Below, piece after piece: positions 1 through 64,000 of a DNA stretch of 64,000 nt (position 1 is its first letter; every line of letters begins with the position of its first letter). Location: NCBI GenBank assembly GCA_024650045.1, contig JANKMU010000003.1:50738-114737 (forward strand), written 5' to 3'. This DNA is from Mycoplasmatota bacterium. GTDB taxonomy: Bacteria; Bacillota_I; Bacilli_A; Acholeplasmatales; Acholeplasmataceae. The notes beneath the pieces were generated by a model, which saw only the letters and a list, made by a program, of their open reading frames with translations, did no database searches and had not been told where the DNA came from. The position numbers and the translations under genes were made by a program.

Positions 1-512
1 AGGATGAAGTTGTTGATATTGTTTCATATTATGAGGAAATGATTGAAGAAAGACGCTCATCAGGGGAAAGTATTGATGATATACTAAGTGATTACAATAT
101 CAATGAAATTGTTAAAACAATGACACCAAATGTTTTATTAAAAAGACCTAATCGTACACATAAAGATATTACAAAAAATACAAAACAATTGGCTTTGGTT
201 TTACTATCAACACCATTTCTATTACCTTTAGGAATTTTGTACATTTCTATGTTGATTATTGCGTTTTCAATGATGTTGGTTACAGGAGTATTGATTTTCA
301 GCAGTTTTTTAGGTATTTTTTGGATGATTGTGGATTTGATGCAATCGAATATGGAAACTGCTAATATTATCGGGATATCTGGATTTTCAGTCATGATGTT
401 CTCATTGGCAGTGCTATTATCTATTTGGATCTACCAAGTAGCGTGGTATTTGTCAAAGAAGATGTTGTATTGGTTCAGTAATGTCGCAAGAAAAAAGGGT
501 GAATTAAGATGA
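1..512 (+). CDS. HAAS/DUF1700-type membrane protein, 5' truncated by window edge
   Basis: Reading frame of ORF 39..512 stays open to position 3 (DEVVDIVSYYEEMIEERRSSG), typical HAAS N-terminal helix pattern, followed by TM helices. Confidence 0.7.
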   Translation, partial: DEVVDIVSYYEEMIEERRSSGESIDDILSDYNINEIVKTMTPNVLLKRPNRTHKDITKNTKQLALVLLSTPFLLPLGILYISMLIIAFSMMLVTGVLIFSSFLGIFWMIVDLMQSNMETANIIGISGFSVMMFSLAVLLSIWIYQVAWYLSKKMLYWFSNVARKKGELR

Positions 513-1525
513 GAGTTATTGTTAAATTATTATTAGTTATATTTGTTTTAGGTTTAGTTATGACGATTGCTGCATTTTTTATGGGATTAAATATTCAAGG
601 TCTTACTGAATTTTTTAATGATGATGAATCATATGGTGAAGAAATTGTCTATGTACAAAATGATATGATAGATGGCATTAATCTAAGTTCTGAAACTAGA
701 AATGTTACACTCAGTGTAACAGATGAGACATTTATGACAGTACGTTATTATGCACAAGAAAAAGATACATGGACTATTTTAGAAGCTGATGGTGTATTAT
801 CAATTCTTCAAGAAGAAAAATCCCAATTTTTTAAGTTGTTTAACTTTAAAATTGCATCTAGTGAGGTTAGAACCATAAATATTGAAATTCCAGATACTTG
901 GATTTTGGATTTGACTATAAAATCAAATGTTGGAACAATTAGAATTGAGTTTGATCAAATCATGAATCATAAGGATTTGTCTGTTGACTCTAATACTGGT
1001 CAAGTATATTTAAAAAATATAAACTTAGACACAGTAAGTGTTGACCAAGATACTGGTTCAACTAGCTTAACTAATGTGACTATTGCTGGTGATTTAAGCG
1101 TTAATACTGATACAGGTAAAATCAATCTTGATAATGTAACAGCTCTAGATATAGATGTGAATTCAAATACTGGAAATATTGAAATGGTAGATATTGAAGC
1201 AACAAATATCATTGCTAATAATGATACTGGACGTATCATTTCAAATAAAGTACAAATCTCTGGAGATCTAGTGTATAAGACAACAACAGGAAAAATTACT
1301 TTAGAAGAAACTTCAGCAAGTAGTTATGATTTGAGAGCTTCTACAGGTGATATCATTATTACCTTGGAAAGCTTAAGTAATATTAAACTAGATTTAAAAG
1401 CAACGATTGGTAAAATTGAGATAGACGGAGTCAATCAAGGTAATACACATGTTGTAGCAACTGGAGCGATTTCGATGATTGTAAGAGTAACTACAGGTAA
1501 CATCACAATTAACGTACAAGACTAG
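509..1525 (+). CDS. DUF4097-family beta-helix protein with N-terminal TM segment
   Basis: Repeated NTGxIxLxN / DTGxxxL motifs; overlaps upstream HAAS gene by 4 nt. Confidence 0.75.
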   Translation: MRVIVKLLLVIFVLGLVMTIAAFFMGLNIQGLTEFFNDDESYGEEIVYVQNDMIDGINLSSETRNVTLSVTDETFMTVRYYAQEKDTWTILEADGVLSILQEEKSQFFKLFNFKIASSEVRTINIEIPDTWILDLTIKSNVGTIRIEFDQIMNHKDLSVDSNTGQVYLKNINLDTVSVDQDTGSTSLTNVTIAGDLSVNTDTGKINLDNVTALDIDVNSNTGNIEMVDIEATNIIANNDTGRIISNKVQISGDLVYKTTTGKITLEETSASSYDLRASTGDIIITLESLSNIKLDLKATIGKIEIDGVNQGNTHVVATGAISMIVRVTTGNITINVQD

Positions 1526-1542
1526 TTCTTGTGCGTTTTTTA
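1513..1542 (+). terminator. Intrinsic terminator
   Basis: cgtacaag-actagtt-cttgtgcg hairpin followed by T-run. Confidence 0.7.
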
Positions 1543-1621
1543 TTTATAAAATAAAATATCAGTTGACTTCCTTTATATTGGGCTTTTTTTATGCTACAAT
1601 TAAAAAAGGAGATGATAAAAA

Positions 1622-3001
1622 ATGTCTATTAATTTTAAAGAAGAAGTAATGAAGAGAAAAGATGCTTTAATTAAAGATTTAACAAAACTGATTCAAATCA
1701 ATTCAGAATTGACAACTTACGATCCAAATCGTAAAAATGCTCCTTTTGGAGAAGGTATAAAAGAAGCGCTTGATTTTATGTTAGAAGTCGGTAAAAGAGA
1801 TGGTTTTGAAACTATCAATCTTGAAGGTTATGCAGGACATATTGAATACGGAAATCAAAAAGAATATGTTGGTATGGTTGGGCATTTGGATGTCGTACCT
1901 GCGGGAAATGACTGGACATTTGATCCATATGGTGCAGAGATTCACGATGGTAAAATGTATGGTCGTGGAACTGAAGATGACAAAGGACCAACGATTGCAG
2001 CATATTATGCATTAAAAATATTAAAAGAACTTAAAGTTCCTTTATCAAAAAGAGTTAAATTGATTTTAGGTACTGATGAAGAAACAGGATGGCGTGGAGT
2101 TAGACGTTATTTTAGTGTTTATCCAGAAGCTCCGGTTTCAGGATTCATTCCTGATGCTGACTTTCCTTTAATTTATGCAGAAAAAGGAATTTCTAGAATT
2201 TTAGTTAAAGGACAATTAAAAAATAAAGATATCCTATCCATTCATGGAGGGTTTAGAGATAACATGGTTCCTGATTATGCATCAGCAGAACTCAAACCAT
2301 CAAAAGATTACAAATCATTATTTACTCAATTTTTAAATCAAAAAGGTTATGAAGGTTCTGTTGTGGAAAAAGATGATAATGTATCGATTAAGGTTGTTGG
2401 CAAGAGTGCTCATGGGTCTACACCAGAATTTGGTGAAAATGCAATTGATCGTTTATTTGAATTTTTTATTGAAAACAAAATTGATGATCAACTCGTTCAA
2501 TTGGTTGATCAGTTATTAATTCATGATGTTCGCGGTGAAAAGTTAGGTGTTCATTATCATGATGAAGAAATGGGACATTTGACAAATAACTTTGGCGTTA
2601 TATCTACAAATGAAAATAATTATGAGCTTAGATTAAATCTTCGTTATCCTAATGGTGTTGTTTTTGATGATGTTGTAGAAACTATTAAACAAAAGGTTGC
2701 TCCATTTGAAGCTACAGTAGAAGTCGATGGACACCAGAAACTACTTTATAATGATCCAAATTCTGATTTAGTTAAAACATTAATGGATGTCTATAAAAAG
2801 CACACAAATGATCATCAAGCAAAAGCAATCACAATTGGTGGCGGAACTTTCGCAAGAGCATTACCAAACAGTGTTGCATTTGGACCACACTTTTTAGAAA
2901 AACCAACATTTATTCATCAAAAAAATGAATTTATTGACATTAATGACTTGCTACTTGCAACAATCATTTACACAGAGGCATTATACGAACTGGCCAAATA
3001 A
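1622..3001 (+). CDS. pepV: Dipeptidase PepV (M20 family)
   Basis: GHLDVVPAGNDWTFDPYGAEIHDGKMYGRGTEDDKGP and DEETGWRG metal-binding motifs; aaaggag RBS. Confidence 0.9.
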   Translation: MSINFKEEVMKRKDALIKDLTKLIQINSELTTYDPNRKNAPFGEGIKEALDFMLEVGKRDGFETINLEGYAGHIEYGNQKEYVGMVGHLDVVPAGNDWTFDPYGAEIHDGKMYGRGTEDDKGPTIAAYYALKILKELKVPLSKRVKLILGTDEETGWRGVRRYFSVYPEAPVSGFIPDADFPLIYAEKGISRILVKGQLKNKDILSIHGGFRDNMVPDYASAELKPSKDYKSLFTQFLNQKGYEGSVVEKDDNVSIKVVGKSAHGSTPEFGENAIDRLFEFFIENKIDDQLVQLVDQLLIHDVRGEKLGVHYHDEEMGHLTNNFGVISTNENNYELRLNLRYPNGVVFDDVVETIKQKVAPFEATVEVDGHQKLLYNDPNSDLVKTLMDVYKKHTNDHQAKAITIGGGTFARALPNSVAFGPHFLEKPTFIHQKNEFIDINDLLLATIIYTEALYELAK

Positions 3002-3013
3002 CAGGAGGTTTCT

Positions 3014-3880
3014 ATGAAACAATATCTAGATTTATGTCGTCATGTTATGGAACATGGAAGTTTTAAAATGGATCGAACGGGAACTGGAACAAAAAGTGTT
3101 TTCGGTTATCAAATGCGTTATGATTTAAGAGAAGGCTTTCCACTTTTAACGACAAAAAAAGTTCATCTTAAATCAATTATTCATGAACTTTTATGGTTTA
3201 TTAATGGTGATACAAATATTAAATATCTTGTTGATCATGGCGTAAAAATCTGGAATGAATGGCCATATGAAGCATTTAAAAACAGTAAAGATTATCAAAA
3301 TGAATCAATGAATGAATATATTGAAAAGATTAAAAATGATGAATCGTTTGCCAAAAAATATGGAGATTTAGGACCTGTTTATGGAGCTCAATGGAGACAA
3401 TTCAACGGAGTGGATCAACTCCAATATATTTTAGACGAAATTAAAAATAATCCGGATTCAAGAAGAATGATATTAAGTGCATGGAATCCAGCAGAAATTA
3501 AACATATGGCGTTACCACCTTGTCATACTTTAATTCAGTTTTATGTTAGAGATCAAAAACTATCTTTACAGTTATATCAAAGAAGTGCAGACATCTTTTT
3601 AGGTGTTCCATTTAATATTGCATCATATGCATTGTTATTGATGATGGTTGCACAAGTAACTGGACTAGAAGTTGGTGAGTTTGTCCATACTTTAGGTGAT
3701 GCACATATATACTCAAATCATTTTGAACAAATAGAACTTCAGCTTACAAGAGAACCTAAAGAAAAACCTAAAATGATCATTAATCCAAATGTCAAATCAT
3801 TATTTGACTTTAAATATGAAGATTTTGAGTTAAAAGATTATAATCCATATCCTGCAATTAAAGGGAAGGTGGCAGTATGA
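3014..3880 (+). CDS. thyA: Thymidylate synthase
   Basis: [50 protein letters not shown]. Confidence 0.97.
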
Positions 3881-4350
3881 TTTCAATGATTTGGGCAATG
3901 GATGAAAATTGGTTAATAGGTAAAGATAATTTATTGCCTTGGCATTATGCAAAAGATTTAGCATATTTTAAAAAAATGACCAAAGATCAATCTGTTTTAA
4001 TGGGTGATATGACATATCAATCACTTAAAACATATTATAAGACAAAGCCATTACCTTTTAAAAAATCATATGTTGCTAATATTAGTGATGTTGATTATCC
4101 TGATGCAATTCATGTTAAAAATATTTTTGAGTTTTTTAGAAACTTAGATGAAGACGTTTTTATTATTGGTGGAAAGACGATATATGAATTATCTTTGCCA
4201 TTTGCAAAAAGGTTATATATAACTTATGTTTTAAATACACATGATGGTAATGTGTATTTTCCTAAATTCGATTTATCTCAATATAAACTGATAGACAAAA
4301 AGATAGAAGAAGGACTTATCTTTGCTGTCTATGAAAGGATAGAGTCATGA
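3877..4350 (+). CDS. folA: Dihydrofolate reductase
   Basis: [24 protein letters not shown]-terminus; directly downstream of and overlapping thyA. Confidence 0.93.
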
Positions 4351-5135
4351 TTAGTATCATCTTTTTATTGGGTTGGGCGGCATTTGTTTATATCATGACA
4401 ATTGTGGTTCCAAATTTATATTTAATACCACTATGGTTCGTTTTAGGACCTATTGTAGGCTTTATCATCATGGTTCTATTTTTATTGATACATTTTCCAT
4501 TATTTAAGATCACAAAATATGATAACAAATATAAGTATTTTTTATCAAGAAGTACAGCAAGATGGGTTAATATTTTTCCACTTAGATTAAGAATTCAAGT
4601 TAAAGGTTTGGAAAATATTCCCAAAGATGGACCGTTAACAGTTTACGCAAACCATAAATCTTATGCGGATCCATTTATCATTTTTGAGATTATGAAAAGA
4701 CCTACAACATTCACACCAAAGATGAGTGTTTATAAAGCTCCATTGATAGGTTCTTGGTTGAAATATTTAGGTGCATTCCCAATTGATCGATCAAGTGATC
4801 GCAATACTGCTAGAGCGATGGTTGATGCGATTAAAGTGGTTAAATCAGGTATGGCAATGGCGATATTTCCCGAAGGTGGAATTAAAGATAGAAACGATAT
4901 CAAAATGGTAGCAATGCGTGCTGGAGCATATAGAGTTGCGATGAAAGCTGAAGCTAATCTCTTACCTGTAAGCATTCATGGTTCAACAGAAATTAAGCAC
5001 CGTGCACCATTTAGAAGAACTAAAATTCAAGTTGTCATTCACCCTGTGGTCTATTATGAAGATATAAAAAAATTATCAACTGGTGAAGTGGCTGATAAAA
5101 TGTTTCATATTATTAATGATAGTTTACATAAATAA
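4347..5135 (+). CDS. plsC: 1-acyl-sn-glycerol-3-phosphate acyltransferase (PlsC family)
   Basis: NHKSYADPF (NHxxxxD) and FPEGG motifs, N-terminal TM. Confidence 0.85.
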   Translation: MISIIFLLGWAAFVYIMTIVVPNLYLIPLWFVLGPIVGFIIMVLFLLIHFPLFKITKYDNKYKYFLSRSTARWVNIFPLRLRIQVKGLENIPKDGPLTVYANHKSYADPFIIFEIMKRPTTFTPKMSVYKAPLIGSWLKYLGAFPIDRSSDRNTARAMVDAIKVVKSGMAMAIFPEGGIKDRNDIKMVAMRAGAYRVAMKAEANLLPVSIHGSTEIKHRAPFRRTKIQVVIHPVVYYEDIKKLSTGEVADKMFHIINDSLHK

Positions 5136-5156
5136 AAGGCTACTCGCCTTTTTTTA
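5134..5156 (+). terminator. Intrinsic terminator
   Basis: aaaggc-tactc-gccttt hairpin plus T-run. Confidence 0.7.
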
Positions 5157-5711
5157 TTCGATAACTCTTATTTTTTCATCAGTAACTTCAAAATACAAAA
5201 TATCTCCATTTTTAATTAAGTCAGCAAAAGAATATTTTTCAGGATCGATTCTTTTTCGAACAGCTTTGATAACATGAGAATGTGCTACAAATAATACTTT
5301 TTTATCAGCATGCATTTGATAAAATTTATCTAATCCTTTACTAACACGCTTGACTAACATTTTATCTGTTTCATATCTTTCAAATGTATAGTTTTCTTGT
5401 CTGACAAAAGGCATTGCTGTTTCTACAGGTGTGCCATCTAAGTGATAGAAATCACGTTCAACAAATGCATGATCAATAAATATGGGTTGATCCATTTGAA
5501 GTTCTAAAGATAAAATATAAGCAGTTTCTAAAGATCTAGATAAAGGTGATGAAGCAATCATATCAAATGTTTCACCTTTTTCTTTTAATAGTTTACCTAA
5601 ATTTCTTGCTTGTTCTTTTCCGGTTTCGTTTAATGGATTGTCTACTCTGCCTTGAACCAAACCATTTTCATTAAAAAAAGTTTGGCCATGACGTACCATT
5701 GCTAGTATCAT
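5154..5711 (-). CDS. Histidine phosphatase (phosphoglycerate mutase-like)
   Basis: VRHGQTFFNENGLVQGRVDNPLNETG; internal ATG with gaggga RBS preferred over ORF start at 5732. Confidence 0.88.
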   Translation of the reverse strand: MILAMVRHGQTFFNENGLVQGRVDNPLNETGKEQARNLGKLLKEKGETFDMIASSPLSRSLETAYILSLELQMDQPIFIDHAFVERDFYHLDGTPVETAMPFVRQENYTFERYETDKMLVKRVSKGLDKFYQMHADKKVLFVAHSHVIKAVRKRIDPEKYSFADLIKNGDILYFEVTDEKIRVIE

Positions 5712-5803
5712 AAAATCCCTCTTTTCATCCACATTATTATAACACGGATTATTACTTATTGCTTATCATATATGATAAAATATAAATAAGGAGTTGTGAT
5801 GAC

Positions 5804-7099
5804 ATGCATATTGTAGAAATTATCTCAAAGAAAAGAGATGGCGAAGTTTTAACAAAACAAGAGATAGATTATTTAATTAAAAATTATACGAATGGAAAAA
5901 TCCCTGATTATCAGATGAGTGCTTTTTTAATGGCGACTTACTTTCAAAATATGAATGATGAGGAAGCTACCTTTTTAGCGCTTGCGATGAGAGATTCTGG
6001 TGATATCATCGATTTATCGAAGATCCCTGGTATCAAAGTAGATAAACACTCAACTGGTGGTGTTGGTGATAAAGTAACTTTAATTTTAGGACCTTTACTT
6101 GCAAGCTTAGGTGTTAAGTTTGCCAAAATGAGTGGTCGTGGATTAGGCCATACTGGTGGAACCATTGATAAATTAGAAAGTATACCAGGTTATCAAGTTG
6201 AATTATCAGTTCAAGATTTGATTAAGCAAGTCAATGATATTGGAATTGCAATTGTTGGTCAAAGTGGGGATGTTGCACCTGCAGATAAAAAATTATATGC
6301 ATTACGTGATGTAACTGCAACAGTTGATATTATTCCATTGATTGCATCAAGTATTATGTCCAAAAAACTAGCAAGCGGTGCAGATGCCATTGTTTTAGAT
6401 GTTAAAGTCGGACATGGTGCCTTTATGAAAACTGAAGAGGATGCAACTAAACTTGCAGAACTCATGGTTGAGATTGGTAGAAAATCCGGTAAAAAAATGA
6501 CTGCTATTTTAACAGGTATGGATGAACCATTAGGACATAAAATTGGAAATGCACTTGAAGTATATGAGGCTATAGAGACGTTAAATGGTCAAGGACCGAA
6601 AGACTTAGTTGATGTAACCATTGAAATTGGTGCACATTTGCTTCTAGATTCAGAAATTGAAACAGATTTTGAAAAAGCAAAAATAAAGCTTCATGAAGCA
6701 TTACAAAATGGAATGGCGTACCAGAAATTTCTAGATTTAGTTAAAGCGCAAGGTGGAGACATAGAAAAATTAAATCAACCTGAGAATTTATTATCAAAAA
6801 AGACAGTCAAAGTCATGTCTCAAAAAGAAGGTTATATCACTGAAATCAATGCACTTGATATCGGAAGAGCAGCGATGCGTCTAGGTGCAGGTAGAGAAAC
6901 AAAAGAAGATGTTGTATTACTTGATGTAGGTATAGATCTACATAAAAAGATTGGTGATTATGTTAAAAAAAATGAGGTACTTGCTACATTGTACACTCAA
7001 GATAAAGGGGTTAAAGAGGCCGAAAAACTCGTAATAGAAGCAATTTCTATAGGGGATGAGCAAAAACGACTTCAACTAATTAAAAAAACGATTAAATAG
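5804..7099 (+). CDS. pdp: Pyrimidine-nucleoside phosphorylase
   Basis: KHSTGGVGDKVTLILGPLLASLGVKFAKMSGRGLGHTGGTIDKLESIPG. Confidence 0.95.
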   Translation: MHIVEIISKKRDGEVLTKQEIDYLIKNYTNGKIPDYQMSAFLMATYFQNMNDEEATFLALAMRDSGDIIDLSKIPGIKVDKHSTGGVGDKVTLILGPLLASLGVKFAKMSGRGLGHTGGTIDKLESIPGYQVELSVQDLIKQVNDIGIAIVGQSGDVAPADKKLYALRDVTATVDIIPLIASSIMSKKLASGADAIVLDVKVGHGAFMKTEEDATKLAELMVEIGRKSGKKMTAILTGMDEPLGHKIGNALEVYEAIETLNGQGPKDLVDVTIEIGAHLLLDSEIETDFEKAKIKLHEALQNGMAYQKFLDLVKAQGGDIEKLNQPENLLSKKTVKVMSQKEGYITEINALDIGRAAMRLGAGRETKEDVVLLDVGIDLHKKIGDYVKKNEVLATLYTQDKGVKEAEKLVIEAISIGDEQKRLQLIKKTIK

Positions 7100-7111
7100 G
7101 AAGTGGTTGAA

Positions 7112-8227
7112 ATGATAGTTTATCCTGATTATACGAATTCAATACTTAATGTATCAGCAACGATTTTAAAGCATTATAAAGCACCAACGATTTATCCAGC
7201 AATTCCTGAGCTAGAGAAGGAATTGAAGAAGAATTTTAAGCATGTTGTTTTAGTTTTATTAGATGGAATGGGTATGAATATTTTAGATCGACATCTGGAT
7301 TATAAAGATTTTCTATCGTCCCATGTTGTTAAAAGTATAACATCAATATTTCCCCCAACAACAGTTGCAGCGACGAACACTGTTTTATCTGGTTTGCCTC
7401 CTTTGTCCTCTGGTTATTTAGGTTGGGTTCAGTACTTTAAAAAAGAAAAAACGAATTTAACTGTTTTTACGAATGCTGACTTTTATGATCACAATCGAAC
7501 TTTTGATACAATTTTAAGAGATAAATATTTGAAATATCCAACGATTTATGATCAAATTAAAGCTTACAGTCCTAGAGTTAAAACATTCGAGTTGTTTCCC
7601 AATTTTAGAGCTAATGGTTTTAAAACATTTAAGGAACAAACCAATAAAGTTCTAGAAATTATTGAAGCAAAGGGCAAAACATTTACATATGTTTATTGGA
7701 CACAACCTGATCTGGTACAACATGATTACGGTATTGATAGTTTGGAAACTAAAAATATATTAAAACAATTAAATGAGGAAGCAGAATATTTGGCTAATCA
7801 AATCAATGATCAGACCATACTTATTTTTATTGCAGATCATGGACTTGTTGATGTTAAATCTTTTAATCTTTCAGAAAACTATGAGTTAACTAAATTATTG
7901 AAAAGACAACCTTCAATTGAGTCAAGAGCAACCAATTTTTTTGTTAAACCTTTTAGGAAGAAAAAATTCAAATTTCTTTTTGACGAGGATTATGGGGCAT
8001 TCTTTAAACTCTATACAAAAAGTGAACTTATGAAATCAAATTTGCTAGGTTATGGGCCTAAACATGCGATGCTTGATTCATTTTTAGGTGACTATATTGC
8101 TATCGCAACTGACGAGTATATATTTAATTTTATGAAAGGTACACCATTTAAAGCACATCATGCTGGATTGACTAAAGGTGAAATGGAAGTTCCTTTAATC
8201 ATTTATCATAAAGAAATAGACGCTTAG
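7112..8227 (+). CDS. Alkaline phosphatase superfamily phosphodiesterase/nucleotide pyrophosphatase-like
   Basis: LLDGMGMNIL, FPPTTVAATNTVLSGLPP, ADHGL motifs; aggaagtgg RBS before ATG 7112. Confidence 0.8.
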   Translation: MIVYPDYTNSILNVSATILKHYKAPTIYPAIPELEKELKKNFKHVVLVLLDGMGMNILDRHLDYKDFLSSHVVKSITSIFPPTTVAATNTVLSGLPPLSSGYLGWVQYFKKEKTNLTVFTNADFYDHNRTFDTILRDKYLKYPTIYDQIKAYSPRVKTFELFPNFRANGFKTFKEQTNKVLEIIEAKGKTFTYVYWTQPDLVQHDYGIDSLETKNILKQLNEEAEYLANQINDQTILIFIADHGLVDVKSFNLSENYELTKLLKRQPSIESRATNFFVKPFRKKKFKFLFDEDYGAFFKLYTKSELMKSNLLGYGPKHAMLDSFLGDYIAIATDEYIFNFMKGTPFKAHHAGLTKGEMEVPLIIYHKEIDA

Positions 8228-8245
8228 TATTTAAGCGTTTTTTTT
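8221..8245 (+). terminator. Intrinsic terminator
   Basis: cgctta-gtatt-taagcg plus 9 T. Confidence 0.75.
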
Positions 8246-8251
8246 TGCACA

Positions 8252-8272
8252 AAAAAAGGGCAATTGCCCTTA
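8252..8272 (-). terminator. Intrinsic terminator of the SPFH operon
   Basis: Minus strand aagggcaattgccctttttttt. Confidence 0.7.
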
Positions 8273-8293
8273 GTTTTGTGTATATTTATCTAT

Positions 8294-9232
8294 TTATTTC
8301 TTATCGCCTTTAGCAATTTCAGCTGCCATCATAACAGTTGCTGCGATATCAGTAATGTTTGTTGGTACAACAATCTTAGTAGCTTGTCCATTTGCAACTT
8401 GAGCAAGTGCTTCAAGTGATTTCAATGTAAGAACTGCTTGATCTGCACCAGCATCTTTAATTAATTTAATACCTAATGCTTCAGCTTCTTTAATCTTAAA
8501 GATTGCAGAAGCTTCACCTTCAGCCTTTAAAATTCTTTGTTTCTTATCGGCTTCAGCTCTAAGAATTACAGCTTCAGCTTCACCTTCAGCTTTAAGAATT
8601 TGAGAACGTTTTTCACCTTCAGCAATCAAAATGTTTTGACGTTTTTCACGTTCAGCACGCATTTGTTTTTCCATAGAGTCGCGAATATCTTTAGGTGGAA
8701 CAATGTTCTTAACTTCAACACGACTTACACGGATTCCCCATGGGTCAGTTGCTTCATCAAGAATTTCTCTCATCTTCGTGTTGATTAAATCTCTAGATGT
8801 TAGTGTTTGGTCTAAATCTAAATCACCAATAATGTTACGTAAAGTAGTTGCTGATATGTTTTCGATAGCTGACATTGGATCTTCTGTACCGTATGTGTAT
8901 GCTTTTGGATCGGTAATAGAGAAGAAGACAACTGTGTCAATTTGCATCGTAACATTATCTTTTGTAATAACAGGTTGAGGATCGAAATCTTTAACTTGTT
9001 CTTTCAAAGATACTGTTTTAACCATGCGATCAACAACAGGAATCAAGAAGTGAATACCTACACCCCAAGTGGTATGATAACCACCAAGACGCTCAACAAT
9101 AACTTTTTTGGTTTGTGTAACCAATCTAAAACTTGCAGCAAGAATCACAAACAATACGATTGCAACAATGATTAATGCTGTTTCCAATGCATTAAGGGCT
9201 ATTGGATTAATAAATAATTTTAACAATTCCAT
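8294..9232 (-). CDS. SPFH/band 7 (stomatin/HflC-like) membrane protein
   Basis: VIVERLGGYHTTWGVGIHFLIPVVDRM, DPWGIRVSRVEVKNIVPP, repeated KAEGEAEA coiled coil. Confidence 0.9.
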   Translation of the reverse strand: MELLKLFINPIALNALETALIIVAIVLFVILAASFRLVTQTKKVIVERLGGYHTTWGVGIHFLIPVVDRMVKTVSLKEQVKDFDPQPVITKDNVTMQIDTVVFFSITDPKAYTYGTEDPMSAIENISATTLRNIIGDLDLDQTLTSRDLINTKMREILDEATDPWGIRVSRVEVKNIVPPKDIRDSMEKQMRAEREKRQNILIAEGEKRSQILKAEGEAEAVILRAEADKKQRILKAEGEASAIFKIKEAEALGIKLIKDAGADQAVLTLKSLEALAQVANGQATKIVVPTNITDIAATVMMAAEIAKGDKK

Positions 9233-9251
9233 TGTAATACCTCTTTTCTAT

Positions 9252-9680
9252 TTATTTTTCTATTGTTTCTACAATTAATTTTGCACCTTCAATGTCTAAA
9301 ACTCTGATTTTAGTGCCAACTTCTAAAGTATCATGAGATATTGCTGACCAATCACCGTTTTTGACTTGTACTCTACCGATTGTATCTGGAGTAATTGTTT
9401 TTGTAACAACTCCGGTTGCTCCAACATACGAGTCAACATTTGTTTTAATCTCATTTGTCTTAAAATATTTCATAACAAATGGTCTAGTAAGAAGTAGTAA
9501 TAATACTGCAATTAAAACGAATACGACAACTTGAACGACAATATTTACTCTTAATAATGCCATGATAAAACTAGGTACAGCAGCTAATGCAAACCAAATA
9601 CTTACAAGATCTGATGTTGCAAACTCAACAACGATTGCTGCGATAAATAATCCTAACCACATCCAAACCATGAATTCCAT
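9252..9680 (-). CDS. NfeD-family membrane protein
   Basis: TM helices plus OB-like C-terminus (YVGATGVVTKTITPDTIGRVQVKNGDWSA); ATG 9680 has an RBS (ggagg); operonic with SPFH gene. Confidence 0.8.
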   Translation of the reverse strand: MEFMVWMWLGLFIAAIVVEFATSDLVSIWFALAAVPSFIMALLRVNIVVQVVVFVLIAVLLLLLTRPFVMKYFKTNEIKTNVDSYVGATGVVTKTITPDTIGRVQVKNGDWSAISHDTLEVGTKIRVLDIEGAKLIVETIEK

Positions 9681-9681
9681 A

Positions 9682-10056
9682 TTATATTTCCTCCTTAAGA
9701 TCAACAACAAGGATTTGATCTCTATATTCCCATGTTGCTTTGTACTTATGTGTTTCGTCATCAAGACGAATATCATACATTTTGCTAATCTCTTCCATAA
9801 ATGCTTTATTTGTTACTCTACTATAAGAGGAACGAACTGTAATTCTATATTTGTTTTTATCAGGAATATCATGCCTCATAGCATCTTCTTTACTAAGAGG
9901 TTTGATGATTAGCAGTTGTTTATTCTTTTCTAGACCAAGCATAACGCTATAAGCATTCTCGAAAAAAGTTGTTGCGGGTTTATTTAGTGTAATATTACCG
10001 GCAGCTAACGTAACGACACAGTCTTTAGGCTTTTCATTGAACCAAGTAATCTCCAT
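9682..10056 (-). CDS. Hypothetical protein
   Basis: ORF with aaggag RBS, butted directly against the NfeD gene. Confidence 0.6.
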   Translation of the reverse strand: MEITWFNEKPKDCVVTLAAGNITLNKPATTFFENAYSVMLGLEKNKQLLIIKPLSKEDAMRHDIPDKNKYRITVRSSYSRVTNKAFMEEISKMYDIRLDDETHKYKATWEYRDQILVVDLKEEI

Positions 10057-10132
10057 TGTAATCACTCCTTACACTTTATATTATACACCTAATTATACAA
10101 AATGCAACAAAATTACAAAAAATTATTATTCG

Positions 10133-10582
10133 TTATTTTGAGATAATTGATTTTAATTCGAAACCAAAATTTTCAGCATACTCTTTGAGTTCATGAAAAA
10201 CTTTATCGTCAATAGGTATAAAATTTGTTAAATAAACTTTTATTTTTTTCTCAAATTCAGATAATGAATCTAAAGCTGAATAAACAAAGAGTTTTACATC
10301 AGTGACTTGATAACGATATTCGACAACGTAAGTAATTGTATTTTTTTCATCAGCAACTGAAAAAGTAAACTTTTTCTCTAACTCATCTAAGCAAACAAAT
10401 TGGATTGCCCGATCAAATAAAGGTATTAATATATAAACACCAGGCTCATCAATTATTTTCAAAAAGGTACCAAACCGTTCAACAACCATTGCATGATTTT
10501 TTGACAAAATTTTGATATTTGGAACAATAACAAGTATGATTAAAAACAATAAAACAAGAAGACCAATAACGATATCTGTCAT
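10133..10582 (-). CDS. Short SPFH/band 7-like protein (TM + band 7 core, no long coiled coil)
   Basis: NHAMVVERFGTFLKIIDEPGVYILIPLFDRAIQFV resembles SPFH N-terminus. Confidence 0.7.
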   Translation of the reverse strand: MTDIVIGLLVLLFLIILVIVPNIKILSKNHAMVVERFGTFLKIIDEPGVYILIPLFDRAIQFVCLDELEKKFTFSVADEKNTITYVVEYRYQVTDVKLFVYSALDSLSEFEKKIKVYLTNFIPIDDKVFHELKEYAENFGFELKSIISK

Positions 10583-10647
10583 AATAATACCTCATTTCTT
10601 ACATATGTTTTGAAAATAATAAAATGTTGTGATAAGATATAAATGAT

Positions 10648-10735
10648 CACTACGGGGAGCCATGTGCTGAGAGGACGAAAGTCGACCCGAGAACCTGATC
10701 TGGATTGTACCAGCGGAGGGATAGTTGAGATGTAA
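10648..10735 (+). ncRNA. TPP riboswitch (THI element)
   Basis: acGGGGAGCcatgtgCTGAGAggacgaaagtcgACCCgagaACCTGATCTGGATtgtaCCAGCGgAGGGA matches the conserved thi-box core; upstream of thiT. Confidence 0.95.
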
Positions 10736-10750
10736 ATCACTATAACTATC

Positions 10751-10782
10751 AATTTCTAGGTCATCCATAGAAATTTTTTTAT
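10751..10782 (+). terminator. Putative riboswitch-controlled intrinsic terminator
   Basis: aatttct-aggtcatccat-agaaatt followed by T-run, between TPP element and thiT. Confidence 0.7.
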
Positions 10783-10802
10783 TTTCTAAGGAGGAAAAGA
10801 AA

Positions 10803-11378
10803 ATGAATGCAAGTAAGGAATTAAAAAAGATTACGATGAGCAGTGGTTTAGTAGCAATCGCTTTTGTGATTGAGTTGCTCATCAAATTTGTTTTGCCAAT
10901 GTTTAATATGCCTTTTGGAGGTAATTTCATTGGATTGTCGATGTTGCCATTAATTTTTATCGGATTTCTTTATGGATTGAAATACGGTATATTGGCATGC
11001 TTTGTGTATGGAATCTTTGAGATTATTTTAGCACCGAGTGGGTATATCATTGGTTGGTCCTTTTTATTGGATTATCTCATAGGATTTACTGCGTTTGGAC
11101 TAACTGGTTTCTTTGTTGGTAAACTAGGTAGTGTTAAATGGACTGTTATAGGTATTGCAGTTGCAGGTTTTGTAAGATATTTATCTGTTTCTTTTGCAGG
11201 TGTTATCTTTTGGACTGAAACAGCCAATTTTGATGCATGGGTTTATTCATTTATTTATTATAACCTTGGTTATATGGTAACTTCAACAGTTCTAACAACT
11301 ATTATTGCATTATTGATTAGAAAACGCATCTTAGATCTTAACGACCAGATGATGTCACAGACTCCAGCAACAAGTTAA
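10803..11378 (+). CDS. thiT: Thiamine-specific ECF transporter S component ThiT
   Basis: ThiT-like membrane protein downstream of TPP riboswitch. Confidence 0.9.
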   Translation: MNASKELKKITMSSGLVAIAFVIELLIKFVLPMFNMPFGGNFIGLSMLPLIFIGFLYGLKYGILACFVYGIFEIILAPSGYIIGWSFLLDYLIGFTAFGLTGFFVGKLGSVKWTVIGIAVAGFVRYLSVSFAGVIFWTETANFDAWVYSFIYYNLGYMVTSTVLTTIIALLIRKRILDLNDQMMSQTPATS

Positions 11379-11934
11379 CTGCTTTAAGATAATCTAATCT
11401 TGGTTGATATCCAAAAGGAATTGAATAAGCATGTTCAACAAAAGCAGAATAAGGGATGGATTTTCGTCCCTTTTCCTTATCATGCTGCATATCCCAATAT
11501 TCAAATAAAATACTTGCTGGTAATAAGTAATATTCATTATATGCTTTGAAGTGGACAATCAAAAAAGAAACTCCTTTTTGTTTATCTACATTTCTTAAAT
11601 GATCGATTTGATGAGGGTGAACGTTTTTTAAGGGCATAGATGTTTTAGAATTCGTTTCTTTTGCATCAAAATCGATATAAAGACCTTTATATATCCCGTT
11701 AAAGTCTGTTGTTGATGGTGTTTTATAATAAGCTTCAGTTATTTTTGCTTTGTTTCTTGCAGGGTAACTGACGTTAACGACTTGTATTGGTGTTGGTTTT
11801 TTATGAATAACTGCAATACCCATATCAAGATAATAGGAATTCGTAGATTCAATATCAGATTCTAGTGTCATTCCAAGATTTGCATAATTCGTTGATTTAA
11901 CTTGTTTTTTTCTTTTAATTGGATAATTTACCAT
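11338..11934 (-). CDS. recU: Holliday junction resolvase RecU
   Basis: MVNYPIKRK...ANLGMTLESDIESTNSYYLDMGIAVIHKKPTPIQVV; YIDFDAKET nuclease motif; ATG at 11934. Confidence 0.93.
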   Translation of the reverse strand: MVNYPIKRKKQVKSTNYANLGMTLESDIESTNSYYLDMGIAVIHKKPTPIQVVNVSYPARNKAKITEAYYKTPSTTDFNGIYKGLYIDFDAKETNSKTSMPLKNVHPHQIDHLRNVDKQKGVSFLIVHFKAYNEYYLLPASILFEYWDMQHDKEKGRKSIPYSAFVEHAYSIPFGYQPRLDYLKAVNLLLESVTSSGR

Positions 11935-12046
11935 ATGTTGATCACCTACTATAATCATAACATAGTTATAAGACAAATTCATTGTGTAATTTGAAAAACA
12001 TGGTATAATATTTTTAGTAAAAAACGTTACAGAAGGAAGTGTTAGC

Positions 12047-13720
12047 TTGAGTAAAATAAGATTTTTCGCATTAGGTGGGCTAGGCGAAAACGGAAAGAAC
12101 ATGTATGTTGTTGAGGTTGATCAGCAATTATTTATATTAGACGCTGGTATTAAGTATCCAAGTGCAGAACTTTATGGTGTTGATGAAATCATACCAGATT
12201 ATAAAGTATTGATTCGTGCTAAAGATCGCATCGCTGGTATTTTTTTGTCGCATGCTCATGAAGACCATATCAGTGCACTTCCACATATATTAAGAGATTT
12301 AAATGTACCTGTATATGCAACGAATTTTACAATGCAAATTTTAAAGGATTTATTAAAAGATGAAGGTTATAATCTTGATGATTTAACTTTAAATACAATT
12401 TCACAAAATAGTATTATTAAATTCGGAAATGTTAGAGTAACATTTTTTAATACAACACATTCAATTCCAGAATCAGTTGGGATTGCAGTTCATACTGTAG
12501 ATGGTGTCATTGTCTATACAAGTGATTTTACTTTTGATCAAAGTGGTGATGTTAAATACCAAACTGATTTTAGAAAGATTAATGAATTGGCTGAAAAAAA
12601 TGTTTTAGCATTACTAACTGAGTCTTTAGGTTCTACATTAGAACTAAAAGGTGGAGTATCAACAAATTTAAATCATAAGATTAATAGTATATATACGAAT
12701 GCTGAAGGTAGAATTATTGTTTCATTGTTCTCTTCTGATTTAAGAAAGATTCAACGCATTATTGACATATCATTGATGCATCGTAAAAAAATAGCAATTA
12801 TCGGTAGAAGAGCACAAAGAATTGTTGACATAGCAATTCAAAACGGATACTTAACTATTCCAAAAGAATCTTTAATCGCTTTACGTTATATTGATGACAA
12901 AAATAAAAACGATGATAAAAATATTGTTGCTCTTGTTACGGGTAATCGTCATGAACCATTCTTTATGCTTCAAAGAATGTGCAAAAAAGTTGATAGATTA
13001 ATTAACATTACAGAAGATGATACGATTATTTTAATGACTGCACCTGTTCCAGGTACTGAAAAAATGGCTGCTAGAACATTAGATATTTTATATCGCAGTG
13101 ATGCTAAAGTTGAAGTTATAGATAAAAGATTGTTAACTGCTGCACATGCGACTGCTGAAGAAATCAAAATGATGATTAACCTGCTTAAACCTAAATTTAT
13201 TATTCCAACGATAGGAGAATATCGCCATCAATTTGGTGTTAGGAAATTAGCTCAAGAGATTAATTATAAAGAAGATCAAGTTTTTCTTCTAGATAATGGA
13301 GATGTCTTAACATTTGATAATAAGGAAACATACGTTTCGCGAAATGAAATCAATGTTGGAGAAATTTTGATTGATGGAACAGCTGTTGGAGACGTTAATG
13401 ATTTTGTGATGAAAGATCGCGAATTACTAGCAGAAGATGGGGCACTTTTGGTTGTTGCACATATCAGTCCAAGAACGAAGAAGATTATTGGAGAAGTTAA
13501 AATCATAACTAAAGGTTTTGTTTATGTTCAAGAATCTGAAGAAATTTTAAATAGAGTTAAAGAAAAGTTTATTGAAGTTAGTCAAAAACATTTAGAAGGC
13601 AAATATATCAACTGGAATGAATATAAAAGAGATGTACGTAATGAAGTGAATCGTTTTATTTATCAAGAAACAAGAAGATCTCCAATTACGATACCAGTTA
13701 TTATATCAACTGAAAATTAA
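12047..13720 (+). CDS. rnjA: Ribonuclease J
   Basis: ALGGLGENGKNMYVVEVD, LSHAHEDHI beta-CASP metallo-lactamase motifs; TTG start. Confidence 0.95.
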   Translation: MSKIRFFALGGLGENGKNMYVVEVDQQLFILDAGIKYPSAELYGVDEIIPDYKVLIRAKDRIAGIFLSHAHEDHISALPHILRDLNVPVYATNFTMQILKDLLKDEGYNLDDLTLNTISQNSIIKFGNVRVTFFNTTHSIPESVGIAVHTVDGVIVYTSDFTFDQSGDVKYQTDFRKINELAEKNVLALLTESLGSTLELKGGVSTNLNHKINSIYTNAEGRIIVSLFSSDLRKIQRIIDISLMHRKKIAIIGRRAQRIVDIAIQNGYLTIPKESLIALRYIDDKNKNDDKNIVALVTGNRHEPFFMLQRMCKKVDRLINITEDDTIILMTAPVPGTEKMAARTLDILYRSDAKVEVIDKRLLTAAHATAEEIKMMINLLKPKFIIPTIGEYRHQFGVRKLAQEINYKEDQVFLLDNGDVLTFDNKETYVSRNEINVGEILIDGTAVGDVNDFVMKDRELLAEDGALLVVAHISPRTKKIIGEVKIITKGFVYVQESEEILNRVKEKFIEVSQKHLEGKYINWNEYKRDVRNEVNRFIYQETRRSPITIPVIISTEN

Positions 13721-13748
13721 AAATACCCAAAATTTTGGGTATTTTTTT
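13721..13748. terminator. Bidirectional intrinsic terminator
   Basis: aaatacccaaaattttgggtattttttt between convergent rnjA and rarA. Confidence 0.75.
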
Positions 13749-14979
13749 ATCGTTTGACCTTTTTAATTTTATCGATAATTTTCAAACGGTCAGCTAAAGC
13801 TTTTTCATAGCTGGACTCTGTTTTAGGATGATAATATGTTTTATCCTTAATCTTATCAGGTAAATGAGTTTGATCATTAATACTATCAGGATTTAAATGA
13901 GGATAATGATAAATTTCAGGATTCAATTTAATCTTTCTATTATTAACATGATCAGGTACAGTTCCTGTATCTGTGTTTTCATAATCTGCTATTGCATCAT
14001 CGATTGCTGCTATAGCAGTATTTGATTTTGGTGATATTGCCATATCAATAACGACATTTGCTAAAATAATCCTAGCTTCAGGAAAACCGACACGGATGGC
14101 TGCATCGCATGCATTTAAAACTTTGCCCCCCATTAAGGGATTTGCTAAGCTTATATCTTCGTAAGCAATAACTAAAAGTCTTCTAATAATTGACTGAAGA
14201 TCACCTAATGTTATTAATCGAGCTAAATAATGTATAGCTGCATCTACATCTGACCCTCTTATTGATTTTTGTAAAGCTGATAAAAGATTATAAAAATGGT
14301 CTTCATGATCATCTAAATCATGACTCACCTTACCGGCAACACGATAAACTGTTTGTGCAGTTAATAAATCACCATCATTTAATACTAATGCTGCACTTTC
14401 CAAAATGTTTAAAGCAGTTCTAACTTCAGAATTGGAATATCTTGTAATTGCACTAAGTGCGTTTTTATCAATACGAATATCAACATCCAACTCTTTTATC
14501 GCACTCATTAAAGCTTTTTCAATCGCTTCATCATCTAATTTTTTAACTTCATATAGATGACATCTTGAGCGAATCGCCATATTGATACTTTGATAAGGAT
14601 TTAATGTAGTTAAACCAATCACAGTGGCATTGCCATTTTCCATATAAGGCAGTAAATAATCTTGAACATCTGTCTTCATTCGATGAATTTCATCGATAAC
14701 GATTAATATATCGTGATAATTTGTTGTTTCAATAATATCTTTTAGTTTTGCTTTATTATCAGTTGATGCATTAAAAAAATAAAAGTCAAGACCCGATAAT
14801 TGTGCAAATAGTTGTGCAATTGTTGTTTTTCCTGTTCCTGGAGGACCGTGCAAAATAAAAGAAAGCAGTTTCTTTTTTTCTAGCATTGAAACCAAAACAC
14901 CATCTTTACCAACAAGATGGTCTTGTCCGAAAACATCTTCAAATTTTTGTGGTCGCATACGATAAGCTAATGGCTTCAT
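13747..14979 (-). CDS. rarA: Replication-associated recombination protein A (RarA/MgsA AAA+ ATPase)
   Basis: GPPGTGKTTIAQLFAQLS Walker A; MKPLAYRMRPQKFEDVFGQDHLVG. Confidence 0.95.
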   Translation of the reverse strand: MKPLAYRMRPQKFEDVFGQDHLVGKDGVLVSMLEKKKLLSFILHGPPGTGKTTIAQLFAQLSGLDFYFFNASTDNKAKLKDIIETTNYHDILIVIDEIHRMKTDVQDYLLPYMENGNATVIGLTTLNPYQSINMAIRSRCHLYEVKKLDDEAIEKALMSAIKELDVDIRIDKNALSAITRYSNSEVRTALNILESAALVLNDGDLLTAQTVYRVAGKVSHDLDDHEDHFYNLLSALQKSIRGSDVDAAIHYLARLITLGDLQSIIRRLLVIAYEDISLANPLMGGKVLNACDAAIRVGFPEARIILANVVIDMAISPKSNTAIAAIDDAIADYENTDTGTVPDHVNNRKIKLNPEIYHYPHLNPDSINDQTHLPDKIKDKTYYHPKTESSYEKALADRLKIIDKIKKVKR

Positions 14980-15093
14980 TTCATCACCTATTTAGATTAT
15001 AGCATACTTGCTAAAAGTTTAGAAATGAGTTAAAATAGAACGGTATAACAATGCTCTTTTTTTATTAAAAGAGACACCTAGGAGGATTTATAA

Positions 15094-15606
15094 ATGAAAT
15101 TAGAAAATTACATTGCAGATGTACCAGATTTTCCCAAAAAAGGTATTCTATTTAGAGACATAACACCACTCATGTTAGACGGTAAAGCATTTCAATATGC
15201 TGCTGACCAATTTATTCAATTTGCTAAAGATAAGAAAGCAACATTAATTGTTGGTCCTGAAGCAAGGGGCTTTATTTTTGGATGTCCTGTTGCTGCTGGT
15301 TTGGGTATTGGATTTGCTCCAGTTAGAAAACCAGGGAAATTACCAAGAGAATATGTTAGTGTATCATATGATTTGGAATATGGATCTAATGAATTATGCC
15401 TACATTCTGATGCAATCAAAAAAGGTGATAAAGTATTGATTGTTGATGATTTACTTGCAACAGGTGGAACGATGGATGCAACTGTTAAATTAGTTGAAAA
15501 ACTAGGTGGCGAAGTAGTTGGTTTAGCATTTCTTATTGAGCTTTCTGAACTTAAAGGTAGAGACAATTTAAAAAACTATGATATATTAACATTAATCACT
15601 TACTAA
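15094..15606 (+). CDS. apt: Adenine phosphoribosyltransferase
   Basis: [20 protein letters not shown]-binding motif; [16 protein letters not shown]. Confidence 0.96.
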
Positions 15607-15619
15607 AGGAAGTGTTTTT

Positions 15620-17797
15620 ATGAACGATCCACTGTTTCAATCCCTCTTCGAATCATTCGACACATACATCAAAAGAGAATCAGACATTGAGCTTATTAAA
15701 AAAGCTTATTTTTTGTCGAAAGAAAAACACGAAGGGCAAATGCGAAAAAGTGGAGAACCATATATTACACATCCTGTTGCAGTTGCTAAAATCTTAGCGG
15801 ATTTAAGAGGTGGACCTGCAACTTTAATCGCAGCATTATTGCATGATACAGTAGAAGATACAGCATTAACTTTAGTTGACGTTGAAAAAATATTTGGTAA
15901 AGATATTTCATTGCTTGTTGATGGTGTGACTAAAATCAGTAAATTATCTTTTAACACGCAAGCCTCTCAGGCTGATAATCATCAAAAAATGCTATTAGCA
16001 ATGGCTAAAGATATTCGCGTTATTTTGATTAAAATTGCAGACAGATTACATAATGTTCGTACACTAGATTCAATGGCTCCAGAAAAGCAATACAAAATAG
16101 CAACAGAAACTTTAGAGATTTATGCACCATTAGCACATAGGTTAGGTATCTTTAGAATCAAAGCTGAGTTAGAAGACCGCTCACTTCGCTATACAGATCC
16201 TCCAATGTATTATCGTGTATCTAATATGATTCAAGCTAAAAAGGCAGAACGTGAAGCATCCATTGATCACGTGATTGAACACATTACTGATTTATTTAAA
16301 ACGAGTGAGTTAAACGAGTTTGAAATCAAAGGTCGCATTAAAAATATCTATAGTATTTATAAAAAAATGGTTAAAGATCAGAAACAATTTGAAGATATAT
16401 ATGATCTATTAGCTGTAAGAGTGATTGTTGACCGTGTTGAGACATGTTATCAGGCACTAGGTATTATTCACGCCAACTTTACACCGATACCAAGACGATT
16501 TAAAGACTATATTGCAGTACCTAAACCAAATATGTATCAATCGCTTCACACGACCGTTTTATCTGATGATGGAACGTTATTTGAAGTGCAAATTAGGACT
16601 CCAGAAATGGATCAAATTGCTGAATTTGGGGTTGCTGCTCACTGGGCTTATAAAGAAAATAAAACATACTCAAAAGAAAGAGAACAATTTGAAATTGCTC
16701 AAAAACTTAAATGGTATGGTGAACTTCTAAAAATGAGTGAAGACACAGATGAGACTGAAGGTGGAGCTGAAGAGTTCGTTGGTACAATTAAAGGCGATAT
16801 TCTTGATGCAAATGTCTATGTTTTTACACCTAAAGGTGAAGTTATTGAACTTCCAAAAGGCTCTACACCTATTGATTTTGCATACCGAATCCATACGGAT
16901 ATTGGTAATAAAATGGTTGGTGCTTTAGTTAATAACCGAATTGTTACACTAGATTATGAACTCAATACTGGCGATATCGTTAGTGTTAAAATAAATAAAA
17001 ATTCTTATGGTCCAAGTGAAGATTGGTTAAAGATTGCTAAATCCTCACATGCAAGACATAAAATCAAGAGTTTCTTAAATAAATTAAACAAGGATTCATT
17101 AACTCAAACGGGTAAAGAAACATTAGAACGCGAGTTTACAGCAAATAAAGTCCATGAATCATTAGATGATGCATTTGTTAAAAAACATTTCGAAAAAAAT
17201 ATGATTACAACCGTTTCTGATTTATATTTAGAAGTCGGAAAAGGAAATGTTAGTCCTAAAACTGTTGTTAGTAAGATGTTAGGTCAAGAAGTTGACCCAA
17301 ATCTTATGTTACAGCGACAAATGGAAAAAGCTTCTAAGCAATTAACAACACACCATGAAACAGGTGTAGTCATTGAAGGACTATCAAGTCCACAACTCAA
17401 ATTATCAAACTGTTGTTTACCAATTCCTGGAGATCCTATTCTTGGCTATGTGAGTAAACAAAGCGGCATTGTTATTCACACCAAAGATTGTCCAAATACG
17501 AAACAGTTTGAAGAAAATCGATTAATTGAAGCATTTTGGTCACAAGATATCACAAGAAAATATCCAACATGGATTAAAGTTGTTGGTGGTAACAAAACAA
17601 CTCTACTCACGGAAGTTGTTACAACAATCAACGCATCAAGTGTCGCTATTGCAGAAGTTAATGCTATAACAACCTCAAGTCTTGAAATAATAATTAAAAT
17701 CAAAGTATCAATTACAAATTTAAATGCTTTACAGTCATTGATGGTTAACTTAAGAAAAATTAGTGAGATCTATTCAGTGGAGAGAGATTACAAATGA
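15620..17797 (+). CDS. rel: (p)ppGpp synthetase/hydrolase RelA/SpoT homolog
   Basis: HD domain (LLHDTVEDT), synthetase motif YQSLHTTV, TGS and ACT domains. Confidence 0.96.
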   Translation: MNDPLFQSLFESFDTYIKRESDIELIKKAYFLSKEKHEGQMRKSGEPYITHPVAVAKILADLRGGPATLIAALLHDTVEDTALTLVDVEKIFGKDISLLVDGVTKISKLSFNTQASQADNHQKMLLAMAKDIRVILIKIADRLHNVRTLDSMAPEKQYKIATETLEIYAPLAHRLGIFRIKAELEDRSLRYTDPPMYYRVSNMIQAKKAEREASIDHVIEHITDLFKTSELNEFEIKGRIKNIYSIYKKMVKDQKQFEDIYDLLAVRVIVDRVETCYQALGIIHANFTPIPRRFKDYIAVPKPNMYQSLHTTVLSDDGTLFEVQIRTPEMDQIAEFGVAAHWAYKENKTYSKEREQFEIAQKLKWYGELLKMSEDTDETEGGAEEFVGTIKGDILDANVYVFTPKGEVIELPKGSTPIDFAYRIHTDIGNKMVGALVNNRIVTLDYELNTGDIVSVKINKNSYGPSEDWLKIAKSSHARHKIKSFLNKLNKDSLTQTGKETLEREFTANKVHESLDDAFVKKHFEKNMITTVSDLYLEVGKGNVSPKTVVSKMLGQEVDPNLMLQRQMEKASKQLTTHHETGVVIEGLSSPQLKLSNCCLPIPGDPILGYVSKQSGIVIHTKDCPNTKQFEENRLIEAFWSQDITRKYPTWIKVVGGNKTTLLTEVVTTINASSVAIAEVNAITTSSLEIIIKIKVSITNLNALQSLMVNLRKISEIYSVERDYK

Positions 17798-18228
17798 GAG
17801 TCATCGTTCAAAGAGTATCAAGTGCAAAAGTTGAGGTTGATTCAAGAGTTGTAGGAAGTATTAATCAAGGATACTTATTGTATATAGGCATTCATATTGA
17901 TGACAATCAAGAAAAAGTCATCAAGATGGCTGAAAAAGTTCACAATCTAAGAATTTTTGAAGATGAAAATCAAAAAATGAATCAAAATTTAACAACAGTT
18001 AATGGTGACATTCTTGCAATTTCACAATTCACATTATATGGGGATACTAAAGGCAACAACAGACCATCGTTTATTCAAGCAGCTAGACCTGATCAAGCAG
18101 AAAAATTATATGAATTATTTGTCAATGAACTTAAAAAACATCATCATGTTGAACAAGGTGTTTTCCAAGCACACATGAAAGTTCATTCAGTTAATGACGG
18201 ACCTGTGACAATCCTGATTGAATTCTAA
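17794..18228 (+). CDS. dtd: D-aminoacyl-tRNA deacylase
   Basis: MRVIVQRVSSAKVEV, SQFTLYGDTKGNRPSF-like motif. Confidence 0.96.
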   Translation: MRVIVQRVSSAKVEVDSRVVGSINQGYLLYIGIHIDDNQEKVIKMAEKVHNLRIFEDENQKMNQNLTTVNGDILAISQFTLYGDTKGNNRPSFIQAARPDQAEKLYELFVNELKKHHHVEQGVFQAHMKVHSVNDGPVTILIEF

Positions 18229-18257
18229 TTGACAAAATTATCTTTTTAAGATAATAT
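18229..18257 (+). promoter_or_regulatory. Putative sigma-A promoter of the T-box/GNAT/hisS/aspS operon
   Basis: TTGACA, 17 nt spacer, TAATAT. Confidence 0.65.
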
Positions 18258-18263
18258 TGTACT

Positions 18264-18412
18264 ATAAATGAATCGTCAATGATAAAGGAGCTCTGATTAA
18301 GGGCAGTGACACCTTTTGAGACAAAAACAAGTAATTGAGGGCTAGAAAGTTTTCTAGAACTAAGGTGGTACCGCGTATATTTTACGTCCTTAGAGTTTTT
18401 TAAGGACGTTTT
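18264..18412 (+). ncRNA. T-box leader (compact)
   Basis: Conserved AAGGTGGTACCGCG at ~18362, followed by acgtcctta...taaggacg-T terminator; upstream of hisS/aspS operon. Confidence 0.92.
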
Positions 18413-18432
18413 TATTTTGATTGAGGTGTAAG

Positions 18433-19011
18433 ATGAAGAAACCGTATAAGCAAATGCCTGTTGTTTATTTTGATCATTATGTACTTCGAACACTAAAGAA
18501 AACCGATTACAAAGACATGTATGATTATGGTAAAAACCCTGAAGTCACTAGATATTTGTCATGGGGACCTTTCATTATTCCATCGGAAGCAAAACGTTCA
18601 ATCTTACAGATATTTTACCCAAGAGTTAGATATGGATTACCTATTGGATATGCAATCGTCGATGTTAAAACATCTAAAATGATTGGAACGATTGATTTCC
18701 ATAGTAAAATAAAAGGTGAAAATGGAGCCGAAATTGGTTACGTGTTACACCAAAATTATTGGAATAAAGGCATTATGTCTCAAGCAATTAAAAAAATGAT
18801 CGAAATAGGATTTGAATATTTAAATTTCGATATACTAAGAATTAGACATTTAAAGAAAAATATAGCAAGTCAAAAAGTAATTGAAAAAACACCATTTAAA
18901 TTCATTCAAAAAGAAAAATATGTTTTAGAGAAAAGAAATTCAGTTTTAGAAGATGAAATGCTCACATATGAGCTATCCAAGGAGGATTATTATGGCAGTA
19001 AACAAAGTTAA
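18433..19011 (+). CDS. GNAT-family N-acetyltransferase
   Basis: RimJ/RimL-like acetyltransferase fold (GAEIGYVLHQNYWNKGIMSQAIKKMIEIGFEYLNFDILRI). Confidence 0.85.
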   Translation: MKKPYKQMPVVYFDHYVLRTLKKTDYKDMYDYGKNPEVTRYLSWGPFIIPSEAKRSILQIFYPRVRYGLPIGYAIVDVKTSKMIGTIDFHSKIKGENGAEIGYVLHQNYWNKGIMSQAIKKMIEIGFEYLNFDILRIRHLKKNIASQKVIEKTPFKFIQKEKYVLEKRNSVLEDEMLTYELSKEDYYGSKQS

Positions 19012-20263
19012 AGGAACCTATGATGTATTACCAAATGAATCGTATTTATGGCAAGCATTAGAAGACCAAATCAGAAAGGTTCTTGGTCAATATAACTTTA
19101 AAGAAATCAGAACACCTATTTTGGAATATAGTGAAGTCTTTCATCGTCATACTGAACTATCTGACATGGTAACAAAAGAAACATACGATTTTGAGGATCG
19201 TGGAGATAGAAATCTAACCTTAAGACCAGAAGGTACTGCAGGTGTTATTCGTAGCTATGTTGAAAATAAACTTTATGCAACACAAGAATTAGAAAAAGTT
19301 TTTTACATCGGTCCAAATTTTAGATATGAACGTCCTCAAAAAGGTAGATATCGTCAATTTTATCAATTTGGTGTTGAAGCCATAGGAACAGTTGATCCTG
19401 CTTTAGATGCTGAAATGATTATTTTAGCTTATGATTTTATGAAACGTTTAGGATTAAAAGGTGTTCGCGTTAAAATCAATAGTTTAGGTGATGAAGAATC
19501 AAGACAAGACTATCGAAAAGCATTGGTTGAACATTTTCAACCACATGTTCATGAGTTATGTGAAGATTGTCAACAAAGAATAACTAAAAATCCATTAAGA
19601 ATATTGGATTGCAAAGTTGACCAAAAACATAAAGCAGTTAAAGAAGCACCTACGCCTCAAGATTATCTAAACGCTACTTCAAGAGCATACTTCCAAAAAG
19701 TTTTAACACATTTGAATGCTGCGAAAATAAGCTATGAAATCGCTCATAAACTTGTTCGCGGGTTAGACTACTATAGTCATACAGTTTTCGAAATAGAGGC
19801 TGATATCGAAGGTTTTGGCGCTCAAAACGCACTTGGTGGTGGTGGGCGCTATCAAAAACTTGTATCAGAACTTGGTGGACCTGATTTAGGTGGTATTGGC
19901 TTTGCATGTGGTATGGAAAGACTACTTCTAGCTTTGGATGCTGAAAATGTTGCATTTGCTAAAGAAAGTGAATTAGATGCCTATGTCATCGTCTTTAATG
20001 AAGATTTAAAGATGGTTGCTACAAAGATTTTATATGACCTTAGAGTTGCAGGAATTACTGCAGATACAAACTTTACTCAAAAATCATTTAAAGCACAATT
20101 AAAACAAGCATTAAGAATGAATGCTAAATATTTAATTATTTTAGGTGATGACGAATACCAAAAAGGTGTTGTGGGTATTAAAAATACAAAGACAGAAAAA
20201 CAAGAAGAAGTTGTCATTTCGAAAATTAAAAAATATATGACAGAAAAACTGGAGAAAAAATAA
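18992..20263 (+). CDS. hisS: Histidyl-tRNA synthetase
   Basis: KVKGTYDVLP, RPEGTAGVIRSYVENKL, LVRGLDYYSHTVFE; ggagg RBS before ATG 18992. Confidence 0.97.
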   Translation: MAVNKVKGTYDVLPNESYLWQALEDQIRKVLGQYNFKEIRTPILEYSEVFHRHTELSDMVTKETYDFEDRGDRNLTLRPEGTAGVIRSYVENKLYATQELEKVFYIGPNFRYERPQKGRYRQFYQFGVEAIGTVDPALDAEMIILAYDFMKRLGLKGVRVKINSLGDEESRQDYRKALVEHFQPHVHELCEDCQQRITKNPLRILDCKVDQKHKAVKEAPTPQDYLNATSRAYFQKVLTHLNAAKISYEIAHKLVRGLDYYSHTVFEIEADIEGFGAQNALGGGGRYQKLVSELGGPDLGGIGFACGMERLLLALDAENVAFAKESELDAYVIVFNEDLKMVATKILYDLRVAGITADTNFTQKSFKAQLKQALRMNAKYLIILGDDEYQKGVVGIKNTKTEKQEEVVISKIKKYMTEKLEKK

Positions 20264-20264
20264 T

Positions 20265-21980
20265 ATGAAGTATACGCATCATAATAATGAATTGAATAAA
20301 AATCATATTGGTATTGAAGTCCATTTGAAAGGTTGGGTTGCTAAGACAAGAAATCTTGGTGGTTTACTTTTTATTGATTTAAGAGACCGATTTGGGATGA
20401 CACAACTTGTTGTTAAACCCGAAAATAAAAATTATGAAACAGCACTTAAGATAAGAAATGAATTTGTTATTGAAGCAAAAGGTATCGTTATTGAACGTGA
20501 AAATAAAAATTTAAATATGCCAACAGGGGAGATTGAAGTTGATGTTTTTGATATAGTCATCTTAAGTTCTTCTGAAAATCCACCACTGATTATAGCTAAT
20601 GATACAGATGCTTTAGAAGAAACCAGACTAAAATATAGATATCTAGATTTAAGAAGACCCGTTATGCAGAATTTCTTAATTAAGAGACATGAAATTGTTC
20701 AAGCAATACGTCAAACGCTTGTTGATGAAGGTTTTTATGAACTAGAAACACCTATTTTAGGTAAATCTACACCTGAAGGAGCAAGAGACTATTTGGTGCC
20801 ATCAAGGTTATATCCTGGCAACTTTTATGCATTACCACAGTCACCACAAATCTATAAACAATTATTTATGATTGCTGGTTTTGAGAAATACTTCCAAGTT
20901 GCAAGATGCTTTAGAGATGAAGACCTTAGATCTGATCGTCAACCAGAGTTTACTCAAATCGATATCGAGTCATCTTTTGTTGATGAAGAAGATGTAAGAA
21001 GTATTATTGAAAAAATCATGGTAAATACATTTAAAAAAGTCTTAAACGTAGAAGTGAAAACACCATTTCAAATCATGTCTTATCATCAAGCAATGGAATT
21101 ATATGGAACAGATAAACCAGATTTACGTTATGAAATGTTGTTAAAAGATTATACAGACTTTTTTCAATCAATAGATGTTCCATTATTCAACGATGAACCT
21201 CTAATTAAAGGTTTAGTATTAGAACATGGTGAAAATATATCAAGAAAAAAAGTTGATCAATTAACTGAACATGTTAAGAAAAATCATGGGAAGGCTTTAG
21301 CTTTTATTAAATATAGCAAAGGTACATATACTGGGAGTATCATTAAATACTTAAATGAAGAGCAACTGCAATCTTTAAATCTTTCTGAAGATCAAGTACT
21401 ATTCTTAGTTCCTGGTCATTTTGATGATGTTACATCAGGATTAGGGGCTTTGCGTATAGAATTAGCGAATCAATTGAATATGATTCCTAAAGATATCTAT
21501 AAATTTGTATGGATTAATGAGTGGCCATTATTAGAATACGATCAAGAAGAACAAAGATTTTATGCTAAACACCATCCATTTACAGCACCAGTTGATGCTA
21601 GAGTCTTAAAAGAAAATCCACATCAAGCCATGGCTAAAGCTTATGACATCGTTTTGAATGGTTATGAAATCGGTGGCGGATCGATTAGAATTCATAATCA
21701 AGATGTACAAAAATTAATGTTTGATACACTTGGATTAACAAAAGAAGATGTAGAACATCGATTTGGATTTTTCGTTGATGCATTAAAATATGGAACACCA
21801 CCACATGGTGGATTAGCATTAGGATTGGATCGAATAGTAATGCTAATGACTCATACAAGTAACATTAAAGATGTTATTGCATTTCCAAAAACACAAAGTG
21901 CAAAAGATATGATGATGCAATCACCATCTGATGTTGATCAAAAACAATTAGATGAACTTGAATTAAAGGTAGGTAAATAA
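20265..21980 (+). CDS. aspS: Aspartyl-tRNA synthetase
   Basis: GWVAKTRNLGGLLFIDLRDRFG; RCFRDEDLRSDRQPEFTQIDIE. Confidence 0.97.
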   Translation: MKYTHHNNELNKNHIGIEVHLKGWVAKTRNLGGLLFIDLRDRFGMTQLVVKPENKNYETALKIRNEFVIEAKGIVIERENKNLNMPTGEIEVDVFDIVILSSSENPPLIIANDTDALEETRLKYRYLDLRRPVMQNFLIKRHEIVQAIRQTLVDEGFYELETPILGKSTPEGARDYLVPSRLYPGNFYALPQSPQIYKQLFMIAGFEKYFQVARCFRDEDLRSDRQPEFTQIDIESSFVDEEDVRSIIEKIMVNTFKKVLNVEVKTPFQIMSYHQAMELYGTDKPDLRYEMLLKDYTDFFQSIDVPLFNDEPLIKGLVLEHGENISRKKVDQLTEHVKKNHGKALAFIKYSKGTYTGSIIKYLNEEQLQSLNLSEDQVLFLVPGHFDDVTSGLGALRIELANQLNMIPKDIYKFVWINEWPLLEYDQEEQRFYAKHHPFTAPVDARVLKENPHQAMAKAYDIVLNGYEIGGGSIRIHNQDVQKLMFDTLGLTKEDVEHRFGFFVDALKYGTPPHGGLALGLDRIVMLMTHTSNIKDVIAFPKTQSAKDMMMQSPSDVDQKQLDELELKVGK

Positions 21981-21981
21981 T

Positions 21982-22479
21982 ATGAAGAGTATCGTTTTAG
22001 GTGGAGGATGTTTCTGGGGTGTAGAAGCTTATTTTAAGCAACTTAAAGGCGTCATTGAGACATCTGTAGGTTATGTTGATGGGAATAAAAGAAACCCCAC
22101 ATACCAAGAAGTGTGTGGAGGTGTTGCTACACATACAGAAGCATGCCAAATTTTTTATGATGAAAATGTTATCAAATTAGAAAATGTTTTAGAACAATTT
22201 TTTAGAATAATTGATCCATTTGCAAAAAATCGTCAAGGGCATGATATTGGAAGACAATATCGTTCTGGTATTTATTTTGACCATGAAGAAGATCAAGAAA
22301 AAATCATTGAATATATTAAAAATCATTTTGGAAAAGATTATGATCGTGTTCAAACAGAAGTTAAGAAAAACATAGATTATGATTTAGCTGAAAGATATCA
22401 CCAGGATTATTTAAAGAAGAATCCAGGCGGTTATTGTCACGTTGACTTGAACCTCGCAAAAAAGGAGGAAATCAAGTAA
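21982..22479 (+). CDS. msrA: Peptide methionine sulfoxide reductase MsrA
   Basis: GGGCFWGVEAYF; VGYVDG; GRQYRSGIYF. Confidence 0.96.
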   Translation: MKSIVLGGGCFWGVEAYFKQLKGVIETSVGYVDGNKRNPTYQEVCGGVATHTEACQIFYDENVIKLENVLEQFFRIIDPFAKNRQGHDIGRQYRSGIYFDHEEDQEKIIEYIKNHFGKDYDRVQTEVKKNIDYDLAERYHQDYLKKNPGGYCHVDLNLAKKEEIK

Positions 22480-22952
22480 TGCGTAAAGACTATATTACAT
22501 GGGATCAATATTTTATGGGTGTTGCTAAGCTATCAGCAATGCGCAGTAAAGATCCTGGAACACAAGTTGGAGCTTGTATTGTGAATGCAGGAAAACGTAT
22601 TGTAGGTATTGGATACAATGGTTTACCACAAGGGTGTAAAGATGAAGATTTCCCTTGGGAAAATGAAGGTGAATATCTTCAAACAAAATATCCTTTTGTT
22701 GTTCATGCTGAAGCGAATGCTATTTTAAATGCAACAACCAACTTAAAAGGATCAACCATTTATGTAAGTTTGTTTCCATGTAATGAATGTACTAAATTAA
22801 TTATTCAAAGTGGTATTACTGAAATTATTTATGAATCAAATAAATATCAAAATTCAAAGGAACATGAAGCTGCAGTAAGAATGCTAAAAGCTTCTAATGT
22901 CAACTTTAGACAGATTCAGGTTGGAGAGTTGAGATATGATAAAATTACTTAA
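22479..22952 (+). CDS. dCMP deaminase (ComEB-like)
   Basis: VHAEANAILNA and SLFPCNECTKLIIQSGI zinc motifs. Confidence 0.92.
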   Translation: MRKDYITWDQYFMGVAKLSAMRSKDPGTQVGACIVNAGKRIVGIGYNGLPQGCKDEDFPWENEGEYLQTKYPFVVHAEANAILNATTNLKGSTIYVSLFPCNECTKLIIQSGITEIIYESNKYQNSKEHEAAVRMLKASNVNFRQIQVGELRYDKIT

Positions 22953-23931
22953 GCAATATAAAAAACTACTTATTATGTTAAGTTTTCCATATGTTTATTT
23001 ATTAATGGTGCTTGTTGTACCTACTCAGATGGCTGTTACTGCACCAGGAGGCTTAACACGGGTTGTTGACTCTATTCAATTAGAAAACGTTGATTTTGTC
23101 GATAATTTTAATACAGTATACGTATATTCATATAACCCTATTACACCATTTCAATCATTTGTATTATCTAACGACAAAACAATGAGTATCTATGAAATGA
23201 CAGACAGACAAAAAGACACATCATGGAAAGATGATTATACAGCTGGACAAATCCAAAAGTTAGTTTCATTAAAAACATCAATTATTAAAGCATATGAGCT
23301 TGCTCATGAACAAGATAATCGTATTGATATTGATTATTATTATGCTGGGTTATATTTGACATATAGACCAAGCCGTTTAATAGATCTGCGAGTTGGAGAT
23401 AAGATTGTTGCGATTAATGGAATTAATTACGTAGGGCAGAATCATGAAGATTTTCTTGCATTAGCATATCAAGACGAAGTTACATTTACAATATTGAGAA
23501 CAGAAGAAGATTTAGGTGTCTATCATACAGTAACTTATCAATATGATGATAACGATGCTCGGATGATTTTCTATCCCAATTATGAGATAGCAAGTGCGTC
23601 TCCAAGCTTTACTTTACCAGGATTAGGTAGCTTAATTGGTGGTCCTAGTGGAGGGATGATTCAGACACTTAGTATTTATGCAAGTTTACTAAAACTAAAC
23701 ATTGGTGATTTAAAAATAGCTGGAACTGGTACGATTGAGATGTCTGGAAAGATTGGTAGAGTCGGTGGTGTTCCTCAAAAAATGTATACTGGATTATATC
23801 AAAAAGTTGATGTATTTATCGTTCCAGAAGCACATATTGATGATATTCCTGGCGTTATATTCCCATATGAGTTGGTTATAGTAGATACGATTGAAGAGGC
23901 GGTGAATTGGCTCAATGAACGCAATGATTGA
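22936..23931 (+). CDS. PDZ/Lon-type serine protease (SepM/YlbL-like)
   Basis: GGPSGGMIQTL and GKIGRVGGVPQKMYTGL Ser/Lys motifs; N-terminal TM. Confidence 0.88.
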   Translation: MIKLLKQYKKLLIMLSFPYVYLLMVLVVPTQMAVTAPGGLTRVVDSIQLENVDFVDNFNTVYVYSYNPITPFQSFVLSNDKTMSIYEMTDRQKDTSWKDDYTAGQIQKLVSLKTSIIKAYELAHEQDNRIDIDYYYAGLYLTYRPSRLIDLRVGDKIVAINGINYVGQNHEDFLALAYQDEVTFTILRTEEDLGVYHTVTYQYDDNDARMIFYPNYEIASASPSFTLPGLGSLIGGPSGGMIQTLSIYASLLKLNIGDLKIAGTGTIEMSGKIGRVGGVPQKMYTGLYQKVDVFIVPEAHIDDIPGVIFPYELVIVDTIEEAVNWLNERND

Positions 23932-24301
23932 TAAAGTATTTTCATTTTTTAGAAGATATAAAAAGCTATTAAAATTAATTGATAGAGAAACGACCATGAA
24001 AACCGTGTTAAAATCAGTTGCAGGTGCATTAATTTTATCACTTATTTGTATTGCAATTCCAGTTTTGGTAGTTGTTAATATGTTTATATATACTAAACTT
24101 ACATTTATTTTATCTGTTTTTTTAGTTATTATTGTTATGGGATGGAGTTTTTTATATTATTTCTTTTATTATAGGTTGCTAAAGAGTTATCATGAAAAAA
24201 TTAATAATATCAATACTTTATTACCACAACTAACAGAAAGTATTTTGGTTTCTATATTTTTCTTAGTTGTTGGTATTGTTGTATTAGCTGTTATATTTTA
24301 G
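23915..24301 (+). CDS. Hypothetical small membrane protein
   Basis: ORF with three hydrophobic segments between SepM-like and lspA genes. Confidence 0.6.
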   Translation: MNAMIDKVFSFFRRYKKLLKLIDRETTMKTVLKSVAGALILSLICIAIPVLVVVNMFIYTKLTFILSVFLVIIVMGWSFLYYFFYYRLLKSYHEKINNINTLLPQLTESILVSIFFLVVGIVVLAVIF

Positions 24302-24310
24302 GAGAGAGAT

Positions 24311-24820
24311 ATGCTTATTGGATTAGTTATCATCATATTTTGCATCATTATAGACCAAACAACTAAATACGCTGCACAAGCTGCATTTGCTGGATCATCT
24401 GGGCAAACATTTATTCCTTATATCTTAGAATTTGGATATGTAGAAAATGATGGAGCATCTTTAAATATCCTTGCTGGTGAGCAATTTACATTTATGGTTA
24501 TCACAGTATTTGCTTTAGGTATTTTTGGATATTTATTCTTAGAATCTGACTATAAACATAAGAAGGTTTATAGTATTGCTATTGCACTGTTTATAGGCGG
24601 AACCTTTGGTAATGCGATTGATCGTGCGATGCATACTTATGTTATTGATTTTATGAAATACCCATTTTTAGAAATGATTTTAGGAAGATATGGTAGTTTT
24701 CATAATAATTTTGCTGATTTATTTTTGAGCGCAGCAATTGTCTTATTTGCTATAGATCTATTTATATTAGAACCTAAAAGATTGAAAAAGGAGAAAATTG
24801 ATGTCCAAGAGAGTCATTAA
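24311..24820 (+). CDS. lspA: Signal peptidase II
   Basis: VENDGASLNILAGEQ, GNAIDRAMHTYVIDFMKYP, NNFADLFL. Confidence 0.94.
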   Translation: MLIGLVIIIFCIIIDQTTKYAAQAAFAGSSGQTFIPYILEFGYVENDGASLNILAGEQFTFMVITVFALGIFGYLFLESDYKHKKVYSIAIALFIGGTFGNAIDRAMHTYVIDFMKYPFLEMILGRYGSFHNNFADLFLSAAIVLFAIDLFILEPKRLKKEKIDVQESH

Positions 24821-25718
24821 AGTAAAACTAGAGTCTCAGGGTCTTCGTTTGGACCTTTTTTTACTTGAAAACTATTATACAAATCAGAGTAGAAGCTATG
24901 TTCAACATGCCATTAAAGATGGTTTTGTTACTGTAAACGAACAAAAAGTTAAGACTGGTTATACTTTAAAAGCCGATGACCTCATTCAAATTGAAGAAAT
25001 TGAAGAGAAAAAACTTGATCTAGAAGGTGTAGACTTAAACTTAGATATTATCTATGAAGATGATGATCTTTTAGTGATCAACAAGCCTCAGGGCATGGTT
25101 GTTCACCCTGCATCTTCATATCATGAACCGACTTTGGTGCATGGTTTAATTCATCAAGTAGATGAACTGAGTTCAATCAATGGCATTATAAGACCAGGTA
25201 TCGTACACCGCATTGATAAAGATACTTCAGGTTTATTGGTTGTTGCAAAAAATGACACTGCACATCAAACATTAAGTGCAGATTTAGCACTTCATGAAAT
25301 TGAAAGAGAATATATTGCACTTGTTTATGGTACTCTATCTGAAAATGAAGGTACTATTAATGCACCAATACAAAGGCATCCTAAAAATAGATTAAAAATG
25401 GCTGTTATTTCAGGTGGTAAAAAAGCAATCACTCATTTTAAAGTTTTAGAAAGATATGATAAATATACATTACTATCTTGTAAACTTGAAACAGGAAGAA
25501 CGCATCAAATAAGAGTGCATATGGCTTATATTAACCATCCAGTTGTTGGTGATCCTATTTATGGACCAAAAGATGTTGTTGGTTCAACAGGACAGTTTTT
25601 ACACGCTCAAAAACTTTCTTTCATTCATCCGACAAAAAAAGAGCAAATGACTTTTACAGCCGAATTGCCCCAAGTGTTTACAGATTTTTTAACTGAACTT
25701 AAGAAAGATTCTGTTTAG
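24801..25718 (+). CDS. rluD: RluD-family pseudouridine synthase
   Basis: GIVHRIDKDTSGLLVVAKND catalytic motif; S4 domain. Confidence 0.94.
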   Translation: MSKRVIKVKLESQGLRLDLFLLENYYTNQSRSYVQHAIKDGFVTVNEQKVKTGYTLKADDLIQIEEIEEKKLDLEGVDLNLDIIYEDDDLLVINKPQGMVVHPASSYHEPTLVHGLIHQVDELSSINGIIRPGIVHRIDKDTSGLLVVAKNDTAHQTLSADLALHEIEREYIALVYGTLSENEGTINAPIQRHPKNRLKMAVISGGKKAITHFKVLERYDKYTLLSCKLETGRTHQIRVHMAYINHPVVGDPIYGPKDVVGSTGQFLHAQKLSFIHPTKKEQMTFTAELPQVFTDFLTELKKDSV

Positions 25719-26556
25719 TAACATTTTTAAAATTCATTTTTGCAATTAATCCTAAAGTTTGCAAACCCTTTTTATCATGAAGTTCATTAATTTGTTCATC
25801 TACTTCTTTACTTGCACCTTTTAGTAAGGTAACTCCAACTTTTTCGCTATACTCATTCATTTTCACTAAAAAAGCATATCTTGCTACGATTGAAGCTGCA
25901 GCAACACTTAAGTGAATTTGCTCTGCCCTAACATGAAAATCAATATCTCTATAAATTAGGGTTTCATCTTTAATATAATTAAAGTATAATTGAGGTGTGC
26001 AGAATTGGTCGACAATGACAGGGACGGTTTCTTTTAACTTAGAAGAAGTCTTGACAATTGCCTGATTATGAAGCAACGCTTTTATTTTATTCAAGTTATA
26101 CCCTTTTGCGACTAATGAGTTATATTTCTTAGGCGTTAAGATGAGTAAAGAGTGAATTAAACGTTTTGCAATCTTTGGTGCAACTGCAATAATAGCCTTA
26201 TCATTCATGTTTTTAGAGTCTCTAACATTGAGACTTTCTAAATATGATATGTCGCTTTCATTTGCGTATGCTGCACAAACCACGATTGGGCCAAATACAT
26301 CACCTGTACCGACTTCATCAGATCCGATGGCTGCATAATCTTCACGATTAAGATGCGTTTTAATAGATACCAATTCATGAGTGACTTCTTTACCTTGCAT
26401 TAAAACTTTTCCAGTCTTATATGCGAGAATATCGATGCCATTATGAACAGCATGAAAAAGCAAATAGGGATTATCATCCTCTATTTGATGATATTGATAT
26501 ACACGATTGAGTTTTTCTAGTTCGTTATCTGTAACGGATATAGTATAATGTTTCAT
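25699..26556 (-). CDS. rnhC: Ribonuclease HIII
   Basis: AAIGSDEVGTGDVFGPIVVCAAY. Confidence 0.94.
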   Translation of the reverse strand: MKHYTISVTDNELEKLNRVYQYHQIEDDNPYLLFHAVHNGIDILAYKTGKVLMQGKEVTHELVSIKTHLNREDYAAIGSDEVGTGDVFGPIVVCAAYANESDISYLESLNVRDSKNMNDKAIIAVAPKIAKRLIHSLLILTPKKYNSLVAKGYNLNKIKALLHNQAIVKTSSKLKETVPVIVDQFCTPQLYFNYIKDETLIYRDIDFHVRAEQIHLSVAAASIVARYAFLVKMNEYSEKVGVTLLKGASKEVDEQINELHDKKGLQTLGLIAKMNFKNVTKQNLS

Positions 26557-26613
26557 TTCAAATCTCCTATCAAAGTATATTATACCATAAAAAACGAAAA
26601 AAAGGTGTTACTT

Positions 26614-28935
26614 ATGCGATTTATGACAAAAACATTGGAATTACCCCAAATTTTAGATATGATTTCTAAGTATGCAAAATCTGATACGATAAGAAATGAA
26701 ATTCTGAATATAGAACCTATGACAGATATGCCCATGATTAATAAGCAGCTTGACGAAGTCATGGATATGGCTACGCTTATACAAAGAGCGGGTCTTTTAC
26801 CATTAATTGAGGATTATGATGTTCACGAATTGCTTAAATATGCTGGTATGGATCGAGTATTTTCAATACAAGAATTACTATATATTAGATTATTTCTCGT
26901 GATGGAAAGTAATATATTAAAATACTATAAAGAAATCCAAATAAATAAGATTTCTACTTTATCATTATCAGAGTATTTTGCATCATTACATACACATGAG
27001 CGTTTACTTGCATACATTCAATCTAAAATTGATGAGGATGGCCAGATTTTAGATGATGCAACACCAGAGTTGTTAAAGATAAGAAGAGATTTGTCAAGAT
27101 TCGATAAAAATCTTCAGGATAAATTACAAAAACTTTTAACCACCTATAGTACATATTTAAATGAAATGGTTATTGTAATTCGAAATGATCGTTACTGTAT
27201 CCCAGTTAAGGATACATTTAAGAACAAAATTAAAGGTGTTATCCATGATGTTTCATCAAGTAAGCAAACAGTTTATATAGAACCTGAAGCAACTAGACAA
27301 ATCACTGCAGAAATCGAACAATTAAAAATCCAAGAAGCAAAAGAAATTCAAAAAATCATTGCTTTAATAAGTGAAGAAATACATCAAGCTCATGCATCAT
27401 TAAAGGATAATCTAGACTTGTTTTTAACTTTTGATTTTATATCTGCAAAGGCACAATATGCAATATTATTAAATGCAGTTAAGCCTAAAGTTAATAATGA
27501 AGGAACAATCTCATTAATTCAAGCTAAACACCCACTTTTAGAACAAAAAACAGCTGTTCCTATTCAAATGGAATTAAATAAAGATTTTAAAACGCTTTTA
27601 ATTACAGGACCAAATACTGGTGGGAAGACAGTAGCTTTAAAAACAGTTGGTTTATTAACACTAATGACTCAAGCAGGTATCTTAATTCCAGCAAACGAAG
27701 CCTCAAATATTTCAGTATTTGATCAAGTGTTTGCAGATATTGGAGATGAGCAATCCATCTTACAATCATTATCAACATTTTCATCACACTTAAATAAGAT
27801 TATAGATATGATCAATCATATTAAAGATAATACATTAGTTCTTTTAGATGAACTCGGTAGTGGTACTGACCCTAATGAAGGTGTTTCATTAGCGATGGCT
27901 ATTTTAAATTATTTTAAATCTTTCGATGTAAGAATGATGGTAACGACCCATTATTCTGAATTAAAGAGTTATGCATATGAACAAAGTCATATGAAAACTG
28001 CATCAGTTGCTTTTGATAAAAAGACTTTAAAGCCCTTATATTACCTTCAAATGGGAACAACAGGTTCATCTCATGCTTTCTTAATCGCAAGAAGGCTTGG
28101 ACTCAAAGAAGAAGTTGTGCATGATGCTGAAACGGTTTATCAAGGTAGACAAACGGATTTAGCAAAAGTAATGGAAAAGCTAAACGATGAAATGTTATAC
28201 ATTGAAAAACAAAAAGAAAACCTTGCATCTGAAATTAATGAACTCAAAACAGCTAAACAAGAATATCAGCTTTCGCGAGAAAAATTAATGAAGGATCAAG
28301 AAAGAATTATTGAAACCATTAAAGTTAAAGAACAGAAAAAATGGGACGATTTAAAAGATGAAGCACGAGAAATTATCAGAGAGCTTCAAAGCAAACAAGA
28401 ACTCTCTAAACCTGAAGTTGCTACTTTAAAATATCAGTTAAATCAAGGGTTAGATAATGATCAATCGCATCGATTTATCGATGAATTGAAAATTGGTGAC
28501 GAAGTTTATATCATTCCTTATCAACAATATGGTAAAATAGAATCAATTAAAAATGATGAGTATCGTGTCATCTTTGGAAAGTTTGATCTAAAGTTTGAAG
28601 CATCAGATTTGAGAAAAGAGCAACCTAAGGTAGATCCTAAAAAAAGAGTACAACAAGTTAAAACAACACAAGGAGAAACACCGGAAAGAAATGCGAAACT
28701 TGAACTTGACCTAAGAGGTTATAGATTCGAAGAAGTCAAAGATGCGATGGAACAAGCAATTGATCGTGCTCTACTTAGTGGCTTATCATCTTTAAGAGTT
28801 ATTCATGGCTTCGGTAGCGGGGCAGTTAGAAAAGCTGTATATGATTATATCAAGAGTTCTCCCTATGTAAAAACACATCGATTTGGTGGTGAAGGAGAAG
28901 GATTAAATGGGGTAACAATTATTACCCTAAAATAA
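26614..28935 (+). CDS. mutS2: Endonuclease MutS2
   Basis: ITGPNTGGKTVALKTVGL, LLDELGSGTDPNEG, C-terminal Smr domain (LDLRGYRFEEV, HGFGSGAVR); RBS aaggtg before ATG 26614. Confidence 0.95.
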   Translation: MRFMTKTLELPQILDMISKYAKSDTIRNEILNIEPMTDMPMINKQLDEVMDMATLIQRAGLLPLIEDYDVHELLKYAGMDRVFSIQELLYIRLFLVMESNILKYYKEIQINKISTLSLSEYFASLHTHERLLAYIQSKIDEDGQILDDATPELLKIRRDLSRFDKNLQDKLQKLLTTYSTYLNEMVIVIRNDRYCIPVKDTFKNKIKGVIHDVSSSKQTVYIEPEATRQITAEIEQLKIQEAKEIQKIIALISEEIHQAHASLKDNLDLFLTFDFISAKAQYAILLNAVKPKVNNEGTISLIQAKHPLLEQKTAVPIQMELNKDFKTLLITGPNTGGKTVALKTVGLLTLMTQAGILIPANEASNISVFDQVFADIGDEQSILQSLSTFSSHLNKIIDMINHIKDNTLVLLDELGSGTDPNEGVSLAMAILNYFKSFDVRMMVTTHYSELKSYAYEQSHMKTASVAFDKKTLKPLYYLQMGTTGSSHAFLIARRLGLKEEVVHDAETVYQGRQTDLAKVMEKLNDEMLYIEKQKENLASEINELKTAKQEYQLSREKLMKDQERIIETIKVKEQKKWDDLKDEAREIIRELQSKQELSKPEVATLKYQLNQGLDNDQSHRFIDELKIGDEVYIIPYQQYGKIESIKNDEYRVIFGKFDLKFEASDLRKEQPKVDPKKRVQQVKTTQGETPERNAKLELDLRGYRFEEVKDAMEQAIDRALLSGLSSLRVIHGFGSGAVRKAVYDYIKSSPYVKTHRFGGEGEGLNGVTIITLK

Positions 28936-29012
28936 TGCGAAAGGCTTGAATTAATCTCTTATATAGCATATAATGAGTAATATAAAATTGATAAAGAAAT
29001 GAGGAAAATTGA

Positions 29013-29321
29013 ATGATTGAATATCAAGGACAAGAGTATCAAGAAGTCATTGGACAACAAGGGTTAGTTGTTGTACAATATTATGCGACATGGTGTGGAC
29101 CATGTAAGATGCTTAAGCCAGTTTTAGATGCTTTAAGTACAGAAATGCAAGAAACTAAGTTTTACCGCTTAGACATCGATCTTTATAGAACACAAGCAAT
29201 CGAAGCTGGTATTCGTAGCGTTCCTACAGTAGTTTTATACAAAGATGGTGAAGAAGTAGATCGTCAGAGTGGATATCAACCAAAAGAAAGAATTTCTGCT
29301 TGGATGGATCAATACAAATAA
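29013..29321 (+). CDS. trxA: Thioredoxin
   Basis: YATWCGPCKMLKP. Confidence 0.95.
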   Translation: MIEYQGQEYQEVIGQQGLVVVQYYATWCGPCKMLKPVLDALSTEMQETKFYRLDIDLYRTQAIEAGIRSVPTVVLYKDGEEVDRQSGYQPKERISAWMDQYK

Positions 29322-29323
29322 TT

Positions 29324-29346
29324 AAAGCACTTTGGTGCTTTTTTTA
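29324..29346 (+). terminator. Intrinsic terminator
   Basis: aaagcactttggtgctttttttatt. Confidence 0.7.
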
Positions 29347-29382
29347 TTTCCATAAATTTAGTATAATAGATATGGTGATATC

Positions 29383-30231
29383 ATGGATGGATTCTTATTA
29401 ATTAATAAGCCTAAAGGATTGACATCACATGATGTCGTTTTCAAGATTAAGAAAAAGCTTCATGTTGATAAAATCGGTCATACTGGAACCTTAGATCCAT
29501 TTGCTTGTGGTCTTTTAATTTTATGCCTTGGAAAAGCAACAAAATTAGCTTATATGTTTCAAGATTCAGATAAAACATATGAGGGAACTATTGTTTTTGG
29601 TAAGCATTATGATACTTATGATACAACTGGACAAGTCATCGATGAAAAGCAAGTGGCAGTCAATCAAGATGAGCTTATTAAAGCCATGCAATCACTTAAA
29701 GGAACATACCAACAATTACCCCCAATGTATTCAGCAATCAAGGTAGATGGTCAAAAACTTTATCAACTTGCTAGAAAAGGTCTTGATGTTAAAAGGGATA
29801 CTAGAGAAGTTCAGATTTATGAATTCGATATGAAATCCGAGTTTAATGAGAACCAATTTGATTTTTACACTTCGGTATCTAAAGGAACATATATTCGGAG
29901 TCTAGCTGTTGATTTAGCAGAAAAGTTAAATACTTTTGCTGCTTTATCATCCTTAAATCGTTTATCTATAGGTAGTTATAATCTCAAAGATGCATTAACA
30001 ATAGAAGAAGTTAAACCAGAACACTTAATTTCTTTAAATGATTTTTTTAAGCCTTATCCAAAAATAGCTTTAAATGACTACATGATCAAACTAGTTAAAA
30101 ATGGTGTATATCTCGATGAAAGACAGACAACGATTAATACTCCATTTATTGTTACGGATGAGAAGAATCAGATGATTGCATTTTATGATGTTATTGGGTT
30201 AAACAAATATAAGCCAATACTTACTTTTTAG
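29383..30231 (+). CDS. truB: tRNA pseudouridine(55) synthase
   Basis: DGFLLINKPKGLTSHDVV; KIGHTGTLDPFACGLL. Confidence 0.96.
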   Translation: MDGFLLINKPKGLTSHDVVFKIKKKLHVDKIGHTGTLDPFACGLLILCLGKATKLAYMFQDSDKTYEGTIVFGKHYDTYDTTGQVIDEKQVAVNQDELIKAMQSLKGTYQQLPPMYSAIKVDGQKLYQLARKGLDVKRDTREVQIYEFDMKSEFNENQFDFYTSVSKGTYIRSLAVDLAEKLNTFAALSSLNRLSIGSYNLKDALTIEEVKPEHLISLNDFFKPYPKIALNDYMIKLVKNGVYLDERQTTINTPFIVTDEKNQMIAFYDVIGLNKYKPILTF

Positions 30232-30239
30232 GAGCTAAC

Positions 30240-31130
30240 ATGAAAATTATTTCTTCAACATATAATTTAATCCAAAATACAGAAGCATTAACCTTAACAT
30301 TAGGTAATTTTGATGGACTACATTTGGGACATCAACAGCTTATTGAGCGTGTTTTATCTTACAAAGATACTAAACATGCGGTTTTAACTTTTGATCCTCA
30401 TCCTTCATTAGTCTTAAGAAAACAACCTTTTAAAACACTTACTCAAAAAGATGATAAAATTGAGTTATTTGCTAGATACCCATTAGATTACGCATTTATT
30501 GTTGAATTTGATACAAAATTCTCAGAATTATCTACTAAAGATTTTATTGACTTCTTACGTGGTCTTAACGTGAAAAGATTAGTAATTGGTCGTGATGCAC
30601 GATTTGGATATCGTGGTGAGGGAACCATTCAAGATTTAAAAAGATATTTTATCGTAGATGTAGTTCCTGATTTGGTATATAACCATACAAGAGTTTCAAC
30701 AACATATATTAAAGATTTCTTATCGACTGGTGATTTAGGTTCAGCAAGAAAGTTATTAAATAGACATTATCATATTAAAGGTTATGTTGTTCATGGAAAT
30801 AAAGTTGGACATAAATTAGGCTTTCCAACAGCAAATATTGATTATGATCATTATTTCTTACCAATGAGTGGTGTTTACTATGTGAAGGTATTAATTGATG
30901 ATGTTTGGTATCATGCAATGGCGAATATTGGAAACAATCCGACATTAAATTTTACCTTTGAAAAAAGGTTAGAAATATATATCTTAGATTTCAATAAGAA
31001 CATCTATGGGAAAAACATAAATATCGTGTTTATGCACTACTTACGCAATGAATTGAAGTTTAAATCCCGAAATGAACTCATAGAACAGCTAAAAAAAGAT
31101 GAAACTTCAGTAAGGAAATTAACAATTTAA
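30240..31130 (+). CDS. ribF: Bifunctional riboflavin kinase/FAD synthetase
   Basis: LGNFDGLHLGHQQLI; GHKLGFPTANI. Confidence 0.96.
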   Translation: MKIISSTYNLIQNTEALTLTLGNFDGLHLGHQQLIERVLSYKDTKHAVLTFDPHPSLVLRKQPFKTLTQKDDKIELFARYPLDYAFIVEFDTKFSELSTKDFIDFLRGLNVKRLVIGRDARFGYRGEGTIQDLKRYFIVDVVPDLVYNHTRVSTTYIKDFLSTGDLGSARKLLNRHYHIKGYVVHGNKVGHKLGFPTANIDYDHYFLPMSGVYYVKVLIDDVWYHAMANIGNNPTLNFTFEKRLEIYILDFNKNIYGKNINIVFMHYLRNELKFKSRNELIEQLKKDETSVRKLTI

Positions 31131-31166
31131 AAAAATATGCTATAATAATTATAACGAGGTGGTATT

Positions 31167-31490
31167 ATGAAATTGATCATTGCAATTGTATCCAATGATG
31201 ATGCAAACAAAGTTCAAAAAGCATTAGTAAAAGACAGATTCTTTTCAACTCGCTTGTCAACAACAGGTGGTTTCTTGAGAGCTGGTAATGTGACATTCCT
31301 CATTGGTGTCAATGATGAAAAAGTTCCGCAAGCCTTGGAGATTATCGAAGCACACAGTAAAAAACGTACAAAACTCGTACCAAACACAATTGTAAACGAA
31401 TTTGGTTCATTCTCAGCTTTACCAATTGAGGTAGAAGTTGGAGGAGCAACTGTATTTGTGGTCAATGTTGACCAATTTGTAAAAATATAA
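31167..31490 (+). CDS. darA: Cyclic-di-AMP receptor (DarA/PstA family)
   Basis: MKLIIAIVSNDDANKVQKALVKDRFFSTRLSTTGGFLRAGNVTFLIG matches the family signature. Confidence 0.9.
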   Translation: MKLIIAIVSNDDANKVQKALVKDRFFSTRLSTTGGFLRAGNVTFLIGVNDEKVPQALEIIEAHSKKRTKLVPNTIVNEFGSFSALPIEVEVGGATVFVVNVDQFVKI

Positions 31491-31499
31491 TTAATATCG

Positions 31500-31527
31500 T
31501 TGCATTTAAACGAAAAAATGCTACAAT
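31500..31527 (+). promoter_or_regulatory. Putative rpsO promoter
   Basis: TTGCAT, 16 nt, TACAAT; predicted start ~31533. Confidence 0.55.
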
Positions 31528-31533
31528 ATAAAA

Positions 31534-31571
31534 GGCGGTAACAAGGATTAGGGAACGCCAACCCAATCTTT
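31534..31571 (+). ncRNA. Putative S15 leader pseudoknot
   Basis: GGCG(31534-37)/CGCC(31556-59) interleaved with AAGGATTaGGG(31543-53)/CCCAATCTTT(31562-71), upstream of rpsO. Confidence 0.55.
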
Positions 31572-31597
31572 AGTTATTCGAGAAAGGAAGAAAACAC

Positions 31598-31867
31598 ATG
31601 GCACTATTAAAAGAAAAGAAGACAGAAATCATTAAGAAGTTCGCAACCAAAGAAGGTGACACTGGTTCGCCAGAAGTTCAAATCGCAGTTCTTAGTCAAG
31701 AAATCGCAGATTTAAATGCTCACTTACAAATTCACATTCATGATTTCCATTCACGTCGTGGTCTTTATATGAAGATCGGACAAAGACGTCGTTTACTTAA
31801 GTACTTACGTAGTAAAGATGTTGATCGTTATCAACAATTAATACAAAAATTAGGATTACGTCGTTAA
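31598..31867 (+). CDS. rpsO: Ribosomal protein S15
   Basis: [34 protein letters not shown]. Confidence 0.98.
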
Positions 31868-31984
31868 AAAGGTTGCTTATGCAATCTTTTTTTTTAATTC
31901 CTATACATATAGGTGTTTTTGTGGTAATATATATAAGGCTATAGATAAGAAAATAGACATATAAAATGAAGGAGATTTTATATC

Positions 31985-34117
31985 ATGGAAAGAAAAATTT
32001 ATGAAACGACGCTTGGTGGTAGAGTTCTACGTGTCGAAATTGGTGAGGTAGCAAAGCAGGCAAACGGTGCTGCAATGATAACTTACGGAGACTCTACAGT
32101 ATTAAGTGTTGTAACAGCAAAAAATGAAGCTTCAACTCAAGATTTTTTCCCTTTAATGGTAGTTTATCAAGAGAAGCTTTATGCAGCAGGTAAAATCCCA
32201 GGTGGATTTTTAAGAAGAGAAGGTAGACCATCAGAACACGAGACATTAACATCTCGTTTAATTGATAGACCACTTCGTCCCTTGTTTCCTGAAGGATTCA
32301 AGCATGATGTGCAAATCATTAACACGGTTTTATCAAGTGATCCACAATGTACAACTGAAATGGCTGCAATGCTAGGTTCATCCCTAGTTTTAGGTATTTC
32401 TAACATTCCATTTAATGGTCCAGTAGCAGCAGTCATGGTTGGTCGTATTGATGGAGAATTTATTATCAATCCAACACCAGAACAACAAGAATTAAGTGAT
32501 ATTGACTTAATTGTTGCTGGTACAAAAACTGCAATCAACATGGTTGAAGCAGGAGCAAAACAAATTAATGAAGATGTTATGTTAGATGCTATTATGTTTG
32601 CACATGAAGCAATTAAAGAGTTAGTTGCATTCCAAGAAAAGATTCAATCTGAAAACTTCAAAGAAAAAATGGCATTTGACGATTTTGCAATTCCTGAAGA
32701 TGTACAAAAGGAAGTTTCTAAGTTTGCAGAAAAACGTTTGATTAAAGCAGTTTCTATTTTTGATAAGTTAGAAAGATATCAAGCGCTTGATTCAATTAAA
32801 GATGAAACGGTTGAACATTTTTCAAAAAATTCATTTTTTAAAGAAATTGATGGTGTCAAAGTTTATGACGAAAAAGCTCAAAACGAGTATTTGACTCAAG
32901 TTAAAAAGACTGTTGATGCAATCGTAACCAAAGAACTTAGAAGACTGATTACAGTAGACAAAGTACGTCCTGATGGCCGTAAAGTTGATGAAATCAGACC
33001 ATTATTCTCAAGAGTTGATGTATTACCTAGAACACATGGTTCATCATTATTTACTCGTGGTCAAACACAAGCATTAGGTGTTGTAACTTTAGGTTCATTA
33101 GGTGAAAATCAAATTATTGATGGACTTGGTTTAGAAGATAGAAAACGTTTCATGTTACATTACAACTTCCCACCATTTAGTGTTGGAGAAACAGGTCGTT
33201 ATGGTTTTGTAGGACGTCGTGAAGTTGGACATGGTGCATTAGGTGAACGTGCATTACTTCAAGTTTTACCAAGTGAAGAAGAATTCCCTTATTCAATACG
33301 TATCGTATCTGAAATACTTGAATCTAACGGTTCAAGTTCACAAGCAACAATTTGTGCTGGATCAATGGCATTAATGGCTGCAGGTGTACCGATAAAAGCA
33401 CCAGTTGCGGGTATCGCAATGGGTTTAATTATGGAAGGTAAAAATTATACGATCTTAAGTGATATTCAAGGTATGGAAGATCATGAAGGCGATATGGACT
33501 TCAAAGTCGCTGGAACAAAAGATGGTATTACATCACTTCAAATGGATATCAAGATTTCAGGTATTACTAAAGAAATCTTAAAAGAAGCACTTGAACAAGC
33601 AAGGATTGCTAGATTACACATTCTTGATCATATGAATGAAACGATACCTACAGTGCGTGAAGAATTATCAGATTATGCACCTAAGGTGATGATGATTCAA
33701 ATTAATCCTGATAAGATTAGAGATGTTATCGGTGCTGGTGGTAAGATTATTACTCAAATTATCGAAGACAACAATCAAGTTAAGATTGATATTGAACAAG
33801 ATGGTCGTGTATTCTTAATGCATTATGATAGAAAATGGTTACTTAAAGCAGCTGAGAAGATTAAACAATTAGTCAGAGTTGCTGTTGTTGGTGAAATCTA
33901 TGAAGGTAAAGTTACAAGAGTTGAAAAATTCGGTTGCTTTGTTGAATTATGGCCAGGAACTGAAGGACTAGTTCACATTTCTAGATTAGCTAAAGAACGT
34001 GTTGAAAAAGTTGAAGACATCGTATCTGTTGGTGATCAAATTTTAGTTAAATGTATTGGAATTGATGATAAAGGTAGAGTTGATCTATCTAGAAAAGATG
34101 CATTAGCTGTTAAATAA
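31985..34117 (+). CDS. pnp: Polyribonucleotide nucleotidyltransferase
   Basis: RNase PH repeats, KH ([15 protein letters not shown]) and S1 domains. Confidence 0.98.
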
Positions 34118-34123
34118 AAAATA

Positions 34124-34153
34124 AAAAATGAAGTTCACTGAGCTTCATTTTTT
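34124..34153 (+). terminator. Intrinsic terminator
   Basis: aaaaatgaagttcactgagcttcattttt. Confidence 0.7.
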
Positions 34154-34263
34154 AACAAAATGGCCTTATTAAGCCTTTATATTTAAAGTATTTATGTTTG
34201 CTAATTTACAACAAATGATAAAAATGATATAATATTATGGAGAACAATAAAAGGAGCACTATT

Positions 34264-34890
34264 ATGAAATTAGAATTAAGAACTCAAAAATTAAGAGAAG
34301 TAAGAAAACAAGGTTATGTACCTGGTGTAATGTATGGAAAATCAATTGACTCAACTTCTGTACAAGTACTTGATAAAGACTTTAAAGAAGCTTTAAAAGA
34401 ATTTGGAACAAGTATGACATTTAAAGCTAAACTTGATGGAAAAACACATAACGTATACATTAAAAATTTTCAATCAAACATTTTAAAGCCTAGTGAAATC
34501 ATTCACTTTGATTTACACCGTGTTACTGCGACTGAAAAGATTTCAGCACATATCCGTATTGAACTTCTTGGTAAAGAAGTATTCCACGGTCAAGAAGTAT
34601 ATCCAGAATTGCAATTGAATGAAATTGTTGCTGAATATGTTCCTGGTCAAGGTATGTCACATATTGATGTTGACGTATCAAATCTTGAATTAGGTGATGT
34701 TATTTATGTTAAAGATTTAAACATTGGTGAAAATCTAACATTAAAAGAAGATCCTGATAAAGCAGTTGTTGTGATGAAGGAAGTTCATATTGTTGAGGAA
34801 GAAGAAGTTACTGAAGATACTGATGCTTTAGGCGATATGATTAGAGAAGAACAAGAAGCGCAAGAAGAAGAAACAAAAGAAAAAGAGTAA
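34264..34890 (+). CDS. rplY: Ribosomal protein L25 (Ctc family)
   Basis: KLELRTQKLREVRKQGYVPGVMYGK; ATG 34264 preceded by aaaggag. Confidence 0.93.
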   Translation: MKLELRTQKLREVRKQGYVPGVMYGKSIDSTSVQVLDKDFKEALKEFGTSMTFKAKLDGKTHNVYIKNFQSNILKPSEIIHFDLHRVTATEKISAHIRIELLGKEVFHGQEVYPELQLNEIVAEYVPGQGMSHIDVDVSNLELGDVIYVKDLNIGENLTLKEDPDKAVVVMKEVHIVEEEEVTEDTDALGDMIREEQEAQEEETKEKE

Positions 34891-34926
34891 ACTATCAATT
34901 CAATCATGAATATGATATAATATTTT

Positions 34927-35271
34927 AGTCAGTGGAAGTGATCGAGCCTGTTTTTACAGGTTAGGAAAGTCCATGCTAGCACATCCTGAGATGGATGTAG
35001 TGTTTGTGCCTAGGGAAACAATAACCTAGGGTACGAGAAATCGTAACGGCGATCAATGATCTAAGGGAAACTATGATCTAGACTTAATGTGCCACAGAGA
35101 CGAGCTATTTAGAAATAAATAGATGAAACGCGGTAAACCCCTCAAGCTAGCAACCCAAAATTTGGTAGGGGCACGTATAAAGATGAATCAAAATCGATAT
35201 GCGCTACTTACGTAGAGATAAATGGTCACACCCTTTTTAAGGGAACAGAACATGGCTTATGCACATTGACA
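34927..35271 (+). ncRNA. rnpB: RNase P RNA
   Basis: gtcagtg...cattgac closing stem; gaggaaagtcc-like core (ggttaggaaagtccatgctagcac), cagagacgagc, gaaacgcggtaaacccc, ggggcacg, gaacagaacatggcttatgcaca. Confidence 0.95.
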
Positions 35272-35278
35272 AAAATTA

Positions 35279-35303
35279 GGTCCCACTTTGGGACCTTTTC
35301 TTT
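35279..35303 (+). terminator. rnpB terminator
   Basis: ggtcccactttgggaccttttctttt. Confidence 0.75.
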
Positions 35304-35306
35304 TGC

Positions 35307-35331
35307 ATAAAAAAACCTCCAATTGGAGGTT
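35307..35331 (-). terminator. Terminator of the CaCA exchanger gene
   Basis: Minus strand acctccaattggaggttttttta. Confidence 0.7.
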
Positions 35332-35338
35332 AAGTTAA

Positions 35339-36340
35339 TTAAAATGGAAGTATACTTAATGCTCTTAAGATGATGTAAATAATATATGAGAAGTAAATTC
35401 CTAATAGTAAATATCCCTCAAGTTTCGAGATTTTACCACCTGTGATACAGAAAACAATTGTGATAGCAGTTATACCAATTAATATTACAGTATCAATTAA
35501 GACATCATTGTTGATGCCTAGAGGCGTCACTAACCCAGCTAAACCGACAATAAGCAAAGTGTTGAACACATTAGATCCTATTACGTTACCTAAAGCAATT
35601 TCGCCTTCACCTTTTTTCGCTGCCATGATGGAAGTTACGAGCTCTGGAAGTGATGTACCTAATGCAACAATTGATAATCCAACGAGTGTCGTGGCTCTTG
35701 ATATGTTCATTGAAAATGCTGAAACTAATAACTCAATGGCAATAAACTCAGCACCTGCAGTAACTAAATAACCACCAATTGATACGCCACCTAAGCCGAT
35801 TAATAATAATATAATTGCTCTTTTAGCATCAACAACATGGATTTCTTCAATCTCCGGAGGCATTCGTTTAGTTTTTAACATCAAATACATATAGTATGAA
35901 AAGAATAATAGTAATATAAGTGATTCCCACCAAACTATTTGTGCATCAATTTGAAAGAAAAATGCGAGAACAGAAATCAATATAGTAATAACAATTAGAA
36001 ATGGAAACTCTTGCTTATTCATTGATTTTCTAACAGCAATTGGCATCATGATTGCACTAAAACCTAAAATTAAAGTTAAATTAGCAACATTAGAACCAAT
36101 GACATTACCCATTGCAATGTCAGCAGTTGTTCCAGCTGCTTTTGCCGAAATGGATGCTGCAAAGCTAACTGCTAACTCAGGTAAGCTAGTACCAAAAGCA
36201 ACTAATGTTAAACCTATAATCAATGGAGATACATTTAGTTTTTTAGCAATCGATACTGATGAGACGATAAAGAAGTCTGCACCTTTAATCAGAAATACAA
36301 ATCCTATAAGTAAAAACAAAATATGTATAAAAATATCCAA
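35339..36340 (-). CDS. Calcium/sodium (cation) antiporter, CaCA family (YrbG-like)
   Basis: Two alpha repeats GTSLPELAVSFAASISAKAAGTTADIAMGNVIGSNVANLTLILG and GTSLPELVTSIMAAKKGEGEIALGNVIGSNVFNTLLIVG; TTG start 36340 with aggaggt RBS. Confidence 0.88.
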   Translation of the reverse strand: MDIFIHILFLLIGFVFLIKGADFFIVSSVSIAKKLNVSPLIIGLTLVAFGTSLPELAVSFAASISAKAAGTTADIAMGNVIGSNVANLTLILGFSAIMMPIAVRKSMNKQEFPFLIVITILISVLAFFFQIDAQIVWWESLILLLFFSYYMYLMLKTKRMPPEIEEIHVVDAKRAIILLLIGLGGVSIGGYLVTAGAEFIAIELLVSAFSMNISRATTLVGLSIVALGTSLPELVTSIMAAKKGEGEIALGNVIGSNVFNTLLIVGLAGLVTPLGINNDVLIDTVILIGITAITIVFCITGGKISKLEGYLLLGIYFSYIIYIILRALSILPF

Positions 36341-36404
36341 AATGCCTACCTCCTGATGATTTAATATTTTGATTGACTTTATTTTCTTATATATATAAAT
36401 AAAA

Positions 36405-36432
36405 ACCATTCAAGACAAGAAAAAAGTCTTGA
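36405..36432 (-). terminator. Putative riboswitch-controlled terminator
   Basis: Minus strand tcaagacttttttcttgtcttgaatggttttta. Confidence 0.65.
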
Positions 36433-36520
36433 AGGTCTCGTTACAAGGTATACTTGAAATTAACCGGGTTTTTCAACCGTACTGACGATTAATTTAGGGT
36501 TAACTACTCCCCTTCATGAC
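36424..36520 (-). ncRNA. yybP-ykoY (Mn2+) riboswitch
   Basis: Minus strand GAAGGGGAGTAGttaaccc...gTCAGTACGGTTGaaaaaCCCGGTTAA...aACGAGACCTTC matches the conserved motif; upstream of the CaCA exchanger. Confidence 0.88.
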
Positions 36521-36598
36521 TCTATTTTAGCATACTTTAATTAACATGACAATAATAAATATTATTTAGTTAGATCAATGGTTAATCTTTATAAATTG

Positions 36599-36627
36599 TT
36601 GACTTATGTAGCAAAAAATAGTATCAT
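36599..36627 (+). promoter_or_regulatory. Putative sigma-A promoter for the CNNM gene pair
   Basis: TTGACT, 17 nt, TATCAT. Confidence 0.55.
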
Positions 36628-36633
36628 ATATCT

Positions 36634-36753
36634 ATCACCGTGTGATGGAGGACAGAACAACTAAAATGGAAGATTGCAGTAGTAGGATCGACGATCCAAT
36701 ATATCCGAGTCTTAAAATGAATGAGCATGACGCTTTTTTTGGTGTCTTTTTTT
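36634..36753 (+). promoter_or_regulatory. Unclassified structured 5' leader
   Basis: Hairpins atcac-cgt-gtgat and ggatc-gac-gatcc, enclosing aagatt/agtctt pairing, and gacgc/gtgtc hairpin with T-run before the CNNM gene. Confidence 0.5.
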
Positions 36754-36775
36754 GTTTAGAGAGTGAGGAAATCAT

Positions 36776-38083
36776 ATGATAACATCTAGTGTTTTCATGC
36801 TCTTTTTAATTATTATGTCAGCTGTTTTTTCCGCTTCAGAAGTTGCTTTAGTTGCTATTAGTGATAATAAAGTAAATGTAGATGCAGAAACTGGAAATAA
36901 AAGAGCATTAAAAGTGCAAAAATATACAGAAAATCCTAAAAATTATATAACAACTCTACGGGTACTCATAACATTGATTGCTATCGTGAATGGAGCAATA
37001 GCACTGGATACCTTTAGCCATCATGTAATCAGTTGGTTTGATGCAACAAATCCTGTTGTAGAGCCACTTGTTATTACAATTATAGCATTTATTTTGCTTG
37101 TTTTTCATGTGGTTTTAGGACAAATGTTACCAACTCGTTTAGCTAATAAATATCCAAATCATATTGCATATGGAACCATTGGTTTTGTAACCACGCTGAC
37201 TAAGATGATATCACCATTTGTATGGATACTTGATAAATTATCTAGTATACTGGGACGTTTGGTTGGATTGGCACCAAATGAAGGTACAAGAACGGTTACT
37301 GAAGAAGAAATTAGAACTATCGTTGAAGAAAGCAGTAAAACAGGTAACATCGATGAACAAGAAAGTGAAATGATTCAAAATATTTTTGATTTCAGTGATA
37401 CTGATGTTGATGATATCATGACACATCGTACCGAAATATCAGCTTTGGATGTTAACTCAACTAAAAAAGAATTATTTGAATATGTTAGCGAAGAGCAATT
37501 TACTAGATTTCCTGTTTACGAAGGAGATATTGATCATATAGTAGGGACATTGCATGTAAAGGATCTTTTAAAATATGTTGATGATCCAGAAGATTCATTT
37601 TCAATAAGATCATTACTAAGAGAACCTTATTTCATTCCCGAGTCAAAGAATACAAGTGAATTATTCAAAGAGATGCAACAACAAAAAAATCATATTGCTA
37701 TTGTATTAGATGAATATGGTGGAACAGCAGGAATTGTTACGATTGAAGACTTGATTGAAGAAATCGTTGGTAATATATTTGATGAATATGATATTGATGA
37801 AGACGAAATCAAACAAGTTGATGATTTAGTTTATGAAATTCATGGTTTAATCAATATCCATGACGCAGAAGATTTCTTAGAAGCTAATCTTCCGGTTGAT
37901 GATTATGATACATTAGGTGGATTTATGCTAGGACAATTAGGAAGATTTCCTGAAGAAAATGAACATGTATCTATCGTTTATAACAATTTTACATTTGAGG
38001 TTGTTGATACAAATGATAAGATTATTACAAAGATTAAAGTAATTAGACCAGAAATATTCGAAGAAGATATTACTGAAGAATAA
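36776..38083 (+). CDS. CNNM/HlyC-CorC family membrane protein with CBS pair
   Basis: DUF21 membrane domain, LDEYGGTAGIVTIEDLIEEIVG, C-terminal CorC/HlyC domain. Confidence 0.9.
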   Translation: MITSSVFMLFLIIMSAVFSASEVALVAISDNKVNVDAETGNKRALKVQKYTENPKNYITTLRVLITLIAIVNGAIALDTFSHHVISWFDATNPVVEPLVITIIAFILLVFHVVLGQMLPTRLANKYPNHIAYGTIGFVTTLTKMISPFVWILDKLSSILGRLVGLAPNEGTRTVTEEEIRTIVEESSKTGNIDEQESEMIQNIFDFSDTDVDDIMTHRTEISALDVNSTKKELFEYVSEEQFTRFPVYEGDIDHIVGTLHVKDLLKYVDDPEDSFSIRSLLREPYFIPESKNTSELFKEMQQQKNHIAIVLDEYGGTAGIVTIEDLIEEIVGNIFDEYDIDEDEIKQVDDLVYEIHGLINIHDAEDFLEANLPVDDYDTLGGFMLGQLGRFPEENEHVSIVYNNFTFEVVDTNDKIITKIKVIRPEIFEEDITEE

Positions 38084-38096
38084 GAAGTGAGGCATT

Positions 38097-39365
38097 ATGG
38101 GTAAAGAAGAATTTATTAAAATAGGTGTTTTAGTTGTTTTGATTCTGTTGTCATCGTTTTTCTCTGCAACAGAAACAGCTTTTTCATCACTTAATCCAAT
38201 CAAATTAAAACACCGTATTCAAAATAAAGAAAAAAGAGCAACTAAGACTTTGGCTTTATCTTATGATTTTGAAAGAGTTTTAACAACTATATTAATTGGT
38301 AATAATATTGTAAATATAGCTGCAGCATCATTAGCAACCGTATTATTTGTTCAGTATTGGGGCAACTTAGGTGTAACGATATCAACAGCAGTTATGACAA
38401 CGTTAGTACTTATTTTTGGTGAAATTACACCAAAAAGTATTGCTAAGAAAATGCCAGAAAGATTCGCTATGGCAGTAACGCCAGCATTAGTGTTTTTTAT
38501 CTTTATTTTAACACCATTAAACTTAATATTTGGTTTATGGCAAAAGTTAATGAACAAGTGGTTCAAGTTTCAAAAAGAACCAGCTATTACAGAAGATGAG
38601 CTCTTAACTTATGTATCAGAAGTTCAACAAGAAGGCGGAATTAACGAAAACGAAGGTGAATTGATACGAAGTGTGATTGATTTTGATGACTTAAAGGTTG
38701 AAGATATATTTACACCAAGAGTTAAAATCATCGCAATTAACGAAAAAGATGATAATAAAAAAATAACCCATGCTTTTAAACATTCTGGTTATTCAAGATT
38801 ACCAGTATATGGTACAAATATAGATCATGTTATAGGAACGATTAATCATAAGGACTTTTATAATAAAGTATTAATTGATAAAGAACCACTAGATTCGATT
38901 ATTAAACCTCCAGTTTTTGTTACAGAATACATGCGAGTAACAAATTTATTAGAGTTGCTACAAGAACATAAATCGCATATGGCAATTGTAAAAGATGAAT
39001 TTGGTGGCACTTTAGGTGTTGTAACGATGGAAGATATTTTAGAAGAAATCGTTGGCGACATTTGGGATGAGCACGACGAGATTGTTGAACAGATCAATAA
39101 GATCGATGAATCTAATTTCCGAATTAAAGGGACTGCAGATTTAGAAGATGTATTTGATTTGCTAGGAATTGAAGAAGATGAGAATGAACTTGAATATTCA
39201 ACTGTGAATGGATGGGTTCTAGCTGAATTAGGACGAATACCTGCTATAGGTGATTCATTCGATTTCAAGCATTTTAAGATTACAGTTACAAGTGCTGATA
39301 CAAAAAGAGTACTTGAAGTTAATATTGAAATTTCACAAAATTTAAATAAGGTTGATGAAGAATAG
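38097..39365 (+). CDS. CNNM/HlyC-CorC family membrane protein with CBS pair (paralog)
   Basis: FSATETAFSSLNPIKLKHR, KDEFGGTLGVVTMEDILEEIVGDIWDEHDE. Confidence 0.9.
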   Translation: MGKEEFIKIGVLVVLILLSSFFSATETAFSSLNPIKLKHRIQNKEKRATKTLALSYDFERVLTTILIGNNIVNIAAASLATVLFVQYWGNLGVTISTAVMTTLVLIFGEITPKSIAKKMPERFAMAVTPALVFFIFILTPLNLIFGLWQKLMNKWFKFQKEPAITEDELLTYVSEVQQEGGINENEGELIRSVIDFDDLKVEDIFTPRVKIIAINEKDDNKKITHAFKHSGYSRLPVYGTNIDHVIGTINHKDFYNKVLIDKEPLDSIIKPPVFVTEYMRVTNLLELLQEHKSHMAIVKDEFGGTLGVVTMEDILEEIVGDIWDEHDEIVEQINKIDESNFRIKGTADLEDVFDLLGIEEDENELEYSTVNGWVLAELGRIPAIGDSFDFKHFKITVTSADTKRVLEVNIEISQNLNKVDEE

Positions 39366-39388
39366 AGTTATTAACTCTATTTTTTTTA
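39362..39388 (+). terminator. Intrinsic terminator
   Basis: atagagttattaactctattttttt. Confidence 0.65.
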
Positions 39389-39400
39389 CCATTTAAACAA

Positions 39401-39426
39401 AAAAAAGGCTGTACATTTGTACAACC
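39401..39426 (-). terminator. Intrinsic terminator
   Basis: Minus strand ggttgtacaaatgtacagcctttttttt. Confidence 0.65.
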
Positions 39427-39444
39427 TCAGTTTTTGATAATTGA

Positions 39445-40395
39445 TTATTCTACTGAATCTCCAGCAAAACCAAATAAAGTTTCAAGAATTGTGAAGTATC
39501 CACCAGTACGGATTGTTACGCCAGCTAAAGCATCAATTACTGTAGAACCATCAAGTGATCCAGCACGTTGAGCAACTGGTTGTAAATCATCATTCCAACC
39601 ATTTTCCATAACGTAATCAGTAATTAAAGCAGCTTGTTCAAACCATTCAAGAGTACATGGAGTTTCAGTGCTACGCACCCATTCTCCATTAACTAATGTA
39701 TAACCAGCAGCTCCGACCATACCATAATCAAAACCTAATTCTTGCTTAGTCTTTTCATTCCATGCAAATGTACCTGCTGACTCATCTCTAGTTGATTGAC
39801 GAACGTCTAATAATAGTTCTTCAATTTCACCTTTAGGTGTTACCACCATATGAGCACTATATAAGTCATTTCCAGAAGCATAAACTGCTTGGAATTTACC
39901 TAACTTAGCTAGTTCAACAGCTTCTTGAGCTAATGTGATGTAAGTATCAACTGTAATTGAAACGCTTGCGCCTAGATCAGCAGTATATCCTTCATCATCA
40001 AATGTAATAGAATCAACACCATTTTCTAATAAGTGTGCTTCGATTAAAGCAGCTTGTTCATACCATTCAAGTTGACCTGGTTCAGTAGCCATACCATAAT
40101 CATCGCCTAATTCTTTCTTAGTCATAGCATTCCATGCCCATGAGTAAGTTGTTACAGCTTCTTCACCTTCACCTGTTGTCGTAGCAGTTCTACGAGCTTG
40201 ACGAGTGTCAATATTGAAACCAACAATCTCTCCATCTTCAATGGTAACTGTTACCATTGTAACTTGTGGTGCATTTCTAGCAACTGTTTCTTCGTATGCC
40301 ATGAACTCACCATCTACTTTGAACTCACTACTCTTGCAACCGAAAAGTGCAATTGCAGCGAACGCAACAAAAAACAACAATAATACTTTTTTCAT
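39445..40395 (-). CDS. Lipoprotein with two FMN-binding-like repeats (PplA-like)
   Basis: Lipobox ALFGC; two repeats each with DYGM..LEWYEQAALI; DALAGVTIRTGG resembles an ApbE flavinylation site. Confidence 0.65.
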   Translation of the reverse strand: MKKVLLLFFVAFAAIALFGCKSSEFKVDGEFMAYEETVARNAPQVTMVTVTIEDGEIVGFNIDTRQARRTATTTGEGEEAVTTYSWAWNAMTKKELGDDYGMATEPGQLEWYEQAALIEAHLLENGVDSITFDDEGYTADLGASVSITVDTYITLAQEAVELAKLGKFQAVYASGNDLYSAHMVVTPKGEIEELLLDVRQSTRDESAGTFAWNEKTKQELGFDYGMVGAAGYTLVNGEWVRSTETPCTLEWFEQAALITDYVMENGWNDDLQPVAQRAGSLDGSTVIDALAGVTIRTGGYFTILETLFGFAGDSVE

Positions 40396-40598
40396 TTATT
40401 AAATTCCTCCTATGAATTGTTTCTTAACACACTTATTATACTATAAAAGTCAACAAATATGCAATGTATTTTATACTTATTTTCATAAAAGCGTTTTACT
40501 AGTTTATAAAACGATATAATTTAACTAAATTAGTTATTTGTACTTTCATTAAAATGAAAATAATGATACAATAATTAAGCGGAAAGGTATGTGTATAA

Positions 40599-42422
40599 AT
40601 GAGTAAAGCAACTTTGAATGAAAGACAAAAGAAAATCAGAAACTTTTCGATTATCGCTCACATTGATCACGGGAAATCAACCCTTGCTGATCGCTTGTTA
40701 CAAACGACGAATACAGTGAGTGTAAGAGAAATGAAAGAGCAACTTTTAGACTCTATGGATCTTGAAAGAGAACGCGGCATTACGATTAAATTAAACGCAG
40801 TTGAAATGCTTTATAAAGCCAAAAATGGTGAAGAGTATATTATGCATTTAATTGATACTCCAGGACACGTTGATTTCACTTATGAAGTATCAAGATCACT
40901 AGCAGCCTGTGAAGGTGCTATTTTAGTCGTAGACGCAGCACAAGGGATTGAAGCACAGACATTAGCAAATGTGTATTTAGCTATTGATAATGACTTAGAA
41001 ATCATCCCTGTTATTAATAAAATTGACTTACCAAGTGCTGATCCCGAGAAGGTAAAAAAAGAAATAGAAGACATCATTGGTATTCCAGCACAAAATGCAG
41101 TTCTAGCATCTGCAAAAGATGGTGTTGGAATTGAAGAAATATTAGAAAGAATTGTAACGGATATCCCAGCACCTAAAGGTGATGCGGAGGCTCCAATGCA
41201 AGCACTCGTTTTTGACTCGTTATTTGATGCTTATAAAGGTGTTATTCCATCGATTCGTGTTGTGAATGGCACAGTAGCAAAAGGTGATCAAATTCAATTT
41301 ATGGCTTCAGGAGCAAAATATGAAGTTGTAGAAGTTGGTGTTTTAACACCTAAAATCGTTAAAAGAGATATATTAGGACCAGGAGATGTTGGTTATTTAA
41401 CAGCTGCAATCAAGGATATCAATACTGTACGTGTTGGTGATACAATAACTCAAACAAACAATCGTGCAAAAACAGCATTACCAGGCTATAGAACGATGAA
41501 CTCTGTTGTTTTTTGTGGATTATATCCTATAGATAGTGACCGCTTTAATGATCTTAAGGATGCACTAGAAAAACTTAAGTTAAACGATGCATCATTAATC
41601 TATGAACCAGAAACATCGCAAGCGTTAGGATTTGGATTTAGAACTGGGTTTTTAGGATTACTTCATATGGAAATTGTTCAAGAACGTATTAGTCGTGAGT
41701 TTAATATAGAATTAATTGCGACTGCTCCATCGGTAATCTATAATATATATTTAACAGATGGATCGATGATCAGTATTGATAATCCATCCAAACTACCTGA
41801 TCCTCAAAGAATTGATTATATACAAGAACCTTATGTGAAAGCATCAATTATGACACCTAAAGAATATGTTGGTGCTGTAATGGATATTTCACAGAAAAAA
41901 CGTGGTATTTTTGGAAATATGAATTATGTTGATCAAAATAGAGTTCACATCACTTACGAACTTCCATTATCAGAAATTGTTTATGATTTCTTTGATAAAT
42001 TGAAATCATCAACAAAAGGTTATGCCTCATTTGATTATGAGATGGCAGGATATAAGACATCGAAACTACAAAAGATGGATATCTTGTTAAATAATGAAGT
42101 GGTAGATGCACTATCAGTGATTGTCCATAGAGATTTTGCTTATCAAAGAGGTAAAATCATATGTGAAAAAATGATGAAGTTAGTACCTCGTCAAATGTTT
42201 GAAATTCCAGTACAAGCTGCATTGGGCAACAAAATTATTGCAAGGTCTACGATAAAAGCAATGCGTAAAGATGTTTTAGCAAAATGTTATGGTGGAGATA
42301 TCACCAGAAAGAAAAAACTTCTATCCAAACAAAAAGAAGGAAAGAAGAAAATGAAGTCAATTGGACGTGTAGACGTACCACAAGAAGCATTTATGGCAAT
42401 CCTATCCAATAGCGATGAGTAA
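40599..42422 (+). CDS. lepA: Elongation factor 4
   Basis: [44 protein letters not shown]. Confidence 0.98.
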
Positions 42423-42443
42423 CAACTCGTCGCTATTTCTTTA
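42409..42443 (+). terminator. Intrinsic terminator
   Basis: tagcgatgagtaacaactcgtcgctatttcttt. Confidence 0.6.
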
Positions 42444-42486
42444 TTATGTAAACCAAATAGGGTATAATGAATATAGAAGGACGTGA

Positions 42487-43584
42487 TTGATTTTGAAGGG
42501 ACTTTATATCCATATTCCATTTTGTGAATCTATTTGTCACTATTGTGATTTTGTCAAAAGAGTTCCTAAGAATAAGGAAATGGTTGACACATATATAGAT
42601 GCTCTTGTTAAAGAGATAAGTAGCTATCATAATCACTTTAAAACCATAGAGACAATCTATATAGGTGGGGGAACTCCAAGCATGTTAGATGTCAATCAAT
42701 TTGAGATATTATTCGAGTCTATTAAAGAGATATCTCCTGTTGAGTTTACTATTGAAGTCAATCCGGAAAGCTATACTGAAGAAAAAGGCATTTTATTTAA
42801 AAAATATGGTGTTAATCGAATTAGTTTAGGAGTCCAAACGTTTAATCAACAACTGCTTGAGTATTTAAATAGAAAACATACAAAAGATCATGTCTTTAGT
42901 GTTGTTAAGCATTTAAAATCAATTGATATTCCACGTATAAGTGTTGATCTTATTTATGCTATTCCAGGACAAACTTTAAAAGATTTATATAGTGATCTTA
43001 AATATATAAACGAATTAGATATTTCACATGTTTCTTGTTACTCTTTAATATTGGAGGAAAAAACGTATTTTTATCATCAATATTTGCGAGGCAAATTTGA
43101 GCAAATGGATGAAGATATGGAAGCTAAAATGTATCAGATCGTTATGGATGAATTGAAAAAACAAGGATTCGAACATTATGAAATATCAAATTATGCAAAA
43201 CAAAACCATTATTCTTTACACAATATGATTTATTGGACATTGGGAGAGTATATTGGAGTTGGATTAGGTGCTCATGGATTTATCGACCAGTACCGAACAT
43301 TAAATCATAAATCGTTACCAAAGTATTTGAATGAGCCACTTGAAAAGAAAGAACTTCAAAATGAAGAAACAATGCTTCAGGATGAAATGATTTTTGGTTT
43401 GAGAAAAATGAAAGGCATATCCTTAGAGTATTTAAAGGAAAGATATGATATCGATATCTTTGAAAAATATCCAAAATTAAAAGAAAAAATTGAATTAGGA
43501 CTTATTAAAGTTGAGGATGGAAGATTGATGCTTACGGATAGAGGAATATTCTTAGGAAATCAAGTCTTTATGGTGTTTATATGA
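42487..43584 (+). CDS. hemW: Radical SAM heme chaperone HemW-like
   Basis: YIHIPFCESICHYCDF CxxxCxxC motif; IGGGTPS; TTG start. Confidence 0.92.
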   Translation: MILKGLYIHIPFCESICHYCDFVKRVPKNKEMVDTYIDALVKEISSYHNHFKTIETIYIGGGTPSMLDVNQFEILFESIKEISPVEFTIEVNPESYTEEKGILFKKYGVNRISLGVQTFNQQLLEYLNRKHTKDHVFSVVKHLKSIDIPRISVDLIYAIPGQTLKDLYSDLKYINELDISHVSCYSLILEEKTYFYHQYLRGKFEQMDEDMEAKMYQIVMDELKKQGFEHYEISNYAKQNHYSLHNMIYWTLGEYIGVGLGAHGFIDQYRTLNHKSLPKYLNEPLEKKELQNEETMLQDEMIFGLRKMKGISLEYLKERYDIDIFEKYPKLKEKIELGLIKVEDGRLMLTDRGIFLGNQVFMVFI

Positions 43585-44486
43585 AATATTTACTTAAAGA
43601 TTTTGAATACTATTTAAAGAATGAAAAAGGTTCTAGTAAAAATACGATTGAATCATACCTAGGTGATTTAAATCAATATGCATTATTTTTGGAAAAGTAT
43701 CATTCAATAACAAAACCTAAAGATATTGAAAAAAAACATATTGAGGGATTTCTAAAAAGTTTAAAACGACAAGTTGGCTCTAAAAGTTTAGCAAGAAAGT
43801 TAACAGCGCTTAAAAGTTTTCATCACTTTTTAGATATAGAAAAAGAAGTCGATGAAGACATTACTAAGAGTATAGCATCACCAAAAGTTCAAAAATCTTT
43901 ACCTAAGGTTTTGTCTGTTGATGAAGTTGTTGCTATTCTTGAACAAGTCGATAGAAGTAAACCTTTAGGTTTAAGAAATCTAGCTTTATTAGAACTTATT
44001 TATGGATCAGGTTTACGAGTTAGTGAACTTCTTGATATTCTAATGGAAGATATCCATTTAAACCAAGGATATATTATGGTTAAAGGTAAAGGAAATAAAG
44101 AAAGAATGGTTCCAATTTCTGATATGTCAGCCATTGCATTAAGAAATTATATCGTGAAATCTAGAGATTCATTAATAGCTGATACTAAGGTTAATTACCT
44201 TTTTGTTAATCAAAATGGGAAGCGGTTATCTAGGCAAGGTTTTTTCAAAGTTTTGAAGAAACTTGCTCAAGATGCTGGTGTAGAAACTGATTGTTCACCA
44301 CATACATTAAGACATTCATTTGCTACACACTTACTAGAAAACGGTATGGATTTAAGAACCTTACAGTCCTTATTAGGTCATGAAGATATATCAACTACTC
44401 AAATATATACACATATTAGTCAAAAGAGAATTAAAGAGATTTATAAGAGTGCGCATCCGCGTGCAAAGGAGGAAGAAAATGTATAA
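43581..44486 (+). CDS. xerD: Tyrosine recombinase XerD
   Basis: [51 protein letters not shown]. Confidence 0.93.
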
Positions 44487-45660
44487 TAGAATATTTTTAG
44501 TTGTACTTGATAGTTTAGGAATTGGAGAAGCTCCAGATGCAAAAGATTATAATGATGAAGGAGCGAATACAATTGGTCATATTGCTGAATTGATGGATCT
44601 TAACATACCTAATTTAAGAGAGTTTGGTTACGGAAATATTGCACCTATAAAGAATGTAGATCCAGTCGATACACCTAAAGCTTTTTATACAAAAATGCAA
44701 GAAGCATCACTGGGTAAAGATACGATGACAGGACATTGGGAAATGATGGGTATGTATATTACAAAACCATTTCAAACCTTTACTGATACCGGATTTCCTA
44801 AAGAATTAATCGATGAATTAGAACAAAAAACAGGTCGTAAAACTGTCGGTAATGTAAGTGCCTCAGGGACTGAAATCATTAAAGAATTAGGCGAACATCA
44901 TATGAAAACAGGCGATATAATCGTCTATACTTCTGCAGATTCAGTACTTCAAATTGCTATGCATGAAGATATAATTCCTATTAAAGAGCAGTATAGAATA
45001 TGCGAAATAGCACGAGAAATTACCATGAAACCTGAATGGAAAGTCGGAAGAGTTATCGCAAGACCATTTAAAGGAAAGAACAAAAAGAACTTTGCAAGAA
45101 CATCTAATAGACATGATTACGCCTTAAAACCACATGAAAAAACTACACTTAATTTTTTAAGTGAAGCTGGTTATGATGTTATAGCATTAGGAAAAATAAA
45201 CGATATTTTTGATGGTTATGGTATTACTGAATACAGTAAAACAGTATCAAATGATGACGGAATGAAACAGATTACTGAAACTGCAAAAAGAGATTTCACA
45301 GGTTTATGTTTCTTAAATTTAGTTGATTTTGATGCACTATATGGACATAGAAGAGATCCATTAGGATATGGTAAAGCAATCGAAAAATTTGATGAACAAC
45401 TTCCTGAATTAATCAAGGAACTTAAAGAGGATGACTTACTTATTTTAACTGCAGACCATGGAAATGATCCAACAGCACCAGGTACAGATCACACAAGAGA
45501 ATATGTACCATTGTTGGTATATTCTAAGAAATATTTGGTTGGCAACAAGATGCCAATATTAAAAACTTTTGCTGATGTTGGTTATACAATTGCTGACAAT
45601 TTTGGAACAGAGAAACCCAAAAATGGGACTTCGTTTTTAAAGCATATCGGAGGTAAATGA
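44479..45660 (+). CDS. deoB: Phosphopentomutase
   Basis: [50 protein letters not shown]; aaaggagg RBS. Confidence 0.96.
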
Positions 45661-46631
45661 TTATGCTAGAATGGATTCAGGAATTAGAACCAGAGTTTCT
45701 AATTATATTTATTACACTCTTTTTGTTACTCATATTTTCTATTTTTACAATTGGAAAAGTACAGAGAGTTTTAAATTTAATTGGTAAGAAAGCTCTAAAT
45801 TTAACAGAGGATTTATTGGTTAGAGACGGTGAAGATGTTGTTGATATTATCATCGCAAATACGAGTTTTGTTAATGTAGAAACCGGTGCAGTTGGGTTTG
45901 TCTACAAGAAAGTTTTGTTGCCTCTTAATGAGGAAGGAATTATGGTTCTTGCTAGAAATACACATAAGATATCAATACCTTTAAAAGACTTAAGATCGTT
46001 TGTTTTAGGAACTAGCAATAAGGTAAAAAAAGTCAGCATTTATGTTGAAGATATTCTAGGAAGACGTAGTTTCAAGAAAGCAAAAAACAGCATGAGGATG
46101 CTAAAAAAAATTATGAGAACTGAGAGAAAAATAGCAAGAAAAGAAGCAAAAAAAGAAAGATACGAAACTGGAAACTATCTGTTTTTCGAACGTATTGGAT
46201 TGGCATTTAAGTTTATTTTTAGTCCAATAACTAAAGGTGTGAGAGCGTTTAGATTATGGACAAATCGCAAATTTAAAGAACGTGAAGTTAGAGTTGAGAT
46301 TAGAAAAAAAGAGCGAAATCATCAGATTGAAATGCAACTTTTAGCAGATGAGGAAAGACATGAAAAAGAAATTGCAGAGGTAGAGTCTAAGATAGATGAA
46401 GAAAGAAAAGCTAAAGGTGTTGAGGTTCGACAAGCTGCACTACAGCGTAAAGAAGATGAACGAGTTAATCTACAAGAAGACAAAATAGCTAAAGAAGAAA
46501 AGGTTGAAAGTGACAAAAAATTGCTAGAAGAAGAGTCTAAAAAAGAAAAATTAAATGAAGAAAAAGTTAATGCTGAAGAAGATAGTACACAAGGTGTAGC
46601 ATCGAAAATCGATGAAAAAGACAAGAAATAA
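45657..46631 (+). CDS. Membrane-anchored protein with long charged coiled-coil C-terminus
   Basis: N-terminal TM, then K/E/R-rich region; start overlaps deoB stop. Confidence 0.7.
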
Positions 46632-46657
46632 GAGATAAAAATATAAGAATAAATACA

Positions 46658-46698
46658 AAAAAAAGACCATTAAATTATAGAAAATAGTCTTTTTTTTG
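46658..46698. terminator. Bidirectional intrinsic terminator
   Basis: aaaaaaaagac...gtctttttttt between convergent genes. Confidence 0.55.
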
Positions 46699-46707
46699 TA
46701 CCTGAAT

Positions 46708-47388
46708 TCAAGTTAATTTCTTCTCTAATCGCCGTTTTAAATAAATCATTATTAGTGAAAATAGACAAATAATGGGGGTCAATATTCCTACAATAAAACC
46801 TATTAATCCAATAACTCCATACTCATAATTACTTGGATTTAAAAATGGATAAACAAACCTAACACTTGGGTGATTAGGTAATCTTGATTCTAAGTAATTA
46901 CCTAAAAATGGTTCAACGATAGAATATACAAGAATCAAATAAATCAGTGGATAGATTAAGGATATCCATAATTTTTTATAATGCATTTTTGTATCAATGA
47001 ATAGAAAATACAAGATGATAAAAAGTATTGGATTTATCGTATGTAGGATCTGTTGAAGAAAAGAGACATGATCAACATATGGTACAAGCAAGCTATGAAA
47101 AATAATACTAGTCATCACTATATTAATCAGTGCTATAAATGATAAATAACTAAACCATTTTCGATTTGAAAAACCTAATGAAAAGAATAAAGAAATAAGT
47201 GTTATAAATAGGTTACTTTGAGTTGTAAAATATGAAATTGTAATCAAGAAGTAAGCAAGTTGATAGTCTGCAAAAGCTGCACGAAAAATAGCCAAAACAG
47301 TGCCTGTAACTCCCCATAAAAAAACAAAAACGGTAAATGAATTTTTAATGTTTTTGTTGTCTCTTAATTTTAGTAAATGAAGATCCAT
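46708..47388 (-). CDS. Pr6Pr-like multi-pass membrane protein
   Basis: Six hydrophobic segments with YFTTQSNLFITL motif. Confidence 0.7.
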   Translation of the reverse strand: MDLHLLKLRDNKNIKNSFTVFVFLWGVTGTVLAIFRAAFADYQLAYFLITISYFTTQSNLFITLISLFFSLGFSNRKWFSYLSFIALINIVMTSIIFHSLLVPYVDHVSFLQQILHTINPILFIILYFLFIDTKMHYKKLWISLIYPLIYLILVYSIVEPFLGNYLESRLPNHPSVRFVYPFLNPSNYEYGVIGLIGFIVGILTPIICLFSLIMIYLKRRLEKKLT

Positions 47389-47409
47389 TTGATCACATCC
47401 AGAAAAAAA

Positions 47410-48387
47410 TTAGAAATATTTTTTTATTTGTTCTATATCGTTAGTCATACCTAAAGCGAGCATTAATCTAATTCTTGCTTTTTGACTAGAAAGATTATTT
47501 GTAAAAATAACTCCAAGTTGTTTGAGGTGATGTCCACCGCCTTCATATCCATAACTATCTAGTACACGACCTTTGGGGCAGCGAGATGTAATTAGTACGG
47601 GAATATTATTTTCAATAGCTTTTGTGATTCCTGGAATCATTTGAGGTGGAACGTTACCTCTACCTAATGCTTCAATAACAATACCTTTAATTCCATTGTC
47701 AATTAGTAAGTTTAGTATAAGTGAACTTGAACCAGAATAGACTTTGACAATTTCTATTTCAGGAACGATAGATTTTGGAGTTAATAAAACACGTGGATAA
47801 TGTGTTTGTCTATAATATAATACGTTATCTTGTTCAACGATTCCGATTGGTCCAAACTCCATTGACTTAAAAGTATCAAGTGCTAATGTGTGAGATTTTG
47901 TAACTTCAGAAGCAGAATTAATCTCATCATTCATCATCACAACTACACCTCTTTTTGTCGATTCAGGAGACGCTGCGACAAGAATTGAGGAAAGCAAATT
48001 ACTTAGTCCATCAAATCCAAGCTCTGAAAAGTTGCGCATAGATCCAGTGAAAACAACAGGTTTAGTAATGTCTAAATAGAGGTCTAAGAAGTAAGCAGAT
48101 TCTTCAAGAGTGTCAGTTCCGTGAGTAATTACGATGCCATCTATGTCTGGATTATCCAACTGTTCTTTGGTAAGTTTAGCGAGCGTAAACATATCCTCAG
48201 GCGTAATCGCTGGAGATGGCTTAAGAGAAAATTGTATTGACAATAAAGAAATATCGCTTAGTTCCGCGGATATGCTCTGCAAGAGTTCATCTTTATTATC
48301 TTTAAGTATTGCCTTACTGGTTTCAATATTCTTAGCCATTGATATGGTTCCACCAGTAAAAATGATTAAAATCGTCTTATTTTTCAT
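47410..48387 (-). CDS. ansA: L-asparaginase (type I)
   Basis: IIFTGGTISM, VITHGTDTLEESAYFLDL. Confidence 0.93.
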   Translation of the reverse strand: MKNKTILIIFTGGTISMAKNIETSKAILKDNKDELLQSISAELSDISLLSIQFSLKPSPAITPEDMFTLAKLTKEQLDNPDIDGIVITHGTDTLEESAYFLDLYLDITKPVVFTGSMRNFSELGFDGLSNLLSSILVAASPESTKRGVVVMMNDEINSASEVTKSHTLALDTFKSMEFGPIGIVEQDNVLYYRQTHYPRVLLTPKSIVPEIEIVKVYSGSSSLILNLLIDNGIKGIVIEALGRGNVPPQMIPGITKAIENNIPVLITSRCPKGRVLDSYGYEGGGHHLKQLGVIFTNNLSSQKARIRLMLALGMTNDIEQIKKYF

Positions 48388-48770
48388 ATGATCACCATCA
48401 ATATTGTATCATAAAAAGCCATTTATTGAGTCTTGAAAAAGATAAGTTTACTTATAGTCAATTTTCGATAGTTCACACCCCACACCCAACCTAGAAGCCG
48501 AAATTAGAAGATAAGTGGTTAATCAACATACCCACATAAAACCCAATGTTCGCACAACTAGTGTGTTAACTAATGGTTAACATAATATATATTATACGAA
48601 CAAATAAAGAATAAAAAAATAAAAGAATTATGGGTTAATCACCTTTATGATTTCCTAATTCATATGTTTGTATGCATATTTAAGTGCTTCTTTCATTACT
48701 AATCATTATCATATATTTAATTTGAGTATAATAAAGAATATGGAGAGTGCGATTTAAGAGATTGAAAGTA

Positions 48771-48935
48771 TTAAACACGTATTATTGTCCTACTGATGCT
48801 TTCACAGGCTGAAATTACGTATTTCGGTGGTTTTTGATGATTTCTATTTTTTACCAATTTCTCTTGAGTTCTTCTTCTTTTACCAAGTATACATGTGTGT
48901 AATTTGAAATTGGGGAAAGTATGTTTTTTAGAATT
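48771..48935 (-). pseudogene. Possible coding remnant
   Basis: Stop-bounded 54-codon frame with no start codon (NSKKHTFPNFKLHTCILGKRRRTQEKLVKNRNHQKPPKYVISACESISRTIIRV*) inside a non-coding region. Confidence 0.25.
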
Positions 48936-49551
48936 TCAATTGCTCATACGATGTTATCAAAAATTCTCAAAGTTTTTATCTTTATAATTTTACCATTACT
49001 GATTATCACGATTCTTGTTTTATCATATCTATTGAAAGTTTGTTTTTTGTAAACTTAGAATTTTATAAGTTTTTTGAAAATTGCCTTTGATGGTTTTTCA
49101 GTTTTTACCAATACCGTGATTTTGAGAATCAATTAGTTATTTATGGATGTGTTATTTTTATTTGATCTTCTAGCATTTTTTATTTAAGATCATATTTTTT
49201 TTGTGAGTGTTCATGTGTTTCGTATTTCTAATCTTTCCATTTTTTAAAATATTGTTTTAATTGCTGTTGATCGAATGTCTATCAACATTTAAATTTTTTT
49301 TGTTATAGCTATCATTAGTTTGCCTATATGATGAAGTCTATTGTTTCTTCTTTTATTATACAACAATATGTATCTATTTAACTCAATGGATTCTTTCGTT
49401 TTTTCTACACTTTGATATAGTTATTTCATTTATATAGGAATATTATAAATAACAAAAAACGCATAAAAAGTTTATATATACTAAACATACATTTTTATGC
49501 TTTATTTTTTTCTTCCATCTTCTTTCTATATATATAAAGAGAGCTATTAAA

Positions 49552-49573
49552 TAAAAAAGGGTTTTACCCCTTT
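49552..49573 (-). terminator. Terminator of the Liv/acyl-CoA cluster
   Basis: Minus strand aaaggggtaaaaccctttttta. Confidence 0.65.
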
Positions 49574-50459
49574 AATCATTTATGAATTCTAAGATGTCTT
49601 TTGTCAATTGATCAGGTACATCTACCAACGGTGAATGACCACAATCATCATATGCAACATACTTAGATAATTTTTCTAATGCTTTAACATTTTCTAATAC
49701 CATATACTCGGGAACAACTATATCCTTCTTTCCCCATGTATGTAATATAGGACATTTGATCTTATTAATGTTTTGAGTTCCAGCATTATAGAAATTATGC
49801 TGATCTGACATATTTAAATTAGCAAGTGCCCAGTCAGCATCAATTAAATTTCTTTGCTTTAACGATTCATTGATCCATAATTTATTCTGTTCTTCTGTAG
49901 GTTTTTTTACTGTATAAATTGTCTTATCAAATATATAACTCATCACATCAAAATTCTTATTTTTTTGAGCTTCTAAAAGCGGAACAACTTGGATTGGATC
50001 TTTACCTAATTCTTCTGGTGACTCATAAACTTGTCCAACTAAAAATCCACCATTTTTATCCTTCTTAAATACTGGGTATCCCCGATGTGTTGTTGAGTTA
50101 ATGAGAATCATCTTTTCAACAGCTTTTGGATGAGCTGCAGCGAGTTCTAATGCTACACCACCACCTAGTGACCATCCAACAATAAAAGCTTTTTTTACAT
50201 CCTTTTCTTTCATAAATAAATAGACGTCTTCAGCAAGTTCTGACAAGCTAGATATTCTTCGATAATAACTTGAATCTCCATAACCTCTTAAATCTGGAGC
50301 GATGACTTTTATGTCTTTAGGCAATCTTTCAAATAGTGGTGTGAAGTGTTGACTTGATGAAAAGTTACCATGAATTAATAAAATTGTTTTTTCACCTTGA
50401 CCTTGCTCTAGATATCTAATGACTTCGCCATTCGATAAAACGATTTCTCTTTTTTCCAT
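49572..50459 (-). CDS. Alpha/beta hydrolase
   Basis: LIHGNFSSSQHF, nucleophile VGWSLGGGVALELA, CGHSPLVD. Confidence 0.88.
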   Translation of the reverse strand: MEKREIVLSNGEVIRYLEQGQGEKTILLIHGNFSSSQHFTPLFERLPKDIKVIAPDLRGYGDSSYYRRISSLSELAEDVYLFMKEKDVKKAFIVGWSLGGGVALELAAAHPKAVEKMILINSTTHRGYPVFKKDKNGGFLVGQVYESPEELGKDPIQVVPLLEAQKNKNFDVMSYIFDKTIYTVKKPTEEQNKLWINESLKQRNLIDADWALANLNMSDQHNFYNAGTQNINKIKCPILHTWGKKDIVVPEYMVLENVKALEKLSKYVAYDDCGHSPLVDVPDQLTKDILEFIND

Positions 50460-50476
50460 AAATCCTACCTACCTTT

Positions 50477-51298
50477 TTATATTTGATATTCTGATTCTAG
50501 TGTGTTGATAAAACCTAAAACTAAACTAACAAATAACAATGGTACTTCATACATTGATGCATGACCAACTCCAGGTAAAATAACAAGCTTGGAATTTTTG
50601 ATTGCCTGATGTAATTCTTTTTGATTTGCAATAGGTGTTAAGTAGTCTTCATCTGCAGCAACAATTAATGTTGGTGCAGTAATCTGATTTAAATCTTTTC
50701 TTGCATCATATGATTCAGCACTATTGGTTAATCTTTCCATTGCATCTAAAAATACAGGATTTGAAAAGATTGGTATTAAGTAAGCTTCACGCTTTTTCAT
50801 CCAGTCTAATCTCTTTTCATAATAGCTTGGAGAATAGATGACTGGAATGGTTGCTTTATAGTAGGTTGCTCCATCTCTTAGTTTTCCTATAGCATTCCAT
50901 TGTCTTCCAATTTCTTGAAGCCATGGCGATGTATAAGGTGTTGTATTAAACAAGACTAAACGATCAACAAGTTCAGGATGTTTAATCGCGAATAATATAG
51001 CAACTTCTCCACCATATGAAATACCAACTATATTGATTTTAGAAACTTTTAGTTCCTTTAATAAAGACTCAATAATATCAACTTGAATCGATTGAGTATA
51101 CTCGCTATTTTCAAGTTTATCACTTTGTCCTTGATCGATAAAATCCAAACGGATTAATTGGTTTTGATGTGTAAAACTTTTTAAGAAAGGTTCCCATGAT
51201 TTTGTAGACATCATAATGCCGTTTAAAATGAGTATAGGCGTTCCTTCTCCATTAACTTCATAATATATGTTTCTTCCTTTAAAATTCATTATAGCCAT
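50477..51298 (-). CDS. Alpha/beta hydrolase
   Basis: NIVGISYGGEVAILFA nucleophile elbow; GVGHASMYEVP. Confidence 0.88.
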   Translation of the reverse strand: MAIMNFKGRNIYYEVNGEGTPILILNGIMMSTKSWEPFLKSFTHQNQLIRLDFIDQGQSDKLENSEYTQSIQVDIIESLLKELKVSKINIVGISYGGEVAILFAIKHPELVDRLVLFNTTPYTSPWLQEIGRQWNAIGKLRDGATYYKATIPVIYSPSYYEKRLDWMKKREAYLIPIFSNPVFLDAMERLTNSAESYDARKDLNQITAPTLIVAADEDYLTPIANQKELHQAIKNSKLVILPGVGHASMYEVPLLFVSLVLGFINTLESEYQI

Positions 51299-51300
51299 GA

Positions 51301-52611
51301 TTACGCACCTATATACTCAAGTTTGATTGCTTCACGTCTTAGTTCATCTCTAAACTTTGGATGTGCAATGCTAATTAAAAGTTCTACACGTTCTGCAACA
51401 GATGTTCCTCTTAGTGATACACAGCCATATTCAGTAACAACATAATCAACATCAGCTCTTGATAATGTAACGGCTGCCCCTGGTTTCAAGAATGGAACAA
51501 TCTTAGATATTTCTTCTCTTTCACCGGTTTCAGGATTTTTAACATTAGCAGTTGAATAGAGTGTAATAAAACTCATACCACCTTTAGAATTTTGTGCACC
51601 AACAGCTGTATCACTTTGACCACCAGTTCCAGAGAATTGTTTATGTCCAATAGACTCAGATGCTACTTGTCCAGTAAGATCAACTTCTATGGTTGTATTA
51701 ATTGAAACTTGATTGTCATTAAGTCCAATGATTGCAGGATCATTAACATAGTGTCCATTAAGAATTTGAACACTTGGATTGTTATCGATAAAGTCATAAA
51801 GTTCTTGAGTACCTAAAGCAAAACAGCAAACATGTTTTCCGTTATGTGTTTTTTTCTTTAAACCATTAGCTGCACCAGATTTAACAAGATGCATCAAACC
51901 AGATGTAAACATTTCAGTATGAATCCCTAAATCTTTTTTGTGCAATAACGCATGTGCAACTGCATTAGGTATACCACCGATGCCAAGTTGTAATGTTGAA
52001 CCGTCTTTAATTTTATCTGCAATATAATTCCCAATCTTAATATCTTTTTCATTCGGTTCAATGTCAGGAAGCACTGGTGCAGGATAATCAACTTCAATAA
52101 AATAATCGACCTCACTCATATGAACTTCTAAATCACCAAATGTTCTAGGGAAATTAGGATTAATCTCTAGTATCGAAATATCAGCAAGTCTTAAAGCATC
52201 TTTTTCATAAACATTAGATAACGATAAAGAAACAAATCCATGTTTGTCTGGTGGTGTTGCAGTTCCTACAAATAGATTCGGTCTAGCGTGTTCGAATCGC
52301 TTACGACCAGCTAGGTGTAAATGATTGGGTATAAAGCTTATATTTCCGTTCTGATGAGCTTTTCTTAACGATGCTGCATAGAACCAGCTGTCAACTGAAA
52401 ATGATGATTTGTAAACAGGATTTGTAAAAAACTCAGCATTTTCAAATGGTAAACAATTTGTCACGCGAACGCCTCCTAATTCATTTGCACGTGTATGCAA
52501 AATCTTTAGGAACTCTTTTGGTTCTGCACCTGCCATACCAGATACAATAATATCGTTAGATTTAACGAGTTTGATTGCTTCTTGAGCAGTGATTGTTTTT
52601 GGAGATTTCAT
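51301..52611 (-). CDS. Acetyl-CoA hydrolase/transferase family CoA-transferase (4-hydroxybutyrate CoA-transferase-like)
   Basis: LQLGIGGIPNAVAHAL, FSGTGGQSDTAVGAQNSKGGMSFITLYST, VTEYGCVSLRGTS. Confidence 0.88.
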   Translation of the reverse strand: MKSPKTITAQEAIKLVKSNDIIVSGMAGAEPKEFLKILHTRANELGGVRVTNCLPFENAEFFTNPVYKSSFSVDSWFYAASLRKAHQNGNISFIPNHLHLAGRKRFEHARPNLFVGTATPPDKHGFVSLSLSNVYEKDALRLADISILEINPNFPRTFGDLEVHMSEVDYFIEVDYPAPVLPDIEPNEKDIKIGNYIADKIKDGSTLQLGIGGIPNAVAHALLHKKDLGIHTEMFTSGLMHLVKSGAANGLKKKTHNGKHVCCFALGTQELYDFIDNNPSVQILNGHYVNDPAIIGLNDNQVSINTTIEVDLTGQVASESIGHKQFSGTGGQSDTAVGAQNSKGGMSFITLYSTANVKNPETGEREEISKIVPFLKPGAAVTLSRADVDYVVTEYGCVSLRGTSVAERVELLISIAHPKFRDELRREAIKLEYIGA

Positions 52612-52640
52612 GTTATGCCTCTTTTCTTAATTTAAATTAA

Positions 52641-52668
52641 GATGAGGGGAGAGTTTCCCCTCCCCATC
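52641..52668 (-). promoter_or_regulatory. Intercistronic hairpin
   Basis: gatgaggggagagtttcccctccccatc between SBP and CoA-transferase genes. Confidence 0.55.
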
Positions 52669-52688
52669 ATTTTAACATTTTTTATAAA

Positions 52689-54431
52689 TTATCCTCTAAT
52701 TTGTCCGATAGTTTCGATTTCTCTAACTTTATCGAATGTGTTTGTAGTTGTATTGAATAACAATAATGACATTGCATCGATACCATGACGTTTACCGCCA
52801 CCGAAATCTACAGTACCACCCATAGGGATATTAATTGGAGCTGATTCCATTGCCTTGATAAATGATTCCCAAGTTAATGTGTCATCACCAACACGTTCTA
52901 AACCTTGAATAAATACTTTCGCTGCGATATAACCAGCGATTGCGAATGCATTAGCATACATATTATTTTTTGTTGTTTCATCTAAGAAAGATGCATTTGT
53001 AATTGCAGCAGCATAAGCAGCAACATCCACTTGCCCTGAGTCACTAAACACATCAACCCATGCATTTGTATAAATTGGGAAACCATAATCAGTATCAGGA
53101 TCAACAGCAGTTGGATCAGCATTAACATAAGATGTAAATACTGGAACTTCCATATCTAGAGTTTCCATAACACCAATAGCTGCCTTGAAAGGAGCTTGGT
53201 TACTTGCTACGATAACAGCAGATACGCCTTGAGAACGGAAGTTTTCAATCGCAGTACTTAATGCAGCTGTTTCAGCAGCAGCAAATGAACTATAAATAAA
53301 GTTATCATTAACGCCTAAAGTTCTTGCTTCAATTTCGATACCGTCTCTAATCGATACGCCATCATCAGTTAATGTATAAAGAACACCAATTTTTGCGTTT
53401 GCAGGAAGTGCTTCGTCACCAGCTGTACCATAAACTTCTTCATTAATAGCACGAGCAGTCATAATACGACCGTCTGTTAAATAAATTGGTTGAACTGGCA
53501 TAACAGGATCTAGTGGAGCTCTTTCGCTATATAATACGTTAACACCAGTTGCAGCATATACCATAGGTATACCAGCTTCTCTAATCACACCAAGAGTACT
53601 ACTTACTGTAGGAGTACCAAAATGTCCAACTAATGCAAAGACTTTATCTTCATTAATTAATTGTCTAGTGTTTGTTAAACCAACAGTACCATCGAATCCA
53701 TCGTCTCTATTAACATATTCGATTTCACGACCACCAATACCACCAGCTTCATTAACTTCTTCAAATGCAGCACGCATACCATAACTAAATGGTAAACCTA
53801 CAAATGATAAAGGACCAGCTAGAACTGCAGTGTTACCAACTTTAATCGTTGTATCAGTAATACCTTGAACTGTTACTGCACGTACTTCAGCATAGAAACT
53901 AGTTGTTACTTCTTCAAATGTTACGGTAACATCATAAATACCGACAACACCAGCAACAAATCCAGAAAGTGTATAATCACTTGATTCTAGAACTTCTTTT
54001 CTACCAGTATTGTAAATAACTTCTACAGATAAACCAGCAGGGTTGAATTCTTCTTGACGGTTGTAGATTTGTTGAGTAGGAACAGATAAGATGTTCAAAC
54101 CTAATGCTTCCTCTTCAGCTTCAGGATCAAATATAGCAACACCAAATGTTGCAGTTTCTCCTTCGTGAGTTACTGTTACAGTTTTTAATCCTGTAGTAGT
54201 TGAATCAAAACCAGTCACAGTATATTCTGAAGATGTCAATACACGATCAGTGCCATCTGTATAAATAACAGTGACAACCATACCAGCAGAACTTAAACCT
54301 TCACCAATTACGTATTCTACTTTCGTTGGTGGAGTTACAGTTATGCGGTCAACTCCGACTTCTGTTTCGCCGCAAGCAGCCAAACCGAATGTAGCAAGTA
54401 AAACGATAAATAAAGCTACGATTCTTTTCAT
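52689..54431 (-). CDS. Liv-type substrate-binding lipoprotein with two N-terminal Ig-like (Big_3-like) domains
   Basis: Lipobox GLAACG; two repeats ending TVTGFDSTTTGLKTVTVT / TLSGFVAGVVGIYDVTVT; Peripla_BP_6-like region from ~IKVGNTAVLAGPLS; ATG 54431. Confidence 0.88.
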   Translation of the reverse strand: MKRIVALFIVLLATFGLAACGETEVGVDRITVTPPTKVEYVIGEGLSSAGMVVTVIYTDGTDRVLTSSEYTVTGFDSTTTGLKTVTVTHEGETATFGVAIFDPEAEEEALGLNILSVPTQQIYNRQEEFNPAGLSVEVIYNTGRKEVLESSDYTLSGFVAGVVGIYDVTVTFEEVTTSFYAEVRAVTVQGITDTTIKVGNTAVLAGPLSFVGLPFSYGMRAAFEEVNEAGGIGGREIEYVNRDDGFDGTVGLTNTRQLINEDKVFALVGHFGTPTVSSTLGVIREAGIPMVYAATGVNVLYSERAPLDPVMPVQPIYLTDGRIMTARAINEEVYGTAGDEALPANAKIGVLYTLTDDGVSIRDGIEIEARTLGVNDNFIYSSFAAAETAALSTAIENFRSQGVSAVIVASNQAPFKAAIGVMETLDMEVPVFTSYVNADPTAVDPDTDYGFPIYTNAWVDVFSDSGQVDVAAYAAAITNASFLDETTKNNMYANAFAIAGYIAAKVFIQGLERVGDDTLTWESFIKAMESAPINIPMGGTVDFGGGKRHGIDAMSLLLFNTTTNTFDKVREIETIGQIRG

Positions 54432-54505
54432 AAAATTTTTCTCCTCTTTCTTTTGCCTTATTGGCAAGTTATTATATTATCTTGTTTCTTGGAAACAATT
54501 AAAAC

Positions 54506-55279
54506 CTAATGTGATGAACCTAAATAAGCATTGATAAGTTGTTCGTCGTTGAGCAACTCGTTTCCAGTGCCTTCTGAGATGATTTTGCCTAACTCTAAAA
54601 TATAAGCATAATCAGCAATTTTAAGCGTTTGATAAGCATTTTGCTCTACGATTAAGATGGTTCGTCCTTCTTCCTTAATCCGCTTAACAATTTCAAAGAT
54701 ATCTTTTACAATCAGTGGTGCAAGACCTAATGATGGTTCATCTAATAATAAAACTTTCGGATTTCCCATCAATGCTCTACCAATGGCTAACATTTGTTGC
54801 TCACCACCTGATAAAGTAGAAGCTTGTTGTTTCTTTCTTTCTCTTAAGATTGGAAAATATCCATAGACTTCATTAAGTAATTGATTGATTAATGTTTTTC
54901 TTGTTATTTTTTCAACCTTTTCATGACCATCTTTATCTTTAGTTGTTTTATTTATGCTCTTAAGTGAGTAAGCACCAACTAATAAATTTTCTTCAACTGT
55001 AAGACCATTTAAGATCATTCTACCTTCAGGAGCTTGTACAATACCTTTAGCAGTTATTCTAAAGGGGTCTTTATTCTCAATATTTTCTCCATCAAAGGTA
55101 ATATGCCCTGATTTAACTTTTACAACACCAGATATAGAACGAATAGTTGTTGATTTACCTGCACCGTTAGCACCTAATATAGCAACAATACTTCCTTCTT
55201 CAACATCCATATTGATACCTTTGACTGCGCGAATAATACCGTAATCAATAATTAAGTCTCGTATTTCTAAAATTGCCAT
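54506..55279 (-). CDS. livF: ABC transporter ATP-binding protein, LivF family
   Basis: GANGAGKSTTIRSISG, LSGGEQQMLAIGRALMGNPKVLLLDEPSLGLAPLIV. Confidence 0.93.
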   Translation of the reverse strand: MAILEIRDLIIDYGIIRAVKGINMDVEEGSIVAILGANGAGKSTTIRSISGVVKVKSGHITFDGENIENKDPFRITAKGIVQAPEGRMILNGLTVEENLLVGAYSLKSINKTTKDKDGHEKVEKITRKTLINQLLNEVYGYFPILRERKKQQASTLSGGEQQMLAIGRALMGNPKVLLLDEPSLGLAPLIVKDIFEIVKRIKEEGRTILIVEQNAYQTLKIADYAYILELGKIISEGTGNELLNDEQLINAYLGSSH

Positions 55280-55280
55280 A

Positions 55281-56714
55281 TTATTCGCCTCCTAAATAAG
55301 CTTCTTGGACAACAGGATTTGTCTTAATCTCTTTTGGAGTTCCAATGGCTAACTTTTTACCAAATGATATTGCACAGATGGTATCACATAGTTCCATAAC
55401 TAAACCCATATCGTGTTCTACTAAGAAGATTGTACAGTCATACTCTTTTTGAATCTTTCTAATTGTTTTAACTAACTTTTGAGATTCAAGGTCATTGAGT
55501 CCAGCTGCTGGTTCATCAAGAATGATTAAATTTGGATTTGACATCAATGTTCTTGCAAGTTCAATTAGTTTTAAAACACCATAAGGTAGACCGATTGGAT
55601 AAAAATCTTTATAAGCTATCAGTTCAAGATCAGTTAAAATTTTAATGGCTTTAGCTTTTAAAATTTCATCCTCGCGTTTAAATCTCGGATTGTGAACTAA
55701 ATGTCCAAAGAATCCTGTTTGATATTGTCTGTGTGATGCAACTAATAAGTTATCTAAAATCGATAATTCCCATATGAGTTCAACATTTTGGAAAGTTCTT
55801 ACAATACCGTGTTTAATAACATCGTGAACTTGATATTGGGATAAATCAACAACATCATTTGTTTTGTCACGATATAACATCCTACCTCCAGTTTGTTTAT
55901 AAAACTGTGTAATACAGTTAAATACAGTTGTCTTACCAGCACCATTTGGTCCGATGAGTCCAAATATTTCACCTTTTTTAACGTCAAATGATAATTCATT
56001 AACTGCTATAAGACCACCAAATTTCATTGTTAATCCTTCAAGTTTTAAAATGACGTCATCATCCATTTCCAGTAAAGGGAGATCTTTTTGTAGATCTTTT
56101 TTCTTTTCTATAGTTTGGATAAGTTTTTGATTAAGTAATTCATTTGCTTTATTAATCTTTTCTTGTTGTTTACTTAATTTTTCATGATCTTCTTTGATGA
56201 GTTGTTGTTCATAGGTTTGATATTTTAACGCTAACCTTTGTTTTTCAGTTTCAAAGAATTTTCTATTTTCTTCAATTTCTTGATCTGAATAGCCTTCAAT
56301 CGTATATTTGTTAAATATCTTTTCTTTGTTTTCGTTATACTTTTGACTTAGAAATTCTAAATTTTCTTGATGTTTTTGCTTAAACTGTTCTTTTTGGTCT
56401 GGATGTTTTTTTGTTTGTCTTTTAAGTGTTTGATCAATTGCTCTTTTTTTCCAGTAAAACCAATGATCTAGTTTATCGATTTCTTCTTTTGAGAATGTTT
56501 TTAAATAATCATCTTTTGATAATGTTTTACTTTCTAGTTCAATTAAGTAAGACTGATGTTGATCTTTTAGTTCTTGAAGTTTTTTGTTTCTTTTTTCTGT
56601 ATATTTCTCACCTAATATTTCAGGATAAGATAAGTTGTTTTCAATCTTTTGTCTAATATTCTCAATTTTTTGATTGAGTAACTTGTTTTCAAGTGTTGAT
56701 TTAATCTTTGCCAT
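55281..56714 (-). CDS. livG: ABC transporter ATP-binding protein, LivG family, with long N-terminal coiled-coil extension
   Basis: [21 protein letters not shown]...[18 protein letters not shown] from residue ~220; residues 1-218 charged helical. Confidence 0.93.
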
Positions 56715-57777
56715 AACGATACTCCTTCCATGATGTCATTAATTTTTTGTAGAGTCGTATAGTCTTTAGGTTTAAATCTTTGAAGAGTCTGATTAACCCA
56801 CCAGGGTAAAACATAACAACTAGTATGATTAAAACACCATTAATAATATATGAAGCATTACCATAGGTTTGAAAAAATGGAATACTCTTTAAGACAAGTT
56901 GATCAAATCCAAAAATGATAAATGTACCTAAACCAACACCCCAAATAGATTTTGAACCTCCAATGACAATCGCTGCTAAAATATTAAGTGATAAGGCTAA
57001 GTTCCATAAGTTTGGAATGGTTGATCTACTATAAGACATATAAAGCATTCCACCAATAACGGCTAGTACGGTTGCGATTACAAATGTTAATAGTCTATAT
57101 TTTAAAACACTTATACCCATTGCTTGTGCAGCTGATGTTGAGTTTTTAATCGATAACATCGCTCTACCTGTTGGACTATTAACTAAGTTAACAACAGCAA
57201 TCATGGTTAAGATTAGGAATAAAACTAAGATGTAATAGACCATATGTTCTCTAAATAAAATTCCAAAGATAGAAAATCTTTCAATTTGAAATCCAAGTAA
57301 CCCATTTGTAATAGGTGTTGCAAATTTAAAGAATTCAACTAAGACTTCTGATAAACCTAAAGTAATAATGGCTAAGTACATACCCTCTATCCTAAGCGAT
57401 ATAAAGCCTACAATGGTTCCCAAGATGATTGCTATCACTATACCCATGATAAATGCAATCAATAATGGTAGACCTAGTTTGCCTAAGCTAAAGGCTACTA
57501 CATAAGAGCCAACACCAATAAATCCTGCTGTTCCTAGTGATGCTAATCCAGCATAACCAAGGAGTAAAGTAAAACCTAATCCAACAATCATATAGATCCA
57601 CATATTTGCTAATATATCAACAGCTGATGGTCTAATCAATCCAGCAGTACCTAAGACTTGAACTAAAACCATTAAGAAAGCTGCAACAAAGATACCAAAG
57701 AATGGATGTTTCGTAAACTGAATCAATTTTTGGTGTATTTTATTTTCTTTTTTTGACTTATATTTTTCAAGTATCAT
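56701..57777 (-). CDS. livM: Branched-chain-amino-acid-type ABC transporter permease, LivM family
   Basis: Multi-TM, GYAGLASLGTAGFIGVGSYVVA, GRAMLSIKNSTSAAQAMGISVLKYRL. Confidence 0.93.
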   Translation of the reverse strand: MILEKYKSKKENKIHQKLIQFTKHPFFGIFVAAFLMVLVQVLGTAGLIRPSAVDILANMWIYMIVGLGFTLLLGYAGLASLGTAGFIGVGSYVVAFSLGKLGLPLLIAFIMGIVIAIILGTIVGFISLRIEGMYLAIITLGLSEVLVEFFKFATPITNGLLGFQIERFSIFGILFREHMVYYILVLFLILTMIAVVNLVNSPTGRAMLSIKNSTSAAQAMGISVLKYRLLTFVIATVLAVIGGMLYMSYSRSTIPNLWNLALSLNILAAIVIGGSKSIWGVGLGTFIIFGFDQLVLKSIPFFQTYGNASYIINGVLIILVVMFYPGGLIRLFKDLNLKTIRLYKKLMTSWKEYRYGKD

Positions 57778-57779
57778 AA

Positions 57780-58709
57780 CTACACCTTCTTCGCTATCTT
57801 TTTCCCAAATAAACCAACAGGTTTAATTAAGATAAGTAATAATACTAAAATATAAACAATAGCATTTGCCCATGTATTAGAAATGAATTGCCATGCTAAA
57901 ACTCTTGCAAATGGAATAATGATGGCTGCAATCACTGGTCCACCAAATGATGAAAATCCACCTAAAATCGCTGCTAAAAACCCATTTACTTGCAGTCCTA
58001 TCATCATATCAGGTGCTAACGTATAAACAGTAGGTGCATAAAGTGCTGCAGCTAATGCTCCAAGACCACCCGCAATACCCCAACTCATTGCAGTAATGAA
58101 CTTCGTATTGACACCCATCATACTCGCGACAACTTCATTAGATGCAGTTGCGCGTACACCAAGTCCCCATTTTGTATATTTAAGCATGACGAATAATACA
58201 ATTAAGACCACAGCAGCAATAATAATAGAAATCAAATTGTGACTTGGAATAAACCAAGGCACTGTCCCACCAACATTGACTCTAAATACTTTTGTTGATA
58301 GAAATCTCGGTGTTGCTAAAGGGAAGATTCCAAAAACAATTGGTAAAATACCTGAAATAACTAATATAATTCCCATGGTAATCATTTGTTTGGTTACAGC
58401 ATTTGAATACTTAGCTTTACGAATAATGAATACATCAATAAAGATACCAAATAGAAATCCAACAATAATCCCAATAAGAATCGATACAATTAATAACAGA
58501 ACCGCACTTATATTTGGAAATTGAACGATAAAGAATTTACTAAATAGTGAGGTGATCGTATATGCTGAAAACATCGCTATCGAACCTTGTGCAAAGTTCG
58601 TCGTAAACGATGTTCTAAAGATTAATACAATTGCCATGGTAACAAGTGCCAAAAATGCAGCACCGGTTAATCCCTGGAAAAACATTGATAAAATTTGCTG
58701 TAAAGTCAT
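57780..58709 (-). CDS. livH: Branched-chain-amino-acid-type ABC transporter permease, LivH family
   Basis: TNFAQGSIAMFSAY, GVRATASNEVVASMMGVNTKFI, AAILGGFSSFGGPVIA. Confidence 0.93.
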   Translation of the reverse strand: MTLQQILSMFFQGLTGAAFLALVTMAIVLIFRTSFTTNFAQGSIAMFSAYTITSLFSKFFIVQFPNISAVLLLIVSILIGIIVGFLFGIFIDVFIIRKAKYSNAVTKQMITMGIILVISGILPIVFGIFPLATPRFLSTKVFRVNVGGTVPWFIPSHNLISIIIAAVVLIVLFVMLKYTKWGLGVRATASNEVVASMMGVNTKFITAMSWGIAGGLGALAAALYAPTVYTLAPDMMIGLQVNGFLAAILGGFSSFGGPVIAAIIIPFARVLAWQFISNTWANAIVYILVLLLILIKPVGLFGKKIAKKV

Positions 58710-58710
58710 A

Positions 58711-59736
58711 TTAACCCCACCTTATGATATTTGCAGCCCAAACATAGCCAATACCAGCTGCTAACATACAAACGATGCTACCATCTTTAACTTGTCCAGT
58801 TTCTAGAGCTAAATGAAGTGATAATATTTGATCTATTTGTCCAATATGACCATAATCCTCTAAATAAATGGATTGATCATCTGATAAACCTAATTCATTA
58901 AGCATCGCTTCATGACCTGAACGCTTAATATGAAGAATATCTAAATAATCAATATCTTTTCTTGTTACCTTAGATTTTCTAAGTGCTTCATCAATACATT
59001 TAAACCAATTAGGCATAGAAACTTCATTTAAGCGATTTTTCATTTTAACAGGATTCATTAATCTTAAAGATTTTTTGGCTTCACCAATATTTTCAGGCGT
59101 AATTGGATTGCATAAACCCCCAATTTCAACACCTGCAGTTCTTGATAAAGAACCATCTGAAATCATATGAGATCCTAAAAGTAAGTTTTTATTGTGGTTT
59201 TTCTTTAATATAATCGCACCGCCACCAGCACCAAGGTTATACATCATTGACATATCTTTATCAGTATAGTCAATAAAATCCCCATTGCGGTATCCGCCAA
59301 CAATCATAATGACGTTGATTTCATCATCTGCAATCAACATGTCTTTAGCCATTTTCATTGCCGATACAGTTGTACAACAACGGTTTTGTACATCTATACC
59401 CCAAGCATTCAAAGCACCAATACGATCTTGAATATATAAAGCTGAAGTTGTTAATGGATATTCTTTCCATTCTTCAGTGATACTTAAAATAACATCGATA
59501 GTTAATGGATCAACACCAGTATTTTTAAGTGCATCAAGTGCTGCTAACGCACCCATCTCTTGGGTTCCATCGTTAGGAAGATTTCCTGGAACAACTTTTT
59601 CTCTAATTCCTAATTTGTCAATCACAGCTTGTTCACTCCAAATACCTTTAGTCGCATCAGCAATTTCACTTGCTTGCATTCTACCTTTTGGTAAATAGAT
59701 TCCTGTTCCGACGATTCCTACATTGTTTTGATTCAC
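58711..59736 (-). CDS. Thiolase-fold, KAS III (FabH)-like enzyme
   Basis: VGIVGTGIYLPKGRM, DVQNRCCTTVSAMKMA (catalytic Cys region), C-terminal LHIKRSGHEAML and DYGHIGQID. Confidence 0.85.
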   Translation of the reverse strand: MNQNNVGIVGTGIYLPKGRMQASEIADATKGIWSEQAVIDKLGIREKVVPGNLPNDGTQEMGALAALDALKNTGVDPLTIDVILSITEEWKEYPLTTSALYIQDRIGALNAWGIDVQNRCCTTVSAMKMAKDMLIADDEINVIMIVGGYRNGDFIDYTDKDMSMMYNLGAGGGAIILKKNHNKNLLLGSHMISDGSLSRTAGVEIGGLCNPITPENIGEAKKSLRLMNPVKMKNRLNEVSMPNWFKCIDEALRKSKVTRKDIDYLDILHIKRSGHEAMLNELGLSDDQSIYLEDYGHIGQIDQILSLHLALETGQVKDGSIVCMLAAGIGYVWAANIIRWG

Positions 59737-59767
59737 AGGGAACCCCTTCTTTCTTTTGTATTTTTAG

Positions 59768-60490
59768 TTATAAACGCATGCCGCCATTAACGTTTAAAGT
59801 TTGTCCGGTAATATAAGATGATTCAGTAGATGCTAAGAATAGTGCTGCATTTGCAATTTCTTCAGGTTGCCCGAGACGTCCAAGCATTGTCATTTTTGCA
59901 AAACTATCTAATAGTTCTTGTGGAACTGTTTTTAAGATATCAGTCATAATATATCCAGGAGCGATTGCATTAACTCTCACGTTCGCACCTTTTCTTGCAA
60001 ACTCTTTAGCCCATGTCATTGTTAACCCAATAACGCCTGCTTTAGTAGCTGCATAATTAGCTTGACCAATATTACCAAAGATACCAACAACTGATGATAT
60101 ATTAATAATTGAGCCATATTGATTGGTTTCCATTAATGGACCAAATAAACGTGTCATGTTAAAGACACCTTTTAAATTAACATCAATAACAGCGTTCCAT
60201 TGATCATCTGTCATTTTTCTTGTCATAGCATCACGTGTAATGCCTGCATTATTTACTAAAATATCAACTTTACCATATTTTGCTACAACGTCATCATAAA
60301 ATTTTTGTACACCTTCTACATCAGTTACGTTTAATTTATAACCAAATACATTTTTTTCACTATATTCTAAATCGCTCATGTCAGCAGCAATGACTGTTGC
60401 ACCTTCATTAGCAAAAGCTATTGCGATTGCTTGACCGATTCCTTTTGCTCCACCAGTAATGACAGCAACTTTATTATCTAATCTTCCCAT
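59768..60490 (-). CDS. SDR oxidoreductase (FabG/PhaB-like)
   Basis: VITGGAKGIGQAIA, NNAG, YAATKAGVIGLT, ITGQTLNVNGGM. Confidence 0.95.
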   Translation of the reverse strand: MGRLDNKVAVITGGAKGIGQAIAIAFANEGATVIAADMSDLEYSEKNVFGYKLNVTDVEGVQKFYDDVVAKYGKVDILVNNAGITRDAMTRKMTDDQWNAVIDVNLKGVFNMTRLFGPLMETNQYGSIINISSVVGIFGNIGQANYAATKAGVIGLTMTWAKEFARKGANVRVNAIAPGYIMTDILKTVPQELLDSFAKMTMLGRLGQPEEIANAALFLASTESSYITGQTLNVNGGMRL

Positions 60491-60513
60491 ATCTTTTCTC
60501 CTTTAGTTTTTTT

Positions 60514-61722
60514 CTAAACTTTTTTTAAAATAACTGCAGTACCCATACCGCCACCAATACAAAGACTTGCTAAACCATAGTTTATACTAGGTTGTCTAAG
60601 CATTTCATGAAGTAAGGTAACCATAATACGATTTCCACTTGCTCCTACAGGGTGACCTAATGCAATAGCACCACCATTGACGTTAGTTTTTGACATTAAA
60701 TCTTCTTTAGTTATATCAAATGCATCTGTTAGTTCTTTAACAACACCTAATGATTGAACAGCAAATGCTTCATTTAACTCAAAGAGTTCGATATCTTTAA
60801 TATCTAATTGAGCTTGTTTTAAAGCTTGTTTAATAGCAGGTGTTGGACCTAGTCCCATAATGGAAGGATCAACACCACCTTGTCCAACACCAACGATTTC
60901 AGCTAATGGCTTTAAATTATATTGCTTAACAGCATCTTCACTTGCTAAAATCATAAAACTTGCTCCATCATTAATACCTGATGAACTACCAGCAGTTACT
61001 GTACCATCTTTTTGAAAAGCAGGTCTTAAAGTTCCTAATTTTTCTAAAGATGTGTTTCTATTAATATATTCATCAGCATCAAAAATAATATCAGCTTTTC
61101 TAGTTTTAATTAAAACAGGAACGATTTCATCTTTAAACTTACCTTCATCTTGAGCTTTTGCTGCTTTTTCTTGTGAATTAATGGCAAAGGCATCTTGTTC
61201 TTCACGTGTAATATTGTACTTTTGTGCAATATGTTCAGCAGTTACACCCATGTGATATCCTTCAAATGCATCAGTTAATGCATCATAGAGCATATGGTCT
61301 CTTAAAGGTTGTTCACCCATCTTTAATCCCGATCTTACTTGAGCAGGTACTAAGTAAGGTGTACCACTCATTGATTCAACACCACCAGCAACAACCAAAT
61401 CATGGAAACCTAATGCGATATTAGAAAAACCATTCATTACTGCTTTCATGCCACTACCACATACCATATTTACACCATATGCAGGAACAGTTGAAGGAAT
61501 ACCGGAATAAATTGATATTTGTCTTGCGACACCTTGTTTCAAACCAGCTGGTAAAATATTACCAACTAAAACTTCATCAATCTTGCTTACATCAACTTTA
61601 GATTCCTCAAGAAGAACCTTTAAGACTTGTGAACCAAACTCAGCGGGATGCATTGAAGCCAATGTACCCATAAAAGAACCGATTGCACTGCGCTTTGCGC
61701 CAACTACAAAAACTTTTTTCAT
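60514..61722 (-). CDS. Thiolase (acetyl-CoA acetyltransferase family)
   Basis: VNMVCGSGMKAVMNG active Cys, NVNGGAIALGHPVGASGNRIM, CIGGGMGTAVI. Confidence 0.95.
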   Translation of the reverse strand: MKKVFVVGAKRSAIGSFMGTLASMHPAEFGSQVLKVLLEESKVDVSKIDEVLVGNILPAGLKQGVARQISIYSGIPSTVPAYGVNMVCGSGMKAVMNGFSNIALGFHDLVVAGGVESMSGTPYLVPAQVRSGLKMGEQPLRDHMLYDALTDAFEGYHMGVTAEHIAQKYNITREEQDAFAINSQEKAAKAQDEGKFKDEIVPVLIKTRKADIIFDADEYINRNTSLEKLGTLRPAFQKDGTVTAGSSSGINDGASFMILASEDAVKQYNLKPLAEIVGVGQGGVDPSIMGLGPTPAIKQALKQAQLDIKDIELFELNEAFAVQSLGVVKELTDAFDITKEDLMSKTNVNGGAIALGHPVGASGNRIMVTLLHEMLRQPSINYGLASLCIGGGMGTAVILKKV

Positions 61723-61737
61723 TTTTACTTTCCTTTC

Positions 61738-61753
61738 TTAAAAGCGTTTTCAA
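61738..61753 (-). promoter_or_regulatory. Possible cre (CcpA-type) site
   Basis: Minus strand TTGAAAACGCTTTTAA, one mismatch from WTGNAANCGNWNNCA, in thiolase 5' UTR. Confidence 0.35.
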
Positions 61754-61843
61754 TAACTTTGTAAAAAATAGATTACACAAAGTACCAAGAATACCATTGG
61801 CTTAGACAAGATATTCTTTATCGTGTAACTCGAATTTCATAAC

Positions 61844-61859
61844 ATGAATAGTTGTTCAT
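61844..61859. promoter_or_regulatory. Palindrome, candidate TetR operator
   Basis: ATGAA-TAGTTG-TTCAT just downstream of predicted thiolase -10. Confidence 0.45.
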
Positions 61860-61870
61860 ATTTCAGTAAT

Positions 61871-61899
61871 ATTTTATCATAGTGTATAAATAATGTCAA
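61871..61899 (-). promoter_or_regulatory. Putative promoter of the thiolase-Liv cluster
   Basis: Minus strand TTGACA, 17 nt, TAAAAT. Confidence 0.6.
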
Positions 61900-62159
61900 T
61901 GATTTCTATAACGTTTTATGAATAATTGTACACCTTATGTTAAAACAGTATAAATTTTTAGATGACTCGAAAAAATTAAATAAAAGATATGAGAAGTAAA
62001 TAAAGCAAAATTAATTCAAATTTGCTAAACCTTTGTTATACAAAGTCTAATCTAAAACAAATAGATTGATATTGTTTATAAGTTAAAGACGTTTTTTGCT
62101 TCAATATTTTTTCATTGTTTTTTTCTAGTGTTTGGTATACACTTATATTAGGTGATAAC

Positions 62160-62765
62160 ATGAATCAAACGAATTATCGTCTTCCGAAGCGTAAAGACGG
62201 ACAAAAAACATTTGATAACATTATAGAAACTGCAAGAAAACTGTTTTCAAAAAATGGATATCAAGCAACTTCAATTAACGAAATTATTGAAAAATCACGT
62301 ATTGCTACGGGGACATTTTATCTTTATTTTGACGATAAATTCGCATTGTATTCATACTTATTAAACAAATACCGCAAGTCCATTAGAAAAGCAATCTCTG
62401 AAGGTATCAAATACGCAGAAACACGATATGAAAAAGAACGTTTAGGGATTAAAGCATTTTTAAAGTTCGCCTGGGATGATCCATTAGCATACCGAATCAT
62501 TTGGGAATCTATGTTTGCAGATAAAGAACTTTTTAAAGAGTATTATCAAACATTTAGTCACGATTATGTTAGACAATTAAGTCATGCTGTAAATGATGGT
62601 GAAGTTAGAGAAGATATAGATCTAGAAACATTATCATATATCCTTATGGGAATCTCGAATTTCGTTGGTTTGCAAGTATTATTTAGAGAAACATTAACCG
62701 ATGCTGATTTAGATAGAATCACTGAAAACGTTATGAAATTATTAAAATCAGGTATGTTTAAATAA
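62160..62765 (+). CDS. TetR/AcrR-family transcriptional regulator
   Basis: ETARKLFSKNGYQATSINEIIEKSRIATGTFYLYFDDKFALY HTH; ATG 62160 preceded by aggtga. Confidence 0.93.
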   Translation: MNQTNYRLPKRKDGQKTFDNIIETARKLFSKNGYQATSINEIIEKSRIATGTFYLYFDDKFALYSYLLNKYRKSIRKAISEGIKYAETRYEKERLGIKAFLKFAWDDPLAYRIIWESMFADKELFKEYYQTFSHDYVRQLSHAVNDGEVREDIDLETLSYILMGISNFVGLQVLFRETLTDADLDRITENVMKLLKSGMFK

Positions 62766-62787
62766 GCTCTTATAGAGCTTTTTTTAT
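62764..62787 (+). terminator. Intrinsic terminator
   Basis: aagctcttatagagctttttttat. Confidence 0.7.
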
Positions 62788-62812
62788 GCAATAAAAAAGG
62801 CCTTATAAAGGC

Positions 62813-63028
62813 CTAATCTACGTCCTCTTCGGAGGATTCTTTTATTTTGCAAGTGCTAATACCTATAAGTTTATAAAATCCACTAAACTTAAAGTATCCT
62901 GTGACAAACATGATGATTGTTCCAACAAAGAACCACAAATTAAAAACAAATGATAACACAAGGAATACAATCGCTAAGAAATAACGAATGTATTGATCAA
63001 ATGTCCCAACATTTTCATTGTACTTCAT
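62813..63028 (-). CDS. DUF2892/YgaP-like small membrane protein
   Basis: MKYNENVGTFDQYIRYFLAIVFLVLSFVFNLWFFVGTIIMFVTGYFKFSGFYKLIGISTCK. Confidence 0.75.
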   Translation of the reverse strand: MKYNENVGTFDQYIRYFLAIVFLVLSFVFNLWFFVGTIIMFVTGYFKFSGFYKLIGISTCKIKESSEEDVD

Positions 63029-63074
63029 ACCATCACCTCTTTATGCTTTTATTATATTACATAACAATGATATT

Positions 63075-64000
63075 TTAGTGAATTATGTTGAGTTTAGATA
63101 ATTTCTTTAAATGAATATATCTAAGTAAGTATAATGTCAGAAGTTGTATCGGTATGATAATCATTGTTGCATAGATCAAATATTTAGCATGAAGTGATAA
63201 GTTAAAGTACATATATTCATAAATGTTAAAACCTTTTTGATTTAATCGATCCAATAAATAATTCACAAAAGAAACGGATAATAAAATCGATAAGATGATC
63301 CATATTGAATTCTTTAAACTATAAAAGGCACTTAATTTTCGATCACTATGTGCATAAGATCGGTTTAATAATACTTGATGATAATCCCATCTAATAGATA
63401 CTCTAGCATAACCAAAGGATACCAACAAAGTAGCTAATAATAAACCAACAGATATTAATGCGTAATCCAATGCAAATCCATTAATATAACTTTGTGTTTG
63501 TGAAGCTATTAATCGATCTGCTGAGTAGATACCGATATCTTCATTTAAGAAACCAACATTTTCATAGAAAAATGTGACTGCCTTATCTTCTGGCCAGACA
63601 AATAAACTCAAGACTTCTTCATTTAATTCCCAATCATCACTGAGAGATAAGTATAATCTTCTAAGCTCACCATTTGTTTTGAAAACAGTTGTTTCTGGGA
63701 AATATACTTTCATTTGATTTTCATCTAACTCAGTACTTTCATAAATTCCATAGATAGGTATATTAAAATTGCGAAATTGAGATTTTGATTGTAAATAATT
63801 ATAATAAAAGGTTGCTGCACTAAATGAAAATGATTCATATAGATCTAGGTCATTAACAAATGCTTCAGTTATTTCTGAAACATCAACATCTAAAAGATTT
63901 GCCAGTTGATGATTTGAAATTAGCATACCTTGAGGATTTCTAAAGTCTGGTGAAATATCACCAATAAATGTCAAATCATCGACTGATTTAACGACGTTTA
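63075..64000 (-). CDS. Membrane protein, possible FtsX-like permease C-terminus, 5' truncated by window edge
   Basis: Frame open to window end (NVVKSVDDLTFIGDI...); extracytoplasmic part then ~3 TM helices. Confidence 0.5.
   Translation of the reverse strand, partial: NVVKSVDDLTFIGDISPDFRNPQGMLISNHQLANLLDVDVSEITEAFVNDLDLYESFSFSAATFYYNYLQSKSQFRNFNIPIYGIYESTELDENQMKVYFPETTVFKTNGELRRLYLSLSDDWELNEEVLSLFVWPEDKAVTFFYENVGFLNEDIGIYSADRLIASQTQSYINGFALDYALISVGLLLATLLVSFGYARVSIRWDYHQVLLNRSYAHSDRKLSAFYSLKNSIWIILSILLSVSFVNYLLDRLNQKGFNIYEYMYFNLSLHAKYLIYATMIIIPIQLLTLYLLRYIHLKKLSKLNIIH

Follow-up and report, generated by a model that had tools for sequence, protein, structure and literature searches.

A conserved N-terminal extension, predicted to be helical, on the LivG ATPase of an importer operon in Acholeplasmatales and related Bacilli

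ABC importers are textbook machines, and N-terminal additions are rare on their ATPase subunits. In the 64,000-nucleotide stretch of the Mycoplasmatota bacterium contig JANKMU010000003.1 analyzed here (the window), a stop-free minus-strand open reading frame encodes a LivG-type ATPase of 477 amino acids with a long N-terminal extension, raising the question of where this extension came from and what it contributes to the importer. In Pfam, ABC_tran (PF00005), with Walker A and Walker B, matches residues 239-403 (83 bits; cut-off, 25), and the BCA_ABC_TP_C motif (PF12399) is found at the C terminus (35.4 bits; cut-off, 25.5). The top NCBIfam model, the E. coli-type LivG equivalog NF008449, scores 261.2 bits, under its cut-off of 362, and spans residues 221-476, thus placing the core far from the N terminus. 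The ABC signature region of this LivG (positions 55551-55589 of the window) has the YGxLK form common to the LivGs of this operon, and the signature of the canonical LivG L153/L027 is LPYGKQRKLEIAR.

A preliminary description of the locus had reported an uninterrupted, in-frame extension of about 218 residues before a LivG domain starting near residue 220, rich in K, E, and Q, low in hydrophobic residues, and helical in appearance. The coordinates were right, and the composition of residues 1-217 bears out the rest: K, E, and Q make up 42%, K, R, D, and E make up 40%, and the hydrophobic set AVILMFWC makes up 26%, with a net charge of +6, three prolines, and two glycines. Residues 1-218 matched no family in Pfam (E, 0.01) or NCBIfam (E, 0.001).

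Table 1. Features of the extended livG gene and its operon, in window coordinates
Feature	Coordinates	Strand	Basis
N-terminal extension of LivG, residues 1-218	56061..56714	-	ORF; no Pfam/NCBIfam family; kept in relatives; dN/dS
LivG ATPase core, residues 219-477 plus stop	55281..56060	-	ABC_tran 83 bits, BCA_ABC_TP_C 35.4 bits
Predicted helix 1 (residues 2-62)	56529..56711	-	AlphaFold2
Predicted helix 2 (residues 67-136, break near 104)	56307..56516	-	AlphaFold2; conservation
Predicted helix 3 (residues 144-209), short linker to ATPase domain	56088..56285	-	AlphaFold2
Shine-Dalgarno sequence GGAAGGAG for livG, within livM 3' end	56722..56729	-	7 nt upstream of first ATG
TetR-type regulator, divergent	62115..62765	+	TetR_N; adjacency to operon conserved
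Thiolase, first gene of conserved operon	60514..61722	-	Named from translation; conserved position
FabG/PhaB-type acetoacetyl-CoA reductase	59768..60490	-	NF009466 over cut-off
KASIII-like synthase (PRK06840)	58711..59736	-	NF005308 473 bits, cut-off 315
LivH permease	57780..58709	-	BPD_transp_2
LivM permease	56701..57777	-	BPD_transp_2
LivF, partner ATPase	54506..55279	-	NCBIfam LivF model is top match
LivF loop insertion SINKTTKDKDGHEKVEKITR, about residues 108-127	54899..54958	-	Approximate borders
LivK-type binding protein, Big_3 Ig-like domains	52689..54467	-	Peripla_BP_6, Big_3
CoA-transferase (butyryl-CoA:acetate type)	51301..52611	-	TIGR03948 top match, below cut-off
Alpha/beta hydrolase	50477..51298	-	Abhydrolase_1
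Intracellular short-chain-length PHA depolymerase (PhaZ)	49572..50459	-	NF050089 356 bits, cut-off 300

AlphaFold2 predicts three long helices in the extension, in keeping with its helical appearance. The full-length model, built from an alignment of 8 sequences of which three carried the extension, had block pLDDT values mostly of 76-93 and a pTM of 0.55, and when the extension was modeled alone, the helices came out nearly unchanged (mean pLDDT, 89.8; pTM, 0.59). Long charged helices tend toward high pLDDT, so these values do not establish the packing, which the pTM of 0.55-0.59 likewise leaves uncertain. Heptad-like hydrophobic periodicity reached significance only in helix 3 and the latter half of helix 2; in helix 1 it did not. 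Within helix 2, residues are better conserved the closer they lie to the predicted ATPase-proximal end (Spearman between conservation and distance, -0.47), a trend toward the base that is absent from helices 1 and 3. A Foldseek search with the extension alone found no specific PDB fold, the best match being a designed three-helix bundle (E, 0.0047), followed by generic coiled coils, and the 50 PDB matches listed for the full-length model consisted entirely of ABC ATPases and complete ABC transporters, none specific to the extension. The extension is thus predicted to be a rod-like arm of three long helices whose packing is uncertain.

Used alone as a query, the extension matched 16 of 60 sampled relatives and therefore is not specific to one assembly. 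The nearest named relative, Peloplasma aerotolerans M4Ah (Acholeplasmataceae), has an extension 73% identical to that of the window, with a core identity of 96-97%. Among 88 Acholeplasmataceae genomes searched for LivG, most LivG open frames have 447-530 residues. An order-level sample added LivGs whose extensions measure about 100 residues and LivGs without any; a class-level sample yielded extended LivGs in a few further families and frames of about 250-300 residues in most, which bears out the earlier statement that LivGs normally are without such an extension; and a phylum-level sample added unextended operon-type LivGs and one extension of about 417 residues. With few exceptions, the LivGs of this operon type are extended in Acholeplasmataceae and in several related families, by 69 to about 417 residues. 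A fused gene peculiar to this assembly is refuted by orthologous extensions in most members of the genus and in related families. The longest extension seen, also helical in appearance, belongs to an operon-type LivG of genome G620 (locus L206, L221:8560-10596); no enzyme genes turned up in the L221 stretch. In another genome (L178, G226:C103), a LivG open frame of about 614 residues occurs with no separate LivM match and is perhaps a LivM-LivG fusion.

HHalign comparisons of the 215-residue group with other extension forms gave 99.8% for the 210-residue form (f24_210), 93.8% for the 260-residue form (long260), 96% for L028, and 94.7% for L175. Most pairs among these forms fell at 92-99.8%, the matches of L028 and L175 to the 260-residue form were weak, and reversed-sequence controls stayed below 3%. 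For L068 and the shortest extensions, the comparison gave no placement. Judging from these alignments, the long forms are homologous across families. In a tree of LivG cores, the operon-type LivGs form a single clade whose earliest branches are six mostly clostridial rows with no or very short extensions. Extensions are present in nearly all of the other 57 rows, the deepest included, so that one old gain in the Bacilli-type branch of the operon, followed by shortening or loss, is the simplest history. A nested clade (L039, L061, and L058-060) has lost most or all of the extension, and its LivG and LivF cores lie inside the extended clade. Several cross-family placements on the tree imply horizontal transfer of the operon. 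Two genomes, G003 (C6 and C10) and G008 (C71 and C95), carry two operon-type LivG genes each, on different branches of the tree, which also suggests horizontal transfer.

The genes surrounding livG bear on the substrate. All five subunit genes of the LivHMGFK importer are adjacent, in the order, after a divergent TetR gene, thiolase-FabG-KASIII-LivHMGFK-CoA-transferase-alpha/beta hydrolase-PHA depolymerase (window 49572-62765). In LivK, two Ig-like Big_3 stretches precede the ligand-binding domain. The enzymes of the operon suggest 3-hydroxybutyrate compounds, rather than branched-chain amino acids, as the probable substrates, and from the gene content we infer that the operon probably serves to take up 3-hydroxybutyrate or its oligomers from outside the cell and break them down. 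The operon is present across Acholeplasmatales, other Bacilli families, and clostridial metagenome-assembled genomes. The extended LivG lies within this gene set, sometimes split or rearranged, in almost all loci examined, and LivGs outside the operon (L153 and L179) are without the extension. Clostridial versions of the operon, together with L066/L182, have the same enzymes and an unextended LivG; a separate coiled-coil gene was sought in operons lacking the extension and was not found. Searches of the literature turned up neither an extended LivG nor this operon, and the main text of the Peloplasma paper (PMC11122141) contains neither hydroxybutyrate nor ABC transporter terms.

Among the 12 operon proteins, an interior indel separating loci with and without the extension was found only in LivF (the runner-up was LivK, with a balanced accuracy of 0.83). 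In the LivF of the window, VGAY and EVYGYFP are separated by about 20 extra residues, and across loci the insertion, in the helical subdomain, measures 7-20 residues. In a first sample, all operons whose extension reached about 100 residues had it, and no others did. That perfect correspondence fell with a held-out set, in which the forward rule was kept (the LivF of L206 has the insertion) and the reverse rule was broken: L207/L220 combines a 33-residue extension with a like insertion, whereas L226, L227, L229, and L231 pair an unextended LivG with a LivF insertion that occupies this site but is different and longer, at about 35 extra residues. The link is therefore one-way. In the final count, scored by segment lengths and with L067, cut off at a contig end, set aside, the insertion was found in 51 of 51 loci with an extension of about 100 amino acids or more and was absent from 15 loci with none or fewer than 75; L207, L227, and L229 were unextended with an insertion, and L226 and L231 are two further such loci. 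The nested clade with little or no extension left also lacks the insertion. Fisher's exact test gave a p of 5e-12 with L067 counted as unextended, a value that overstates the evidence because the loci are related and the tree holds about two concerted changes.

These observations support the view of the extension as a conserved accessory domain of the motor of one importer. As to its action, we tentatively favor, at somewhat below an even chance, a singly gained, selected, operon-confined helical rod that acts as a brace or gate when the LivG-LivF dimer closes. The point at which the rod would depart from LivG is the first beta strand, and ABC ATPase dimers generally bring this strand of one subunit close to its partner's helical subdomain, across an ATP site. 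Given this geometry, a contact between the LivF loop and the rod's base is plausible, and we regard it as probable. Such a contact would brace or gate dimer closure, tuning the import of a substrate that is probably 3-hydroxybutyrate or its oligomers. Control of ATPase dimerization had been one of two roles raised in the preliminary description; it is consistent with the LivF insertion that tracks the extension and is weakened by the exceptions to that rule. A more specific version, in which the rod would bind a LivF loop that co-evolved with it and gate closure in answer to a signal from the cytoplasm, for example a catabolic enzyme or an intermediate of the pathway, thereby coupling uptake to breakdown of the substrate, strikes us as unlikely.

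The other role raised was that of a cytoplasmic scaffold for enzymes of the operon. In this reading, the rod would tether soluble enzymes (PHA depolymerase, CoA-transferase, FabG, and thiolase) to the importer and channel substrate. The extension is confined to the LivGs of this catabolic operon, and exposed charged helices are typical docking surfaces, both of which fit such tethering. However, the enzymes are the same in the clostridial and Acholeplasmatales operons whose LivG is unextended, indels tracking the extension occur in no enzyme, and the rod varies in length from 69 to about 417 residues. Because the insertion that tracks the extension lies in LivF, an arm acting on the LivG-LivF motor is favored, and we consider scaffolding doubtful.

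It is less probable still that the extension serves self-association or anchoring, in which, in a cell lacking a wall, a coiled coil would link neighboring transporters or fasten the importer to a filament, membrane patch, or polymer particle. Its helical, coil-like, fast-evolving sequence and its conserved length class and architecture would suit this role, as would its peak frequency in Acholeplasmataceae, to which the wall-less Peloplasma belongs. Against it, the AlphaFold models point to helices folding back inside a single chain, a Pfam scan gave no phasin-family match, and no PHA synthase was detected in this genome, in a search with a weak control for class III/IV enzymes.

The degree of constraint on the extension bears on whether it might be a tolerated spacer, a low-constraint helical tail kept since it is harmless. 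Within the genus, its identity drops to 23-35%, that of the core being far higher, its lengths vary, and one clade has lost it, all as expected of a spacer. Between the window and P. aerotolerans, however, the extension has a dN/dS of 0.16 (dN, 0.17; dS, 1.08) and no indel (the LivG core has a dN/dS of 0.03), showing that it is under purifying, protein-level selection. Residues Y30, L57, Y70, R91, and R99 are near-invariant, and the best kept also include W88 and F/Y154. The best-conserved block, YWKKRA..Q..KR (residues 87-99), lies in helix 2, after a TLSxxxY turn (residues 64-70). With homology detectable across families and the link to LivF also against it, a spacer is as improbable as self-association.

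Translation of LivG from its first ATG, extension included, is well supported. The Shine-Dalgarno sequence GGAAGGAG upstream of that codon is strong, a 19-mer, GGAAGGAGTATCGTTATGG, is identical at the livG of about ten genomes, and livM overlaps livG by 14 nt. An annotation error, in which translation begins at an internal ATG and the extension is never made, is scarcely credible: an ATG does exist at residue 217, right before the core and close to where the preliminary description had proposed looking for an internal start, but it has no Shine-Dalgarno sequence, its Met is absent from most relatives, the upstream site is strong and conserved, and the reading frame of the extension is under purifying selection. 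In L072, L075, L077, L142, and other loci of high GC content, apparently long N termini were discounted, the frames reading back over livM without a Shine-Dalgarno sequence.

A rod that ranges from none to more than 400 residues within one operon type provides a natural series for testing the function of the arm and a good test case for the regulation or tethering of an import motor. The uptake-and-breakdown operon for 3-hydroxybutyrate-type compounds, found in wall-less, free-living Acholeplasmatales and related Bacilli, is apparently undescribed.

The extended LivG is a lineage-specific form of a well-known ATPase, and its regulatory reading is unproven. With the LivG/HAAT family (PF00005 plus PF12399; MJ1267, PDB 1G6H) it shares the ATPase core, Walker A, the DEPAAG Walker B, the C-terminal BCA_ABC_TP_C motif, and an operon with LivH, LivM, LivF, and LivK; it differs in its 218-residue helical extension, in an NCBIfam LivG score of 261 against a cut-off of 362, and in its signature, LPYGxLK rather than the LPYGKQRK of canonical LivG L153/L027. 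The operon PhaZ passes the curated cut-off for intracellular scl-PHA depolymerase (NF050089), but here the enzyme is tied to an importer in a genome in which PHA synthase was not found. Smc and MukB arms, which were Foldseek neighbors, consist of long antiparallel helices joined to an ABC ATPase, an arrangement that the predicted arm would share; the likeness is generic (best E, 0.0047, with low TM-scores), and the arm of the window LivG is N-terminal, not inserted within the ATPase. MalK and MetN are type I importer ATPases whose extra regulatory domain is C-terminal and folded. Although that of the window LivG is an N-terminal helical rod and a relationship is undetectable, it shares with them an additional domain on the ATPase subunit that could plausibly control closure of the dimer.
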